This document shows, piece by piece, positions 1 to 64,000 of a stretch of 64,000 nucleotides of DNA. The notes below the pieces were generated by a model. That model saw only the letters and a program-made list of their open reading frames with translations. It made no database searches and was not told the origin of the DNA. Position 1 is the stretch's first letter; every line of letters starts with the position of its first letter. Source of the stretch: Coprococcus comes ATCC 27758 (GTDB lineage: Bacteria; Bacillota; Clostridia; Lachnospirales; Lachnospiraceae); contig NZ_CP102277.1 in NCBI RefSeq assembly GCF_025149785.1, forward strand, positions 2,232,001 to 2,296,000, read 5' to 3'. A program made the position numbers and the translations under genes.

Positions 1-1075
1 GCGGAATCTGCAAAAGAGTCTGCATACCGCTTATGCTTTTTCCGTTATCCTCAGTATTGTATTTACAATACTCGGATGGGCCTTAACACCATTTCTTTTG
101 AAGCTCATCGATACACCTGCAGATACACTTGCGGATTCTATTCTTTATCTGCGGATTTACTTTTTAGGTATTTTCGGTACCTTGATCTTTAATATAGGCT
201 CAGCCATCATGCGCTCCATCGGTGATTCCCGCAGACCACTATATTACCTGATCGTCTGTTGTTTTCTAAACATCATCCTCGATCTGGTACTGGTAATCGT
301 ATTTGATATGGGAATTGTCGGAGCCGCTATCGCAACCATTATTTCACAGGCAGTAAGTGCAATCCTTGTCACCAATGCACTGATGAAAAAATATGATGAC
401 TGCAAGCTTTATCTGAGCAAACTACACATAGACCTTTTGAAGCTGCGTATGGAATTCCGCATCGGTATTCCAAGTGCACTGCAGGCATTTATGTACAGTA
501 TTACCAATATCATTATTCAGGCAGCAATCAATGGTTTCGGAACCGATACTGCCGCTGCATGGGCTTCTTTTGGTAAACTGGATGCGCTTTTCTGGACAGT
601 CAACGGAGCATTCGGAATTGCGATCACAACCTTTGCCGGACAAAATTATGGAGCAGGTAAAAAAGAACGTATTTTCAAAAGTGTCCGTATCTGCCTTGCA
701 ATGGCTGTGGCTGTGTGCGGAGGGATCGTGCTGTTTTTAGCCATCTTCTGCCGCCCACTGTTCTCAATTTTTACGACAGATCAAAATGTGATCAATATCG
801 GTATTGATATGCTGCGTTTTATGGCACCGTGCTACACTATTTATGTATTTATTGAAGTTCTCTCCGGTGCACTTCGCGGAACCGGCGATGTCCTGCTGCC
901 GACACTGATCACACTTGGCGGCGTATGTCTGATCCGTATTCCGTGGATTATGTTTGTCTTACCGGCACACCATACCACAACCTGTGTAATGCTTAGTTAT
1001 CCGATTTCCTGGATCACTACCACAGCTTTGATCATACCGTACTACTTATATAGAAAAAAACATGCCTACGATTAA
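1..1075 (+). CDS. MATE family multidrug/Na+ efflux protein, 5' end cut off by window
   Basis: The reading frame is open from base 2 with no start codon, so the gene begins outside the window; a TTG at 98 is internal. About 357 residues remain of a family that is usually about 450. The visible part has alternating hydrophobic helices typical of the C-terminal lobe of MATE transporters, including a segment reading LRGTGDVLLPT near the end, a position where the family carries a conserved G-T-G-D stretch. MATE proteins export drugs or metabolites using Na+ or H+ gradients in the cytoplasmic membrane. The stop codon overlaps the ribosome binding site of the TetR gene that follows by 12 bases, so the two are probably co-transcribed and the regulator may control the pump. 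Substrate unknown. Confidence 0.9.
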   Translation, partial: RNLQKSLHTAYAFSVILSIVFTILGWALTPFLLKLIDTPADTLADSILYLRIYFLGIFGTLIFNIGSAIMRSIGDSRRPLYYLIVCCFLNIILDLVLVIVFDMGIVGAAIATIISQAVSAILVTNALMKKYDDCKLYLSKLHIDLLKLRMEFRIGIPSALQAFMYSITNIIIQAAINGFGTDTAAAWASFGKLDALFWTVNGAFGIAITTFAGQNYGAGKKERIFKSVRICLAMAVAVCGGIVLFLAIFCRPLFSIFTTDQNVINIGIDMLRFMAPCYTIYVFIEVLSGALRGTGDVLLPTLITLGGVCLIRIPWIMFVLPAHHTTTCVMLSYPISWITTTALIIPYYLYRKKHAYD

Positions 1076-1087
1076 GGAGAATTGAAC

Positions 1088-1648
1088 ATGGCCAAATCCG
1101 AATCTACCAAATACCGGCTCGCCGAAGCAATGAAAACCTGCATGAAGACCACTTCTGTCGATGATATCACCATCCGCCAGATTGTGGAAGTCTGCGGCGT
1201 CACACGCCAGACCTTTTACCGCAATTTTCTTGATAAATACGATCTGATCAACTGGTATTTTGACAAACTTCTTCTAAAATCATTTGAACATATGGGAGAA
1301 GGTACCACTGTTTATGACGGACTGGTCAAAAAATTTGAATATTTAAAGGAAGAGCACCTGTTTTTCGCTGCAGCATTCCGCTCTGACGATCAGAACTCTT
1401 TAAAAGAACATGATTTTGAACTGATTCTGGAATTCTATTCAAACCTTATTTTCCAGAAAACCGGAAGACGCCCGGATGCAGAAACTTCATTTCTTTTAGA
1501 GATGTACTGCCGTGGCTCGATTTACATGACCGTCAAATGGCTGCTTGGCGGAATGAAATTTCCGCCTGCGCAGCTTGCAAAACAACTGGTACTTGGCATG
1601 CCGGAAAAACTTGTGCAACTCTTCACTGATTTGCATATTTTGTCTTAA
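1088..1648 (+). CDS. TetR/AcrR-family transcriptional regulator
   Basis: 186 residues. The start is the ATG at 1088, seven bases after AAGGAGA (1074-1080); an upstream TTG at 1082 is too close. The N-terminus carries a TetR helix-turn-helix (about residues 25-46, reading TIRQIVEVCGVTRQTFYRNF). The C-terminal half resembles the DhaS-like TetR subgroup (TetR_C_8 type) rather than QacR-like pumps regulators; this is by pattern only. It follows the MATE gene directly and precedes fucO on the same strand. A perfect inverted repeat in the fucO promoter region (1663-1686) is a candidate operator, so it may respond to a small aldehyde or diol, or autoregulate the pump. Ligand unknown. Confidence 0.85.
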   Translation: MAKSESTKYRLAEAMKTCMKTTSVDDITIRQIVEVCGVTRQTFYRNFLDKYDLINWYFDKLLLKSFEHMGEGTTVYDGLVKKFEYLKEEHLFFAAAFRSDDQNSLKEHDFELILEFYSNLIFQKTGRRPDAETSFLLEMYCRGSIYMTVKWLLGGMKFPPAQLAKQLVLGMPEKLVQLFTDLHILS

Positions 1649-1662
1649 GCTTTTGTATAAAT

Positions 1663-1709
1663 GTTACACTTTTCATATTCTGTAACTTTTTTTACCGCCT
1701 TCTTATAGT
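1663..1709 (+). promoter_or_regulatory. Candidate operator/promoter for fucO
   Basis: A perfect inverted repeat GTTACA-N12-TGTAAC occupies 1663-1686. A -10-like TATAGT lies at 1704-1709, 17 bases after the right half-site, so a repressor bound here would cover the -35 position. The -35 match itself is poor, which suits a regulated promoter. Assignment to the adjacent TetR protein is inference. Confidence 0.4.
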
Positions 1710-1764
1710 TAAAATAGTATCAGAAACAAGTGATTTTACCATAAACGAAAAGGAGATATGTATC

Positions 1765-2910
1765 ATGGCAAACAGAATTATGTTAAATCAGACATCTTAT
1801 CACGGAGCAGGTGCAATCGCAGAGATTGCAACAGAAGCAAAAGCTCATGGTTTCAAAAAAGCTCTTGTATGTTCTGACCCGGATCTGATCAAATTCAATG
1901 TTACTTCCAAAGTAACAGATATCTTAGACAAAGAAGGACTTGCTTACGAAATCTACTCTGATATCAAAGCAAACCCGACTATCGAGAACGTACAGCACGG
2001 TGTACAGGCTTTCAAAAATTCAGATGCTGATTACATTATCGCAATCGGCGGCGGATCTTCTATGGATACTTCCAAAGCAATCGGTATCATCATCGCAAAC
2101 CCGGAATTTGAAGATGTAAGAAGCCTGGAAGGTGTAGCTCCGACAAAGAAACCTTGCGTTCCGATCATTGCCGTTCCGACAACAGCCGGTACTGCAGCAG
2201 AAGTTACGATCAACTATGTAGTAACAGATGTAGAAAAGAAACGTAAATTCGTCTGTGTAGACCCACATGATATGCCGATCATCGCTGTTGTAGACCCGGA
2301 AATGATGTCTTCTATGCCAAAAGGACTGACCGCTTCAACCGGTATGGATGCATTAACTCATGCGATCGAAGGCTACACCACAAAAGCCGCATGGGAAATG
2401 ACAGATATGTTCCACTTAAAAGCAATAGAGATTATCTCCAAATCTCTCCGCGGTGCTGTTGAAAACACTAAAGAAGGAAGAGAAGGAATGGCTCTTGGAC
2501 AGTACATCGCCGGAATGGGCTTCTCAAACGTAGGTCTTGGAATCGCTCACTCAATGGCTCATACCCTTGGAGCAGTCTATGACACACCACACGGTGTTGC
2601 ATGTGCAATGATGCTTCCAATCGTAATGGAATACAACGCAGACTGCACAGGCGAAAAATACCGTGAAATCGCCCGCGCAATGGGAGTGAAAGATGTTGAT
2701 AACATGTCTCAGGAAGAATACAGAAAAGCAGCTGTAGACGCAGTCCGCAAACTCTCCGAAGACGTAGGAATCCCATCCAAACTCGAAGCCCTCAAAGAAG
2801 AAGATCTCCAGTTCCTCGCAGAATCCGCCCACGCCGACGCCTGCGCACCAGGAAACCCGAAAGACGCTTCCGTAGAAGACCTCAAAGATCTCTTCAGAAA
2901 ACTGATGTAA
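1765..2910 (+). CDS. fucO: Lactaldehyde reductase (iron-dependent propanediol oxidoreductase)
   Basis: 381 residues, a group III iron-containing alcohol dehydrogenase. It reduces L-lactaldehyde to 1,2-propanediol with NADH, the disposal step of fucose or rhamnose fermentation, in the cytosol. The NAD-binding GGGS is at residues 95-98. The metal ligands are D195, H199, H262 and H276, one position off the E. coli FucO ligands (D196, H200, H263, H277), and long stretches such as SLEGVAPTKKP and EVTINYVVTDVEKKRKFVC match FucO closely rather than butanol or glycerol dehydrogenases. The ribosome binding site is AAGGAGA before 1765. No fucose or rhamnose genes are nearby; only the TetR gene precedes it. 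The gene is followed by a terminator. Confidence 0.93.
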   Translation: MANRIMLNQTSYHGAGAIAEIATEAKAHGFKKALVCSDPDLIKFNVTSKVTDILDKEGLAYEIYSDIKANPTIENVQHGVQAFKNSDADYIIAIGGGSSMDTSKAIGIIIANPEFEDVRSLEGVAPTKKPCVPIIAVPTTAGTAAEVTINYVVTDVEKKRKFVCVDPHDMPIIAVVDPEMMSSMPKGLTASTGMDALTHAIEGYTTKAAWEMTDMFHLKAIEIISKSLRGAVENTKEGREGMALGQYIAGMGFSNVGLGIAHSMAHTLGAVYDTPHGVACAMMLPIVMEYNADCTGEKYREIARAMGVKDVDNMSQEEYRKAAVDAVRKLSEDVGIPSKLEALKEEDLQFLAESAHADACAPGNPKDASVEDLKDLFRKLM

Positions 2911-3010
2911 AGAACAAAATATACATAGTGTGGTAATAAAGCAAAATAATATTCACATCCTATAAATTGATATTCCACTTGCTTTTCTTACCAACAAAGT
3001 AGAAAAAGCA

Positions 3011-3060
3011 ACCCCCACAAATCCCGCCCAAAGTGGAATTTGTGGGGGTGAACTTTTTCT
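3011..3060. terminator. Bidirectional intrinsic terminator between fucO and engB
   Basis: Twelve-base perfect arms ACCCCCACAAAT (3011-3022) and ATTTGTGGGGGT (3038-3049). A T-run (3053-3057) follows on the + strand and the complementary T-run (from AAAAA at 3003-3007) follows on the - strand, so it can stop transcripts from both convergent genes. Confidence 0.85.
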
Positions 3061-3214
3061 CCCCGTATCTTAGTTGATGCAACCCACTTGAGGTATCAGC
3101 GCCCGAATCGCCATACATCTTGTTTGGATGCATTGAGGAAGCTGCTCGCATTCTGCATGGACGTCGGTCCACAATCATAATCCGAAAACTGATAATGCAA
3201 TGGATTTTTCAAGG
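3061..3214. other. Intergenic remainder, possible decayed repeat
   Basis: No gene is supported here. A reverse-strand frame from 3178 through the terminator reads a Cys/Gly-rich peptide (ends near CGGCFF) and lacks a ribosome binding site. It may be part of an interspersed element that includes the 3011-3049 hairpin, but I cannot show this from one copy. Confidence 0.3.
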
Positions 3215-3817
3215 TTATTCCTCTGTTCCTTTTCCCAGGAATTCTGTGTCTACAAGATTCCAGATCTCATCCCGTCCCTGCTTTGTCTCTGCTGAGAAAG
3301 GAATCACAACAGTTCCCGGAAGCAGCTTCAGTCCGGTCTTAATTGCCTTTACCTGCTTCTGTACCTGACTTCTCTTCAGCTTATCAAGCTTTGTCGCGAT
3401 AATGATCGGATTGAATCCCTGATCCACGATCCAGTCATACATCATCTTATCATTCGCAGATGGATCATGACGGATATCGATCAGAAGGAAGACGGCTCGC
3501 AGCTGTTTAGAGCCATGAAGATAACGCTCGATCAGCTTTCCCCACTGTGCCTTCTCCTGCTCGGAAACCTTTGCATAACCGTATCCCGGAAGGTCCACCA
3601 GATACATTTCTTCGTTGATATTGTAAAAGTTGATGGTCTGTGTTTTTCCAGGTTTTGCCGAAGTTCTGGCAAGCGCCTTCCGATTCATCAGTGCATTGAT
3701 CAGAGAGGATTTACCGACATTGGATTTTCCGGCAAATGCGATCTCTGGCAAGGTGTGATCCGGCAATTTACTTGTAATTCCACAGACTGTTTCCAGATTT
3801 ACATTCTTAATTACCAT
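3215..3817 (-). CDS. engB: Ribosome biogenesis GTPase EngB (YsxC/YihA)
   Basis: 200 residues, the usual EngB length. It is an essential GTPase for late assembly of the 50S ribosomal subunit. Visible motifs: G1 GKSNVGKS (30-37), G3 DLPG (75-78), G4 TKLD (142-145) and G5 SA (175-176). The start codon lies 11 bases inside the end of lon, so translation is coupled. This lon-engB pairing is common in Firmicutes. The gene ends the tig-clpP-clpX-lon-engB run and is followed by the terminator at 3011-3049. Confidence 0.96.
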   Translation of the reverse strand: MVIKNVNLETVCGITSKLPDHTLPEIAFAGKSNVGKSSLINALMNRKALARTSAKPGKTQTINFYNINEEMYLVDLPGYGYAKVSEQEKAQWGKLIERYLHGSKQLRAVFLLIDIRHDPSANDKMMYDWIVDQGFNPIIIATKLDKLKRSQVQKQVKAIKTGLKLLPGTVVIPFSAETKQGRDEIWNLVDTEFLGKGTEE

Positions 3818-6146
3818 CTTTTTTCCTCCGTGTGCGCATAAGTGCGATTTTCAGAACCTCTTCCATCTGCGATACCGGAATAATCTCCAGTCCCTTTGTG
3901 ATCTCAGAAGAAAGTTCATCCACATCTTTTTTGTTCTCCCTCGGTACAAGTACCGTCCTGATTCCGGCATTCTTTGCCGCCAGGAGCTTCTCTTTCAGTC
4001 CTCCGATCGGAAGTACTCTTCCCCGCAGCGTAATCTCACCCGTCATGGCAAGATCGGCACGCACTTTCTTGTCTGTAATTGCAGAGAGCATCGCAGTCGC
4101 CATCGTAATGCCGGCTGAAGGTCCATCTTTCGGAACTGCCCCTTCCGGAATATGGATATGGATATCATGTTTTTCAAAGAAATCTTCAGCAACCTTATAT
4201 TTACTGCTGATTGACCGGATATAACTGATTCCTGCCTGCGCAGATTCTTTCATCACATCGCCAAGCTGTCCCGTCAGAATGATCTCACCCTTTCCCGGCA
4301 TTACATTCACTTCAATCTGCAGGGTATCTCCTCCTACACTGGTCCATGCCAGACCACGGACGATTCCCACCTCATCCTCGGCATTTGCCATCTGATAGGT
4401 GTACTTTTCTTTTCCAAGATACTTTTCAATATTCCGCTCTGTTACTTGAACTCTCTTTTTATCATGTTCATAGATCTCTCTGGCAGCTTTCCTGCAGATA
4501 TTACCGATTTCACGCTCCATCTGACGCACACCGGCTTCCTTGGTGTAGTTCTGCGCAATTTTCCAGATCACGCCCTTGCTGATCGTAAGCTGTTCTTTTG
4601 TTAGTCCATGTCTTTCCAACTGCTTTGGAATCAGATGTTCTGTCGCAATATGCAGCTTTTCATTCTCCGTATAACTGCTGACCTCAATTACTTCCATACG
4701 GTCAAGAAGTGGCCGGGGGATTGTCTGCAGCGAGTTAGCCGTCGTTACAAATGTCACCTCAGACAGATCGACCGGGACTTCCAGATAATGATCACGGAAA
4801 CGGTTGTTCTGTTCACTGTCCAACACCTCCAGAAGCGCAGAAAAAGTATCTCCCTTATAGTCTGTGCTGACTTTATCAATCTCATCCAGAAGGAGCAGCG
4901 GGTTCTTTACCCCGGCGCTCTTAATACCGTTTGCGATCCGTCCCGGCATTGCACCAACATAAGTTTTTCTGTGTCCACGGATTTCAGCCTCATCACGGAC
5001 ACCGCCAAGAGAAATTCTCACATACGGTTTTTTCAGTGCTTTTGCAAGTGATCTTGCAATGGATGTCTTTCCAGTTCCCGGAGGACCTACCAGACACAGG
5101 ATCGGGCTGTCACCCTTTTTCGTAAGAGCACGTACTGCCAGAAACTCCAGCACACGTTCTTTCACCTCTTCCAGTCCGTAATGTTCTGCTTCCAGAAGCT
5201 CTTTCGCATATGCAATGTCTGTAAAATCCTCGGCCCGCTTATTCCATGGCATTTCCAGCATGGTTTCAATATATGTACGGATCACGCCCGCTTCTGCCGG
5301 ACTCTGCATGGAATTTTTAAATCTGCTGATCTCTTTTTTCAGCTTTTCTTTTACCTCATCCGGTGCATCCAGCGCTTCTGTCTTCTGTGCAAATTCCTCC
5401 GCATCGGAAATTGTAGTATCCTCACCAAGCTCTTCTCGGATCAGCTTCAACTGTTCGCGCAGGATATATTCTCTCTGATGCTTATCCACACGCTCTTTCA
5501 CCTTCATCTGGATCTCATCGCGGATGTTCATGATCTGCATCTCATTGACCAACTTAAAGGAAATAAGCTCATAACGTCTGTCAAAATCAAGTTCTTCCAG
5601 GATTTCCTGCAATTCCCGGTAATCCAGAGGCATATTCGCTGCCACCTGATTCACCATCTTTTTCAATTCCGTGATCTCTTTGATCTGGTTTACCATATCT
5701 TTTGTGATCTTCGGCATTCTCGCCGCATAATCCAGATACAGATCCCGAAGTCCCCGCGTCATCGCTTCCCGGTTGATCTCGCCTGCAATATCCGGATCAC
5801 TCTCTTCCGGGATCGTAATATTTGCCCGAAGATACGGATCTGCAAATTCTATTGTATTTAAAACCGCCCGTTCTTCTGCTGATACAAGCACCCGCAGAAT
5901 CTGTTTTGGCAGTTTGATGATCTGTTTTACTGTCGCAACTGTTCCCACACGGTAGAGATCTGCTTCTCCCGGATTTTCCACTTCCACATCTTTCTGTGTC
6001 AGCAAAAAAATCTTCTGGTCGCTTGCCATCGCTTCCTGAACCGCTTCAATCGAGCGTTCCCGGCTGATGTCAAAATGTGCCACCATCTCCGGCAGAATTG
6101 TCATTCCCCGCAGGGCAACCATTGGCAGACTTTCTGTTCTGTTCAT
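3807..6146 (-). CDS. lon: ATP-dependent protease La (Lon)
   Basis: 779 residues, a full-length LonA. It degrades misfolded and regulatory proteins in the cytosol as an ATP-driven hexamer. Order of domains: N-terminal substrate domain (about 1-200), coiled region (200-260), AAA+ module with Walker A GPPGTGKT (354-361) and Walker B LLLLDEID (417-424), then the Ser-Lys protease domain with S677 in KDGPSAG and K720 in GGLKEK. The Ser-Lys separation of 43 residues is the same as in E. coli Lon (S679/K722). A GGAG site lies just before the ATG. No HrcA/CIRCE or CtsR box was seen before it; an imperfect terminator-like hairpin at 6171-6208 separates it from clpX. Confidence 0.97.
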   Translation of the reverse strand: MNRTESLPMVALRGMTILPEMVAHFDISRERSIEAVQEAMASDQKIFLLTQKDVEVENPGEADLYRVGTVATVKQIIKLPKQILRVLVSAEERAVLNTIEFADPYLRANITIPEESDPDIAGEINREAMTRGLRDLYLDYAARMPKITKDMVNQIKEITELKKMVNQVAANMPLDYRELQEILEELDFDRRYELISFKLVNEMQIMNIRDEIQMKVKERVDKHQREYILREQLKLIREELGEDTTISDAEEFAQKTEALDAPDEVKEKLKKEISRFKNSMQSPAEAGVIRTYIETMLEMPWNKRAEDFTDIAYAKELLEAEHYGLEEVKERVLEFLAVRALTKKGDSPILCLVGPPGTGKTSIARSLAKALKKPYVRISLGGVRDEAEIRGHRKTYVGAMPGRIANGIKSAGVKNPLLLLDEIDKVSTDYKGDTFSALLEVLDSEQNNRFRDHYLEVPVDLSEVTFVTTANSLQTIPRPLLDRMEVIEVSSYTENEKLHIATEHLIPKQLERHGLTKEQLTISKGVIWKIAQNYTKEAGVRQMEREIGNICRKAAREIYEHDKKRVQVTERNIEKYLGKEKYTYQMANAEDEVGIVRGLAWTSVGGDTLQIEVNVMPGKGEIILTGQLGDVMKESAQAGISYIRSISSKYKVAEDFFEKHDIHIHIPEGAVPKDGPSAGITMATAMLSAITDKKVRADLAMTGEITLRGRVLPIGGLKEKLLAAKNAGIRTVLVPRENKKDVDELSSEITKGLEIIPVSQMEEVLKIALMRTRRKKDGN

Positions 6147-6165
6147 ATAGTTTTTTCTCCTGTTA

Positions 6166-6208
6166 AATAAAAATGGATGCTTCTGGTCTTAACCGTCAGC
6201 ACCCATTT
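6166..6208 (-). terminator. Terminator-like hairpin between clpX and lon
   Basis: Arms 6171-6181 and 6198-6208 (11 bases, one G-T wobble), loop 16, followed on the - strand by TTTTTATTT. It probably makes lon expression partly independent of clpX transcription, or sets a lower lon level. Confidence 0.5.
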
Positions 6209-6225
6209 CCATACGTCTGATTTTC

Positions 6226-7476
6226 TTATGCACTTTCCGGTCTTGCTTCGATCTTTTCTGTACTCGGTGCTTTCTCCCCAAGTACTGCCTCTTTTGTCAC
6301 AAGACAGTATTTCAGATTCTCGTCAGACGGTGCTTTATACATGATATCCATCATTACATTTTCCATGATCGCACGGAGTCCTCTGGCTCCTGTCTTACGC
6401 TTCAGGGAAGTCTCAGCAATCGCCTCCAGCGCCTCTTTGTCGAATTCCAGTTCCACATCATCCAGCTCCAGAAGCTTCTGGTACTGTTTTACAATCGCAT
6501 TCTTTGGTTCCGTCAGAATGCGGATCAGATCTTCCTTATCCAGAAGTTCCAGGGATACAGTTACCGGCACACGTCCTACAAGTTCCGGGATCAGTCCGAA
6601 CTTCACAAGATCCTGTGGAAGAATCTGCTGCAGAAGCCGGTCGATATCTTCCTCATGACGCTGCGCGATCTGTGCCTCAAATCCAATGGATTTCTTATCT
6701 ATTCTGTTCTCTATGATCTTATCTATTCCCTCAAACGCTCCACCGCAGATAAATAAAATATTGGTGGTATCAATCTGGATCATCTCCTGCTGCGGATGCT
6801 TACGTCCACCCTGTGGCGGTACATTTGCGATTGTACCTTCAAGGATCTTCAGAAGTGCCTGCTGAACACCTTCTCCTGATACATCACGGGTAATCGACGG
6901 ATTCTCAGATTTTCTTGTGATTTTGTCAATCTCATCGATATAAATGATTCCGTGCTCTGCACGTTCAATATCACCATCTGCTGCCTGAATGATCTTAAGA
7001 AGAATATTCTCTACATCTTCTCCGACATATCCCGCTTCTGTAAGCGCAGTTGCATCTGCAATTGCAAACGGTACATTCAGAATTTTTGCGAGAGACTGTG
7101 CCAGAAAAGTCTTACCGCATCCTGTCGGTCCTACCATCAGGATATTACTCTTCTGAAGCTCCACGCCCAGATCTTTTTCTGCCATAATACGCTTATAGTG
7201 ATTATATACCGCAACAGAAAGTACTTTCTTTGCTTCGTCCTGTCCGATCACATAATCATCCAGAAATGCCTTGATTTCTTCCGGTTTCAGAAGATTGATA
7301 TCATCATATGCATTTTCTTCTTCATAACCAAGTTCATCTTCAATGATCTCAGTACATACATCCACACACTGGTCACAGATAAACACCCCATTTGGTCCGG
7401 CGATCATCTTGCGTACCTGACTCTGTGGTTTATTGCAAAAAGAACATCTTACGATTTCTTCATATTTTCCTGCCAT
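6226..7476 (-). CDS. clpX: ATP-dependent Clp protease ATP-binding subunit ClpX
   Basis: 416 residues starting at the ATG 7476, which has GAGGTAAG before it and gives the family N-terminus; a longer open frame starting at 7566 overlaps clpP and is not used. ClpX unfolds tagged substrates and feeds them to ClpP. The N-terminal zinc-binding domain has C11, C14, C34 and C37. The AAA+ module has Walker A GPTGCGKT (about residue 115), Walker [10 protein letters not shown] and the sensor region near LVGRVPV. The gene sits between clpP and lon on the same strand. Confidence 0.97.
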
Positions 7477-7503
7477 ATTCTTACCTCGCACTTTTTTACA
7501 CGT

Positions 7504-7535
7504 AAAGGGAATGTCCCAATAAGGACATTCCCTTT
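7504..7535 (-). terminator. Perfect hairpin in the clpP-clpX gap
   Basis: Thirteen-base perfect arms (7504-7516 and 7523-7535) with a 6-base loop. On the - strand it is followed by only TTT, so full termination is unlikely. It could be an attenuator or an mRNA-stabilising element that sets the ClpP:ClpX ratio. Confidence 0.55.
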
Positions 7536-7540
7536 TCCCG

Positions 7541-8125
7541 TTAACGGCTTGTAATAACCTTATCAATCAATCCATATGCCAAAGCTTCTTCGGCAGTCTT
7601 CCAGTTATCTCTTTCCGTATCTGCACAAATTGTCTCATAACTCTGACCTGTATTTGCAGCCATCAATCTGTTCATTCTTTCTCTGATCTTCAGAATATGC
7701 TGTGCATTGATCTCAATCTCGGTTGCCTGACCCTGTGCACCGCCTGAAGGCTGGTGAATCATGATCTCTGCATTCGGAAGGGCATATCTCTTTCCCTTTG
7801 CTCCGCCTGCGAGAAGGAAGGCTCCCATACTTGCAGCCATTCCCATACACATCGTAGAGACGTCACATTTGATGTAATTCATAGTGTCGTAGATCGACAT
7901 ACCTGCTGAAATTGATCCGCCAGGACTGTTAATATAAAACTGGATATCCTTTTCCGGATCTTCTGCTTCCAGAAACAGCAGCTGCGCTACGATCAGGCTC
8001 GCTGATGCATCATTCACTTCGGTATCCAAGAAAATGATTCTGTCTTTTAAAAGTCTTGAATAAATGTCGTAAGAGCGTTCTCCACGGCTTGTCTGTTCAA
8101 CGACATAAGGTACTAAACTACTCAT
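7541..8125 (-). CDS. clpP: ATP-dependent Clp protease proteolytic subunit ClpP
   Basis: 194 residues, the standard length. The catalytic triad is S99 (in MGMAASMGA), H124 (in IMIHQP) and D173, each two positions beyond the mature E. coli residues S97, H122 and D171. ClpP forms the double-heptamer peptidase that works with ClpX in the cytosol. Ribosome binding site GGAGGAG precedes the ATG. It lies 40 bases downstream of tig, with the clpX start 64 bases after it. Confidence 0.97.
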
Positions 8126-8165
8126 GTAACACTCCTCCTGCTATATTAAAATATGAAACAGATAC

Positions 8166-9452
8166 TTATTTTTCTACGGCATTGTCAACTACAAATGTAA
8201 TTGCTTCCTGAACTGCCATATCCTGCTTCATCTGTTCTTTTTCTTTGTCGCCCATAAAGCTCTTAAGCTTGTCAGCTTCCATCTGGTAAGCTTCTGCCAT
8301 CTTAGCGATCTCTTCGTCTAATTTTTCATCTGTGATTTCGATGTTTTCTGCTTTTGCAATTGCTTCAAGAACAAGTCTTGTCTTGATTCTCTTCTCAGCC
8401 TGTGGACGAAGTTCATCCATCATCTTGTCAGCTGTCATGCCTGTGAACTGCATGTACTGGTCAAGAGTCAGTCCCTGCTGCTGCATTCTCTGAGCGAATT
8501 CATCAAGCATCTGTCTTGCCTGTGTATCAACCATAGCTTCCGGAAGATCCATCTTAGCTGATTCGATGATCGCATCTACAGCTGCATCTTCCTGTGCTCT
8601 CTTGCCATCGTTTACTTTCTGCTCTTTGATCTTAGCTTTGATATCAGTTTTTAATTCATCAAGAGTATCGAATTCTGATACTTCTGAAGCAAATTCATCA
8701 TCAAGCTCCGGAAGTTCTTTTGCTTTGATCTCATGAACTGTGCATTTGAATACAGCTTCTTTTCCTTTGAGGTCTTCTGCATGGTAATCTTCTGGGAATG
8801 TAACCTTAACTTCAACTTCTTTTTCCGGTTCTGCACCGATCAGCTGTTCTTCAAATCCTGGAATGAAAGATCCTGAACCGATTGTCAGCGGATAGTTTTC
8901 TCCTTTTCCACCTTCAAAAGCTTCTCCGTCTACAAATCCTTCAAAATCAAGGACAACTTCGTCTTTATCCTGTACCGGACGTCCTTCTACTGTGATTGTT
9001 CTTGCGTTCTTAAGCTGTTCTTCCTCAAGCTTAGCGTCGATTTCTTTCTGTGTTACGCGGTTAGAATATTTCGGAACTTCGATTCCTTTGTATTCGCCAA
9101 GTTCTACTTCCGGCTTTGTAGCTACTTCAGCTGTGAAGATGAACGGTTTTCCTTTTTCGATCTGTGTTACATCGATCTTCGGCTGAGATACGATCTCAAG
9201 TCCGCTTTCATCGTATGCTTTTGAATATGCTTCCGGAATCAGAGCGTTTGCTGCATCATCATAGAAGATTTCCGGTCCGTACATCTTTTCGATGAGCTGG
9301 CGCGGAACTTTTCCTTTACGGAATCCAGGAACATTAATTCTGCTTTTCTGTTTCTGGTATGCTTTCTGAAGTGCTCCTTCTAATTCTTCTGCTGAAACTT
9401 CGATTGTGAGTTTCGCCATATTGTGTTCTAACTGTTCAACTTGTAAACTCAT
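8166..9452 (-). CDS. tig: Trigger factor, ribosome-bound chaperone and peptidyl-prolyl isomerase
   Basis: 428 residues. The start is the ATG at 9452: GGAGG (9465-9461) is eight bases upstream, whereas the ATG at 9458 is only two bases from it. Order: N-terminal ribosome-binding domain with the signature GFRKGKVPR (about residue 45), a central FKBP-type PPIase domain (about 150-245, DEVVLDFEGFVDG onwards) and the C-terminal chaperone arms. It assists folding of nascent chains at the ribosome exit. It is the first gene of the protease operon and has the strong promoter at 9521-9549. Confidence 0.96.
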   Translation of the reverse strand: MSLQVEQLEHNMAKLTIEVSAEELEGALQKAYQKQKSRINVPGFRKGKVPRQLIEKMYGPEIFYDDAANALIPEAYSKAYDESGLEIVSQPKIDVTQIEKGKPFIFTAEVATKPEVELGEYKGIEVPKYSNRVTQKEIDAKLEEEQLKNARTITVEGRPVQDKDEVVLDFEGFVDGEAFEGGKGENYPLTIGSGSFIPGFEEQLIGAEPEKEVEVKVTFPEDYHAEDLKGKEAVFKCTVHEIKAKELPELDDEFASEVSEFDTLDELKTDIKAKIKEQKVNDGKRAQEDAAVDAIIESAKMDLPEAMVDTQARQMLDEFAQRMQQQGLTLDQYMQFTGMTADKMMDELRPQAEKRIKTRLVLEAIAKAENIEITDEKLDEEIAKMAEAYQMEADKLKSFMGDKEKEQMKQDMAVQEAITFVVDNAVEK

Positions 9453-9520
9453 TACCATTTCCTCCTAAATTTACATATGCAAAAAGTCGACAGACTTATC
9501 TACATTACAATCATTTTACA

Positions 9521-9549
9521 AGTATAGCACAACTTCTACAGTTTATCAA
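9521..9549 (-). promoter_or_regulatory. Promoter of the tig-clpP-clpX-lon-engB operon
   Basis: On the - strand TTGATA-N17-TATACT: -35 complement at 9544-9549, -10 complement at 9521-9526. Each box has one mismatch to sigma-A consensus and the spacing is ideal. The -35 lies inside the 3' end of the upstream lipoprotein gene. Confidence 0.75.
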
Positions 9550-10216
9550 GCTCTAAAATTCGTTCTATAAAGCCATTTAATTCCTCATCACCGATCGACC
9601 AGGTATTCCGCCCTTTTTGCGTCACGGTAAAGGTATATTCCTGCTTCTCTCCATACTGCATATCAAGATAAGAACTTCTTAAAAGACTGTATGCACCGGT
9701 CATGTAATCCAGCACCATTGCCTCTTTGATTTCTTCATCTGTTCCACTGTACTTTCCTGCATCTTTGTCTGCCTGGATCTTCTCGGACTCTTCCTTCAGC
9801 TTCGGCATGAAGCGGGTAAATACATCCACCGGCTGGTACTTTACCGTCACCTCACAGGTCTTACTCCCCGTCTTTTTTACACCACTTACCTGATAACGGG
9901 CGGAACTAAAGATCTCTTTAATCAATACACCATATGTCTCAGAAAAGTCATTTTCCGTCTCCACACCATTTAGCAGACAGTCCTGGACAAAAGCATTGAT
10001 CCCGTTCTCATAGACCTTTTTCAGATCACTGTCTGATGCTCCGAGGATTTCTTTTGCTTCCTGGGTTTGTCCCTGAAAAGTCAGATCCAGGTTCGCCTGC
10101 ACATATTTTTCCGCCTTTCCTTCATTGATCCCACATCCGGCAAGCAGTGTAGTCAAAAGCAGCACTGCCAGAAACACACTGCCTGCTTTTCTCTTTTTCC
10201 AGAAACTACCGTTCAT
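9536..10216 (-). CDS. Putative lipoprotein of unknown function
   Basis: 226 residues. It has a lipoprotein signal peptide: basic start, hydrophobic run and lipobox LLAGC with C28, so it should be anchored to the outer face of the cytoplasmic membrane. The mature part is charged, mainly helical by composition, and ends with a beta-like segment (QEYTFTVTQKGRNTWSIGDEEL). I do not recognise a named family with certainty. Its start overlaps the end of the DJ-1 gene by 11 bases, so the pair is translationally coupled. Confidence 0.8.
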   Translation of the reverse strand: MNGSFWKKRKAGSVFLAVLLLTTLLAGCGINEGKAEKYVQANLDLTFQGQTQEAKEILGASDSDLKKVYENGINAFVQDCLLNGVETENDFSETYGVLIKEIFSSARYQVSGVKKTGSKTCEVTVKYQPVDVFTRFMPKLKEESEKIQADKDAGKYSGTDEEIKEAMVLDYMTGAYSLLRSSYLDMQYGEKQEYTFTVTQKGRNTWSIGDEELNGFIERILELDKL

Positions 10217-10757
10217 AGACTACCTGCTTTGAAATGGTATCTGCGCTTTCTTTATCCCGCAGCTCGCTGATCAGCGCAAGTGCAAAATCGATCGCGGTTC
10301 CAAGTCCCCGGCTGGTTGTGATATGTCCATCTGTCACTGCCGGCTGACAGGTAACTTCCGCTCCGATAAGTCCTTCTTCCATTCCCGGATAGCAGATTGC
10401 CTTCTTTCCTTTCAGGATTCCCATTCCGCCAAATACGGTCGGTGCCGCACAGATTGCAGCCAGATATTTTTTTTCTTCATTATGTTTTAGGATCAGCTCT
10501 TCAAGACCTTTGTGTTCTTTTAAATGGATTGTTCCCGGCATCCCCCCCGGAAGCACCAGCATCTTCACCTCTGAAAAATCTGTATTTTCAAACAAGCTGT
10601 CTGCTTTTACTATAATTCCGTGTGCCCCCTTGATTTCTTCCTGTCCCATGATGGAAACGGTTCTGGTCTCGATCCCGGCTCTTCTTAAAAGATCAACGAC
10701 CGTAAGACCTTCAATCTCTTCAAATCCATCTGCAAGAAATACACATACTTCATTCAT
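10206..10757 (-). CDS. DJ-1/PfpI family protein (YajL/ThiJ-like)
   Basis: 183 residues from the ATG at 10757; an in-frame ATG at 10769 is directly against the AGGA site, so the second start is preferred, though not certain. The fold is the DJ-1/PfpI flavodoxin-like type. The nucleophile elbow is AAICAAP with C103, and the conserved acid is in ADGFEE (E13/E14). DJ-1 (TIGR01383) proteins are linked to protection against oxidative and carbonyl stress; glyoxalase or deglycase activity is debated. The gene has its own promoter (10794-10822) facing that of the CYTH gene. Confidence 0.9.
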   Translation of the reverse strand: MNEVCVFLADGFEEIEGLTVVDLLRRAGIETRTVSIMGQEEIKGAHGIIVKADSLFENTDFSEVKMLVLPGGMPGTIHLKEHKGLEELILKHNEEKKYLAAICAAPTVFGGMGILKGKKAICYPGMEEGLIGAEVTCQPAVTDGHITTSRGLGTAIDFALALISELRDKESADTISKQVVYER

Positions 10758-10793
10758 AATCTTGTCCATCCTTTCTTTTTCCTGATGTTCCCC

Positions 10794-10822
10794 ATTGTAA
10801 CAGAAGCCTGCAAAAATGGCAA
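10794..10822 (-). promoter_or_regulatory. Promoter of the DJ-1/lipoprotein operon
   Basis: On the - strand TTGCCA-N17-TACAAT with an extended TG before the -10 (complements at 10817-10822 and 10794-10799). It is back-to-back with the + strand promoter at 10832, the two -35 boxes being nine bases apart. Confidence 0.65.
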
Positions 10823-10831
10823 CTTTCTGCC

Positions 10832-10860
10832 TTGTCTCCCCTGAAAAACTCCGCTATACT
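10832..10860 (+). promoter_or_regulatory. Promoter of the CYTH gene
   Basis: TTGTCT (10832-10837), 17-base spacer, TATACT (10855-10860). The transcript start would fall just before the AAGGAGGG site at 10875. Confidence 0.65.
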
Positions 10861-10889
10861 GTTAATGAATGTATAAGGAGGGCTTTCCC

Positions 10890-11339
10890 ATGGAAATTGA
10901 ACGCAAATATCTGATTCATAAGCTTCCGGATCACCTTGAAGCTTATCCGCACCGCACACTTGAGCAGGCTTATCTATGCACCGAACCGGTTGTCCGTGTC
11001 CGCAGAGATGCTGATGACTACATCCTGACCTACAAATCCAAAGGTCTGATGATGCGTGAAGAACATAATCTTCCTCTTACCGAGGAAGCCTACTGCCATC
11101 TGCGCGAAAAGGCAGACGGGCGCATTATCACAAAAGAACGCTACTGCATCCCTTACGGAGATCATCTCGCGATCGAGCTTGACGTCTTCGCCGGTGATCT
11201 CTCCCCTCTTCTCCTTGCCGAAGTCGAATTTTCTTCCGAAGAAGAGGCAAATTCCTTTACCCCGCCGGACTGGTTTGGTGAGGATGTCACCTTTTCCAGC
11301 AAATATCATAACAGTACACTGAGTCAGAAAAAGGATTGA
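10890..11339 (+). CDS. CYTH domain protein (triphosphate tunnel metalloenzyme)
   Basis: 149 residues from the ATG at 10890, seven bases after AAGGAGGG (10875-10882); an upstream ATG at 10869 precedes the binding site and is rejected. The N-terminal EIERKYLI is the ExExK hallmark of CYTH proteins, and alternating charged beta strands follow (VVRVRRDADDYILTYKSKG, then AIELDVFAGDLSPLLLAEVEF). Short bacterial members hydrolyse inorganic triphosphate; others make cyclic AMP, so the exact activity is open. It is a single-gene transcript with its own promoter and terminator. Confidence 0.88.
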   Translation: MEIERKYLIHKLPDHLEAYPHRTLEQAYLCTEPVVRVRRDADDYILTYKSKGLMMREEHNLPLTEEAYCHLREKADGRIITKERYCIPYGDHLAIELDVFAGDLSPLLLAEVEFSSEEEANSFTPPDWFGEDVTFSSKYHNSTLSQKKD

Positions 11340-11360
11340 GAAATTTCCCAATCCTTTTTT
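11328..11360 (+). terminator. Intrinsic terminator of the CYTH gene
   Basis: Arms AAAAAGGATTG (11328-11338) and CAATCCTTTTTT (11349-11360). The left arm includes the stop codon. It may also serve lysC transcripts from the other strand. Confidence 0.7.
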
Positions 11361-11407
11361 CTTCCGCAAATGCTCCATCCGGTACATTTGCGACCACATT
11401 CTTTTTA

Positions 11408-12616
11408 TTAGTCTTCCAGACCAAATCCGTCATGGATTGCAACCAGTGCACGGTCTGCATCTTTTTCATCGATCAGAACCGTGATACGGATCTCTGATGT
11501 AGAAATCATATTGATATTGATATTGGAATTGCTAAGTGACTCAAACATGGTCGCAGCAACGCCCGGATTGCTGAGCATTCCAGCTCCTACGATCGATACC
11601 TTTGCAACTTTTTCGTTGTAATTCATCTCTTTGATCGTAAGGGCTTCTTTTCTGGCTTCCATAACTTCCATTGCCTCTTTAAGATCATCCTGTGATACAG
11701 TAAACGTAATGTCTTTTGTTCCGTCACGTCCAACTGACTGAAGAATAATATCTACGTTAATATTATGTTTTGCAAGTGTATTGAAAATCTTAAATGCAGT
11801 ACCTGGTTTGTCTTCTACACCCATTACTGAAATTCTCGCTGTATTTTTATCTGCCGCAACGCCGGTAATTAACATTTTTTCCACCTTTGCTACCTCCTTG
11901 ACCAGGGTTCCTTCTTCTGTGTTCAGGCTGGATCGTACAACCAGCTCAACCCCGTATTTTTTCGCCATCTCTACAGAACGATTATGTAAAACCTTTGCCC
12001 CTGATGTTGCAAGCTCCAGCATCTCATCGTAGGTGATCTCTTCGATTTTGCGCGCATTCGGTACCACTCTCGGGTCTGCAGTGTAAACACCGTCTACGTC
12101 TGTATAAATCTCGCATTTGTCTGCATGCATTGCAGCCGCAAGTGCCACAGCTGTCGTATCGGATCCACCTCTTCCAAGTGTGGTATAGTCTCCATAATGG
12201 TTGACTCCCTGGAATCCGGTTACGATCACGACCTTACGGTTCTCCAGTTCATGGGTGATACGGTCTGTATCCACTCTTTTAAATCTTGCATTTCCGTTCC
12301 GCGCCGTAGAATGCATCTTTACCTGGAATGCATTCAGCGAGATTGCCGGAACATTCAAAAACTGAAGTGCCATTGCCATCAGTGCCACAGATACCTGCTC
12401 TCCCGTGGTAAGGAGCATATCAAGTTCTCGTTTTGATGGATACGGATTGATCTCAGCTGCCTTCTCAAGCAGTTCATCTGTTGTATCTCCCATTGCGGAA
12501 AGAACAACGATCACATCATTCCCCATCTGATACTCTTCTGCGCAGCGTCTTGCCACATTAAAGATCCTCTCTTTATCTGCAACCGAACTGCCGCCAAATT
12601 TCTTAACTACCAGCAT
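11408..12616 (-). CDS. lysC: Aspartate kinase, monofunctional, with C-terminal ACT domains
   Basis: 402 residues. It phosphorylates aspartate, the first step toward lysine, threonine and methionine. The kinase domain opens with VVKKFGGSSVAD and contains the DTTAVALAAA and EIYTDVDGVYTADPR segments; the two ACT modules begin near residue 260 (ITGVAADKNTARISVMGV and VAKVSIVGAGMLSNPG). The length and layout fit the Bacillus LysC type, which usually has feedback inhibition through ACT domains. Ribosome binding site AGGAGG precedes the ATG. It lies 26 bases after hom. There is no lysine riboswitch before it, so control may be through the upstream operon. Confidence 0.96.
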   Translation of the reverse strand: MLVVKKFGGSSVADKERIFNVARRCAEEYQMGNDVIVVLSAMGDTTDELLEKAAEINPYPSKRELDMLLTTGEQVSVALMAMALQFLNVPAISLNAFQVKMHSTARNGNARFKRVDTDRITHELENRKVVIVTGFQGVNHYGDYTTLGRGGSDTTAVALAAAMHADKCEIYTDVDGVYTADPRVVPNARKIEEITYDEMLELATSGAKVLHNRSVEMAKKYGVELVVRSSLNTEEGTLVKEVAKVEKMLITGVAADKNTARISVMGVEDKPGTAFKIFNTLAKHNINVDIILQSVGRDGTKDITFTVSQDDLKEAMEVMEARKEALTIKEMNYNEKVAKVSIVGAGMLSNPGVAATMFESLSNSNININMISTSEIRITVLIDEKDADRALVAIHDGFGLED

Positions 12617-12642
12617 AATTTCCTCCTACAGTTCCTGCATTT

Positions 12643-13860
12643 TTAGACTTCTTCTTCTACTCTTATCATATGCAGGATTTCCGGATAAGCTTTTGCTTTT
12701 TCCTCGTATTCTCCCTCGGTCATCACCGGTGTGACAAAACCGAATTCTCCATTGACTCCTGCCTCTACAAATCTTACTTCACCAAAATCATTGCCGATTC
12801 GTTCTTTGAGCGCATCCTCATTTCCACGGATTCGCACCAGGAACTTCTTGCTGGTCTTGCTTCTGTCTTCCAATGTAAGCTTTTCTTCGCTCCAGAAATT
12901 CATGATATCTCTGCCCTGATTCTGTACAACTGCCACAATGTCAGCCACAACCGCACTCGCAGTCGGAAGCTTTCCTGCCCCACTTCCGTAGAACATCGCA
13001 TCTCCCAGCATATTCCCCTTTACAAATACGGCATTAAATACACCATTCACACTGTAAAGCGGATGTTCTGCATGAAGAAGCACCGGTGCAACTCCCGCAT
13101 AAAGAGTTCCGTCCACATGCTTACATTCAGCAAGAAGTTTGATATTCATTCCCAGAGCCTTTGCATACTGCATATCTTCTGTTGTGATTTTTGTAATACC
13201 TTCGGTATAAATTTCTTCAAAATCCACGTATTTTCCTGAGATGATCGATGCAAGGATCGCGATCTTCCGGCATGCATCCTGTCCTTCCACATCAGCAGTC
13301 GGATCTGCCTCTGCAAATCCATTCTTCTGTGCTTCACGGAGAACCTCTTCATAGTTCGCTCCCTCGTAGAACATCCTGGTCATCATGTAATTGGTTGTTC
13401 CGTTCAGGATTCCTGCGATTTCTTCGATCTCATCACCTGTCAGGGATGATCCAAGTGCCCGGAGGATTGGAATCCCCCCTCCCACACTTGCTTCAAAAAG
13501 GAAATTCACATTCTTTTCCCGCGCTGTTTTAAGAAGTGCGGATCCATGCTTGGCAACCAACGCCTTATTGGATGTCACGACACTTTTTCCTGCTTCCAGC
13601 GCTTTTCTGACAAAGGTATTCGCCGGTTCCACACCGCCCATCACTTCTACTACAATTCCAATCTCCGGATCATTCAGGATAATCTCATAATCATGAACAA
13701 TCTTTTCCTGGATCTTATCTCCCGGGAAATCCCTCAGATCCAGCACATATTTAACTTCAATTTCTTCTTTTGCCCGTGTCGCGATCAGCTTCTGATTTAC
13801 ATCCAGAACCTCTACCACACCAGAACCTACGGTACCATAACCCAATACTGCAATCTTCAT
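12643..13860 (-). CDS. hom: Homoserine dehydrogenase with C-terminal ACT domain
   Basis: 405 residues. It reduces aspartate semialdehyde to homoserine with NAD(P)H. The N-terminal Rossmann motif is GYGTVGSG (residues 7-14). The central catalytic domain has GILNGTTNYMMTRM and the AEADPTADVEGQDACRKIAILA block, with the conserved D and K of the family. The last about 75 residues are an ACT-type regulatory region, though its sequence is less regular than in lysC. It follows the ACT protein after eight bases and precedes lysC. Confidence 0.95.
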   Translation of the reverse strand: MKIAVLGYGTVGSGVVEVLDVNQKLIATRAKEEIEVKYVLDLRDFPGDKIQEKIVHDYEIILNDPEIGIVVEVMGGVEPANTFVRKALEAGKSVVTSNKALVAKHGSALLKTAREKNVNFLFEASVGGGIPILRALGSSLTGDEIEEIAGILNGTTNYMMTRMFYEGANYEEVLREAQKNGFAEADPTADVEGQDACRKIAILASIISGKYVDFEEIYTEGITKITTEDMQYAKALGMNIKLLAECKHVDGTLYAGVAPVLLHAEHPLYSVNGVFNAVFVKGNMLGDAMFYGSGAGKLPTASAVVADIVAVVQNQGRDIMNFWSEEKLTLEDRSKTSKKFLVRIRGNEDALKERIGNDFGEVRFVEAGVNGEFGFVTPVMTEGEYEEKAKAYPEILHMIRVEEEV

Positions 13861-13868
13861 CTTTTTGT

Positions 13869-14309
13869 CTACTCCCTGCCTACGATTTTCAAATAATGCA
13901 CACCTGAATGCTGTTCAATCTCTTCCACCATCTCCGACAGATTCTTCGTTGTCTGCAACACCTCCACACTGAGCGTCAGTGTTGCCACCCCGTTGATCGG
14001 AATACTCTGGTGAATCGTCAGGATATTCGCCTGATACCTTGCCACCGCGTTTAAAAGCTCTGCCATAACCCCCGGTGTATCATCAAGCTGAATAACCATC
14101 GTAACAGTCCTTCCTTTTTCATTTTCGTGAAATGGGAAAATATCATCCTTATATTTATAGAAAGAACTTCTGCTGATACCGATCTCTTCTGTCGCTTCCT
14201 GAATAGTCATTCCACGTCTGGTTGCGAGCAGTCTCTTTGTCTCGACAACCTTTATGAGCACCTCCGGCACTGCTTTTTTCTTTACCACATAGTACTTTGT
14301 ATTATCCAT
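13869..14309 (-). CDS. ACT domain-containing protein, PheB/UPF0735 family
   Basis: 146 residues. The N-terminal part (YYVVKKKAVPEVLIKVVETKRLL, then a helix-turn-helix-like ISRSSFYKYKDDIFPF) and the C-terminal ACT domain (residues about 70-146) match the Bacillus PheB/UPF0735 pattern. The family is thought to sense an amino acid and control biosynthetic genes or enzymes, but this is not settled. Its start overlaps the end of prfB by eight bases and hom follows after eight bases, which suggests a regulator for the threonine branch. Confidence 0.88.
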   Translation of the reverse strand: MDNTKYYVVKKKAVPEVLIKVVETKRLLATRRGMTIQEATEEIGISRSSFYKYKDDIFPFHENEKGRTVTMVIQLDDTPGVMAELLNAVARYQANILTIHQSIPINGVATLTLSVEVLQTTKNLSEMVEEIEQHSGVHYLKIVGRE

Positions 14310-15412
14310 TGTTACTCCTCTGTTTCAGATAAGCATTGATAAATGGATCCAGCTCCCCATCCAGAACTGCGCTTACATTTCCGGTCTCTTCACCGGTACG
14401 GTGATCCTTGACCAGATTGTAAGGATGTAAAATATAGGATCGGATCTGGCTTCCAAAATTGATATCCTGAACTTCCCCCCGGATGCCGGATACCTTTTCT
14501 TCCTGCTCCTGCTTTTTCAAAAGATACAGCTTGGCTTTCAACATCTGCATCGCTTTGTCCTTATTAAAAAGCTGCGAACGTTCATTCTGGCACTGCACTA
14601 CGATTCCTGTCGGAAGATGCGTGATCCGCACCGCAGACGAAGTCTTGTTGATATGCTGTCCTCCGGCTCCGCTCGAACGGTAGGTATCGATCCGCAGGTC
14701 ATCGTCATTCAGCTCAATGTCAATATCATCTTCAATATCCGGTATCACATCACAGGATGCAAAAGATGTCTGCCTCTTGCCTGCTGAATTGAACGGAGAA
14801 ATACGCACCAGACGGTGCACTCCCTTTTCTGACTGAAAATAGCCATATGCATTATCTCCCGTTACTTCAAACGTGATTCCTTTCAGTCCGGTAATATCTC
14901 CATCCTGATAGTCCAGCACGGTTATCTGAAATCCTTTTGACTGTGCATATCTTGTATACATACGATACAGCATATTTGCCCAGTCACAGCTGTCTGTTCC
15001 TCCGGCTCCTGCATGCAGTGTCACGATTGCATTGCAGGAATCATATTCTCCCGAAAGAAGCGTCCGGATCCTGAGATCTTCAAATTCTTTTTCAAATTTA
15101 GCGATCTCACGCTGGATCTCTTTGATCATCTCCCGGTCTTCTTCCTCTTCCGTAAGTTCGATCAGTGCATTGATATCTTCATATGAACTTTCCAGATCCC
15201 GGACCTCCTTCACACAGTCCTGCATTTTCCGGAGTTCCTTCATAATCCTCTGCGAAAGCTCTGTCTTGTCCCAGAACCCCGGTTCTTCTATCTTTCTTTC
15301 CAGCTCTTCAATCCGTTTTTCTTTGCCTGCCAGGTCAAAGTGAATCCCTCATTTCCTTCAGGGGTTCTTCATACGCATTTAATGTCTGCTTAAATCCGTC
15401 TAATTCAACCAC
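14302..15412 (-). CDS. prfB: Peptide chain release factor 2, with programmed +1 frameshift
   Basis: The gene starts at a GTG (15412) just after GAGGTGA (15423-15417). The first frame reads 25 codons ending ...RDSL, then an in-frame TGA at 15337-15335 (codon 26). A +1 shift at CTT-TGA-C continues with D-L-A-G-K and runs to 14302, giving 369 residues. The tripeptide anticodon SPF falls at 205-207 and GGQ at 250-252, the same positions as in E. coli RF2. RF2 releases peptides at UGA and UAA; the frameshift makes RF2 scarcity favour RF2 synthesis. The coding frame downstream of the shift alone would miss the N-terminus. The 3' end overlaps the ACT gene by eight bases, and secA lies 50 bases upstream. 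Confidence 0.97.
15334..15352 (-). promoter_or_regulatory. prfB +1 frameshift signal
   Basis: On the - strand ATGAGGGATTCACTTTGAC: an internal GAGGG Shine-Dalgarno-like stimulator, the slippery CTT, and the TGA stop followed by C. It corresponds to the known RF2 autoregulatory site. Confidence 0.93.
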
Positions 15413-15462
15413 TGTATCACCTCAAATCTCATAAAATTATATAAAAATCCAAACAGTCGTAT

Positions 15463-18030
15463 TTATTTTCTTCCACAGCACTGTTTGTATTTCTTGCCGC
15501 TTCCACACGGGCATGGATCATTTGGATATATCTTTTTCTCGGCACGTACCTTTGGACCCTTTGCAACACTGTCATCTTTATTGGTACCGGTTACCTTTGC
15601 AACCTGTTCTCTTTCAACCTTCTGTTCTACATTGACATGGAAGAGAAGTCTGACTGTATCCACTTCGATTGCACGTGTCATTTCACCGAACATATCATAT
15701 CCGATCATCTTGTATTCAACCAGAGGATCTCTCTGTCCGTAAGCCTGCAGACCGATTCCCTGACGTAACTGATCCATATCATCAATGTGATCCATCCATT
15801 TTGCATCGATCACACGCAGAAGGAACACACGCTCCACCTCACGCAGATGCTCTGCTTCCGGGAACTGTGCTTCTTTTTCTTCGTATGCTTTTGCAGCACG
15901 TTCTTTCAGGAGATGCTTGATCTCTTTTGGCTCTTTATCCTTTGCATCCTCCTCCGTAACCGGCGGAAGCGTTGGAATCACATCCAGAAGTTCACGGTTC
16001 ATTGCTCCAAGATCCCATTCTTCAAAATCCTGTTCCTCAGAAAGATTGGCATCGACAGTATTTTCCACAAAGTCTGTGATCATATGGAAGATAGAATCTC
16101 TCATATTCTCACCGTCAAGGACTCTGCGTCTTTCATCGTAGATGATCTCTCTCTGTTCATTCATTACCTGGTCATATTCAAGCAGGTTCTTACGAATACC
16201 AAAGTTATTGCTCTCAATCTTCTTCTGAGCCTTCTCAATCGCACTTGAAAGCATCTTGTGCTCGATCTGTTCTCCTTCTTCTACTCCAAGCTTGGTAAAT
16301 ACATCCATCAGTCTCTCGGAACCGAACAGACGCATCAGGTCATCCTCCAGAGAAATATAGAATCTGGATTCTCCCGGATCGCCCTGACGTCCGGCACGTC
16401 CACGCAACTGGTTGTCAATACGACGGGATTCATGACGTTCTGTACCGATGATCTTCAGTCCGCCGGCTGCTCTTGATTCTTCATCAAGCTTGATATCCGT
16501 ACCACGGCCTGCCATGTTGGTTGCGATCGTAACAGCCCCATGCTGTCCTGCCTGTGCAACGATCTCAGCCTCCAGTTCATGGAACTTGGCATTCAGTACA
16601 TTATGTTTTACGCCGCGTTTACTGAGCATCTTACTGAGGAGCTCGGAAGTTTCGATCGTGATCGTACCAACCAGAACCGGCTGTTCTTTTTCATGCGCTT
16701 CACAGATAGCATCAATAACCGCGTTAAATTTCTCTTTCTTTGATTTGTAAACGGCATCCTCCAGGTCAATTCTCTGTACCGGAACATTCGTCGGAATCTC
16801 AATAACGTCCATTCCGTAAATATCACGGAACTCCTGTTCCTCTGTGAGGGCTGTACCTGTCATACCGGATTTCTTCTCATATTTATTAAACAAATTCTGG
16901 AATGTAATGGTAGCCAGAGTCTTGCTTTCTCTCTTGACCTTTACATGCTCTTTTGCTTCGATTGCCTGATGAAGTCCGTCAGAATAACGGCGTCCCGGCA
17001 TGATACGTCCGGTAAATTCATCAACGATCAGGACCTCATCATCTTTTACTACATAATCCTGGTCACGGAACATCAGATTATGTGCACGCAGTGCCAGAAT
17101 GATGTTGTGCTGGATCTCCAGGTTCTCCGGGTCAGCAAGGTTCTCAATATGGAAGAACTTCTCAACCTTCTTCACACCCTCTTCGGTCAGGTTGATATTC
17201 TTTTCTTTTTCATTGACAATGAAGTCTCCGGTCTCTTCGATCTCTTCTCCCATAATGGCGTTCATCTTAGAGAATTCCCCGCTTGCTTCACCTCTCTCCA
17301 GCTGTCTTGCCAGAACATCACATGCTTCGTAAAGTCTGGTTGACTTTCCACTCTGTCCGGAAATGATAAGCGGTGTTCTCGCTTCATCGATCAGAACTGA
17401 GTCAACCTCATCGATAAGTGCATATTTCATACCGCGCTGTACCAGCTGTTCTTTGTAGATAACCATGTTATCACGGAGGTAATCGAAACCAAGTTCATTA
17501 TTCGTCACATAAGTGATATCGCAATTATACGCTGCACGTCGTTCATCATTATCCATCTGGTTCAGAACAACTCCAACAGTCAGTCCCAGGAATTCATGAA
17601 CCTTTCCCATCCACTCAGCATCACGCTTTGCCAGATAGTCGTTGACTGTTACAATATGCACCCCTTCTCCGGTCAGTGCATTTAAGTATGCCGGCAGTGT
17701 AGATACAAGTGTTTTACCTTCACCGGTCTTCATCTCGGCAATACGGCCCTGATGCAGGATGATACCCCCGACCATCTGTACACGGTAGTGGCGCATTCCA
17801 AGTACACGGACAGCTGCCTCTCTTACAACAGCAAACGCTTCCGGAAGAAGATCGTCCAGTGTCTCTCCTTTTGCAAGCCTCTCCTTGAATTCTTTCGTCT
17901 TTTCTTTCAATTCCTCATCGGAGAGCTTCTGCATCTCCGGCTCCAGCGCATCAATATGATCCACGATCGGGTAGATTCGCTTCAATTCATGTTCGCTGTG
18001 CGTTCCAAATATCTTTTCAATAATTCCCAT
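15463..18030 (-). CDS. secA: Protein translocase ATPase SecA
   Basis: 855 residues from the ATG at 18030, nine bases after AAGGAG; the longer frame from 18063 adds 11 residues before this site. SecA drives secretory proteins through SecYEG. Visible parts: nucleotide-binding domain 1 with MKTGEGKTL (Walker A) and [22 protein letters not shown] (DEVD box), preprotein cross-linking region, domain 2 with [10 protein letters not shown], helical scaffold, and a C-terminal SEC-C zinc motif [13 protein letters not shown] that binds SecB or ribosomes. It probably heads secA-prfB-ACT-hom-lysC. Confidence 0.97.
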
Positions 18031-18111
18031 TTTATTAAGCTCCTTATATTCCTTGCTTATCACTTCTGTCTGAAGTGTTTTGCTTTTTTCCGCTATAGAT
18101 AGACAGTATCC

Positions 18112-18140
18112 ATTGTAGCACCATTTCTTTTATTCTTCAA
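18112..18140 (-). promoter_or_regulatory. Promoter of secA
   Basis: On the - strand TTGAAG-N17-TACAAT (complements at 18135-18140 and 18112-18117). The about 75-base leader contains a small hairpin (ACTTC/GAAGT near 18063-18076). Confidence 0.6.
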
Positions 18141-18145
18141 TCAGT

Positions 18146-18919
18146 TTATTTCACCGGTTCTGTCAGCTCGGCATACGGGATCTTACCGCCAAAAAGATCC
18201 AGTGCACTGCCGATCGTATAGTCCAGCTTTTCCCCGCTGATCCGTGCAAACTCCCGCAGATCCTCCATGCTTCCAATTCCACCGGCATAGGTGATCGGAA
18301 GTCCGTTCCACGCCGCAAGCATCCTGACCAGATCCTCCTCTGTACCAGATGCTTTTCCTTCTACATCAACCCCGTGAACCAGAAATTCATCACACCATCC
18401 GGACAGCTCTTCCAGGACCTCCGGTATCAGTCTGAGCTCGGTAAATGTCTGCCATCTGTTGGTTACAATATAATAACTGTTCTCGCGCCTCCGGCAGCTG
18501 AGATCCAGTACCAGATGCTCTTTCCCTACTGCCTTTTTCAGCCGGTCCAGCCGGTCATACCGCACTTGTCCATTCTGAAATACATAGGATGTAACGATCA
18601 CATGACTTGCCCCTTCCTCCAGATACTCTGCAGCATTTTCTGCAGTAATTCCTCCGCCGATCTGCATTCCGCCCGGATAGGCATGTAGTGCTTTCAGTGC
18701 CTGTGCCTTTGTCGCATCATAGTATTCCGATGCCGGCGGATTCAGCAAAATAATGTGTCCTCCGGTAAGTCCATCTTTCTTATACATTGTCGCATAATAA
18801 TCTGCATCCTGTCTGGATATGTAATTTTCTACCGCTGCATTTCCCGCATCTTTCAGGCTGCCACCCACAATCTGCTTGACTGCACCATTATGAATATCTA
18901 TACATGGTCGAAATTTCAT
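18146..18919 (-). CDS. hisA: Eukaryotic-type phosphoribosylformimino-AICAR ribotide isomerase (HisA/HIS6-like)
   Basis: 257 residues. It would isomerise ProFAR to PRFAR in histidine synthesis. The sequence follows fungal HIS6 rather than ordinary bacterial HisA: CIDIHNGAVKQIVGG at the N-terminus, LQVGGGI-like MQIGGGIT, VIVTSYVF, LVLDLSCRR, FLVHGVDVEGKASG, ITYAGGIGSMEDL and GSALDLFGG. The catalytic aspartates of the TIM barrel are D8 and the one in HGVDVEG. No other his gene is in the window, so it is an orphan; bacterial hisA normally sits in a his operon next to hisF. It lies 115 bases before secA and has its own extended -10 promoter. Family known as TIGR02129. Confidence 0.9.
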   Translation of the reverse strand: MKFRPCIDIHNGAVKQIVGGSLKDAGNAAVENYISRQDADYYATMYKKDGLTGGHIILLNPPASEYYDATKAQALKALHAYPGGMQIGGGITAENAAEYLEEGASHVIVTSYVFQNGQVRYDRLDRLKKAVGKEHLVLDLSCRRRENSYYIVTNRWQTFTELRLIPEVLEELSGWCDEFLVHGVDVEGKASGTEEDLVRMLAAWNGLPITYAGGIGSMEDLREFARISGEKLDYTIGSALDLFGGKIPYAELTEPVK

Positions 18920-18965
18920 GAAGTCCTCCGCTTTTTCTGTTGATCTCGTCTTTACATACCGTCAT

Positions 18966-18974
18966 ATTGTATCA
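18966..18974 (-). promoter_or_regulatory. Extended -10 promoter of hisA
   Basis: On the - strand TGATACAAT, i.e. an extended TGn followed by TACAAT. No convincing -35 box is present. Confidence 0.45.
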
Positions 18975-19006
18975 CACCCACGGACATTTTACTACCTTTT
19001 GTCTGT

Positions 19007-19043
19007 AAAAAAGGCAAGACTTTTCCGCAAAGTCTTGCCTTTT
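19007..19043 (-). terminator. Intrinsic terminator after the small lipoprotein gene
   Basis: Fifteen-base perfect arms (19009-19023 and 19029-19043), loop five, followed on the - strand by TTTTTT. It separates the lipoprotein gene from hisA. Confidence 0.85.
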
Positions 19044-19045
19044 CC

Positions 19046-19318
19046 CTATTCCTGACCATCTATTGTATGATTATCATTTACATTCCGGTCCTCTGTCCTG
19101 TTTCTGGTCATATCATCGACTCCGTCTTCCACATCATCTACTGCATCCTCAACACCATCTCCGATATCGTTTGTGACATCATTTACCGTTCCATTCTGAT
19201 TCGTCCCACCGGTATTCGTATCCGGATTTGCAGCGTTATCACCATTTCCACACGCCGTAATTCCTCCCATCAGCATCACACAGGTAAAAACCAGAACCAT
19301 TCTTCTTAGATATTGCAT
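19046..19318 (-). CDS. Small acidic lipoprotein of unknown function
   Basis: 90 residues from the ATG at 19318, eight bases after AAGGAG; the longer upstream frame has no binding site. Signal peptide followed by GITAC with C23 as the lipidation site. The mature part is low complexity: an N/T/G linker then an acidic repeat of D-D-V-E-D-G type (VEDAVDDVEDGVDDM) and a basic-acidic tail. Function unknown; could bind cations or simply coat the membrane surface. It is a short single-gene unit bounded by a terminator. Confidence 0.75.
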   Translation of the reverse strand: MQYLRRMVLVFTCVMLMGGITACGNGDNAANPDTNTGGTNQNGTVNDVTNDIGDGVEDAVDDVEDGVDDMTRNRTEDRNVNDNHTIDGQE

Positions 19319-19391
19319 GTTGTAATTCTCCTTTTTCTGTAAAATACTTGTACTATTACTATCCGCAGAAAAAGGATTTTTATACTTATTT

Positions 19392-21344
19392 TTAAATTTT
19401 TTCGATGATCTGACCACTTCTGTAAGCGTCCAGCAATGCCTCCAGATCCGCGATCCGTTCCTTCAGTACTTTTCCAACATCAGTATCTCCTACCGTCTTG
19501 CGTTCGAGTGTCCGTTTTACGATCACACTGTCCGAATGGATATCTCTTTCTTTTTCAATAGCTGCCTCCGTCGATTCAAACGGATCATGCGCCGCAAGGA
19601 TCAGTCCATAGGAATTATAGATCAGCGTGTATCCTGCAATTCCGGTTTCTTTCTGGTACGCTTTTGAAAATCCGCCATCAATAACAAGCACTTTTCCACC
19701 ACATTTGACCGGATTCTCTCCATTTTTCGTTTTCACCGGAACATGTCCGTTGATGATATGGGAAATTTCTCTGTCCAGGCCAAATTCATCCAGAATTCCG
19801 TTCATCACATTTTCATCTTCAAGAAGAAGATAATACGCATTCTTTTTCTCTTTCCACAGCTCCTTTTCTGCAAGGAAATAACGCTCAAAGGTCGCCATTT
19901 TATCTTTGCCGAAAAGAGGAGAATTCGCACCCTGCCAGATATACCACATCAGGTCACGCCCTTTTTTCTTTTCATCCGGATCTACCGCAAAAAATCCTTT
20001 TCTCACATAGGACTCCATCACATCATAAAGTGTCCTTCCCTGATAGCTTTTACCGTATATCTTTACCTTTCTGAGTGATCCGTCATCATTCAGTGGAACA
20101 CAGCCGTGATACAGCAGATTGGAATTGTAAATCTTGTAAAGACTTCCTTTGTTCAAAAGGAAACGCATATGCCTCTGCAATTTTTCACAGCTCTGGAACG
20201 CTTTTACCAGGCGGTTCATGATCTCTTCTTCTTCAGCTGAAAGCTGATATGGATTCTTCGGATCTATTGTCGGAAAATAATCATCCAGAAGCTGATAGAT
20301 TTTTCCTCCTATCGTTATAGTCCCTTCCTCGTAGTTGATCTTATCCAGAAAGTTTCTTCTCTGGAAACCAAATTCCGGATAAAGCTCTGCTGCCTGTCCT
20401 TCTACTTTGAACTGGATAACAGAAATTGCCTTGTGCATTTTCATATTCAGTTCCATCTCCTGTGGTTTGCAGTTGTCCTGCCCTTTTAATAAAAAGCATT
20501 CACAGGGATCTTTTGCATACTGTTTCCACGCGAAAGTTGCAAGTGGAAGCAGATTGATCCCATATCCATCCTCCAGAATATCCAGATTCCCATAGCGGGC
20601 ACAGATACGGATTACATTCGCAATACAGCATTTCTGCCCCGCTGCCGCTCCCATCCACAGGATATCATGATTCCCCCACTGGATGTCCACCGAATGATAC
20701 TCCATCAGCTTGTCCATGATCAGATGCGGTCCCGGACCTCTGTCGTAAATATCACCGACAATATGCAGGTGATCCACAACCAGACGCTGGATCAGTTCAC
20801 ACAAGGCTACAATAAATTCCTCCGCTCTTCCGATCTGGATAATTGTACTGATGATCGAATTATAATATGATTCCTTATCTGTCATTCCTGACTTTTCTGT
20901 GATCAGTTCCTCGATCACATATGCAAAATCCTTCGGGAGTGCTTTTCTGACCTTCGATCTGGTATATTTGCTCGCCGAACGTTTTGCTACCTCGATCAGA
21001 CGGTACAGCATGATCTTGTACCAGTCATCCATATTCTGTTCTTCTTCCCGGATCCGCTCCATCTTCTCCCGTGGATAGTAGATCAAGGTTGCCAGTGTCT
21101 GCTTGTCCCGGCTGCTCATTGTGTTTGCAAATACATCATCGACCTTGCGCTTTACCGAACCCGATCCGTTCTTCAGCACATGTGCAAACGCTTCATATTC
21201 TCCGTGAATATCCGTCAGAAAATGTTCCGTTCCTTTTGGAAGATTCACGATTGCCTGTAAGTTAATAATTTCTGTGGACGCAGCTGCGATTGATGGAAAT
21301 AATTCCGACAGCCCTTCCAGATATTTCTCCTCTAATGCTTTCAT
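19392..21344 (-). CDS. fbp: Fructose-1,6-bisphosphatase, class III
   Basis: 650 residues, the size of Firmicutes class III FBPase. It dephosphorylates fructose-1,6-bisphosphate in gluconeogenesis. It belongs to the calcineurin-like metallophosphatases; motifs are DIHGE (residues 45-49), GDIYDRG (about 197-203) and GNHD (about 224-227), plus the late INGHVPV and IDGGFSKAYQ blocks. A GGGAGG site lies before the ATG. It follows dapB by 34 bases, so read-through from dapB is likely. Confidence 0.95.
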   Translation of the reverse strand: MKALEEKYLEGLSELFPSIAAASTEIINLQAIVNLPKGTEHFLTDIHGEYEAFAHVLKNGSGSVKRKVDDVFANTMSSRDKQTLATLIYYPREKMERIREEEQNMDDWYKIMLYRLIEVAKRSASKYTRSKVRKALPKDFAYVIEELITEKSGMTDKESYYNSIISTIIQIGRAEEFIVALCELIQRLVVDHLHIVGDIYDRGPGPHLIMDKLMEYHSVDIQWGNHDILWMGAAAGQKCCIANVIRICARYGNLDILEDGYGINLLPLATFAWKQYAKDPCECFLLKGQDNCKPQEMELNMKMHKAISVIQFKVEGQAAELYPEFGFQRRNFLDKINYEEGTITIGGKIYQLLDDYFPTIDPKNPYQLSAEEEEIMNRLVKAFQSCEKLQRHMRFLLNKGSLYKIYNSNLLYHGCVPLNDDGSLRKVKIYGKSYQGRTLYDVMESYVRKGFFAVDPDEKKKGRDLMWYIWQGANSPLFGKDKMATFERYFLAEKELWKEKKNAYYLLLEDENVMNGILDEFGLDREISHIINGHVPVKTKNGENPVKCGGKVLVIDGGFSKAYQKETGIAGYTLIYNSYGLILAAHDPFESTEAAIEKERDIHSDSVIVKRTLERKTVGDTDVGKVLKERIADLEALLDAYRSGQIIEKI

Positions 21345-21378
21345 AACTTCCTCCCTCTTGTATAAAAGCTTTTTCTGC

Positions 21379-22137
21379 TTACAGTCCGATCACATCACTC
21401 ATATCGTACATTCCTGCCGGTTTTCCAGCCAGGAATTTGGCAGCTTCAACTGCACCTTTTCCAAAAATTGCTTTTGAATATGCAGTGTGGTGGAATTCGA
21501 TCACTTCATCTGCCCCCGCAAAGATGACGTCATGCTGTCCAACGATCGTACCTCCACGTACTGCAACGATCCCGATTTCGTTTTTCTCACGTTTTTTTCG
21601 TTCATGGCTGCGGTCATAATTGTATACATACTGGTCAGCCATCGCTTCATTAATCGAATCTGCAAGTGCGATCGCTGTTCCACTTGGAGCATCAACTTTC
21701 TGATTATGATGTTTTTCTACAATTTCAATATCAAAGCCTGCCGGAGCAAGAACCTTTGCTGCATCCTTTAAAAGCTTCATCAGAAGATTGACTCCCAGTG
21801 ACATATTTGCAGAACGGAGAACCGCAACTTTTTCTCCTGCTTCTTTCACCTTTGCAAGCTGTTCCTCAGAAAGTCCTGTTGTGCAAAGAACAACCGGAAG
21901 AGTTTTCTCCACACATACATCCAGGAGCTCATCAACTGCTGCTGCGTTTGAGAAATCAATCACAACATCTGCCTGCACATCACACTCTGCAAGGCTTGTA
22001 AATACCGGGTACGGATTCTCGATTCCGGTGAATTTATCAATACCTGCCACGATCTCGATCACATCATCCTCCTTTACAAGTCCCGAGATCACCTGTCCCA
22101 TTTTTCCGTTACATCCATGCATAATTGCCTTAACCAT
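21379..22137 (-). CDS. dapB: 4-hydroxy-tetrahydrodipicolinate reductase
   Basis: 252 residues. It reduces the DapA product with NAD(P)H on the way to diaminopimelate and lysine. N-terminal Rossmann motif HGCNGKMG (8-15), and the signature IEIVEKHHNQKVDAPSGTA with the catalytic His-His and Lys. Ribosome binding site AAGGAGG. It lies downstream of dapA but an imperfect terminator (22200-22236) sits between them. Confidence 0.96.
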   Translation of the reverse strand: MVKAIMHGCNGKMGQVISGLVKEDDVIEIVAGIDKFTGIENPYPVFTSLAECDVQADVVIDFSNAAAVDELLDVCVEKTLPVVLCTTGLSEEQLAKVKEAGEKVAVLRSANMSLGVNLLMKLLKDAAKVLAPAGFDIEIVEKHHNQKVDAPSGTAIALADSINEAMADQYVYNYDRSHERKKREKNEIGIVAVRGGTIVGQHDVIFAGADEVIEFHHTAYSKAIFGKGAVEAAKFLAGKPAGMYDMSDVIGL

Positions 22138-22199
22138 TTTGTATTCCTCCTTGTTATCTCCATTTTCTTGTGTATCTTTTCACAAATTCCTGTATAGCA

Positions 22200-22236
22200 C
22201 AAAAGGAACTGATGGATACTCCAGTCAGTCCCTTTT
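22200..22236 (-). terminator. Imperfect terminator between dapA and dapB
   Basis: Arms 22201-22215 and 22221-22236 pair with a few mismatches or bulges (AAAAGG, ACTGA and GG blocks), and CCTTTT ends the - strand stem. Likely partial termination, reducing dapB relative to dapA. Confidence 0.5.
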
Positions 22237-22256
22237 CTCTATAATCTGACCCTTTA

Positions 22257-23147
22257 TTATGCCAGTTTAATTCCAAATGCTTCCAGTTCTTTTGCAAGCT
22301 GTGCTGTATGTGCTTCTGTCATCTCTGTCAAAGGCATACGCAAAGGACCTGCCTGCCATCCCATCAGATTTAAAGCCTTTTTAACCGGAATCGGATTCAC
22401 TTCACAGAATAACTTCTCGATCAGCGGAATCGCATCCAGCTGCATCTTACAGCTTCCCTTGACATCTCCTTCAAAGAACTTTGCACAGATGTCATGTGTA
22501 TACTGCGGAGCCACGTTCGCAAGAACTGAGATGACACCCTTTCCTCCAACAGAAAGGAGCGGTACGATCTGGTCATCATTGCCTGAATACAGATCGATCT
22601 TGCCATCTGTCAGCTGCATGATCTTTGAAATCTGGGAAATATTGCCTGATGCTTCTTTTACCGCAACAATATTCTCTATATTTTTATGTAAAGCTGCAAC
22701 TGTCTCCGGAGCAATATTCACACCGGTACGGCTCGCCACACTGTAAAGGATAATTGGTGCTTTTGCTTCTTTTGCAACAGCGGTATAATGTGCGATCAGT
22801 CCGTCCTGTGTACATTTGTTATAATATGGTGTTACAAGCAGCAGTCCGTCTGCACCGTCTTCTACTGCCTCTTTTGACATCTGGATCGTTGTGTAGGTAC
22901 TGTTGGAACCGGTACCTGCGATCACCGGGATTCTTCCCTTGACACGCTCGATCGCAAATTTGATGCATTCCATGTGCTCTTCTTCTGATAAAGTAGAGGA
23001 TTCACCTGTTGTTCCGCAGATGATAATACTGTCGGTCCCATGTGTACAATGGTAGTCCAGCATTTCATCCAGTTTGTCATAATTTATACTCTCGTCCTCA
23101 TGAAACGGCGTTACAAGTGCCACTCCTGATCCTGTAAATATAGCCAT
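22257..23147 (-). CDS. dapA: 4-hydroxy-tetrahydrodipicolinate synthase
   Basis: 296 residues. It condenses pyruvate with aspartate semialdehyde. The Schiff-base lysine is K164 in VAVKEASGN; Y135 and the T46/T47 pair of CGTTGES complete the proton relay. The segment after Y135 reads SVASRTG instead of the usual NVPSRTG, a mild deviation. AGGAGG precedes the ATG. A short dyad CTAAAC...GTTTAG at 23180-23202 between ssb and dapA might be regulatory. Confidence 0.95.
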   Translation of the reverse strand: MAIFTGSGVALVTPFHEDESINYDKLDEMLDYHCTHGTDSIIICGTTGESSTLSEEEHMECIKFAIERVKGRIPVIAGTGSNSTYTTIQMSKEAVEDGADGLLLVTPYYNKCTQDGLIAHYTAVAKEAKAPIILYSVASRTGVNIAPETVAALHKNIENIVAVKEASGNISQISKIMQLTDGKIDLYSGNDDQIVPLLSVGGKGVISVLANVAPQYTHDICAKFFEGDVKGSCKMQLDAIPLIEKLFCEVNPIPVKKALNLMGWQAGPLRMPLTEMTEAHTAQLAKELEAFGIKLA

Positions 23148-23203
23148 AATATTCCTCCTGACATGTTGCTTTATGATACTAAACGATCAAATCAAGTTTA
23201 GCA

Positions 23204-23848
23204 TTAAATGCAGGCACTGTCAATCAGAGTCTTTTCCAGTTTACTGACCGAAACTTCATAAGCAACCCTCTTTTCTGTCTCGGTATCTGAAATCCGTTTT
23301 ACATATTCCCTGCTCTGGATCCTTCCCAGAAGCTGTACATGCTCTCCCACTTCAAAGCCGGAGGCATATCTTGCATTTCTCCCCCAGCAGATACATGGAA
23401 TGTAATCCGATTTTCCATATGGGCGGTTAACCGCAAGCAAAAGATCTGCAATCTCCCTTCCAAGCGGTGTCTTCCGGTAGATCGGTTCCTTGCAGATATA
23501 GCCATCCAGCCAGATACTGTTGGTCTTTGTCCCGTCAGGTTCTTCTTCCATAAAGGAAATCTCCCGTACAAATACGGATAATACCAGACGGTTTTTCTGC
23601 TCTTCATGCCGATTGTAAGAGCGGAACTGTCCGTGCACCATAATATACTCTCCGGTATAATCCTGTGTCACGTCGATCAGCCTCTCTGAGATCATCAGCG
23701 GAATACGGTCTTCTGAATTGCTCAGTCTTTTCACTTCTACCTCTACCATATAAAAGCCTTCTCCAAAGACCTCATGGCTGAATGAAAATTCAGTTGCTAC
23801 CTTTCCCATGATCGTTACCTGGTTATTTTCAATAATCTTATCTGACAT
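23204..23848 (-). CDS. SSB-like protein with two OB folds
   Basis: 214 residues. The second half (about 107-206) carries a clear single-stranded DNA-binding protein pattern: WLDGYICKEPIYRKTPLGREIADLLLAVNR, then PCICWGRNARYAS and VQLLGRIQSREY. The first half (about 8-105) repeats the same fold more loosely (VTIMGKV..., YIMVHGQFRSY). There is no acidic DDDIPF-like tail for partner binding, so it is not the replicative SSB. Such tandem-OB proteins are present in some Clostridia; role unknown, possibly repair or competence. It is upstream of dapA on the same strand and divergent from typA. Confidence 0.8.
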   Translation of the reverse strand: MSDKIIENNQVTIMGKVATEFSFSHEVFGEGFYMVEVEVKRLSNSEDRIPLMISERLIDVTQDYTGEYIMVHGQFRSYNRHEEQKNRLVLSVFVREISFMEEEPDGTKTNSIWLDGYICKEPIYRKTPLGREIADLLLAVNRPYGKSDYIPCICWGRNARYASGFEVGEHVQLLGRIQSREYVKRISDTETEKRVAYEVSVSKLEKTLIDSACI

Positions 23849-23992
23849 AATAATGTAAATCTCCTTCCTCTTCGCAGGCGTATTTTACCGCGTTCTTACT
23901 CTTGATCACTATCTAATCTATGAAGCTTTTCCAGTTTTTAGAACAAAAAGTAACCTCTTTTTTTGCAGAAAGTCAAATTTTTTTCTTTCTAC

Positions 23993-24020
23993 TTGTAAAT
24001 TTTTCAAAATGTGATAAACT
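23993..24020 (+). promoter_or_regulatory. Promoter of typA
   Basis: TTGTAA (23993-23998), 16-base spacer, TAAACT (24015-24020). Confidence 0.5.
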
Positions 24021-24066
24021 ATACGGGTTGTAACTTTAAATAGGTAATAAGAAGGGTTTTGAGAAT

Positions 24067-25893
24067 ATGAAGACAAAACGTGAAGACATTAGAAATATTG
24101 CTATCATCGCCCATGTTGATCATGGTAAAACAACATTAGTAGATGAACTTTTAAAACAGAGCGGTGTTTTCCGTGAAAATCAGGAAGTAGCCGAACGAGT
24201 AATGGATTCCAACGATATCGAACGTGAACGTGGAATTACCATTCTTTCCAAAAACACTGCAGTTGTTTATAAAAATACAAAGATCAATATCATTGACACT
24301 CCTGGACATGCCGATTTCGGCGGAGAAGTAGAACGTGTCCTTAAGATGGTCAATGGAGTGGTTCTTCTGGTTGACGCTTTTGAAGGTGCCATGCCACAGA
24401 CCAAATTCGTTTTGAAAAAAGCTCTTGCACTGAAGCTCCCGGTTATCGTATGTATCAACAAGATCGACCGTCCGGAAGCACGTCCGGATGAAGTTATCGA
24501 TGAAGTTCTTGAACTTCTCATCGATCTTGGCGCATCCGACGAACAGCTTGACTGCCCGTTCCTTTTTGCTTCTGCAAGAGACGGATATGCAACTTACAAT
24601 ATCGACGATGAACCGAAAGACATGGTTCCTCTGTTTGAGACCATCCTGGATTACATCCCGGCTCCGGAAGGAGATCCTGATGCAGGTACACAGATGCTGA
24701 TCAGCACCATCGATTACAATGAATACGTTGGCCGTATCGGTGTTGGAAAAGTCGATAACGGAACGATTTCTGTCAACCAGGATGTAGTTGTTGTAAACCA
24801 TCATGATCCGGACAAACAGAAAAAAGTAAAGATCAGCAAATTATATGAATTTGACGGTCTGAATAAAGTAGAAGTAAAAGAAGCAGGCATCGGTTCTATC
24901 GTTGCAATCTCCGGTATTGCAGATATTTCCATCGGTGATACGATCTGTTCGCCGGACAATCCGGTTCCGATCGAATTCCAGAAGATTTCCGAGCCTACGA
25001 TCGCAATGCAGTTCGTTGTCAACGACAGTCCGTTTGCAGGACAGGAGGGTAAATTCGTCACTTCCCGTCACCTCCGTGACCGTCTGTTCCGTGAACTGAA
25101 TACAGACGTCAGCCTTCGTGTTGAAGAGACAGACAACACAGACAGCTTCAAGGTATCCGGACGTGGAGAGCTTCATCTTTCCGTCCTCGTTGAAAACATG
25201 CGTCGTGAAGGTTATGAATTCGCAGTCAGCAAAGCCGAAGTTCTTTACAAAAAAGACGAAAACGGCAAGCAGCTCGAGCCAATGGAAACCGTATACATTG
25301 ATGTACCGGATGAATTTACAGGTATAGTTATTGATAAATTAAGCCAGAGAAAAGGCGAACTCCGCAACATGGGAATGTCTAATGGCGGATACACCCGTCT
25401 TGAATTCTCCATCCCGTCAAGAGGTCTGATCGGTTATCGTGGAGAATTCCTGACCGATACAAAAGGTAACGGTATCATGAACACAGCCTTTGACTGCTAC
25501 GCTCCGTATAAAGGAGATATCCAGTACAGAAGCCAGGGATCCCTGATCGCATTCGAGACAGGTGAAGCTGTAGCTTACGGTCTGTTCAACGCACAGGATC
25601 GTGGAACACTCTTCATCGGACCTGGTGAAAAGGTTTACTCCGGTATGGTAATCGGTCAGAATGCGAAGACAGATGATATCGAACTGAATGTATGTAAGAC
25701 CAAACACCTTACCAATACCCGTTCTTCAAGTGCTGATGAAGCCTTAAAGCTTACTCCGCCGAGAATCCTCAGTCTGGAAGAAGCACTTGATTTCATCGAT
25801 ACCGATGAACTTCTGGAAGTCACACCGAAGAGCCTGCGTATCCGTAAAAAGATTCTGGATCCGAAACTCCGTAAGAGAAGCAATTTCCAGTAA
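24067..25893 (+). CDS. typA: Ribosome-associated GTPase TypA/BipA
   Basis: 608 residues. A translational GTPase of the EF-G group involved in ribosome assembly and stress adaptation. G1 AHVDHGKTTL (about 15-24), the switch region RERGITI, G3 DTPGHADFGG, G4 NKIDRP, then domain II and the BipA-specific C-terminus (RGLIGYRGEFLTDTKGNG, AFDCYAPYKG). The ATG at 24067 is preceded by GAAGGG, a weak site. The stop is followed by the promoter and hairpin before the PsiE-like gene. Confidence 0.97.
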   Translation: MKTKREDIRNIAIIAHVDHGKTTLVDELLKQSGVFRENQEVAERVMDSNDIERERGITILSKNTAVVYKNTKINIIDTPGHADFGGEVERVLKMVNGVVLLVDAFEGAMPQTKFVLKKALALKLPVIVCINKIDRPEARPDEVIDEVLELLIDLGASDEQLDCPFLFASARDGYATYNIDDEPKDMVPLFETILDYIPAPEGDPDAGTQMLISTIDYNEYVGRIGVGKVDNGTISVNQDVVVVNHHDPDKQKKVKISKLYEFDGLNKVEVKEAGIGSIVAISGIADISIGDTICSPDNPVPIEFQKISEPTIAMQFVVNDSPFAGQEGKFVTSRHLRDRLFRELNTDVSLRVEETDNTDSFKVSGRGELHLSVLVENMRREGYEFAVSKAEVLYKKDENGKQLEPMETVYIDVPDEFTGIVIDKLSQRKGELRNMGMSNGGYTRLEFSIPSRGLIGYRGEFLTDTKGNGIMNTAFDCYAPYKGDIQYRSQGSLIAFETGEAVAYGLFNAQDRGTLFIGPGEKVYSGMVIGQNAKTDDIELNVCKTKHLTNTRSSSADEALKLTPPRILSLEEALDFIDTDELLEVTPKSLRIRKKILDPKLRKRSNFQ

Positions 25894-25910
25894 AAAACTA
25901 TAGATTTTTC

Positions 25911-25971
25911 TTTACACTTCCCCCTTGTATCCGTTACAATCTTTGTATACAACGAACAAGGGGGATTTTTT
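25911..25971 (+). promoter_or_regulatory. Promoter plus hairpin that covers the next ribosome binding site
   Basis: Promoter TTTACA (25911-25916)-N18-TACAAT (25935-25940). Around it lie arms TCCCCCTTGT (25919-25928) and ACAAGGGGGA (25956-25965), followed directly by TTTTTT and the ATG at 25972. On a transcript reading through from typA the hairpin could terminate or hide the AAGGGGG binding site; a transcript from the internal promoter lacks the left arm and is free to be translated. Confidence 0.6.
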
Positions 25972-26583
25972 ATGAAAAAATACTTAAACGCAGCACTCCA
26001 TAAGCTGACCGTACTTCTGGAATTTATCATTTCATTCGTTCTGGCTGCCGGAATCATCATTCTGCTTGTCCAGCTGATCCTGTCCATGCCAAATGTTCCG
26101 GATCTGAATATTTATCCAAATTACGAAGACCTGGTAGAAACCTGTTTCAATCTGATCATTGGTGTCGAGCTGATCCGTATGCTTTATCAGCACAAGCCTT
26201 CCACTGTGTTTGAGGTGCTGTTATTTGCCATCGCCAGACAGGTGATCATGGCACATAACAATCCGGTATCCAGCCTGATCGGTGTGATCTCCATCGCACT
26301 TTTATTTGCAACCAGAAAGTTCCTTTTTATTGAATTTGATGAATCTGAGAAAATTATTTTCCGTGCTACTACAAAAGCACGAATTGTAAACAGCATCCTG
26401 CACGTCCATATTCCATATGAAGATGAACAAACCTTATATGACGTGATCACTAAAAGATTTGAACAGGAAAAAACAGAAATTGGTGTTGGTGCAAGTACAT
26501 TCTTCGATAATTTTGGTCTGCGCGTTGCCAAAATGCATAACGGCAAGATCAGTCGTATCGAAGTAATCCGCTCCATACATTGA
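25972..26583 (+). CDS. PsiE-like integral membrane protein
   Basis: 203 residues. The N-terminal half has about four hydrophobic helices (first at about 12-38, then 58-72, 80-92 and 98-115) with the pattern FNLIIGVELIRMLYQHKPSTVFEVLLFAIARQVIM that resembles the phosphate-starvation-inducible PsiE domain. The C-terminal half (about 125-203) is soluble and mixed alpha/beta, not assigned. Function is unknown in all hosts. It has its own promoter and is expressed separately from typA. Confidence 0.65.
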   Translation: MKKYLNAALHKLTVLLEFIISFVLAAGIIILLVQLILSMPNVPDLNIYPNYEDLVETCFNLIIGVELIRMLYQHKPSTVFEVLLFAIARQVIMAHNNPVSSLIGVISIALLFATRKFLFIEFDESEKIIFRATTKARIVNSILHVHIPYEDEQTLYDVITKRFEQEKTEIGVGASTFFDNFGLRVAKMHNGKISRIEVIRSIH

Positions 26584-26644
26584 CAGAATTTTCTGATAAT
26601 TCAGTTTTCTTTACAGAATTTTAATAATTTTTTTGCATTTACCA

Positions 26645-26674
26645 TTGCATCTCTCCCCTATGATAGAGTATAAT
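26645..26674 (+). promoter_or_regulatory. Promoter of hpf
   Basis: TTGCAT (26645-26650), 18-base spacer, perfect TATAAT (26669-26674). The leader then contains an imperfect hairpin of 11-base arms around 26682-26725 (GCCGGAAGGAT / ATCCTGCCGGT). Confidence 0.65.
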
Positions 26675-26791
26675 GTAGCTATAGCCGGAAGGATATAAAA
26701 ACTATCTATACATCCTGCCGGTCAAGCTCTTATAGATGCACTTATCTCCGTACATACTATGAGAAATATGAGAAAAAAGGAGTTGAGCTGT

Positions 26792-27328
26792 ATGAATTTT
26801 ATCATTAGCGGAAGAAACATTGACATCACACCTGGTCTCAGACAGGCTGTAGAACAGAAATTAGGAAAACTGGAAAAGTATTTTACTCCTGAAACTGACA
26901 TTATCGTTACACTCAGTGTAGAAAAAGAACGTCAGAAAATCGAAGTTACGATCCCTGTAAAAGGAAACATTATCCGTTCCGAGCAGGAAAGCAGCGATAT
27001 GTATGTATCCATTGATCTCGTAGAAGAAATTATCGAGCGTCAGCTCAGAAAGTATAAAACCAAACTGATTGCAAAACAGCAGGGCGGACATGATTTCCGT
27101 CAGGAATTTATTGAATCCGATACTTCGGCAGCAGAGTCAGACGAGATTGAGATCGTCCGTACCAAACGTTTCGGCATCAAACCAATGTTCCCGGAGGATG
27201 CCTGCATTCAGATGGAACTTCTCGGACATAACTTCTACGTATTCAGCAATGCTGAGACAGACGAAGTCAATGTCGTATATAAGAGAAAGAATGGAACCTA
27301 CGGTCTGATCGAACCGGAATTCCAGTAA
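26792..27328 (+). CDS. hpf: Ribosome hibernation promoting factor, long form
   Basis: 178 residues from the ATG at 26792, nine bases after AAGGAG; an upstream in-frame start at 26759 adds 11 unlikely residues. The N-terminal 95 residues are the ribosome-binding HPF/YfiA fold (MNFIISGRNIDITPGLRQAVEQKL), the C-terminal 60 (VRTKRFGIKPMFPEDACIQMELLGHNFYVF) are the dimerisation domain of long HPF, which forms 100S ribosomes in stationary phase. Single-gene unit with its own promoter and strong terminator. Confidence 0.95.
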   Translation: MNFIISGRNIDITPGLRQAVEQKLGKLEKYFTPETDIIVTLSVEKERQKIEVTIPVKGNIIRSEQESSDMYVSIDLVEEIIERQLRKYKTKLIAKQQGGHDFRQEFIESDTSAAESDEIEIVRTKRFGIKPMFPEDACIQMELLGHNFYVFSNAETDEVNVVYKRKNGTYGLIEPEFQ

Positions 27329-27389
27329 ACCAATAAGCTCATACAGAGAACCTGCTGTCTGCAGTTCCTCCTGTATACTAAGACATTAA

Positions 27390-27436
27390 AACCCCTATAC
27401 AGAACGGATTCTCCGTTCTGTATAGGGGTTCTTTTT
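27390..27436. terminator. Bidirectional terminator between hpf and yigZ
   Basis: Eighteen-base perfect arms (27390-27407 and 27413-27430), loop five, T5 on the + strand (27432-27436) and TTTT on the - strand. Confidence 0.92.
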
Positions 27437-27442
27437 CCTGTT

Positions 27443-28099
27443 CTATTCCTCAAAAACCAGGATTTCTTTTCCATCCTCCGCAAAATAGCAGCTGTCTCCT
27501 TTTTCGATCACAGCCTGTCCATTTGTTCCCTCTGTAATCTCGGAAACCACACATTGCTCCTGATCATAAGGCAGAATCACTTTCATCAGCACTTTATCCG
27601 TATACTGTGTATCCTGCACACTGATCTGCCGTTGTCCGAGGATATACTGGATCTTCCCAAGTCCGGTATAATCCGTTCCAATCTCATACCGGTAACCCAG
27701 GCGCTTTGTGATCACAGTACTTGCCTGAAGACCTTCCTTTACTGCTCCCTGATAAGCCCGCACCAGACCACCTGTTCCCAGAAGCGTCCCGCCAAAATAC
27801 CTGGTCACAACAACCGCCGTATCGTGAAGACCTTCCCCTGTAAGCACATCCAGCATCGGTTTTCCTGCTGTACCTGCAGGCTCCCCGTCATCACTACATC
27901 TCAGAGTTGGATTTGTTACACCGATCACATAAGCAAAACAGTTATGTCTTGCGTCCCAGTATTTTTTCTTCACTTCTTCTATAAATGCCAGTACTTCTTC
28001 TTCTGAGTGTACCGGTCTTACCGTTGCGATAAAACGGGATTTCTTTTCAACAATTTCCCCTTCTCCTCCCCGGTATACTGTTTTGTATTCTTCCTGCAT
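27443..28099 (-). CDS. YigZ/IMPACT family protein
   Basis: 218 residues. The N-terminal UPF0029 domain shows KKSRFIATV, DARHNCFAYVIG, CSDDGEPAGTAGKPML and VVVTRYFGGTLLGTGGLVRAY, the signature of the YigZ/YvyE family; a C-terminal ferredoxin-like DUF1949 domain follows (about 140-205). Role in bacteria not firmly known; the eukaryotic IMPACT relative regulates translation. Convergent with hpf across a shared terminator. Confidence 0.93.
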   Translation of the reverse strand: MQEEYKTVYRGGEGEIVEKKSRFIATVRPVHSEEEVLAFIEEVKKKYWDARHNCFAYVIGVTNPTLRCSDDGEPAGTAGKPMLDVLTGEGLHDTAVVVTRYFGGTLLGTGGLVRAYQGAVKEGLQASTVITKRLGYRYEIGTDYTGLGKIQYILGQRQISVQDTQYTDKVLMKVILPYDQEQCVVSEITEGTNGQAVIEKGDSCYFAEDGKEILVFEE

Positions 28100-28143
28100 G
28101 TCTGCGTTTTTCCCTTCATTTTCCTTATATTTTCACTATTCCC

Positions 28144-28172
28144 AGTATACAAATCTATTTCTTCAGATGCAA
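28144..28172 (-). promoter_or_regulatory. Promoter of yigZ
   Basis: On the - strand TTGCAT-N17-TATACT (complements 28167-28172 and 28144-28149). Confidence 0.65.
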
Positions 28173-28280
28173 GAAAATTACAAAAATGTTACAATTTCCC
28201 TATATTTCCGAAATTTTTCTTAATTTTGTAAAATGGAACATTGAAGTTTTCAATTTTTCCTTTATTTAGATTATCAAGTT

Positions 28281-28289
28281 TGATATAAT
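28281..28289 (+). promoter_or_regulatory. Extended -10 promoter of the PBP gene
   Basis: TGATATAAT: extended TGn and perfect TATAAT (28284-28289); the -35 (TTTATT near 28261) is weak. Confidence 0.55.
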
Positions 28290-28315
28290 ATTGCAATATG
28301 AAGGAGGAAGCATTC

Positions 28316-30973
28316 ATGAATTATGGAAAGCGAAAAGCTTCTAAAAAACAAAAACGCATAACATCGAAAAAGAATATGCACAAAAAGAAACTGGGCGTTC
28401 GCCTTTTTAAAGGTTTTCTATTATGTATCTTTGTCTGCTGTATCCTCGCAGCGATCGGAGGTGGCTTTATCATCAAGCATGTGATTGATAATGCACCTGA
28501 GATTACAGCTGACAGCATCAAACCACAGGGTTATACGTCCACCGCACTTGCAGATGACGGCACGACAACAATAGCCGAATTCACCGGTGCAGGTGCCAAC
28601 CGTGTATATAAGACGATTGATCAGATCCCGAAGGATCTGCAGCATGCATTCGTCGCAATCGAAGACTCCCGTTTTTACAAGCATAACGGTATTGATATTC
28701 AAGGTATTATCCGTGCTTTTGTTGTTGGTATCACTCATGGTGGCAACTTCTCTGAAGGAGCCAGTACCATTACCCAGCAGCTGATCAAGAACAATGTCTT
28801 CCCTGACTTTGTAAATGAAAACACTTTTGAAGAAAAGCTGGAACGTAAGATCCAGGAACAGTATCTCGCAATTCAGGTTGAAAAGCAGCTTGATAAAGAT
28901 TCAATCCTTGAAAGCTACCTGAACACGATCAACCTTGGTCAGGACTGTCTGGGAGTACAGTCAGCTGCACAGAGATATTTTAATAAGGATGTCAATGAAC
29001 TTAACCTTTCCGAATCTGCAACCATCGCTGCAATCACACAGAATCCGGGAAGATACAATCCGATCACCAATCCGGAAGACAACGCAACCCGCCGCAAAAA
29101 AGTTCTGGATAATATGCTCGATCAGGGCTGGATCGACCAGGCTGCCCATGATGAAGCACTGGCAGATGACGTATATTCCAGAATTCAGAACGTAAATACA
29201 CGGATCGAAGAGACCAACACCGTCAACTCTTATTTTGTTGATGCCCTGTCTGAGCAGCTGATCGAAGATCTCACCTCAGAAGACGGACTTGGATATTCCC
29301 AGACACAGGCAGAGAACGCACTGTACAGCGGTGGTCTCACCATTTATTCAACTCAGAATCTTACGATGCAGAACATCTGTGATGAAGAATTGAATGATGA
29401 CAACAATTATCCGGCCAATATTGACTGGGGTGTTGATTATGCCCTCACAGTCTATCATACTGATGGCTCGGTAGATAACTACAGTGCCGGACACCTGAAA
29501 CAATTCGGGGCAGATCAGTACGGTGATGATGAAGGACTTCTCTTCGGATCACAGGAAGCTGCACAGGAAAGAATTGACGCATTCCGTAACAGTCTTCTCC
29601 AGGATGGCGAGACCTATGATGAGTATGTCAACCTCTCTCCACAGCCGCAGACTTCACTGACCATCATCGATCAGAAAACAGGGCAGATCAAAGCTCTTGT
29701 CGGTGGCCGTGGACAAAAGACAACCAACCGTGGACTGAACCGCGCATACAAGGGTTCTACCCGTAACGCAGGTTCTACATTCAAGATTCTTGCCGTATAC
29801 GCTCCGGCATTGGACAGCGCAGATCTTACACTTGCTACCACCGAAGTTGATGAAGAATACTACTATCAGCACGACCTGGAACATCATCAGGTTCATAACT
29901 GGTGGGGCGATTACTATAAAGGTACCGTAACATACCGTCAGGCGATCGAACAGTCCATGAACATCATTGCGGTAAAGACATTGAATAAGATTGGTATCAA
30001 TCTTGGTTTTGAATACTGCGAGAAATTTGGTCTTTCCACACTTACCGAAGACGATGCTGTAGAGTCTCTTGCTCTTGGTGGTATTTCCCATGGTGTTTAC
30101 AACTATGAACTGACAGCAGCCTATGCATCCATTGCAAACGGCGGTGTATATAACAAACCATCCCTGTACACAAAGGTATTGGATCATGATGGTAATGTCC
30201 TGATCGACAACTCCAATCCGGAAAGCCACACTGTGATCAAAGATACAACTGCAGCACTTCTTACCAACGCCATGCAGGATGTTGTCACAAAGGGTACTGC
30301 AACCGATGCACAGCTCAATAATATGCCTGCATCCGGTAAATCCGGTACAACCTCCGACAACCGTGACTTCTGGTTCGAAGGATTTACACCGTATTATACC
30401 TGTGGTATCTGGATGGGTTACGATGGTAACCAGGAAATGTCTGAAGGAAGCTGGAACTATCATTTCAAGATCTGGGCTAAGATCATGAACCGGATCGATG
30501 AAGCTTTGGGACTAACCTACAAAGACTTCGCGATGCCAGGTTCTCTCGTTCAGAAGAGCGTATGTACAATTTCCGGTAAACTTGCCGGTTCCGGCTGTCC
30601 GTCACAGACCGAATGGTTTGATCCGGATACTGTCCCGACCGAGACATGTTCCGGACATGCAAGCAAGTCAACTACCACAAACAGTACAAAAAATTCGAAT
30701 GACAAATCCGATTCTAATAGTACAACGGGTGGAAACTCCTCCGGTAACTCTACCGGCACTAATGGGGATACTACCGGTGGTACCGGCGGTGATTCCGGCA
30801 ATACCGGCGGTGGCACTGATTCCGGTAATAATAGTGGCAATTCTGGTAATACCGGTGGCGATTCCGGTAATACTGGTGGCGATTCCGGTAATACCGGTGG
30901 CGATTCCGGTAATACCGGTGGCGGCACTGATTCCGGCAATACCGGCGGCTCAGATTCTGGCAATGGACAATAA
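28316..30973 (+). CDS. Class A penicillin-binding protein (transglycosylase/transpeptidase)
   Basis: 885 residues from the ATG at 28316, eight bases after AAGGAGG (28301-28307). A basic cytoplasmic tail, one membrane helix (about 32-54), a GT51 glycosyltransferase domain with catalytic E116 in EDSRFYKHNG, and a transpeptidase domain with S487 in GSTFK, SMN (547-549) and KSGT (675-678). It polymerises and cross-links peptidoglycan outside the membrane. After about residue 790 the protein ends in a low-complexity T/S/N/G/D tail with GDSGNTG heptad-like repeats, which is longer than in most PBP1 proteins and could reach through the wall. Own promoter and terminator. Confidence 0.95.
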   Translation: MNYGKRKASKKQKRITSKKNMHKKKLGVRLFKGFLLCIFVCCILAAIGGGFIIKHVIDNAPEITADSIKPQGYTSTALADDGTTTIAEFTGAGANRVYKTIDQIPKDLQHAFVAIEDSRFYKHNGIDIQGIIRAFVVGITHGGNFSEGASTITQQLIKNNVFPDFVNENTFEEKLERKIQEQYLAIQVEKQLDKDSILESYLNTINLGQDCLGVQSAAQRYFNKDVNELNLSESATIAAITQNPGRYNPITNPEDNATRRKKVLDNMLDQGWIDQAAHDEALADDVYSRIQNVNTRIEETNTVNSYFVDALSEQLIEDLTSEDGLGYSQTQAENALYSGGLTIYSTQNLTMQNICDEELNDDNNYPANIDWGVDYALTVYHTDGSVDNYSAGHLKQFGADQYGDDEGLLFGSQEAAQERIDAFRNSLLQDGETYDEYVNLSPQPQTSLTIIDQKTGQIKALVGGRGQKTTNRGLNRAYKGSTRNAGSTFKILAVYAPALDSADLTLATTEVDEEYYYQHDLEHHQVHNWWGDYYKGTVTYRQAIEQSMNIIAVKTLNKIGINLGFEYCEKFGLSTLTEDDAVESLALGGISHGVYNYELTAAYASIANGGVYNKPSLYTKVLDHDGNVLIDNSNPESHTVIKDTTAALLTNAMQDVVTKGTATDAQLNNMPASGKSGTTSDNRDFWFEGFTPYYTCGIWMGYDGNQEMSEGSWNYHFKIWAKIMNRIDEALGLTYKDFAMPGSLVQKSVCTISGKLAGSGCPSQTEWFDPDTVPTETCSGHASKSTTTNSTKNSNDKSDSNSTTGGNSSGNSTGTNGDTTGGTGGDSGNTGGGTDSGNNSGNSGNTGGDSGNTGGDSGNTGGDSGNTGGGTDSGNTGGSDSGNGQ
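30790..30960 (+). repeat. 21-bp tandem repeats coding the Gly/Asn/Ser tail of the PBP
   Basis: Near-perfect 21-base units (GATTCCGGTAATACCGGTGGC type, seven codons) at 30860-30880, 30881-30901 and 30902-30922, with diverged copies on both sides. Copy number could vary by slippage. Confidence 0.85.
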
Positions 30974-30996
30974 GAATCTATCATCCAATTAGAAAA

Positions 30997-31038
30997 AGAG
31001 ATCAGTGAATATTTGAAATTCACTGATCTCTCTTTTTT
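30997..31038. terminator. Bidirectional terminator between PBP and amidohydrolase genes
   Basis: Fourteen-base arms (30997-31010 and 31018-31031), T6 on the + strand (31033-31038); AAAAA at 30993-30997 gives a T-run on the - strand. Confidence 0.88.
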
Positions 31039-31055
31039 ATCTATCAATCTGGTTT

Positions 31056-32213
31056 CTATTTCTGATATACGATCTTACCTTCAATCATCGTATAGTATAC
31101 CATCGCATCGGTATCAAGTCCGAGTTTTCCTTTCATTACAATAATATCTGCATCTTTTCCTTCTTCCAGGCTTCCCAGACGGTCTTCTACGCCCAGCACT
31201 TTTGCAGCATTGATCGTAACCGTTCTTACTGCTCTCTCCTGTGCAAGTCCTTCACGCACTGCTTCTCCCACATGATGATACAGGGATTCTTCACTCAGAA
31301 TCGGTGAATCAGTGATCATCGCCACATTCACCCCTCTGTCATCCAGCATTTTTACAGCTTCCACATCGATTTTTCTACGTTCTCCAGGGCTACGGTAAGT
31401 TGCAATCGGTCCGTAGCATATATCGCATCCGCTTTCCACGATTTCATCCAGATAATCGGTTGCTCCCCATGCATGTTCTAATGAGAAGTGTACGTTGTAT
31501 TTTTTCGCAATCTCGATTGCTGTGAGCATATCATACTGTGTACAGTGGATCTTACATGGAATTTCTCCTTTTAAAGCCAGGCAAAGAGCTTCCATATCCG
31601 GATCATACTCCACTTCTTTATTCTGTTCTTTGTCTTCCATGTATTTCTTTGCTTTTGCAAAGGTATCATCCAGAACCTTAGCGATTCCCATTCTTGTCAT
31701 CGGAAGTCTTCTCTGATCTCCGTATGTATTTTTCGGATTACCGCCAAGAGCAATCTTTACAGCACATGGAGATTTGATTGTCATATCAAACACATTGTTT
31801 CCATAAGTTTTAAGTGCAAACGGAAGTCCGCAAAATACATTTCCGCTTCCCGGAGTCAGAAGCATGGTTGTGATTCCGTGCTCATAAGCTACTTTAAATT
31901 CTCTTGCTTTTGGATTTGTTCCAAAACGTGCATCAACAGAAAGAGTAACCGGATTTGTCATCTCATTGGCATCGTCTACACCCGGATCCACATTGAAATC
32001 AAATAATCCGATGTGAGAATGTGCATCGATAAGTCCCGGAAGAACATAATATCCTTCTGCCTCAATGAGCTTATCTCCATCCTCTAAGCAGTCTTCACTG
32101 ATATGTTCTGCTACTTCTTTGATCTTTGTTCCTTCGACGAGAATATCCCCCTGAAAGATGCCCTTATCCTCTGTCATTGTATACAAAATACCATTTTTGA
32201 TTAATGTCTGCAT
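31056..32213 (-). CDS. Metal-dependent amidohydrolase (HutI/prolidase-like), active form
   Basis: 385 residues from the ATG at 32213, whose A is also the last base of the preceding gene's TAA, so the two are tightly coupled. All expected metal ligands of the amidohydrolase superfamily are present: H65 and H67 (DAHSH), H223 (KIHC), H247 (LEHAW) and D302 (ITDSP). The ends follow the usual urease-like beta-sandwich halves. The COG1228 group includes imidazolonepropionases and Xaa-Pro or Xaa-Lys dipeptidases; substrate cannot be read. It ends an operon that begins with gntR and a peptide ABC importer, so a dipeptide or N-acyl amino acid is the likely substrate. Confidence 0.85.
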   Translation of the reverse strand: MQTLIKNGILYTMTEDKGIFQGDILVEGTKIKEVAEHISEDCLEDGDKLIEAEGYYVLPGLIDAHSHIGLFDFNVDPGVDDANEMTNPVTLSVDARFGTNPKAREFKVAYEHGITTMLLTPGSGNVFCGLPFALKTYGNNVFDMTIKSPCAVKIALGGNPKNTYGDQRRLPMTRMGIAKVLDDTFAKAKKYMEDKEQNKEVEYDPDMEALCLALKGEIPCKIHCTQYDMLTAIEIAKKYNVHFSLEHAWGATDYLDEIVESGCDICYGPIATYRSPGERRKIDVEAVKMLDDRGVNVAMITDSPILSEESLYHHVGEAVREGLAQERAVRTVTINAAKVLGVEDRLGSLEEGKDADIIVMKGKLGLDTDAMVYYTMIEGKIVYQK

Positions 32214-33283
32214 TACGATAATACCACCTTTCCATTTATCATACAAAACTGTACGTGTGCCGCATAAGATTTTACAGGATGATCACTGTAAATTGTGATG
32301 TCCGCGTCTTTTCCAACTTCGATACTTCCGATCTGATCTGCAACACCAAGCATCTCGGCTGGCTGGATCGTCATCATTTTTACTACATCCTCGGCATCGA
32401 TTCCTGCACGATATACTTCGATTGCACTCCAGATGAATACTTCTCTACCTTCAGAAGCACCTTTGCATGTGTTTGTAAATGCGATGCGGTTTCCGTTTTC
32501 TACCAGTTCTTTTAATCTGGAAAGGTCGATTTCATGTTTGGAAATCTGTGACAGATTGCTGAAATTACCAAAGATAATTCCAACTTTCTTTTCTTTCAGT
32601 TCTTCAATCGCATCGCCAAATTCAAATCCATCTACGATTGTAAGCTGGATATCTTCATCTTTCAGAAGCTCCATAAGACACTGAATCTCACCTGCAGTTT
32701 CTGCAGCGATGACAAATGGCATCTGATATTTCTTCAAAAGGTCATCTTTTCTGATTGCTTCTTTGAGCAAATGGAAAATTCCCATTCTTGTTTTCGGCAT
32801 CTGGTTACTTGCACCATATACATCCTTAACGGTTGAGCATACGCTCCCCTTCATTGCTGCGTGCTCTTTTACAATACGGTTTGCCATATGATCCGGAGCT
32901 GTCTTACACACTGTAATCTGTCCTCCGATCACATTGCTGTGATCCGGTGAAAATCCAACAGATGTAATTCCTGATTTGTAGAATTCCTGTGCATTCACTT
33001 CATCTGGATCGATGGCATACTTCACGCTCAGATCCGGATTGATTACATTTGTAGTTTCTGCATTATCTCTGTAACGAGTCGGAATCCCCATAGCTCCGAT
33101 AGAAGAATGTGGATCGATGAAACCAGGGAAAACTTGTTTTCCGGTTGCATCGATAATTTCTGCATCTGCTTCGCAGATATTCTTTTCGATTTTCTTAATC
33201 TTTTTCCCCTCGATTAAGATATCATAGTTTTCGAGCACTTCACCCGTTCCGGTATGAATGGTTCCATTTTTAATTACATACAT
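32213..33283 (-). CDS. Amidohydrolase paralogue with lost metal ligands
   Basis: 356 residues from the ATG at 33283, eight bases after GGAG (33295-33292); the ATG at 33289 is too close. It is a sequence relative of the next gene (same DPHSSIG, TRMGI, GSIEVGKDADI landmarks), but the metal site is broken: H59 is kept, the second His is S61, the KIHC region reads VIAAE, the LEHAW region reads IVDGF and TDSP is TNTC. It is therefore probably not a hydrolase. It may be a partner subunit or a sensor. Coupled by a one-base overlap to the active paralogue. Confidence 0.8.
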   Translation of the reverse strand: MYVIKNGTIHTGTGEVLENYDILIEGKKIKKIEKNICEADAEIIDATGKQVFPGFIDPHSSIGAMGIPTRYRDNAETTNVINPDLSVKYAIDPDEVNAQEFYKSGITSVGFSPDHSNVIGGQITVCKTAPDHMANRIVKEHAAMKGSVCSTVKDVYGASNQMPKTRMGIFHLLKEAIRKDDLLKKYQMPFVIAAETAGEIQCLMELLKDEDIQLTIVDGFEFGDAIEELKEKKVGIIFGNFSNLSQISKHEIDLSRLKELVENGNRIAFTNTCKGASEGREVFIWSAIEVYRAGIDAEDVVKMMTIQPAEMLGVADQIGSIEVGKDADITIYSDHPVKSYAAHVQFCMINGKVVLS

Positions 33284-33321
33284 AATCATTTCTCCATTTA
33301 CTTTTATTTTTTACCTTAAAG

Positions 33322-33351
33322 TGCCATAGAGGTTTTGCAACCTCTATGACA
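33322..33351 (-). other. Intercistronic hairpin between oppA and the amidohydrolases
   Basis: Thirteen-base arms (33322-33334 and 33339-33351, one wobble), loop four; not followed by a good T-run on the - strand. Similar elements protect binding-protein mRNA and lower expression of downstream genes. Confidence 0.55.
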
Positions 33352-33383
33352 TTTTTGTTTAATTTATATCTCTAAAAGACATG

Positions 33384-35072
33384 CTATTTTTCAATATAAA
33401 CCTTTGAGAAATCAACCTGACCAACTGTAGAAACGAAGTAGTTCTTCACATATTTCTTAACAAATGTAGGTGCTTCTTCAACATAGGTAGGTTCGATCAA
33501 TCCTGACTTAACAACCAGTTCTTCTGCCTGCAAATAAAGCTCTGCCTTCTTCTGGTCATCAACTTCAAATTTTGCTTCATTCAGAAGTTCCTGATATTTC
33601 TTAGGATCTTCTCCAGACCATCCTGTCTTTTCTGCGTTGAAATATCCATTATCCGGATCGAATAACTGAAGAAGAGCACTTGGTTCATTGTAGTATGGTC
33701 CCCAGCCGCCTGTTGCGATATCGTAATCACCGGCGTCAATCTTATCCCACATGATGTTCCATTCCATCATATCGATTTCGATATTGATTCCAAGAACGCT
33801 TTCCCACTGCTGTTTCATCCATTCAGCAATCTTTTTAGATACTTCAGATGTACCACGGCTTGCATAACGGATTGTCACTTTTGACGGGTCTGGATCTTTA
33901 CCAAGTTCTTTTAACCCTTCAATAAGTAAAGCTTTCGGATCTTTGATTTCATCCTGAAGTTCCTGAACGAAATGGTTCTTTCCGCCAACTAATTCTGTGT
34001 ATGTTTTTTCCCCAACCTGAATGGTATCTGGCATCATAGAATAAATCGGAACACCTTTTCCATTACGAAGAGTATCGATCATTTCCTGACGGTCATAAGC
34101 TACTGATAAAGCCTGTCTGATCTTTTCATTGCACAGATATTCGTTTGCTGCATTCAGCATGAAGAATTCCGGTGCACTATCCGGAACCTGATAAGATTCA
34201 GATTCTCCCTGTTCTTCGATAGTCTTTCCCCAGTTTGCATCCGTTGTACCGATCACATCCAGTTCACCGTTGATATAAGACTGAACTGCAGTACCTGATT
34301 CCTGAATGATCTTGCTATTGATCTTGTCAAGCTTCACATCGTCGGCTCCCCAGTACTGATCATTTCTTACCAATACCATCTCTGTATTCTGACTCCAGCT
34401 TTCAATCTTGAAAGGTCCGTTAAATACAGTCTTTGTTTCTGATGTTGCATAGTCGCTTCCGAGTTTTTCATACATTGCTTTGTTTACCGGATAAGCTGAT
34501 GAGGAAACCAGTTCCAGGAAGTAAGATGCCGGGTGGATAATTTTGATTTCCAGTGTATCTTCATCAATGGCATGTACACCGATTTCTTCCGGTTTCTTTC
34601 CCTGATCGTAAAGAGCTTCTGAGAAGTTCTCGATAATTCCATCAAACAGCCATGCATTTGTTGCTGCAACGGATGGAGTTGCCATCTTCTGGAAAGTAAA
34701 TTCAAAGTCATTTGCAGTTACTTTCGTTCCATCGCTCCACTTCGCATCTTTGTTCATGTGGAAAGTATAAGTAAGTCCATCTTCACTGATATCCCAGCTC
34801 TCTGCTGCAGCAGGCACGATTTTATAGGTATTTCCTTCCTGAGTTACTCTTTTAACGAGTGGATCCAATACCATGTTAAATGCTGAGTTATCCGGGCCAG
34901 TTGTGTTGATCAGCGGGTTCAGTCCGACAACCACACTGTTGTTGGAGATATTCAGAACCTGTTCTGTTTTTCCGTCAGAACTAGCTTTTTTGTCATCTCC
35001 GCCACATCCGGCAAGACAGCTGACTGCCATTGCTACTGCGAGTCCCATCGCTAATGTTTTTCTTTTTTTCAT
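33384..35072 (-). CDS. oppA: Oligopeptide/dipeptide ABC transporter, substrate-binding lipoprotein
   Basis: 562 residues. Signal peptide MKKRKTLAMGLAVAMAVSCLAGC gives lipid-anchored C23. The body is a family 5 (SBP_bac_5) extracellular protein with the usual WDISEDGLTYTFHMNKDAKWSDG block around residue 90. It captures peptides outside the membrane for OppBCDF. Last of the transport genes, 27 bases after oppF, with a hairpin behind it. Specificity unknown; the amidohydrolases suggest dipeptides or modified amino acids. Confidence 0.93.
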   Translation of the reverse strand: MKKRKTLAMGLAVAMAVSCLAGCGGDDKKASSDGKTEQVLNISNNSVVVGLNPLINTTGPDNSAFNMVLDPLVKRVTQEGNTYKIVPAAAESWDISEDGLTYTFHMNKDAKWSDGTKVTANDFEFTFQKMATPSVAATNAWLFDGIIENFSEALYDQGKKPEEIGVHAIDEDTLEIKIIHPASYFLELVSSSAYPVNKAMYEKLGSDYATSETKTVFNGPFKIESWSQNTEMVLVRNDQYWGADDVKLDKINSKIIQESGTAVQSYINGELDVIGTTDANWGKTIEEQGESESYQVPDSAPEFFMLNAANEYLCNEKIRQALSVAYDRQEMIDTLRNGKGVPIYSMMPDTIQVGEKTYTELVGGKNHFVQELQDEIKDPKALLIEGLKELGKDPDPSKVTIRYASRGTSEVSKKIAEWMKQQWESVLGINIEIDMMEWNIMWDKIDAGDYDIATGGWGPYYNEPSALLQLFDPDNGYFNAEKTGWSGEDPKKYQELLNEAKFEVDDQKKAELYLQAEELVVKSGLIEPTYVEEAPTFVKKYVKNYFVSTVGQVDFSKVYIEK

Positions 35073-35099
35073 AGTCTTCCTCCTTTATATCCAGCAAGA

Positions 35100-36089
35100 T
35101 TACTCTTGCGGGTGATCTTCCATCAACTCTTTTGCTCTATGACAAGCTACAAAGTGTTCCGGTTTGAGTTCTTCAAGCTGCGGTGTCTCCTGATGACATT
35201 TTTCTGTTGCATATCTGCATCTCGTCACAAATCTGCATCCAGGTTTTGGATTAACCGGGCTTGGGATCTCTCCCTCGAGTCGAATTCTCTTCTTCTGTTC
35301 TTCTGTGTCCGGATCCGGGATCGGAATCGCTGCCATCAACGCTTTTGTATATGGATGAAGTGGATTCTGATATAATTCATCACTCTCTGCAAATTCAACC
35401 ATATTTCCCAGATACATTACACCGACACGGTCTGAAATATGTTTTACCATAGACAGGTCATGTGCGATAAAGAGATAGGTCAGGTTTTTCTTCTGCTGAA
35501 GTTCGATCAGCAGGTTGACAACCTGTGCCTGAATGGAAACGTCAAGAGCTGAAATCGGCTCATCGCAAACGATGAATTCTGGTTCGATAGCAAGTGCTCT
35601 TGCGATTCCAATACGCTGTCTTTGTCCGCCTGAGAATTCATGAGGGAAACGAAGCGCATGTTCTCGGTTAAGTCCGACCAGTTCCAGTAATTCATAAATC
35701 TTTTCCTGGCGTTCTTTTCCGGTATAAAGCTTGTGAATGTCAATTCCTTCCCCGATGATGTCACCGACTGTCATTCTCGGATTCAGTGAAGAATATGGAT
35801 CCTGGAAAATAATCTGAGCTCTCTTTGTAAACTCTTTCTTTTCATTTTTATTCAGTTTATTAATATCAACTCCGTCAAAAAGAACTTCACCGCCTGTAGC
35901 CTTGTAAAGCCCCATAACTGTCTTTCCACAGGTTGTTTTACCACAGCCGGATTCTCCTACGATTCCAAGAGTCTCACCTTTATAGATCTTAAAGTTTACC
36001 CCATCCACTGCCTTCAGTGTCTGGTTTCTTCCAACCTGAAAATATTTCTTCAGGTCTTTCACTTCGATCAGTACTTCTTTTTTATCCAT
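35100..36089 (-). CDS. oppF: Peptide ABC transporter ATP-binding protein OppF
   Basis: 329 residues. Walker A GESGCGKT (about 44-51), Q-loop in QDPYSSLNPRM, signature LSGGQ variant FSGGQRQR, Walker B FIVCDEPISALD, H-loop AHDLS. The last 80 residues form the oligopeptide C-terminal extension with four Cys near 290-310 (CRFVTRCRYATEKC). Energises peptide uptake on the cytosolic side. Two bases separate it from oppD. Confidence 0.93.
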   Translation of the reverse strand: MDKKEVLIEVKDLKKYFQVGRNQTLKAVDGVNFKIYKGETLGIVGESGCGKTTCGKTVMGLYKATGGEVLFDGVDINKLNKNEKKEFTKRAQIIFQDPYSSLNPRMTVGDIIGEGIDIHKLYTGKERQEKIYELLELVGLNREHALRFPHEFSGGQRQRIGIARALAIEPEFIVCDEPISALDVSIQAQVVNLLIELQQKKNLTYLFIAHDLSMVKHISDRVGVMYLGNMVEFAESDELYQNPLHPYTKALMAAIPIPDPDTEEQKKRIRLEGEIPSPVNPKPGCRFVTRCRYATEKCHQETPQLEELKPEHFVACHRAKELMEDHPQE

Positions 36090-36091
36090 GG

Positions 36092-37117
36092 TTACTGTCT
36101 CCTCCTTATCATATTCTCAGGAAGATTGCTCACATCCGCTCTTGGATCATGAAGCCAGCAGTTGCATTCCTGTGTATCACTGAATTTTGTAAGCTCCGGA
36201 TATTTCTTTCTGCAGATATTCATTCCATACTCACAACGCGGAGCAAAAGAACATCCAACCGGCGGATTGATAAGATCCGGCGGCGTTCCTTTTAAGGAAT
36301 ATAATGTTTCTTTGTTTGTAGAATGAATCTTCGGAACGGAATCCAGAAGAGCTCTCGTATAAGGATGTGTAGACTGATAGAAAATCTCTCGTACATCACC
36401 ACGTTCTACAATTTTTCCTGCATACATCACCTGAATCTTATCTGCAACACTCGCTACAACACCTAAGTCATGGGTTACGAGGATCATCGCCATATCCAGT
36501 TCTTTTTGCAGTTCTCCGATCAGTTCCATAATCTGTGCCTGAATGGTTACGTCCAGAGCAGTTGTCGGCTCATCCGCAATCAGGATCTCCGGTTTACATG
36601 CAAGTGCGATTGCGATCATCGCTCTCTGTCTCATACCGCCTGAAAATTCAAACGGATACTGTTTCATTCGTTTTTCTGCATTTGGTATTTTAACCAGCTG
36701 CAGCATTTCTAAAGCTTCTTTATATGCTTCTTCTTTAGAAATCTGTCTATGGATCAGAATACTTTCTGCAATCTGATCTCCGATCTTCATGGTCGGATTC
36801 AGTGAAGTCATTGGATCCTGGAAAATCATTGAAATCTTGCTTCCTCGAATGGAAACCATTTCATTTTCTGACTTTTTCAGAAGATCTTCCCCGTGGAACA
36901 ATACTTCAGAGTTTTCACCTATTATTGTGTTCGATTCTGGAAGCAATCGCATGATTGCTTTTGAAGATACTGTCTTACCACAGCCAGACTCTCCTACAAT
37001 CGCAAGAGTTTCTCCTTTATGCAGATTAAAATCAATTCCTCTTACTGCATGTGAGATTCCGGCATAGGTCTTGAAAGATACCTCCAGGTTTTTCACTTCC
37101 AGTATTTTTTCTTTCAT
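36092..37117 (-). CDS. oppD: Peptide ABC transporter ATP-binding protein OppD
   Basis: 341 residues. Walker [10 protein letters not shown]-loop [11 protein letters not shown], signature FSGGMRQRA, Walker [14 protein letters not shown]-loop THDLG. C-terminal extension with [14 protein letters not shown] and an extra Cys pair. Paired with OppF. Confidence 0.93.
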
Positions 37118-37133
37118 CTTGTAGTTCCCCCTT

Positions 37134-38078
37134 TTATTTTCTCAGCTTCGGATCCAATGCATCTGAAAGTCCATCACCGATCAGATGGAAAGTCAGCATT
37201 GTAAGTACGATCATCAGACATGGGAAGAACAATTCATGTGGGTAAAACATAAGCTGCTGCTGTCCTGCTGATGCAAGTGCTCCCCAGCTGGTTTCCGGTG
37301 GTCTTACTCCAAGTCCGATATAACTTAAGAAAGCCTCACTGAAAATAAATCCCGGAACTGACATCGTGATATCAACCATAATAATTCCAAGTGTATTCGG
37401 AAGAAGATGTTTGACAATAATACGTCCGGTTGATGCACCAAGTGCTGTTGCTGCCTGCACATAATCCTGTTCCTTGATCTGAAGGATCTGTCCTCTTACC
37501 ATACGCGCGGTTCCTACCCACGCGGTAAGGCTCATTGCAAAAACAAGGGAGAACATACTTCTTCCAAGTACCATGGATAAAATTACTACAATGATCAGAT
37601 ATGGCAGGTTTCCGATAAATTCGCAGATACGCATGATGATGTCATCTACCAGTCCGCCTTTTAATCCTGCCAGCGCTCCAAGAAGTGCTCCGATCACAAA
37701 CATTACCAATGTACAACATAAACCAATATAAATTGAAATACGTCCACCTACACAGACACGGGTAAAGAGATCTCTTCCCATATCATCTGTACCAAACCAG
37801 TGTGCACTGCTTGGTCCCTGATTCTTGATCGACGCATCGATCAGCTGATAATCCTGTCCTGTGACCATTGGTCCGATAAACAGGAGCACTACGATCAGGC
37901 CTAATAATATAAGACCAAATATTGCAAGTTTGTTTTCCCTGAATCTTCTCCAGACATCCGCCCAATAGGTCAGGGATTTCTCTCCGATATCTTCACCAGA
38001 TAATCCTTCCGTCCCAACACGTTTAAAATCATCTGATTCATTCCATTCTTCTGTCATTACTACCTCTTTTGTACTCAT
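37134..38078 (-). CDS. oppC: Peptide ABC transporter permease OppC
   Basis: 314 residues. A soluble N-terminal 40 residues is followed by a first helix at about 50-72 and the DppC-type core with GTDDMGRDLFTRV and the EAA-like loop VQAATALGASTGRIIVKHLLPN. Start ATG at 38078 has AGGAGGG upstream. Confidence 0.93.
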   Translation of the reverse strand: MSTKEVVMTEEWNESDDFKRVGTEGLSGEDIGEKSLTYWADVWRRFRENKLAIFGLILLGLIVVLLFIGPMVTGQDYQLIDASIKNQGPSSAHWFGTDDMGRDLFTRVCVGGRISIYIGLCCTLVMFVIGALLGALAGLKGGLVDDIIMRICEFIGNLPYLIIVVILSMVLGRSMFSLVFAMSLTAWVGTARMVRGQILQIKEQDYVQAATALGASTGRIIVKHLLPNTLGIIMVDITMSVPGFIFSEAFLSYIGLGVRPPETSWGALASAGQQQLMFYPHELFFPCLMIVLTMLTFHLIGDGLSDALDPKLRK

Positions 38079-38089
38079 CAGAAGCCCTC

Positions 38090-39025
38090 CTATTTCTTAC
38101 CTTTTGCAACTCGGATTCTCGGATCGACGATTCCATACAGAATGTCTACTACAATCAGCGAGCCAACGAACAAAATAGCAAAGAAAATTGTAAGACCGAT
38201 TACCATCGTATAATCATTATCCGAAACTGCTTTTACATAGTAGAATCCAAGTCCCGGAATCGCAAACATACGTTCAAGGATGAATGATCCTGCAAAAATT
38301 CCTGCCAGAGAAGGTCCGATCATAGTAATGATAGGAAGCATTGCATTTCTCAAAACATGTTTCCGTACAACTCTCTTCTTTGTACATCCCTTTGCTTTTG
38401 CTGTAATAATATAATCTTCTCCGATAACAGATAAGGTACTGCTTCTCATATATTTTGTATAAGATGCGATACCGCCGATCGCATATGCGGCAACCGGAAG
38501 AATATAATGTTTCATTTGTCCCCAGCCGAATACCGGCACCAGTTTCCACTTAAATGCCAGAAAATACTGCAATACAGATGCAAATACGAAACTAGGAACA
38601 CAAATAGCTAATACAACGAGTACCCTTATGACATGATCCACCGGTTTTCCCCTGTTAAGAGCCGCTACCATTCCAAGACATATACCAATCGTTGTCTGGA
38701 AGAGTAGTCCCAACAAACCTATCTTCGCTGATACCAGCGTATTGTTTTTAATAATGTCATTTGCTGACTGACCGGTATAAATAATAGATTCTCCGAAGTC
38801 TCCTGTTGTAAGAAGATTCTTCATATAAGTTGTATACCGTTTTACTACCGGCTGATCGAGTCCGTATTTCTCACGGATAATCTGCTGTGCCTGTTCAGGC
38901 ATCTGACCAACCTTCGCAGCGATCGGATCTCCGGGAGCACCTGCTACCAAGAAAAATGTCGCTGTCGTAATCAAGAACAATGTCAAAACAGCATATGCCA
39001 GCCTTTTCCCAATAAATTTAACCAT
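38090..39025 (-). CDS. oppB: Peptide ABC transporter permease OppB
   Basis: 311 residues from the ATG at 39025; AAGGAA is eight bases upstream and MVKFIGKRLAYAVLTL is the family N-terminus. A longer frame to 39082 overlaps gntR and is rejected. Six membrane helices of the DppB type; EAA-like loop YIITAKAKGCTKKRVVRKHVLRN. It starts four bases after the gntR stop. Confidence 0.93.
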   Translation of the reverse strand: MVKFIGKRLAYAVLTLFLITTATFFLVAGAPGDPIAAKVGQMPEQAQQIIREKYGLDQPVVKRYTTYMKNLLTTGDFGESIIYTGQSANDIIKNNTLVSAKIGLLGLLFQTTIGICLGMVAALNRGKPVDHVIRVLVVLAICVPSFVFASVLQYFLAFKWKLVPVFGWGQMKHYILPVAAYAIGGIASYTKYMRSSTLSVIGEDYIITAKAKGCTKKRVVRKHVLRNAMLPIITMIGPSLAGIFAGSFILERMFAIPGLGFYYVKAVSDNDYTMVIGLTIFFAILFVGSLIVVDILYGIVDPRIRVAKGKK

Positions 39026-39029
39026 ACCT

Positions 39030-39692
39030 TCAGTTCCTTTCTCCTTTTTTCTTTTGATTTTCATACAGAACATGCGGGACAACCATGTAGTGTAATTCTA
39101 TCTCTTTACAGATATCTTCGACTGTCCCTTTATGAAACAGATCCAAAATTCTCTGATGATTGATGTGGACCACATCAAATGGTACCAGAGTTTTTGTATC
39201 CATCGTATAATATGCCGCCGTATTCCCTCCTTCCAGTATTTTCCAGATTCTATGAAGTTTTTCACTGTGTGCGGTCTTCACAATACATTCATGGAACTGT
39301 TCATCGAATTTTATAACATCATACAGATTTTTCTGATTGGCCGCTTTCTCCATGGAAAGGACAAGCTTCTGCATCTCTTCATCCTGTTCTTTGCTGATCT
39401 CTCCCCCGCACATCTGCACTGCCAGTTTCTCAAGCGTAGACTGGATCAGGTATGTTTCCTGCATCTCTTCATAAGTCATCGTCTTTACTACGCAGCCTTT
39501 CTGCGCTTCATATACAACCAACCCTTCTTCTTCAATCTGCCTGAGAGCTTCTCTTAAGGGACCTCTGCTGACTTTCAGCTCTTCTGCTACTTTTGCCTCT
39601 ATAATTCGTTCTCCCGGTTTGATCTCTCCTGATAAAATCTTATGTCTTAAAATTTCAACTACTTGCTCTCTTAATGTTTTACGTATTATCAT
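39030..39692 (-). CDS. GntR family regulator, FadR/FCD subgroup
   Basis: 220 residues. Winged helix DNA-binding domain at about 5-72 (LREQVVEILRHKILSGEIKPGERIIEAKVAEELKVSRGPLREALRQIEEEG) and an all-helical FCD ligand domain with a metal/acid-binding set (D in FDEQFHE, H in INHQR, H in ELHYM). First gene of the opp-amidohydrolase operon, so it likely autoregulates and responds to the transported or hydrolysed compound. Its promoter lies in a large palindrome (39771-39806). Confidence 0.92.
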   Translation of the reverse strand: MIIRKTLREQVVEILRHKILSGEIKPGERIIEAKVAEELKVSRGPLREALRQIEEEGLVVYEAQKGCVVKTMTYEEMQETYLIQSTLEKLAVQMCGGEISKEQDEEMQKLVLSMEKAANQKNLYDVIKFDEQFHECIVKTAHSEKLHRIWKILEGGNTAAYYTMDTKTLVPFDVVHINHQRILDLFHKGTVEDICKEIELHYMVVPHVLYENQKKKGERN

Positions 39693-39754
39693 TTTGTCTT
39701 CCTTTTCACAATTTTTTAGAGTTCATAGGCTTATTTAATAATGTTACTACGATA

Positions 39755-39806
39755 AGTCTACATCATTTTGTGCAGAATGTCAAATGTAAACATTTGTTAT
39801 TCTGCA
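39755..39806 (-). promoter_or_regulatory. gntR operon promoter inside a 36-bp palindrome
   Basis: On the - strand TTGACA (complement 39778-39783), N17, TAGACT (complement 39755-39760). The palindrome 39771-39806 has 17-base arms with 15 matches around a 2-base centre; the -35 box is inside one arm. It is the likely operator of the GntR protein. Confidence 0.75.
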
Positions 39807-39821
39807 TTTTCTTCTATAAAA

Positions 39822-39875
39822 AACAAAAATCTTGCAAGAATGTTAAATATTTCTCACAAGATTTTTGTTTTTTTA
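39822..39875. terminator. Terminator after glk
   Basis: Arms AACAAAAATCTTG (39822-39834) and CAAGATTTTTGTT (39857-39869), loop 22, T-runs on both strands. Confidence 0.75.
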
Positions 39876-39888
39876 TAATATCTTTCAC

Positions 39889-40827
39889 TTATTTCAGTAC
39901 CAGTTTTGCTGCTCCGCAGATTCCTGCATCATTTGCAAGTTCTGCGAGTGCAAATTCTGTATCTTTGTCTGCAAAGAATGCCATTTCTTTAAATGGACCT
40001 TTGATGTAATCCAGCAGAACCTCTCCGGCTTTTGATACCCCTCCGCCGATTACGATAACCGCCGGATCACAGGCAGCTGCAAGGTTCGCCAGCGCATGTC
40101 CCAGATACTTTCCAAATTCAGTTGCGATTTCGATTGCAACTTCGTCTCCGGCTTTCACTGCATCAAACACTTCTTTCGCAGACATCTCTGCCACATTTCT
40201 GAGGGTACTTGGTTTCTCATCTTTTGCAAGACGCATATTGGCAAGTCTTGTGATTCCTGTTGCAGAAGCATACTGTTCCAGACAGCCTTTCTTTCCACAT
40301 CCACAGGTTTCTGTCTCCTGGTAGTTTACACACAAATGACCGATCTCTCCGCCAGCACCGTGTGCCCCTACAAGGCACTTTCCATCCACGATGATTCCAC
40401 CGCCAACACCGGTTCCAAGGGTAACCATAATAACATTCTTGTGGCCTTTTCCGCCACCTTTCCACATCTCACCAAGCGCAGCTACATTTGCATCATTCCC
40501 CGGAATCACTTTCATTCCGTCAAGAAGCTCTTCCAGTTCACGTGTCACTTCTTTGTATCCCCATCCGAGATTTGCTGTATTCTGAACAATTCCATCCTCG
40601 GTTACCGGTGCCGGAAGCCCCATTCCAAGTCCGATGATCTGTTCCTTCACCAGTTTCTTTTCTGCCATCTTTGCTTTCACTGCCTGCGCAATATCCGGGA
40701 GGATTGCTTCTCCCTGGTTCTCAGTACGTGTCTTGATCTCCCATTTGTCAAGAAGCTCTCCGTCTTCCTGAAAAAGTCCCATCTTTACTGTCGTTCCGCC
40801 TATATCGATACCAAAACAATATTTCAT
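39889..40827 (-). CDS. glk: ROK family glucokinase
   Basis: 312 residues. Phosphorylates glucose in the cytosol. ATP-binding DIGGTTVKMG (8-17), sugar-binding GNDANVAALGE, ROK zinc motif CGCGKKGCLEQYAS with H in GHLCVN. Ends with a terminator. It is 14 bases after hprK, an association fitting carbon catabolite control. Confidence 0.93.
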   Translation of the reverse strand: MKYCFGIDIGGTTVKMGLFQEDGELLDKWEIKTRTENQGEAILPDIAQAVKAKMAEKKLVKEQIIGLGMGLPAPVTEDGIVQNTANLGWGYKEVTRELEELLDGMKVIPGNDANVAALGEMWKGGGKGHKNVIMVTLGTGVGGGIIVDGKCLVGAHGAGGEIGHLCVNYQETETCGCGKKGCLEQYASATGITRLANMRLAKDEKPSTLRNVAEMSAKEVFDAVKAGDEVAIEIATEFGKYLGHALANLAAACDPAVIVIGGGVSKAGEVLLDYIKGPFKEMAFFADKDTEFALAELANDAGICGAAKLVLK

Positions 40828-40841
40828 CTGTCTCCTGCTCC

Positions 40842-41765
40842 TTACATATTCTTTTTTAGATTTTCTTGTACTCGGCGGTACAGCTCCTGCGCTGCGTTAT
40901 AGCCCATTTGTTTCTGTCTGTGGTTGACTGCCGCTGATTCTACGATAATGGCAACATTACGTCCCGGGCGGATTGGAATACTGTGACATACAACCTTATT
41001 ACCAAGAAATTCTGTATACTCCTCAGTAAGTCCAAGCCTGTCGTACTCGCGATCCTTGTTCCAGTCCTCAAGCGTAATGACGAGATCAATATTTTGTGTC
41101 TCTCTTACACTCTGCACACCAAACAGCGTCTTTACGTCAATGATACCAATTCCGCGAAGTTCAATAAAATGGCGGGTAATATCCGGTGCTGTACCAACAA
41201 GAGTATCATCACTGACCTTCCGGATCTCCACCACGTCATCTGTTACCAGACGATGACCTCGCTTGATCAGCTCCAGTGCCGCCTCACTTTTACCGATACC
41301 GCTGTCTCCCATGATCAGAACACCGACTCCATAACAGTCCACCAGTACCCCGTGAATTGAAATACACGGTGCCAGTTCCACTTTCATCCAGCGGATCAGT
41401 TCTGCTGAAAAGGAAGAAGTCTGTTTATCCGTAATAAATACCGGAATATTGTTCTTCACTGCTTTCTCCAGAAATTCCGGATCCGGCTGCAGATTTCTGC
41501 AGAAAATAAAGCATGGAATCCCATACTCAAGCAGTGTATCATATATTTTCATCTTATGCTCATATTCCAGTGTCTGCAGATAAGTGTACTCTACATATCC
41601 GATAAGCTGAATCCGTTCGCAATCAAAATGATCAAAAAATCCGGCGAGCTGAAGTGCCGGACGGTTAATATCCGGAATTTTTACTTCCCGCTGTGTCATA
41701 TCGACATCCGGAGTAAGATTTCTAAGTTCCATCTTCTCTACGATTTTTGTTAATGTAACTCCCAT
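40842..41765 (-). CDS. hprK: HPr kinase/phosphorylase
   Basis: 307 residues. Phosphorylates HPr at Ser46 to trigger CcpA-dependent carbon catabolite repression, and can reverse it. N-terminal domain (1-130), P-loop GDSGIGKS, the family LRGIGIIDVKTLFGVQSVR signature and the C-terminal RPGRNVAIIVESAAVNHRQKQMGYNAA. AAGGAGA before the ATG. Lies between uvrC and glk, with 14-base gaps on both sides. Confidence 0.95.
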   Translation of the reverse strand: MGVTLTKIVEKMELRNLTPDVDMTQREVKIPDINRPALQLAGFFDHFDCERIQLIGYVEYTYLQTLEYEHKMKIYDTLLEYGIPCFIFCRNLQPDPEFLEKAVKNNIPVFITDKQTSSFSAELIRWMKVELAPCISIHGVLVDCYGVGVLIMGDSGIGKSEAALELIKRGHRLVTDDVVEIRKVSDDTLVGTAPDITRHFIELRGIGIIDVKTLFGVQSVRETQNIDLVITLEDWNKDREYDRLGLTEEYTEFLGNKVVCHSIPIRPGRNVAIIVESAAVNHRQKQMGYNAAQELYRRVQENLKKNM

Positions 41766-41779
41766 AGTCCTGTCTCCTT

Positions 41780-43675
41780 TTATTGTTCTTCCATCAGAGT
41801 AGCTTCTGTATCTTCCTTTTCGCTTCCCCTGAAAAAATTATACACGTTTTTTGCCGATTTTTCATCCATTGATGGAATTTTTTTCAAATCTTCCACCTCT
41901 GCATTCTTAATCTCATCCAGGCTGGCAAATGTCCGCATCAGTGCTTTCCTTCTCGCAGGTCCGATTCCCGGAATATCATCCAGGATCGAATGCACTTGTC
42001 CCTGACTACGCAGTTTCCGGTGAAATTCTATAGCAAATCTGTGCGCCTCATCCTGCACTCTTGTGATCAGTCGAAACCCTTCGGAATTGTGGTCGATCGG
42101 AATCTCGATATTCTGATAGTAGAGTCCTCTCGTCCGATGATGGTCATCTTTGACCATACCGCATACCGGAATGGATATATGAAGTTCATCCAGTACTTCC
42201 AGTGCTATATTAACCTGTCCTTTTCCACCATCCATCATGATCAGATCCGGAAAAACATTAAAACTTCCCAGCTCTTTCCCGCTTTTCTGTTCCTCCAGAC
42301 CATGTCGGAATCTTCTGGTGAGGACCTCACGCATACTTGCATAATCATCTGCCCCCTGCACACCCTTGATGTGGAACTTACGATAATCGTTTCGTTTCGG
42401 TTTGCCCCTCTCATAAACGATCATCGACCCTACCGAGGCAAATCCATTGGTATTGGAAATATCATACGCCTCCATACGCACCAGGTTATTAAGACCAAGC
42501 AACTTTTCTATTTCTTTTACTGCACCGATCGTTCTTCCTTCTTCACGCTTGATACGCTCCTTATCTTTTTCCAGTACCATCTTTGCATTTTTCGCCGCAA
42601 GCTCAACAAGCTTTTCTTTTTCCCCTTTTTTCGGGATACGGAAATGAACCTTATGCCCACGTTTTTCTCCAAGCCATGCTTCCAGGATCTCCCGCTCTTC
42701 CGGTTCCACCGGAAGCATCAGTTCGCCCGGAATATATGGCGTTCCGGCATAAAACTGCTTGATAAAGCTGGAGAGGATCTCTGCATTTTCATCTCCCTGG
42801 GCAATCCGCAGATAAAAATGATCTCTGCCGATCAGACGACCATTGCGGATAAAGAATACCTGTACCACCGCATCCTCATGCTCTCTTGCAAGAGCCACAA
42901 TATCCCGGTCCTCGCCCCCTGTATCGGTAATCTTCTGCTTCTGTGCAATCTGCTTCACGCTGTGCAGAAGCTCCCGGTATTCAATTGCTTTCTCAAATTC
43001 CAGATCATCCGATGCCTCCTGCATCTTTTTCTCCAGATCCTTTAAGATTTTATCATAATTTCCTCCCAGGAATTTGAGTACTTCATCAACCGACTCTCTG
43101 TATTTTTCCTGCGAAATATACCCCTGACACGGTGCATCGCACTGCTTGATATGATGATAGAGACAGCATCTTTCTTTCCCGATATCGCGCGGAAGGATGC
43201 GGTTACAGCTACGCAGACGGTAAAGCTTCCGGATCAGTTCGATCGTATCTTTTACCGCCGTCACACTGGTATAAGGGCCGAAATACTTTGACTTGTCCTT
43301 CTTCATCTGCCTTGCCATCATAATCCTTGGATATGCTTCGCCGGTTGTCACTTTGATAAATGGATAACTCTTATCATCCATCAGCATCGTATTGTACTTT
43401 GGCCGGTGTTCCTTGATCAGATTGCATTCCAGAACCAGTGCTTCCAGTTCCGAATCCGTCACGATATACTCAAACCGGGTGATATGCGTCACCATCTGGT
43501 CTATCTTGGCCCCCCTGTTCCTGCTCGGCTGAAAATACTGTCTGACACGGTTCTTCAGGCTGATCGCCTTTCCAACATAAATGATCTCGTCCTTTTCCCC
43601 ATGCATCAGATAGACTCCCGGTTTCCCAGGAAGTTTTTTAAGTTCGTCTTCTATAATAAATGTCTGATTTTCCAT
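41780..43675 (-). CDS. uvrC: Excinuclease ABC subunit C
   Basis: 631 residues from the ATG at 43675 ([24 protein letters not shown]). GIY-YIG nuclease at the N-terminus (GVYLM...IIYVGKA), UVR motif ([15 protein letters not shown]), RNase H-like 5'-incision domain with MEAYDISN and the C-terminal helix-hairpin-helix pair. It cuts damaged DNA on both sides. The start lies six bases after a TATAAT box; an in-frame GTG at 43681 has AAGG six bases upstream and is an alternative start. First gene of uvrC-hprK-glk. Confidence 0.95.
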
Positions 43676-43681
43676 AGTCAC

Positions 43682-43711
43682 ATTATACCTTGCTTCCTGC
43701 AGACAATACAA
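43682..43711 (-). promoter_or_regulatory. Promoter abutting the uvrC start codon
   Basis: On the - strand TTGTAT-N18-TATAAT (complements 43706-43711 and 43682-43687). The ATG follows six bases after the -10, where +1 would normally lie. Confidence 0.5.
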
Positions 43712-43734
43712 GTCATTCTTTCAAAAGAATCTAC

Positions 43735-43774
43735 AGAAAAAAGAGGCTTCAGAACCTATTGTTCTGAAACCTCT
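43735..43774 (-). terminator. Terminator after ftsH
   Basis: Arms 43742-43755 and 43761-43774 with one mismatch, loop five, T6 on the - strand. Confidence 0.8.
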
Positions 43775-43794
43775 GCATCTTCTGTTATTTTAGA

Positions 43795-45942
43795 CTAGTC
43801 ACGCTTCTGCGGAAGGATGAATCCGTCTTCATCTCTTTCTGCTTTCTTCTGCGTTTCTTTCTCTTCCTGCTGTGCTGCTTCGGTATCTGCCTCTTTCTTC
43901 GGCATCTCGATCGTCTGCTCTTTTACAGGATTCTCTTCTTTCTTTTCTTCCGGTTCCGGAATTCCTTCACATCTGCGGTAAATCTTCATGAATTCTTTTC
44001 CGGTGATCGTCTCTTTCTCAATCAGGAATCCAGCGATCTGATCCATCGTTTCACGATGCTCGGAAAGCATTCTCTTCGCTTCTGCATATGCTCCCTTCAG
44101 CATCTTCATAACTTCCTGATCGATTTCTGCCGCGGTTGCCTCTCCGCAGTTCATAACAGCTCTTCCGTCCAGATAACGGTTCTGGATAGATTCCAGTCCG
44201 ATAAGTCCGAATTTTTCAGACATACCATACTGTGTTACCATCGCTCTTGCGATCTTGGTTGCCTGCTCAATATCGTTCGATGCTCCGGTTGTAACTGTGT
44301 CAAACACCAGTTCCTCTGCTGCACGTCCTGCAAGGGCTGTCACCAGCATTGCTTCCAGCTCAGCCTTGGTATTCAGGAACTTCTCTTCCTCCGGTGTCTG
44401 CATCACATAACCGAGTGCACCCATGGTTCTCGGAACGATTGTAATCTTCTGTACCGGTTCTGCGTCCTTCTGAAGGGCAGTTACCAGTGCATGACCGACT
44501 TCATGGTATGATACGATACGGCGTTCTTTCTGACTCATGATACGGTCTTTCTTCTCTTTACCCACAAGAACGACCTCAACAGCCTCAAAAAGGTCTGCCT
44601 GGGATACAACATTTCTTCCTTTTTTTACTGCATTGATCGCAGCCTCGTTGATCATATTGGCAAGATCAGAACCGACTGCCCCGGAAGTTGCAAGTGCAAT
44701 CTCTTCCAAATTGACTGTCTCATCCATCTTAACATCTTTGGCATGTACTTTCAGGACATCAATACGTCCCTTGAGATCTGGCTTATCTACGATGATACGC
44801 CTGTCAAATCTTCCCGGACGGAGAAGCGCCGGATCCAGGATCTCCGGACGGTTCGTTGCCGCAAGAAGCAGAAGACCTTTATTACTGTCAAATCCATCCA
44901 TCTCTGCAAGGAGCTGATTCAGTGTCTGTTCTCTTTCATCATTGCCACCAAGCTGTGAATCTCTGCTTTTTCCGATTGCATCGATCTCATCGATAAAAAT
45001 AATACACGGCGCCATCTGCTGTGCCTGCTTAAAGAGGTCACGTACTCTTGACGCTCCGACACCGACATACATCTCAACAAATGCAGAACCTGAAAGAGAG
45101 AAGAACGGTACTTTTGCTTCTCCGGCAACTGCTTTTGCAAGAAGTGTCTTACCGGTTCCGGGAGGGCCTACAAGAAGTGCTCCCTTCGGAAGCTTCGCTC
45201 CGATTCCGGTGTATTTGCCAGGGTTATGCAGGAAATCGACTACTTCCTGCAGGGATTCTTTTGCTTCATCCTGACCGGCTACATCCTTAAATGTGACTCC
45301 GGTAGATTTTTCCACATACATCTTGGCATTGCTCTTGCCAACGCCCATCATGCCGCCACCCTTTGTCATACGGCGCATCAGCATCACGCCCAGACCGATC
45401 ATGATCACAAGCGGAACAATGTTGACCAGAAGATTCATCACCATATAAGATGTAGAATCCGGTATCTTCTGTTCATACTCAACACCTGCTTTATACAGTC
45501 TGTCCGAAAGGGTATCATCCTTCACAATACCGGTATAATACTGCTTCCTTGTCACATTACTGAACAGACCTGTACTGTCATCGCTGCTGTCCTTACTGCT
45601 GCTGTCGTTGTTATCTGCTACAGAACCTTCGACCACATCGCTCTCAGAAGCGCCTTTTTTCTTGCTGTTCTTCATCTCAGCTTCTGTCTTCGCTGTGATC
45701 ACAATCTTGTCATCCTCGATCACAACTTTCTTAACTTCCCCGGAATCTACCATGTTCAGGAACTGATCATAGGTAATCTCCCGGGCATCTGTGTCTTCCC
45801 GGAACTGATACAGCGCAAATACGATAAACGAGATCAGCATAACGGTAAATAATATAATATTCCATCTTTGGCGGTTATTTTTATTATTCGGGTTATTATT
45901 TCCCGGAAGGTTTTGCTTATTTCTATTATTCTGGTTATCCAT
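43795..45942 (-). CDS. ftsH: ATP-dependent zinc metalloprotease FtsH
   Basis: 715 residues. Membrane-bound protease degrading membrane and cytosolic proteins. Two membrane helices (about 28-46 and 165-188) flank an external domain with an acidic/serine-rich insert (about 90-128, including [14 protein letters not shown]). AAA+ Walker A GPPGTGKT (259-266), Walker [12 protein letters not shown], and the zinc site HEVGH (480-484). The last 50 residues are charged and Q/E/K-rich. A GGAGG site lies before the ATG. Confidence 0.97.
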
Positions 45943-45969
45943 ACCTACCTCCTAAGTGTCGTCCTCTCT

Positions 45970-45998
45970 ATTATAAGTAGGCGTTTTTTAGAAATCAA
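45970..45998 (-). promoter_or_regulatory. Promoter of ftsH
   Basis: On the - strand TTGATT-N17-TATAAT (complements 45993-45998 and 45970-45975). Confidence 0.65.
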
Positions 45999-46017
45999 TG
46001 AAAAATTTATGAAAAGA

Positions 46018-46047
46018 TTGTAAAAAAGTCATATTTTATAGTATACT
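46018..46047 (+). promoter_or_regulatory. Promoter of the UPF0371 gene
   Basis: TTGTAA (46018-46023), 18-base spacer, TATACT (46042-46047); divergent from ftsH. Confidence 0.6.
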
Positions 46048-46101
46048 AGGTTTGAATTGCTTCTATGAAAGTAAAATTATGGACAAAAAGGATGGAACTT
46101 T

Positions 46102-47580
46102 ATGAAAATTGGGTTTGATAATGAAAAATACCTGCAAATGCAGTCTTCTCACATTCGTGAGCGAATCAATCAGTTTGACAACAAACTGTATCTCGAATTC
46201 GGTGGAAAGCTTTTCGATGACTATCATGCTTCCCGCGTGCTTCCGGGATTTCAGCCGGACAGCAAATTACATTTACTAAAAGAATTATCGGATACCGCAG
46301 AGATTGTGATCGTTATCAGTGCAGCCGATATTGAAGCCAACAAAATCCGCGGTGACCTCGGGATCACTTATGACACTGACGTTCTCCGCCTGAAAGACGA
46401 ATTTGAAGCCAATGGTCTCTTTGTCGGAAGTGTTGTTATCACACAGTACTCCGGACAGAACAGTGCCGATCTTTTCAAAGGACGTCTGGAAAAGCTTGGC
46501 ATTAAAGTTTATATCCATTATGTAATAGAAGGTTATCCTTCCAACATCCCGCTGATCGTAAGTGACGAAGGATACGGAAGGAACGAATATATTGAGACAA
46601 GCAGACCTCTGGTTGTCATCACCGCACCTGGACCTGGAAGTGGAAAGATGGCTACCTGCCTTTCCCAACTCTATCATGAGCACAAGCGCGGAGTCCGTGC
46701 AGGATATGCCAAATTCGAAACCTTCCCGATCTGGAATATCCCGTTAAAGCATCCGGTCAACTTAGCATATGAAGCAGCTACTGCTGACCTTAACGATGTA
46801 AATATGATCGACCCGTTCCATCTGGAAGCTTACGGTGTTACTACCGTCAACTACAACCGTGACGTAGAGATCTTCCCTGTACTGAGTGCAATTTTTGAGC
46901 GCATTTACGGAGAAAATCCATACAAATCACCAACAGACATGGGTGTTAACATGGCTGGTAACTGCATCTGTGACGATGAAGTCTGCAAAGAAGCTTCCCG
47001 TCAGGAGATCATTCGCCGCTACTACCGCACCATGGACCGTTTCCTTTCCGGTGAATGCCCGAAGGAAGAGACTTATAAGGTCGAGCTTCTGATGAATCAG
47101 GCAGGAGTTACCGTACATGACCGTAAGGTTGTTGATGCCGCTCTTGCACGCGCTGAAGAAACCGGTGCACCGGCTGCCGCTCTGGAGCTTCCGGACGGAC
47201 GCATCGTAACAGGAAAAACCTCTGATCTGCTTGGCGCATCTGCTGCCCTGATCCTGAACGCCTTAAAAGAACTCGCCGGAATCGATCATGATATGCACCT
47301 GATCTCACCGACTGCCCTGGAACCGATCCAGAAAGTTAAAACCGAATTCCTTGGAAGCAAAAACCCAAGACTTCACATCGATGAAGCTCTGATTGCACTT
47401 TCTATCAGTGCCTCTTCCAATCCGGTTGCTGAACAGGCACTCAGACAAGTCCCGAATTTAAAAGGCTGCCAGGCTCATGTATCCGTTATGCTTGCGAATG
47501 TAGATATCCGTCTGTTCCAGAAGTTATCCATCCAGGTTACATCTGAACCGAGATACGAGAAAAAACCGATCTATCAGTAG
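46102..47580 (+). CDS. UPF0371 (DUF1846) protein
   Basis: 492 residues, the family length. Opening MKIGFDNEKYLQMQSSHIRERINQFDNKLYLEFGGKLFDDYHASRVLPGF is the family signature; it also has the ITAPGPGSGKMATCLSQLYHE segment, a P-loop-like turn (GPGSGK), which suggests nucleotide or phosphate binding. Function is not known; it is soluble. AAGGATGG site at 46088-46095 precedes the ATG. Single gene. Confidence 0.9.
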   Translation: MKIGFDNEKYLQMQSSHIRERINQFDNKLYLEFGGKLFDDYHASRVLPGFQPDSKLHLLKELSDTAEIVIVISAADIEANKIRGDLGITYDTDVLRLKDEFEANGLFVGSVVITQYSGQNSADLFKGRLEKLGIKVYIHYVIEGYPSNIPLIVSDEGYGRNEYIETSRPLVVITAPGPGSGKMATCLSQLYHEHKRGVRAGYAKFETFPIWNIPLKHPVNLAYEAATADLNDVNMIDPFHLEAYGVTTVNYNRDVEIFPVLSAIFERIYGENPYKSPTDMGVNMAGNCICDDEVCKEASRQEIIRRYYRTMDRFLSGECPKEETYKVELLMNQAGVTVHDRKVVDAALARAEETGAPAAALELPDGRIVTGKTSDLLGASAALILNALKELAGIDHDMHLISPTALEPIQKVKTEFLGSKNPRLHIDEALIALSISASSNPVAEQALRQVPNLKGCQAHVSVMLANVDIRLFQKLSIQVTSEPRYEKKPIYQ

Positions 47581-47603
47581 ACAAATATTATATTTTTGAT
47601 TTT

Positions 47604-47658
47604 TATACACCCATTTCAAAAAAAATTGTTGTATTTTTTTCTGGAATGGGTGTATACT
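47604..47658 (+). promoter_or_regulatory. pyrG promoter region with dyad
   Basis: TTGTAT (47629-47634)-N18-TATACT (47653-47658). A 12-base inverted repeat TATACACCCATT (47604-47615) / AATGGGTGTATA (47645-47656) encloses the -35 and overlaps the -10; it could be a weak terminator for the gene before or an operator. Confidence 0.5.
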
Positions 47659-47714
47659 TTTAAAGTATTTTATAGGGGAATTGATTTCAAGGGGAAATCA
47701 AAGTAGCGAGGGAG

Positions 47715-47745
47715 CCACATAAATTTGTTTTTATGGGGTTTTTTT
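47715..47745 (+). terminator. Attenuator-like terminator in the pyrG leader
   Basis: Stem CCACATAAA (47715-47723) with TTTATGGGG (47730-47738), one mismatch, then TTTTTTT. It lies between the promoter and pyrG, and a smaller hairpin (TTGATTTC / GAAATCAA, 47681-47700) lies upstream. Premature termination control of pyrG is inferred. Confidence 0.6.
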
Positions 47746-47871
47746 CTATTTTTATCCGTCAGAAGGTTATATCGGACTTTTCTGATGAATAGAAATCGCA
47801 TTCTATCTTATTTTTTACAGAACACAATGAGTAGTAGACAAAAAAAATACCATAAGGAGGGAACTGGAACT

Positions 47872-49482
47872 ATGGCAGTTAAGTATGTATTTGTTACCGG
47901 AGGCGTTGTCTCAGGTCTTGGAAAAGGAATCACAGCAGCTTCTCTTGGGCGTCTGCTCAAGGCACGCGGGTACACAGTTACAATGCAGAAATTTGATCCG
48001 TACATCAACATTGACCCGGGTACAATGAATCCGGTACAACACGGTGAAGTTTTTGTAACAGACGATGGAGCTGAGACAGACCTTGACCTTGGACATTATG
48101 AAAGATTTATCGATGAAAGTCTTACCAAGAACTCGAATGTAACGACAGGAAAGATTTACTGGTCCGTTCTTCAGAAAGAACGTCGTGGAGATTTTGGTGG
48201 AGGAACCGTACAGGTCATCCCGCATATCACGAATGAGATCAAGAGCCGTTTCTATCGTAACCCTGCAGCTACAGATACCGAGATTGCGATCATCGAAGTC
48301 GGTGGAACCGTCGGAGACATCGAAAGCCAGCCTTTCCTGGAATCTATCCGCCAGTTCCAACATGATATGGGACATGACAATGTTGCGCTGATCCACGTCA
48401 CACTGATCCCATATCTGCATGCTTCCCAGGAGATGAAGACTAAACCGACTCAGGCAAGCGTAAAAGAATTACAGGGAATGGGAATCCAGCCGGATATTCT
48501 GGTCTGCCGTTCTGAGCATCCACTGGATCAGGGAATCAAAGACAAGATCGCTCTCTTCTGTAACGTGCCATCTGATCACGTTCTTCAGAACCTGGATGTG
48601 GAATACCTTTACGAAGCACCACTCGCCATGGAAGAAGAACATCTCGCTTCCGTTGTATGCGAATGCCTGAAGCTTGACTGTCCGGAACCGGATCTGAAAG
48701 ACTGGAAAGAGATGGTCGAATGCCTGAAGCATCCGACACAGGATGTAACAGTCGCCCTGGTCGGCAAATATATCCAGCTCCATGACGCATATATCAGTGT
48801 TGTTGAAGCATTAAAACATGGCGGTATCTACAGCCACACAACCGTAAATATCAAATGGATTGACTCTGAAACTGTCACACCGGAAAATGTCGATGAACTT
48901 CTCGGTGATGTAAGTGGTATCCTCGTGCCTGGTGGATTCGGTGACCGTGGTATCGAAGGTAAGATCGAAGCCATCAAATATGCAAGAACACATAAGGTTC
49001 CGTTCCTCGGACTCTGCCTTGGAATGCAGCTTGCCATCGTAGAATTTGCAAGAGACGTTGTCGGATATCATGATGCACACAGCGTAGAACTGAATCCAAA
49101 CACTACACATCCGGTCATCCACATCATGCCTGACCAGATCGGTATTGAAGACATCGGTGGAACCCTTCGTCTTGGTTCTTATCCTTGTGTTCTTAACAAA
49201 GAATCGAAAGCTTATAAATTATATGGAAAAGAAGAAATCCACGAACGTCATCGTCATCGTTATGAAGTCAACAATGACTATCGTGATGCTCTTACCCAAA
49301 ATGGTATGCTCTTATCCGGACTTTCTCCGGACGGCAGAATCGTAGAGATGGTGGAAATTCCGGAACATCCTTGGTTCATCGGAACACAGGCACATCCGGA
49401 ACTCAAATCCCGTCCGAACAAACCACATCCGCTGTTTAAGGGATTTGTGGAAGCTTCTCTGGAATATAGTAAAGAGAAGTAA
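47872..49482 (+). CDS. pyrG: CTP synthase
   Basis: 536 residues from the ATG at 47872, preceded by AAGGAGG (47854-47860); the upstream frame is hydrophobic leader noise. Makes CTP from UTP with glutamine. N-terminal synthetase domain [16 protein letters not shown]..., then the C-terminal class I glutaminase with [10 protein letters not shown], nucleophile C in FLGLCLGMQ and the H/E pair near [10 protein letters not shown]. In Bacillus the gene is under CTP-dependent attenuation; the leader here also has a terminator but a different sequence. Confidence 0.97.
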
Positions 49483-49514
49483 TAAAGTGAAATTATATCG
49501 TTTCTAAGTAAAAG

Positions 49515-49556
49515 AAACTCCAGAATCAGCAGTATAAAATTGATTCTGGAGTTTTT
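49515..49556 (+). terminator. Terminator after pyrG
   Basis: Thirteen-base arms (49515-49527 and 49542-49554) followed by TTTTT. Confidence 0.9.
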
Positions 49557-49558
49557 CT

Positions 49559-49810
49559 TTATTCATTCTTTTTTAACAATTTTAGAATTCCGTATATACA
49601 TATGATTGATAAGATCGGTCCAAACCATTTCAATATGAAAAGAAATGTGTTTTGAATGGAAAATATCCATTCACTATTTGCTACCAAAATACCATTTCCT
49701 GTTATAATTTGAAACTGGATCCAGGTATCTAATGCGGTATAGCCATAATATACAATTAACATAATGCCTAACGGAATCGAAATCAATAATATAATATTTC
49801 TTCTTTTCAT
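49559..49810 (-). CDS. Small membrane protein of unknown function
   Basis: 83 residues from the ATG at 49810, ten bases after GGAGG; a start at 49834 lies upstream of this site. Two membrane helices (about 7-27 and 53-75) with a short external loop WIQFQIITGNGILVANSEW. Not recognised. AT-rich compared with neighbours; GGAGGGAGG leader suggests it is translated. Confidence 0.6.
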   Translation of the reverse strand: MKRRNIILLISIPLGIMLIVYYGYTALDTWIQFQIITGNGILVANSEWIFSIQNTFLFILKWFGPILSIICIYGILKLLKKNE

Positions 49811-49926
49811 ACCATGATTACCTCCCTCCACCATCCATTTGTATTACTTTAATTATATATTATTTTCAGTTTTTTTCAAGTATTTTTTTATATTTACAGT
49901 CTTTTTATGTTTCTGCACAATAAGAA

Positions 49927-50028
49927 AGAATGCGCCGAGGCACGTTCTCGCGCCGAGCGCGTTGCTGAGCGCCAGTGGCGCTCGTTAAGCAACGACCGAA
50001 GCAGAGCGTAGACCGCTTGCGACATTCT
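49927..50028. repeat. GC-rich structured intergenic element
   Basis: About 100 bases far richer in GC than the flanks, bounded by AGAATG (49927-49932) and CATTCT (50023-50028). The core is a nested hairpin: CGTTGCT (49960-49966) pairs with AGCAACG (49988-49994) and GAGCGCC (49967-49973) with GGCGCTC (49977-49983). Resembles an interspersed repeat or a structured RNA. Confidence 0.5.
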
Positions 50029-50108
50029 TCATCTTCGTGCGAGTGCGCATCTCCGGCACACAGTGCCTTTTGTTTCATAGGAAGTTCCTTCGGAATCTCC
50101 TATGAAAT

Positions 50109-50136
50109 AAAAAACTGCCGCCAGTTACGGCGGCAG
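50109..50136 (-). terminator. Terminator after ddl
   Basis: Perfect CTGCCGCC (50115-50122) / GGCGGCAG (50129-50136), loop six, T6 on the - strand. Confidence 0.88.
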
Positions 50137-50161
50137 CAAAACATTCTTCTATTATCTGTAA

Positions 50162-51202
50162 TTAATTTTCATCAGCAATCTCAATCAGCTTATCCAGCAG
50201 TTCCGAATAACTATATCCGTAATCTTCCATCAGCTGCGGATACATGGAGATACTTGTAAATCCCGGAAGGGTATTGATCTCATTCAGGTAAACGTGATTG
50301 GTCTTCTTATCCAGGAAGAAATCCACACGGCTCAGTCCATGTCCGTCAATTGCCTTAAAGGCACGAACAGCATACTTACGGATCTGTTCCTGAATCTCTT
50401 CATCTACTTTTGCAGGGATACATGTCTTACTCTCTGCATCTTCGTATTTGGATTCAAAGGTATAGAATTCACCATGAGGCATGATCTGTCCGACTCTGGA
50501 TACGATGATGTCATCATTTCCAAGAACGGCTGTCTCAAGCTCGATACAGTCTACACATTCTTCTACAACGATGTGTGTATCATACTTCGCAGCTTCTTCC
50601 AGCTTTGCCATCAGATCTTCCTCTTTATCGCAGCGGTAACATCCAACACTGGATCCGGAACGGCTTGCCTTGATAAAGCACGGCATTCCAAGTTCTTTCA
50701 TAATAGAAGCTTCGACTTCTTTTGTCTCTTCCATGTTTTTTTCCACTACAACCAGCTTTCCATCATTGCGCTTCTTTACATATACAGATTTGACCTGTGG
50801 GATTCCTGCACTTTCAAATACTTTCTTTGCAAAAATCTTATCCATACATGCACTGGATGCAAATACACGGCATCCTACATACGGAAGCTGTGCCAGTTCA
50901 AATAATCCCTGGATAGTTCCATCTTCTCCGTAAAGTCCGTGAAGTACCGGGAATGCAACATCCTGACTTCTCAGAAGATTGAATACACCTTCTACCACTT
51001 CTGCTCCGTCAAGCCAGGTATCTTTTGACAGGTCATTATCTTCCTGCTTTAAGATGTACCATTTCCCATCTTTTGCAATGCCGACAAGTGTAATCTCATA
51101 TTTATCTTTATCCAGATGCTTCATCACTGAATTACAGGAAATTCGTGAAATTGAATGCTCACTGGACTGTCCGCCACAAACAACAAGTAACTTTTTCTTC
51201 AT
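50162..51202 (-). CDS. ddl: D-alanine--D-alanine ligase
   Basis: 346 residues, ATP-grasp. Joins two D-Ala for peptidoglycan. N-terminal VVCGGQSSEHSIS (8-20), LHGLYGEDGTIQG, ASRSGSSVGCYRC, and the C-terminal SRVDFFLDKKTNHVYLNEINTLPGFT. The specificity loop looks like ordinary Ddl (EFYTFESKYED), with no sign of D-Lac or D-Ser specificity that I can read. Likely promoter at 51267-51295. Confidence 0.95.
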   Translation of the reverse strand: MKKKLLVVCGGQSSEHSISRISCNSVMKHLDKDKYEITLVGIAKDGKWYILKQEDNDLSKDTWLDGAEVVEGVFNLLRSQDVAFPVLHGLYGEDGTIQGLFELAQLPYVGCRVFASSACMDKIFAKKVFESAGIPQVKSVYVKKRNDGKLVVVEKNMEETKEVEASIMKELGMPCFIKASRSGSSVGCYRCDKEEDLMAKLEEAAKYDTHIVVEECVDCIELETAVLGNDDIIVSRVGQIMPHGEFYTFESKYEDAESKTCIPAKVDEEIQEQIRKYAVRAFKAIDGHGLSRVDFFLDKKTNHVYLNEINTLPGFTSISMYPQLMEDYGYSYSELLDKLIEIADEN

Positions 51203-51266
51203 ATCAGTTTCCCTCTGTTTCTTATCATATACTCTTCTCCGGTTCTCTCCGGATACTACTTAGAAT

Positions 51267-51295
51267 AATTTACCACGTCCGCCATGCATTTACAA
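51267..51295 (-). promoter_or_regulatory. Promoter of ddl
   Basis: On the - strand TTGTAA-N17-TAAATT (complements 51290-51295 and 51267-51272). Confidence 0.4.
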
Positions 51296-51321
51296 TAAAA
51301 GTTTGGAATTTCAATAAATTT

Positions 51322-52044
51322 TTAAGCATTTTCCAGGCTTTCCACAAATGCAAACAGCTCTTCCATCGATCCCTGGTAATCGCTTTCGATTGGAAGATCC
51401 TTTTTATTTTCCTTCGTATCTGTAACAAGGAATGTCTTTACGCCGAGTTTCCGAATTGCAAGATCCTCTTCCACGTCATTTCCTACCATCAGACACTCTT
51501 CCGGTCTAAGATGAAACTGTTCAAGAATTGTTCGGTAATAGTCCACATTTGGCTTGCAGTAACAATTATCCTCATAAGTTGTGATCAGCTCAAAATCCTC
51601 TGCATCCAGTCCCGCCCATTTGATCCGGTTCATCGTTGCCACCTTTGGAAATACCGGATTGGTTGCAAGGTAGGTGCAGATTCCTTTTTCCTTTGCCTTT
51701 TTCACAACCTTGTCCGACAGACTGTTTGGCTGCGTCACCGCAATTGCCTGGTTAAATTCATTTGCATAGAAATCAAGGGCAATCCGTTCGGAATTCTCCG
51801 AATCCGTCGGAAGCAGTTCGTCCATATACTGCCAGAATGCTTCCCGGTTGGTACAACTTCCGTCATTATTCACCATCGCTCCATAGCCCTTCCACACGGA
51901 TGCGATAAATGCTTTCGGATCAAAGGAAATCCCCTCGGATATATATTTTTTTGCCAGAAGCGGCATATAAAAGGTAACAAATTCGTCCTGGTTCATCGGA
52001 AGCAGCGTTCCGTCAAGATCAAATAAAATATGTCGAATGTGCAT
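51322..52044 (-). CDS. HAD-superfamily hydrolase
   Basis: 240 residues. Nucleophile motif FDLDGTLL with D9 and D11; motif II about LATNP; C-terminal motif YYRTILEQFHLRPEECLMVGNDVEEDLAIRKLG with the acidic pair. A helical cap lies at residues 20-100. Phosphatase with unknown substrate. Its ATG overlaps the TAA of the DUF1847 gene by one base (TAATG), so expression is coupled to it. Confidence 0.88.
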   Translation of the reverse strand: MHIRHILFDLDGTLLPMNQDEFVTFYMPLLAKKYISEGISFDPKAFIASVWKGYGAMVNNDGSCTNREAFWQYMDELLPTDSENSERIALDFYANEFNQAIAVTQPNSLSDKVVKKAKEKGICTYLATNPVFPKVATMNRIKWAGLDAEDFELITTYEDNCYCKPNVDYYRTILEQFHLRPEECLMVGNDVEEDLAIRKLGVKTFLVTDTKENKKDLPIESDYQGSMEELFAFVESLENA

Positions 52045-52709
52045 TATTCTTCCTCCAGATTCAGATGATGTAACTTTTTATAATAAGAGTCCAGCGTATA
52101 CAAAGCAGCCACCGGATTATTTCCAAGCACCCGATCCTTTACAACCAGCGTTGTACTCGGCGCCTCGGCATATTTGTAAAAGAGGCTGTCATGTCCCACG
52201 CAAAGTCCCATCACGATATTGATGTCCGTCTTCTCTTTGTTCAGCATCTGCGCCTGCAGGATTGGGTTACACATATGAACTCCGACCTCCTCGCAGCGTT
52301 CCGGAATGCCGACCTCGGTCTTTGGAACTTCTCCGATCTTACAGCCCACACCGTACACTTCAAAGCCGTATTCTCTCAAAAGTCCTGCCAGCAGGTGGCT
52401 TTCCTTTAAGAGTCCCACACAGCTTGCAATTCCGATCTTCTTGGCACCCAGTTTTTTTGCCCAGCGGATCGTCTCCTCCACACGGGTTGCCTGGCAGTAA
52501 AAATCGTGCTCAATCTCGGCACTTGCACGCATGATCTTCAGATCTTTTTCATCTCCCAGATAGGTATCAAGCGCCATCTGCCGGTCTTTCAAGTCCATAT
52601 TATGTGACACGCAAAATCCAGGATATGGCTTATGATTCTCTATATTCTGCTTTACATTACATTTCTTGACATTGCAATCTATACATGACAACTTTTTTGT
52701 TTCTTCCAC
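52044..52709 (-). CDS. DUF1847 cysteine-rich metal-binding protein
   Basis: 221 residues from a GTG start at 52709, nine bases after AGGAGG. Cys-rich N-terminus (C9, C12, C17, C33) then a conserved core with GIASCVGLLKESHLLAGLLREYGFEVYGVGCKIGEVPK and IVMGLCVGHDSLFYKYAEAPSTTLVVKDRVLG. The family is named metal-binding because of these cysteines; the function is unknown. It uses the shared promoter module at 52739. Confidence 0.88.
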   Translation of the reverse strand: MEETKKLSCIDCNVKKCNVKQNIENHKPYPGFCVSHNMDLKDRQMALDTYLGDEKDLKIMRASAEIEHDFYCQATRVEETIRWAKKLGAKKIGIASCVGLLKESHLLAGLLREYGFEVYGVGCKIGEVPKTEVGIPERCEEVGVHMCNPILQAQMLNKEKTDINIVMGLCVGHDSLFYKYAEAPSTTLVVKDRVLGNNPVAALYTLDSYYKKLHHLNLEEE

Positions 52710-52738
52710 TTTTTTCTGCCTCCTCTTGATATACAGAT

Positions 52739-52770
52739 AAGGATAACTTGTATTTTCGGGAAATGCAAGT
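52739..52770 (-). promoter_or_regulatory. Shared promoter module A (DUF1847-HAD operon)
   Basis: On the - strand TTGCAT-N17-TATCCT (complements 52764-52769 and 52741-52746). The spacer carries AATACAAGT and, with the -35, makes an imperfect dyad CTTGCATTT / AAATACAAG. 29 of 32 bases are identical to module B at 54809-54840. Confidence 0.7.
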
Positions 52771-52880
52771 TAAAATACCTCTGCTTTACCAGTCCCTCTG
52801 AAGAAAGACTAACCACCACCGTTATGATAGCACCCATGCTTTGATTATATCAGCCGTGAAATTTCACCACAGTAAATTTA

Positions 52881-53516
52881 TCAGTTGGATTCCAACAAAC
52901 TCTTATCAATAATCTGGAAATTTGCCCGGTGTATGTACAACGCTTTCCCATCGATCATCAACTTCGTAAATTTCGGCAGATCATCCGGGATTTCCCAGTA
53001 CACATCTTCTCCGCTATACGCTACGATTGGCTGTCCAAGCTGGGATTTGATAACAACCACTCTGGCTTTTCCAAACATATTTTTATACTTATTCAGGACA
53101 CCTGCGATCGCAGTATTGTCTGTAATCTTACCGCTTGCATTGCTTTCAATATCCTCCTGCGTAAAATCCACATCCGCTTTCAACGCGTCCTGCGCAAAAA
53201 TACAGGTATCACCACAACTCTCGATTTCCTTTCCATCGATTGTAATCGTAATGACAGAGGAAAGCTCATATCCCGTGATAACATTACCGTCTGAATCATA
53301 GCTTGAAGTTTCCACTGCATTTCCCTGCACATTGATCTTGTCTCCTGTAGTTGTCATTACACGATTCCCGTAATTATCATAGGTCGTGATCGTGTACGAA
53401 TTCCCCACTAATTTTCCTGTAATATCGTTCAATTTGGAGCTGAGCATACTGCATCCCGCAAGCGCTATAGTCATGACTGCGCATACTGCTGCCATTGCAA
53501 ATCTTTTCTTTTTCAT
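52881..53516 (-). CDS. Lipoprotein of unknown function
   Basis: 211 residues. Lipobox IALAGC with C22. The mature part is beta-rich: GNSYTITTYDNYGNRVMTTTGDKINVQ..., then VITGYELSSVITITIDGKEIESCGDT and a C-terminal WEIPDDLPKFTKLMIDGKALYIHRANFQIID. It follows the 405-residue membrane protein after 47 bases, so it probably belongs to the same transcript. It may belong to a DUF-type Gram-positive lipoprotein family, but I cannot name it surely. Confidence 0.75.
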   Translation of the reverse strand: MKKKRFAMAAVCAVMTIALAGCSMLSSKLNDITGKLVGNSYTITTYDNYGNRVMTTTGDKINVQGNAVETSSYDSDGNVITGYELSSVITITIDGKEIESCGDTCIFAQDALKADVDFTQEDIESNASGKITDNTAIAGVLNKYKNMFGKARVVVIKSQLGQPIVAYSGEDVYWEIPDDLPKFTKLMIDGKALYIHRANFQIIDKSLLESN

Positions 53517-53563
53517 AAATTTTCTCCTTTGTCCTTTCGCAGAATCATCTTTTTGCCATTACC

Positions 53564-54781
53564 TTACTTTATCTTAAGTATCCCTGTATAATTATGTAAA
53601 ATGTCGTCCGGCTGCATCGCATCCGATACCATGGCAATCTCAAGCTTATACTCTGTATCCTCATCACCAATTGATCCCTGAACCGGCACATACCGGTCAA
53701 AGCAGACATTTTGTTTCTTTTTTGTTGTGACAATTATCGTGACATAATCCTCCGTTGTCTGAAGCTTGTAGTAGATATCTTCTTCCGGGAATGTATCCCT
53801 TGCCCGGTCGATCATGTCCGCATAATTGTAATATTCCGATTTGTCACCAAGACCTGTCGTTTTTTCATCGATCGCATTCTGCAGCTTTTCTAAAACTGCT
53901 GCTGTCCTTGCCTCATTTTGCCTGCACTCGATCGCTGACGTAATATTCACATACAGTGAAATAACAAGTATAATCCCAGCCATAACCGCTATTGATGTTA
54001 GCCAGACCATGGCAAGCTTTGATTTCTTTTTCTTTACTTCCTCTTTTGTGAGATGGATATTCGAAAATTCGTTTACAAAATATATCGGATTTTCATTTCC
54101 GTAAGCAATAATCGCATCGACCGTGTCATAACCTCTTTCAACACTGTATTTCTGCCATACACCATATTCTGAGTAAAACTTTTCCAGCCTGTAATAGAAC
54201 GATAAAAACCATCCTGTATATCGTTTTCTCCGGATAAAAAACGCACAAATCCCGCCAATAAGAATTGCAAAATATCCGACTCCCATTACGCCATAATAAA
54301 GACCTTCTATTTTCGATACCTGCTTTTCCGGCAATACCGCAAGTAACTGATATTCCCCATTCTTTTCTTTTTCCCAGTATGTCTGAAACCGACTGCCATA
54401 AGAATATTTGATCGGATCCATTCCAAGTTCTGCAAGTGTGTAACTTACATGCTCACCTTTATTCGGATTTTTCAAGCGCAATGACTCGCCATCCTCCTGC
54501 ACAACTCCAATTACGCTCTTTTTTTCTATGAGAGAATATCCTGTTACACTTTCAAACGGATCATACTGACCGGCTCCGAAAAACCATACCAGTGAAAGGA
54601 TCATATAAACGACAAAGAGTTTTATGAGTTCTTTCCACACGTTATATTTTAAAGACCTTTCTATGATCTCTTTTTCATGTGCCGGGATTCCGGGCAGTGT
54701 GCTGTACCAGGAAGCGAACCGCTCTCTTTTGGTTTCCTCATCCATTGCTTTTCTTAGATTCATTGCTGTTGCAAGCTGCAT
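53564..54781 (-). CDS. Three-helix membrane protein of unknown function
   Basis: 405 residues from the ATG at 54781, eight bases after AAGGAGG. Membrane helices about 52-70, 162-183 and 256-280. The N-terminal 50 residues are charged and cytosolic; an external loop (71-160) reads VIGVVQEDGESLRLKNPNKGEHVSYTLAELGMD; a C-terminal extracellular or cytosolic domain (285-405) is mixed. Family not recognised. Its gene is first in a pair with the lipoprotein and uses promoter module B. Confidence 0.75.
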   Translation of the reverse strand: MQLATAMNLRKAMDEETKRERFASWYSTLPGIPAHEKEIIERSLKYNVWKELIKLFVVYMILSLVWFFGAGQYDPFESVTGYSLIEKKSVIGVVQEDGESLRLKNPNKGEHVSYTLAELGMDPIKYSYGSRFQTYWEKEKNGEYQLLAVLPEKQVSKIEGLYYGVMGVGYFAILIGGICAFFIRRKRYTGWFLSFYYRLEKFYSEYGVWQKYSVERGYDTVDAIIAYGNENPIYFVNEFSNIHLTKEEVKKKKSKLAMVWLTSIAVMAGIILVISLYVNITSAIECRQNEARTAAVLEKLQNAIDEKTTGLGDKSEYYNYADMIDRARDTFPEEDIYYKLQTTEDYVTIIVTTKKKQNVCFDRYVPVQGSIGDEDTEYKLEIAMVSDAMQPDDILHNYTGILKIK

Positions 54782-54808
54782 CTTCTTTTCCTCCTTTGTA
54801 CATCTTCT

Positions 54809-54840
54809 TAAGGATAACTTGTATTTTTTTGAAATGCAAG
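54809..54840 (-). promoter_or_regulatory. Shared promoter module B (405-aa protein operon)
   Basis: On the - strand TTGCAT-N17-TATCCT (complements 54834-54839 and 54811-54816), same dyad as module A. Confidence 0.7.
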
Positions 54841-54915
54841 CGTCCTCTGGTATTCTTCGAAAATCAACAAAATCATACGAACTACTTCATTTTCAAAAAA
54901 TTCCTTTATATTTTT

Positions 54916-54944
54916 TTGACATCATTTTATTTTTGTGTTAAAAT
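54916..54944 (+). promoter_or_regulatory. Strong promoter of the ABC importer cluster
   Basis: Perfect TTGACA (54916-54921), 17-base spacer with an extended TG, TAAAAT (54939-54944). Confidence 0.75.
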
Positions 54945-55018
54945 TCAGATACTAAGACATATACATCATTTAAATTCAATCAATTGTACTTTGTAATTTT
55001 TAAGGAGGGATCATACCA

Positions 55019-56284
55019 ATGTTCAATTTTAAATTTTATCTTCTTCCACTCCTCATCCTTTCAATTGGATTATCCGGATGTACAAAGCTAAATAAAGATG
55101 TCTCCAAAACACTCTCTATTGTTATAGAACCTGCTTTTAAGGAGCAGGTTCTTGATGCTGTAAAATATGCCACATCCAAAAATAACTCTCTGGAATTTGA
55201 AATTAAAATATTATCTCCTGATCCTGATAAAAGATCTGCAGAAATTCAGAAACTCCGTACACAGATCATGTCTGGAAAAGGTCCTGACTTATATCTTGTT
55301 AACTGTTCCACCGATGGAGCTGCGCAGATGAACGAACCTCTTTTTGAAAATCCTTATAAGGCAATGCAAAGTGGTGTATTCGCCTCATTGGATAAATATA
55401 TGAAAAAAGATTCTTATTGGCAAAAGGAAAACTATAATCCGTCTTTTCTTCTCCCCGGTCAATATCAGGAAAGACAATATATTCTTCCTCTTTCCTGCCA
55501 CTATAATATGTTAATCTCCGATACTGTACTTGATTATACACAGGAAAATGATACCTTAGAAGATTGGATTTCAAATATAAAAAGTTCTTCTGACCACGCT
55601 CTGAAAAATGCACTATTCGAATTAGATAATATCAGTGGTAACTGGTTTCAACCTGCTGCGGATTACAATTCCGGTCAGATTTTCTTTGATAAGGAAAAGT
55701 GGAGTAATTTCGCATTAGAATACTTATTATTTAAACAAGATTATTTAGAAAATGAAAAGACAAATAATACTGATACTAGCTCTTCGCATATTTTAATCTC
55801 ATCTTTGGATGACATAAACGAACACACAACGCAAATAGACATAATCCCTGATATTCAGGGAAAAAAAATGGCTGCCATTCGTTGCTTTGGTGCTGTAAGT
55901 ATGGCATCTGATTATAAAGAAGAAGCTTATCACTTCTTAATGTATTTTTTAAATAACGTAATTCAGGAATCAACTAGTACTAATGGAATGTCACTAAGCG
56001 CAAATGGTGTCCTTGGAACAGATTATCCGGTACAAGTATCTGCCATCCGTACAAAACTGTCCTTCTTAGATCAGTCAAAACAGGATTTAGCTATAAAAGC
56101 ATTTCAGTCCTTAGAAGGAGCATATTTTCCGACAGAAGTTGAACATTTTATTTATGAAGAGATTATAGAAAATAGTAGTTTATTATATGGTCCGCAAACT
56201 GATTTTAAAAAGATATGGCAAGATAAGCTTTCGGCTTTAGCAGACAAAGCATGGAATGATTATCATACACAGGTGACAGAATAG
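55019..56284 (+). CDS. ABC transporter extracellular solute-binding lipoprotein
   Basis: 421 residues. Signal peptide and LSGC with C21. The mature part has the family 1 solute-binding layout: SIVIEPAFKEQVLDAVKYA, then IMSGKGPDLYLVN near residue 95, and a C-terminal KIWQDKLSALADKAWNDY. Binds a sugar or other solute outside. It is followed by two permeases. Codon use and composition are AT-rich, unlike neighbours. Confidence 0.88.
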   Translation: MFNFKFYLLPLLILSIGLSGCTKLNKDVSKTLSIVIEPAFKEQVLDAVKYATSKNNSLEFEIKILSPDPDKRSAEIQKLRTQIMSGKGPDLYLVNCSTDGAAQMNEPLFENPYKAMQSGVFASLDKYMKKDSYWQKENYNPSFLLPGQYQERQYILPLSCHYNMLISDTVLDYTQENDTLEDWISNIKSSSDHALKNALFELDNISGNWFQPAADYNSGQIFFDKEKWSNFALEYLLFKQDYLENEKTNNTDTSSSHILISSLDDINEHTTQIDIIPDIQGKKMAAIRCFGAVSMASDYKEEAYHFLMYFLNNVIQESTSTNGMSLSANGVLGTDYPVQVSAIRTKLSFLDQSKQDLAIKAFQSLEGAYFPTEVEHFIYEEIIENSSLLYGPQTDFKKIWQDKLSALADKAWNDYHTQVTE

Positions 56285-56310
56285 TTTTAAGTGAAAGCGA
56301 GCGTGATGCA

Positions 56311-57168
56311 ATGAAAAAAAAGAAGAAGGGATTCTTACTGGCTTTCCCTGCAATATCAGGATTTCTTTTCTTTTATCTGATCCCATTTTTGATTGTTTTG
56401 TGGTATTCTGTTTCTTTTGGTATCGGAAAACGCGAATTTGTAGGTCTTGATAATTATAAAGAACTATTTAAAAATACAATGTTTTTACTGGCAGTAAAAA
56501 ACACTTGTAAATATATGCTTGTTACAATACCAGTTACTTTAGGGACAGCTCTCTGTATTTCTGTAATTTTACAACAGATTACGAAAGGTCAGAAAATTTT
56601 CCGACTCTCTTTTCTTTATCCAATCATCATGCCAATCGCATCTATAGTTTTAGTCATCCAGTTTTTTTTCAAAAATAATGGTTTTTTGAATCTGATACTA
56701 AACTTTTTTTATCTTCCTGAAAAAGACTGGCTTCATACATCAAGCGCTTTTTGGATCATCTGTATTTTATATTTCTGGAAATTTGTTGGATATTATATTT
56801 TCATTTATTCTTCCAGACTTCAGATGATTCCGAAAGAATATTATGAATATGCCAGTCTTCACGGAGCCGGAAAATGGCAGAGCTTTTATTATATTACCTG
56901 TCCTATATTGTTTCCGGTTATCCTTTTTACATTAATACTCTCCATAATGAATGCGTTTAAATGCTACAGAGAAGCTTTTTTACTTGGCGGAACTCATCCA
57001 GACAACAGTATTTATTTTTTACAACATTTTATGAATAATAATTTACAAAATCTGAATTACCAAAAGGTTTCCGCCAGTGCAACTATTATTACCGTATTTA
57101 TTCTTTTTCTAAGTGGTCTTATCTATATGATATACTATTTTCTAAAGAGGAGGACTGCCGATGCATAA
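56311..57168 (+). CDS. ABC sugar-type transporter permease (MalF-like)
   Basis: 285 residues, six helices; EAA-type loop EYYEYASLHGAGKWQSFYYITCPILFP at about 175-200. Ribosome binding site is weak (AAAGCGAG). Overlaps the next gene by eight bases. Confidence 0.88.
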   Translation: MKKKKKGFLLAFPAISGFLFFYLIPFLIVLWYSVSFGIGKREFVGLDNYKELFKNTMFLLAVKNTCKYMLVTIPVTLGTALCISVILQQITKGQKIFRLSFLYPIIMPIASIVLVIQFFFKNNGFLNLILNFFYLPEKDWLHTSSAFWIICILYFWKFVGYYIFIYSSRLQMIPKEYYEYASLHGAGKWQSFYYITCPILFPVILFTLILSIMNAFKCYREAFLLGGTHPDNSIYFLQHFMNNNLQNLNYQKVSASATIITVFILFLSGLIYMIYYFLKRRTADA

Positions 57169-57937
57169 GTACAAACAGTACACCCGGCTCTTTGTTTTTT
57201 CGATCATAGCCTTTATTTTTTTATTTCCAATTATCTATCTGATTGTATTTTCAGTTTTTCATTCAGATACCGGATTTTCTCTGATGAATTATTATAAAGT
57301 TTTTCTGGCAAAACCTGATTATCTGATAAAATTTTGGAGAAGCCTTGCCATGTGTCTGATGATTGCGGCAGGACAAACCCTTTTTTCCTGTATGTCAGGA
57401 ACAGCATTTGCAAAATATTCTTTTCCTCTGAAAAAATTCTGGTTTATACTATTTGCACTATTTATGATTTTACCGATTCAGGTAACACTGCTGCCGAATT
57501 ATATTTTATTAGAAAAGCTAAAACTTTTAAACAGTTGGAAAGCTTTGATAATCCCTGCAATATTTTCACCTTTTGGAACTGTATGGCTTACTTTCGTTTT
57601 CCAGGCAATCCCAGATTCTACACTTGATGCCGCAAGAATGGATGGCGTAAATCAGCTACAAATGATTCGCTACATTATAGTTCCAAATTCAAAACCTGCC
57701 GTTATCACATTATTTATATTAGTATTTACAGAAAGCTGGAATATGGTTGAACAGCCTATCCTTTTTCTCGAAAAAGAAACCGACTATCCCCTTTCTGTCT
57801 TTCTCGCATCACTCAATCAAAATGCTGTTGGAATTCAATCCGTCTGTGGTCTACTATGTTTACTTCCAGTGACATTTTTCTTTTTATATTACAATACAGA
57901 ATTGACGGATGGACTAAAAGATATTTTATGGAGTTGA
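57161..57937 (+). CDS. ABC sugar-type transporter permease (MalG-like)
   Basis: 258 residues; EAA loop STLDAARMDGVNQLQMIRYIIVPNSKP. GGAGG is seven bases before the ATG. Second inner-membrane subunit. No ATPase gene follows, so it must share one encoded elsewhere (such as an MsmK-like ATPase). Confidence 0.88.
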   Translation: MHKYKQYTRLFVFSIIAFIFLFPIIYLIVFSVFHSDTGFSLMNYYKVFLAKPDYLIKFWRSLAMCLMIAAGQTLFSCMSGTAFAKYSFPLKKFWFILFALFMILPIQVTLLPNYILLEKLKLLNSWKALIIPAIFSPFGTVWLTFVFQAIPDSTLDAARMDGVNQLQMIRYIIVPNSKPAVITLFILVFTESWNMVEQPILFLEKETDYPLSVFLASLNQNAVGIQSVCGLLCLLPVTFFFLYYNTELTDGLKDILWS

Positions 57938-57941
57938 TAAA

Positions 57942-58619
57942 ATGATGAAAAAGAAAACCTGGAATGCCGGATGTATGATCCTGATTTCTTTAATGATCTG
58001 TACTATTTTATCCATCCGTATAGAAAAATGGATGCAGATACCTGTAGAGATTGCAACGATCAGTCAGACAGAAGAAGAAAAGCTTAATTCTACCATCCGT
58101 ATTCCCAAAAGTTGCTATAATACCGATACAAATATGATTTTTTATCTGGCAGAGCAAGAAGGAGTATTCGGAACAAAATTTCTCGCCTTTTCAAAGGCTG
58201 TCGATCCTCTTTCCATAACCGCAGATAGTATTCTTCTTCCGGAAGAAAAAGATGAAAAAGGACAACTTTTGCAGATCATAAAATGGTCTACATATCCATT
58301 AAAAGATGGAGATGAAGTCACCATCGATCAGGAAGGGGAACATAAAAAACAGTCTGGTGAAAACAGACGTATTTTAGAAAAGCAAAAATCTTTTTTCTTT
58401 TTGTTTGGAATAACCGTCCTGATTTTAATTTTTATCTTTGCTTTTGGAATTAAAGATTTGTATAAGTTTCCTGCCGGAGATTATAGAAAATGTGTCAGAG
58501 GAATGCTACTCATTCTGATTGGATTTGGTATCTTATGGAAAATTACTGCACTTGTGAATATTCCGCGAGAATATCTGCCTCCGGAATGTATATTGGATCT
58601 GGGATTTTATTTACATTAA
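57942..58619 (+). CDS. Membrane protein with HlyD-like domain, accessory to the importer
   Basis: 225 residues. N-terminal helix (10-25), an external domain (about 40-130) with IRIPKSCYNTDTNMIFYLAEQEGVFGTKFLAFSKAV that resembles the C-terminal part of membrane-fusion (HlyD/RND adaptor) proteins (VYxLEEREGVFG-like), a helix at about 147-168 and a third (about 182-205). GGAG precedes the ATG. Role unknown; its place in an ABC importer operon is unusual. Confidence 0.6.
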   Translation: MMKKKTWNAGCMILISLMICTILSIRIEKWMQIPVEIATISQTEEEKLNSTIRIPKSCYNTDTNMIFYLAEQEGVFGTKFLAFSKAVDPLSITADSILLPEEKDEKGQLLQIIKWSTYPLKDGDEVTIDQEGEHKKQSGENRRILEKQKSFFFLFGITVLILIFIFAFGIKDLYKFPAGDYRKCVRGMLLILIGFGILWKITALVNIPREYLPPECILDLGFYLH

Positions 58620-58633
58620 TCTATAAAACGGAT

Positions 58634-58696
58634 AAAGTCAAACTGCTATATGAAAAAGTTTTAAATCGCAATAGCAGTTTGACTTTCTTCTTTTTA
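58634..58696. terminator. Terminator between the importer cluster and the AAA-like gene
   Basis: Fifteen-base arms (58634-58648 and 58672-58686), loop 23, T-rich tail on the + strand (TTCTTTTT). Confidence 0.8.
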
Positions 58697-59806
58697 TCCT
58701 ATCAATACTTTTTTTCCTTCAAATGCAAAACCATAATGATGAATCTCTTCTTTTTTTAGACCTCTGTCATATAGTTCTGCATCATAACATTTTTCTTTAA
58801 TCTGTGTCAGTGCCGTCTGCACAGTGTCTTCCAACGATTCTTCTCTTTTTATATTTCTCACTTTAATATCAGTCTGATCCGCAATGAGTCCCAGAACAAA
58901 TCCATGATAAAATCGTTCCGGTTCATTTTGTCCTACATCAAAATAACTGAATGTTGTCATTATAATCTGATTCATATAATAGTTCATAGCATCTATATCA
59001 TCACTTAATAATGCCTTCATGAACTGATTATAATTGGATTGATTCTTTGCGAACCATCCTTTAAACATAGTTGTAAACATTGCTGTTGTTTCCAGATTGG
59101 TGATTCGCAGATGATACCATGGCTCTAACAAAACGCCCCGATATTCTATCTGCTCTGCTTTCAGATAACCACTTACCAGCATCAGGCTCCAGATTGCATT
59201 CTCATCTTGATCAAGCTGCTCAAATACGATTTGTTCATCAAAATTAACTACGATTTCTTTTCCCTGCAGCAATTCTTCCATCTTTTCTTTGATGTCTGTG
59301 GAAGCTTTTCGAATCAGTTCATCAATCATACTATTTGAACTGGTATCTGCCCAATAAGGACGGACCTGTTTTTTATCTAAAAAATTAGTAATTGACCAAG
59401 GATTATAGATATCATGCGTATTTCCAAATACAAAACCATCATACCAGGACTTTACCAGTTCTTTTTGTTCTCCCATCTTTAAATCTTCTAAAGCTTGAAA
59501 AACCTCTTCTTCTGTGAAACCAAAGCTGGTTTCATATTCTGTAGAACTTGTCGTCACAACGTTCAGATTATTCAGATCGGAAAATACCGACTCTTTGGAT
59601 ACTCGTGTTATTCCTGTCAAAACTGCTCTTTCCAGATAGGGATTGGTTTTAAAAGTTGCATTGAAAAAATTTCTTATAAATGCTGTAAATTCCCGCCAAT
59701 ATCCATGCAGATACGCCTCCTGCATCGGGGTATCATATTCGTCTAACAAAATGTTTTCACGGAGTGATACGAAATTTTGTTTTCCGATGCTGATTACTTT
59801 TGGCAT
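58694..59806 (-). CDS. AAA-ATPase-like/PD-(D/E)XK family protein with two internal deletions
   Basis: 370 residues; family members are about 520-580. The N-terminus MPKVISIGKQNFVSLREN (1-18) is the normal one, but the next residues are ILLDEYDTPMQEAY (19-32), which in the family lie some 150 residues later; the P-loop (RPRRFGKT-type) is absent, Walker B LLDEYD (20-25) stays. The middle helical part is normal. Near 313-320 the text jumps from GLIADQTD to EESLEDTV, and the nuclease core (GRYD...EFKV-type) between them is missing. The C-terminus HYGFAFEGKKVLIG is normal. The gene has a good promoter and binding site (GAGGAA), so it may be expressed as a catalytically dead protein. AAA-ATPase_like plus PDDEXK_9 family; function in the wild type is debated, with transposon or toxin-like roles proposed. 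Confidence 0.75.
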   Translation of the reverse strand: MPKVISIGKQNFVSLRENILLDEYDTPMQEAYLHGYWREFTAFIRNFFNATFKTNPYLERAVLTGITRVSKESVFSDLNNLNVVTTSSTEYETSFGFTEEEVFQALEDLKMGEQKELVKSWYDGFVFGNTHDIYNPWSITNFLDKKQVRPYWADTSSNSMIDELIRKASTDIKEKMEELLQGKEIVVNFDEQIVFEQLDQDENAIWSLMLVSGYLKAEQIEYRGVLLEPWYHLRITNLETTAMFTTMFKGWFAKNQSNYNQFMKALLSDDIDAMNYYMNQIIMTTFSYFDVGQNEPERFYHGFVLGLIADQTDIKVRNIKREESLEDTVQTALTQIKEKCYDAELYDRGLKKEEIHHYGFAFEGKKVLIG

Positions 59807-59887
59807 GAAGGGGTTCCTCGCTTTCTGAATGAATGTCTATGGGGGATGCTCTTTTGAAAAGAGCTTGTATTATTCCTGCTTTTTTAG

Positions 59888-59916
59888 ATTATAACATGCT
59901 AGTTGTGAATTTTAAA
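59888..59916 (-). promoter_or_regulatory. Promoter of the AAA-like gene
   Basis: On the - strand TTTAAA-N17-TATAAT with an extended TG (complements 59911-59916 and 59888-59893). The leader has a palindromic hairpin GCTCTTTT / AAAAGAGC (59848-59864). Confidence 0.55.
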
Positions 59917-59979
59917 GGAATGGAGGAGGAATTGTTTTTATGTGAGGGAGGGGGAGAAATTGACTGGGATATGGGAAGT

Positions 59980-60215
59980 TTTATGTGGGACGCGGAAGGC
60001 GGAGCGGGGGCTCCTTTTCCGCTGGGATGGGTGATGTATAGGATTTAGGGAATTTATGTCAGACGCGGAACTTGGAGCAGAGCTCCTTTTCCGCTGGGAT
60101 GGGTGGTGTATGGGATTTAGGGAATTTATGTCGGACGCGAAATTTGGAGCGGGAGCTCCTTTTCCGCTGGATTTGATTAGTTTGTGGGTTGAATGATTTA
60201 CTTTGGACGCTGTGC
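59980..60215. repeat. 72-73 bp tandem repeat, three copies plus a fragment
   Basis: Copies begin at TTTATG(T) 59980, 60053, 60125 and a degenerate start at 60197, spacing 73, 72 and 72. Each holds GACGCGGAA, an inverted GGAGC...GCTCC and TTTTCCGC, so each can fold into a hairpin (GCGGAA/TTCCGC outside, GGAGC/GCTCC inside); unit 3 is degraded in its second half. No gene is supported here; a + strand frame at 59833-60048 lacks a proper binding site. Confidence 0.8.
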
Positions 60216-60263
60216 CATCAGGAATCTATTATGCCATTTTAATGGCATAATAGATTCCTGATG
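60216..60263. repeat. Perfect 23-bp-arm palindrome
   Basis: Left arm 60216-60238, centre TT (60239-60240), right arm 60241-60263, no mismatch. Lacks a T-run on either side, so it is not a standard terminator; possible cruciform, attachment or excision scar. Confidence 0.85.
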
Positions 60264-60280
60264 AGAGCTGGCGCTCTATA

Positions 60281-60340
60281 TAAAGAGAGAAAGAGGCAGA
60301 AATTCATGCGAGCATGATTTTCTGCCTCTTTCTCTCTTTA
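60281..60340 (-). terminator. Long hairpin at the end of the ABC exporter operon
   Basis: Perfect 22-base arms (60281-60302 and 60319-60340) with an inner CATGC/GCATG pair. The right arm ends on the stop codon of the exporter gene. The U-rich part is inside the stem, so it may both stop and protect the mRNA. Confidence 0.7.
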
Positions 60341-62185
60341 TGCACAGCTTGTAGCGTTTTCAAATTGCGAGTTATACAGCTCTGCGTAGAATCCATTTTT
60401 TGCCAGGAGTTCTTCGTGGTTTCCTTGTTCGATGATATCGCCGTCTTTCATTACCAGGATGAGATCTGCGTCTCGTATGGTGGAGAGTCTGTGGGCGATT
60501 ACGAAGCTGGTTCTGCCTTTCATGAGGTTATCCATGGCTTTCTGGATCTGGACTTCGGTTCTGGTGTCTACGGAGCTGGTGGCTTCGTCTAGGATCAGAA
60601 TCTTTGGATCAGCCAGGATGGCTCTGGCGATCGTGAGGAGCTGTTTCTGGCCCTGAGATACGTTGCTAGCTTCTTCGTTGAGGATCATGTTGTATCCGCT
60701 TGGAAGAGTCTGGACGAAACGGTGTACGTGAGCAGCTTTGGCTGCGGCTACGACTTCTTCGTGGGTTGCATCGAGTTTACCGTATTTAATGTTATCTTCG
60801 ATGCTTCCGCTGAACAGCCAGGTATCCTGAAGTACCATTCCAAACATCTGTCTGAGTTCGCTCCGGTTGAAGTCTTTGATGTTGTGTCCATCGATCTTGA
60901 TTGCCCCGCTGTTGACATCATAGAAACGCATCAGCAGTTTGATCATGGTTGTCTTTCCTGCTCCGGTTGGTCCTACGATGGCGATCTTCTGTCCTTCTTT
61001 TACTTTTGCAGAGAAATCATTGATGATGATATGCTCCGGATTGTATCCGAAGTGTACGTGTTCAAATTCTACATTTCCCTGTAATCCTTCTACAGATACT
61101 GGATTTTCAGCAAACTGATCTTCTTCTTTTTCGTCCAGAAATTCAAATACCCTCTCTGATGCAGCGGCTGTCGACTGGAGCATGTTTGCTACCTGTGCAA
61201 CCTGCTGGATCGGCTGTGTAAAGGATCTTACATACTGGATAAAGGACTGGATATCTCCAACTTCGATGGTCTGTTTGATTGCAAGGTAACCTCCTAAGAT
61301 AGAAACTCCTACATATCCAAGGTTTCCGACAAACTGCATGATCGGCATCATCATTCCGGAAAGGAACTGTGATTTCCATGCAGAACGGAACAGGATATCA
61401 TTAGTCTCATCAAATTCGCGGATCACATCTTCTTCTTTATTGAATGCTTTGACAATATTATGTCCGCCATATACTTCTTCTACCTGACCATTGATATGTC
61501 CCAGATATTCCTGCTGGCTTTTGAAGTATTTCTGTGAGTGTTTTACGATTACAGAAATCAGTACCATAGATACCGGCAGGATCAGAAGTGCGATCACGGT
61601 CATCAGCGGACTGATACTGATCATCATGATCAGTACACCGATGATTGTTGTCACGGATGTGATCATCTGGGTTGCACTCTGGTTCAGGCTCTGGCTCAGA
61701 GTATCTACGTCATTGGTTACTCTGGAAAGAACTTCTCCGTGTGTAGTCGTATCAAAATAATTCATCGGCATGCGGTTAATTTTCTCAGAAATTTCTTTTC
61801 GCATGCGATAGGTCAGCTTCTGTGATACGCCTGTCATGATATATCCCTGGATAAAGGAGAAACATGCGCTGATCACGTACAGACACAATAAAGTTAACAG
61901 GATTTTACCAATCTTTGTATAATCAATTCCGCTACCGCCGGATACTTTTCCGACCAGACCTTTGAAAATTTCGGTCGTCGCTTTTCCGAGAACCTTTGGT
62001 CCAATAATATTGAAAACCGTACTTCCGATTGCAAATATCATAACAAAGAAAATACCGATTTTATATTCACTAAGGTAAGTAAAAAGTTTCTTCATGGTAC
62101 CTTTGAAGTCTTTTGCCTTCTCGCCGGTTCCCATTCTTCCATGTCCACCGCCCATAGGTCCTCTTCTTCTTGGCTGATTACTCAT
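60338..62185 (-). CDS. ABC transporter, permease-ATPase fusion (exporter half 2)
   Basis: 615 residues from the ATG at 62185, nine bases after AAAGGAGG; a frame from 62209 adds eight residues. N-terminal basic/Gly-rich stretch, six helices (type I exporter, about 45-325), ATPase with Walker A GPTGAGKT, signature NVSQGQKQ (non-standard SQGQ), Walker B ILILDEATSSVD with catalytic E. Forms a heterodimer with the next gene; the pair resembles YheI/YheH (BmrC/BmrD) drug exporters. Confidence 0.92.
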   Translation of the reverse strand: MSNQPRRRGPMGGGHGRMGTGEKAKDFKGTMKKLFTYLSEYKIGIFFVMIFAIGSTVFNIIGPKVLGKATTEIFKGLVGKVSGGSGIDYTKIGKILLTLLCLYVISACFSFIQGYIMTGVSQKLTYRMRKEISEKINRMPMNYFDTTTHGEVLSRVTNDVDTLSQSLNQSATQMITSVTTIIGVLIMMISISPLMTVIALLILPVSMVLISVIVKHSQKYFKSQQEYLGHINGQVEEVYGGHNIVKAFNKEEDVIREFDETNDILFRSAWKSQFLSGMMMPIMQFVGNLGYVGVSILGGYLAIKQTIEVGDIQSFIQYVRSFTQPIQQVAQVANMLQSTAAASERVFEFLDEKEEDQFAENPVSVEGLQGNVEFEHVHFGYNPEHIIINDFSAKVKEGQKIAIVGPTGAGKTTMIKLLMRFYDVNSGAIKIDGHNIKDFNRSELRQMFGMVLQDTWLFSGSIEDNIKYGKLDATHEEVVAAAKAAHVHRFVQTLPSGYNMILNEEASNVSQGQKQLLTIARAILADPKILILDEATSSVDTRTEVQIQKAMDNLMKGRTSFVIAHRLSTIRDADLILVMKDGDIIEQGNHEELLAKNGFYAELYNSQFENATSCA

Positions 62186-62186
62186 A

Positions 62187-64000
62187 CTATGCTTCCTCCT
62201 TTCCGTCATTTTCGTTATTTAAGTCTCTCGCAAGCTCTGCTTCAGAAAGCTGCGATGACGCAATCTGATAATATGCATCACAGGATTTCAGAAGCTCTTT
62301 GTGTGTTCCGATTCCCGCAATCTTTCCATCATCCAGCACAATGATCTGCTCCGCATGTAAAATGGTGCTGATTCGCTGTGCTACAATGATCACTGTGCTG
62401 TCCTGTGTCTTTTCTTTCAATGCAGCACGAAGGGTTACGTCTGTCTTATAATCCAGTGCTGAAAAACTGTCATCAAAAATATAAACTTTTGGTTTCTTTG
62501 CAATCGCACGTGCGATAGAAAGACGCTGCTTCTGACCGCCGGATACGTTGGAACCGCCCTGTGCGATCGGACTTTCGTATTTTTTATGTTTCTCTTCGAT
62601 AAACTCAGTTGCCTGTGCGATTTCTGCGGCTTCCTTCATCTCGGCTTCGGATCCATCCGGATTGCCATACAGAATATTAGAAGCGATGGTTCCTGAGAAC
62701 AGAACACCTTTCTGTGGCACATAACCAAGTTCTTCTCTCAGATCATGCTGCGTGAGAGTGCGGACATCTTTTCCGTCTAAGGTAATAAATCCCTCTGTCA
62801 CATCATAGAATCTTGGAATCAGGTTGATCATGGTAGATTTACCACTTCCGGTACTTCCAATGATTGCTGTCGTCTGTCCCGGCTTTGCAGTAAAGCTGAT
62901 GTCGTGAAGCACATCCTCTTCTGCTCCAGGATAACGGAAGGATACATGATGGAATTCTACTTCACCTTTTCCGTTCTCACCCAGTTTTTCCGGTGTCTTC
63001 CTATCTTCGATTGCTGTCTCGCTGGTCAGAATTTCATCCACACGGTCTGCTGCAACAGCTGCTCTTGGAAGCATAATAGAAATCATACAGATCATAAGGA
63101 AGGACATGATGATCTGCATTGTATACTGGATAAATGCCATCATATCACCAACCTGCATCTGCCCGTCACTGACACCATGTGCGCCACTCCATACAATCAG
63201 TATGGTAATTCCGTTCATGATCAGCATCATCATCGGCATCATAAATGTCATGGCACGGTTTACAAATAAGTTGGTTCTTGTCAGATCTCTGTTCGCTTTA
63301 TCAAATCGTTCTTCTTCATGCTTTTCTGTACTGAATGCACGGATAACCGAAAGTCCGGTAAGGATCTCACGAGTAACAAGGTTCAGTCTGTCAACCAGAT
63401 TCTGCAGAATCTTAAATTTTGGTATTGCCACAATAAATAATACAGCAACAACCATCACGATCAGGATTACCCCAAGTACGATGATCCATGACATGCTGAC
63501 ATTCGTATGGAGAACCTTAAAAATACCTCCAATTGCCATGATTGGTGCATACATCACCATTCTCAAAAGCATAACTGCAAGCATCTGGATCTGCTGGATA
63601 TCATTGGTACTTCTTGTGATCAGTGATGCAGTTGAAAACTTGTCAAATTCTGCATTGGAAAATCCAACAACTTTTTTAAATACCTTTCCTCTCAGATCAC
63701 GTCCCGTACTTGCTGCCACTCTGGAAGCAAGAAGTCCTACGGTAACACTTGCGAGCATTCCAAGAAATGCAAGTGCAAGCATCTTACCGCCAGTTGTTAA
63801 AATATATCTGTTCTGGATCTTATCTGTATTCACGCCCAGAACACTGTAGGTTTCTTTAATATATGAAGTTGCTGCCTGTTCCAGCATAGTATCCGGCATA
63901 TCGTCCATTTTTTCTGATATTTTATCAATAACGTCTGCTCTCTGTTCATCCGGTATCATGTTCAGGATCTCAAAGATATCTGCATTTTCGATCTTTTTCA
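62187..64000 (-). CDS. ABC transporter, permease-ATPase fusion (exporter half 1), 5' end outside window
   Basis: The frame is open to base 64000 with no start (reads KKIENADIFEILNM before the internal Met at 63959), so the N-terminus is missing. About 600 residues remain. Type I exporter helices, then Walker A GSTGSGKS, signature NVSGGQKQR, Walker B VYIFDDSFSALD, where the catalytic Glu is Asp. It makes the degenerate site of the heterodimer together with the SQGQ signature of the partner. One base separates it from the partner start. Confidence 0.92.
   Translation of the reverse strand, partial: KKIENADIFEILNMIPDEQRADVIDKISEKMDDMPDTMLEQAATSYIKETYSVLGVNTDKIQNRYILTTGGKMLALAFLGMLASVTVGLLASRVAASTGRDLRGKVFKKVVGFSNAEFDKFSTASLITRSTNDIQQIQMLAVMLLRMVMYAPIMAIGGIFKVLHTNVSMSWIIVLGVILIVMVVAVLFIVAIPKFKILQNLVDRLNLVTREILTGLSVIRAFSTEKHEEERFDKANRDLTRTNLFVNRAMTFMMPMMMLIMNGITILIVWSGAHGVSDGQMQVGDMMAFIQYTMQIIMSFLMICMISIMLPRAAVAADRVDEILTSETAIEDRKTPEKLGENGKGEVEFHHVSFRYPGAEEDVLHDISFTAKPGQTTAIIGSTGSGKSTMINLIPRFYDVTEGFITLDGKDVRTLTQHDLREELGYVPQKGVLFSGTIASNILYGNPDGSEAEMKEAAEIAQATEFIEEKHKKYESPIAQGGSNVSGGQKQRLSIARAIAKKPKVYIFDDSFSALDYKTDVTLRAALKEKTQDSTVIIVAQRISTILHAEQIIVLDDGKIAGIGTHKELLKSCDAYYQIASSQLSEAELARDLNNENDGKEEA

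Follow-up and report, generated by a model that had tools for sequence, protein, structure and literature searches.

Two nearly identical 32-bp putative promoter modules lie 2.07 kb apart in the window, the 64,000-nucleotide stretch of the Coprococcus comes ATCC 27758 genome analyzed here, one 5′ of a DUF1847-HAD operon and the other 5′ of an operon for a membrane protein and a DUF5052 lipoprotein (Table 1). Comparison with the closest relative, Coprococcus comes MSK.16.63, makes it very probable that the two modules are paralogous promoters, which arose by duplication of an operon and then by a deletion through which the membrane-protein operon captured the second promoter copy. As read from these alignments, the case is one of promoter rewiring and not evidence of a wider regulon.

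Two Putative Promoter Modules and the Genes behind Them

The identity of 29 of 32 positions given in the preliminary description holds for the two spans in Table 1, although its start for the first copy, 52739, was one base out of register. The three mismatches are adjacent (CGG versus TTT on the + strand) and all fall within the dyad centre, in agreement with the earlier statement that the spacer is shared except for three bases. Identity ends sharply at both edges of the 32 bp, and the flanking sequences align only at Shine-Dalgarno-like purines. Chance sharing had been discounted from the start, and any third sequence in the window indeed matches either copy at no more than 21–23/32, far below 29/32. 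An imperfect dyad was confirmed, with 8/9 arm pairs in each copy; it has the form CTTGCATTT-N5-AAATACAAG in both modules. The − strand sequence of each copy is CTTGCATTTC-N3-AAAATACAAGTTATCCTTA, 5′ of a Shine-Dalgarno sequence and start codon. The hexamers proposed earlier, TTGCAT-17-TATCCT, were found on the − strand ~30 bp upstream of the DUF1847 and membrane gene starts. Judged by eye they are weak (TTGCAT 3/6, TATCCT 4/6), and a consensus scan for near-consensus sigma-A −35 and −10 elements does not detect them; the 17-bp spacing fits.

The genes behind the modules are those named in the preliminary description, a DUF1847-HAD pair and a membrane protein plus lipoprotein, all assigned by Pfam except the membrane protein, for which a Pfam search with its 405 aa gives no family. 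NCBIfam offers nothing more specific than the HAD family. The DUF1847 gene is 97% identical to its MSK.16.63 counterpart, and the membrane gene was present, among 299 family genomes, only in the window's genome and MSK.16.63. A short literature search on DUF1847, DUF5052, and the dyad half-site found nothing useful.

Table 1. Positions in the window of the promoter modules, the genes behind them, and the putative deletion junction
Feature	Position	Strand	Evidence
HAD1, HAD-family hydrolase gene; overlaps DUF1847 stop; paralog of lost HAD2	51322..52044	−	PF00702/PF13419
DUF1847 protein gene, Cys-rich; GTG start at 52709	52044..52709	−	PF08901, E 1.6e-61
Promoter module copy 1 (dyad, TTGCAT, TATCCT), 5′ of DUF1847-HAD	52738..52769	−	1 mismatch to search pattern in MSK.16.63
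DUF5052 lipoprotein gene, probably second in the putatively captured operon	52881..53516	−	PF16475, E 1.5e-81
Membrane protein gene, 405 aa; ATG at 54781; putatively captured promoter copy 2	53564..54781	−	Alignment with MSK.16.63
Putative deletion junction, 6-bp ATGCAG (start codon and Gln codon) common to both gene starts	54776..54781	−	BLAST blocks, alignment
Promoter module copy 2, apparently the original HAD2 promoter, now 5′ of membrane gene	54809..54840	−	Sequence alignment with MSK.16.63

The Module Occurs in Two of the Family Genomes Searched

With up to 3 mismatches allowed, the module core has two sites in the whole 3.37-Mb genome, in direct orientation. It has no match in six other genomes of the genus. 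The longer form that includes the −10 element was searched for in 397 family genomes and occurs twice in MSK.16.63 (G002) and at 0 sites in the other 395. The motif is therefore nearly restricted to this one genome, the outcome that the preliminary description had set against its own proposal, with the qualification that MSK.16.63 also has two sites. The dyad is absent within 250 bp upstream of 32 other DUF1847 genes from the family and beyond, and no HAD1-like partner was present near those genes in the stretches examined. The proposal of a new small regulon is thus weak: neither several upstream sites nor conservation before orthologs across species beyond MSK.16.63, as expected of a multi-gene regulon, was found, so the candidate regulon in the window's genome is these two promoters only, and a wider regulon is not supported.

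A loose palindrome search allowing 3 mismatches returned 19 further sites in the window's genome and 25 in MSK.16.63, nearly all of them, apart from the promoter pairs, at 2–3 mismatches; the 26 that were examined (13 per genome) all overlap ORFs ≥100 aa long and were rejected as regulon members. A near-perfect dyad with one mismatch, CTTGTATTTTACCTAATTACAAG, found in MSK.16.63 (contig C119, L043 1502-1524) and absent from the window's genome, was likewise rejected as a site, as it falls within a small ORF adjacent to a DUF4160 gene.

The two copies, so close together and in direct orientation, could also be fragments of a mobile repeat that lie upstream of genes by chance, but we regard this as extremely unlikely, since the 3.37 Mb hold these two copies and no dispersed ones, both stand at promoter distance from start codons, and one is linked to a duplicated gene.

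A Probable Start-Codon Deletion Joined the Second Copy to the Membrane Gene

Comparison of the genes downstream, which the preliminary description had suggested as a check, placed DUF1847-HAD behind copy 1, whereas copy 2, which stands before the membrane gene in the window, precedes HAD2, a truncated paralog of HAD1, in MSK.16.63 (L042 10153-10184). The alternative of a duplicated cassette, also raised in that description, is thereby borne out, since the second copy in a close relative still precedes a HAD paralog. About 69 codons of HAD2 remain, beyond which it passes into five degenerate 53-nt tandem repeats (L042 9657-9921; 60–74% identity to the first repeat). The MSK.16.63 membrane gene starts at L042 8636, 1,489 bp from the HAD2 start, behind its own consensus-like promoter, TTGAAA-18-TATAAT, with TATAAT at L042 8677-8682 on the − strand; the relative therefore has the undeleted layout together with the membrane gene's own promoter (L042 8634-10125).

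Positions 52794-54793 of the window align to the membrane/DUF5052 block of MSK.16.63 at 89% identity and positions 54773-55038 to its HAD2 promoter region at 98%, the two BLAST blocks meeting at 54773-54793, at ATGCAG. At this junction ~1,489 bp of MSK.16.63 are absent, and the missing ~1.49 kb was not found elsewhere in the window's genome except for HAD1, the best match, and one weak 80-bp match. The homology between HAD1 and HAD2 (82.4% nucleotide identity across 222 bp) continues for ~13 bp 5′ of the start codon, to L042 10138, and because it extends upstream of the start, the leader that now precedes the membrane gene was HAD2's. In the window's genome the HAD2 promoter, leader, Shine-Dalgarno sequence, and start codon thus appear fused to the membrane ORF. 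In this comparison only the window's genome has the module paired with the membrane/lipoprotein operon, a pairing that would be a product of the deletion. For the direction of the indel we rely on the leader homology, since none of the other family genomes sampled has the membrane gene and could serve as an outgroup, and the intermediate layout is seen in one relative, MSK.16.63.

Were the window layout ancestral instead, a HAD2 fragment and other pieces would have been inserted between promoter and membrane gene in MSK.16.63, where the segment does consist of debris: the truncated HAD2, a short unassigned ORF, and the five degenerate repeats. We consider such an insertion quite unlikely, because it would need to have hit the start codon precisely, because the HAD1-HAD2 homology covers the Shine-Dalgarno leader used in the window's genome, and because the MSK.16.63 membrane gene has a consensus-like promoter. 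Promoter capture by deletion resembles known gene fusions at short direct repeats, in which an ORF exchanges its promoter for that of a neighbor, together with the neighbor's leader and start codon, across a microhomology a few bases long, here the 6 bp of ATGCAG. There is no difference in kind; the present example lies between two close gut relatives and involves a module conserved since an earlier operon duplication.

Other differences between the two genomes lie nearby. Beside promoter copy 1 is a second indel (window 52793/52794 versus L042 4250-6648), where MSK.16.63 has ~2.4 kb extra, encoding a DUF1295 protein, a small membrane protein, and a Rce1-type CAAX protease, which are absent at this place in the window. 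One edge of that segment (L042 6596-6647) has a 52-bp inverted match, at 83%, to an intergenic stretch of the window near a D-Ala ligase gene (49962-50014), possibly a dispersed palindromic repeat. At L042 10340-10815, MSK.16.63 carries a 106-aa secreted Cys-rich ORF between the promoter of an ABC transporter and its lipoprotein gene, and before this ORF stands a remnant of the beginning of the lipoprotein frame.

Duplication Probably Preceded the Split of the Two Lineages

HAD2 is 88% identical to HAD1, and either is 68–72% identical to the next HAD relative (HAD2 versus the HAD of genome G006, 68%). Because HAD2 is closer to HAD1 than to the G006 protein, the duplication probably arose in this lineage. 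Third codon positions differ at 29/240 between HAD1 of the window and of MSK.16.63, compared with 28/70 between HAD1 and HAD2, so the duplication probably predates the split of the two lineages. The history that these comparisons suggest would begin in the shared ancestor, where a promoter-DUF1847-HAD unit, or just its promoter and HAD portions, would have been duplicated nearby in the same orientation; we infer that promoter and gene were duplicated jointly, since the promoter flanks do not align. The second copy would then have lost DUF1847, leaving promoter-HAD2, and HAD2 would have decayed in MSK.16.63 to a 5′ fragment. In the window lineage, a ~1.49-kb deletion between ATGCAG at the membrane gene start and ATGCAG at the HAD2 start would have removed HAD2 together with the membrane gene's own promoter, so that the HAD2 promoter would now drive the membrane-protein/DUF5052 operon and bring it under the control of the candidate regulator of DUF1847-HAD.

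Constraint on the Module and a Candidate Operator

Divergence between HAD1 and HAD2 is 28/70 (40%) at third positions and 12/23 (52%) at fourfold sites, compared with 3/32 in the module. At a silent divergence of 40–52%, the binomial probability of ≤3 changes in 32 bp is 1.4e-4 to 4e-7, and that for the 17-bp spacer alone is 0.046 to 0.004, but these tests are rough, as the sites were picked for their similarity and one arm position has been lost in MSK.16.63 copy 1. Slower change than at the silent sites of the duplicated gene indicates that the module has probably been constrained since the duplication and is functional beyond its hexamers. The lost dyad position in MSK.16.63 site 1 (AAATACCAG) argues against strict symmetry.

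The module would most plausibly work as a weak sigma-A promoter, with a putative operator for a dimeric activator or repressor lying across its spacer and −35, and a dimeric regulator may bind it. Like TetR- and MarR-type operators placed over a sigma-A −35 and spacer, it has a dyad of 9-bp arms between hexamers at 17-bp spacing; it differs in its weak hexamers. To our knowledge the dyad fits no established regulator box, nor did a short literature search point to one; the CodY, Rex, TnrA, BirA, and ArgR boxes fit poorly. A reading as an RNA hairpin was also rejected: the fold of the transcribed strand reaches no more than −3.4 to −3.9 kcal/mol and contains a mismatch, and there is no T run.

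Examination of neighboring genes revealed no regulator; a local regulator acting on these two promoters is possible. Conserved dyad arms around a variable centre and a module slower than silent sites would also suit a genuine regulon, with one trans-acting factor and operators gained or retained separately by two unrelated operons. This is unlikely, given that the genome holds no further sites, that the second target differs in the nearest relative, and that DUF1847 genes elsewhere lack the dyad. Paralogy of the two promoters allows a different and more tentative suggestion, which we put forward with some doubt: a lineage-specific dimeric regulator of DUF1847-HAD may have gained the membrane/DUF5052 operon as a target, in which case a two-operon regulon would have arisen recently in the window's genome, with MSK.16.63 preserving the unrewired state.

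Operon duplication followed by a deletion at start codons can make unrelated operons look co-regulated even though no regulon has been selected for, and two similar promoters in one neighborhood are poor ground for calling a regulon. The window's genome and MSK.16.63 form a clean pair for asking whether the rewiring changed the expression of an uncharacterized membrane operon in a common gut bacterium.
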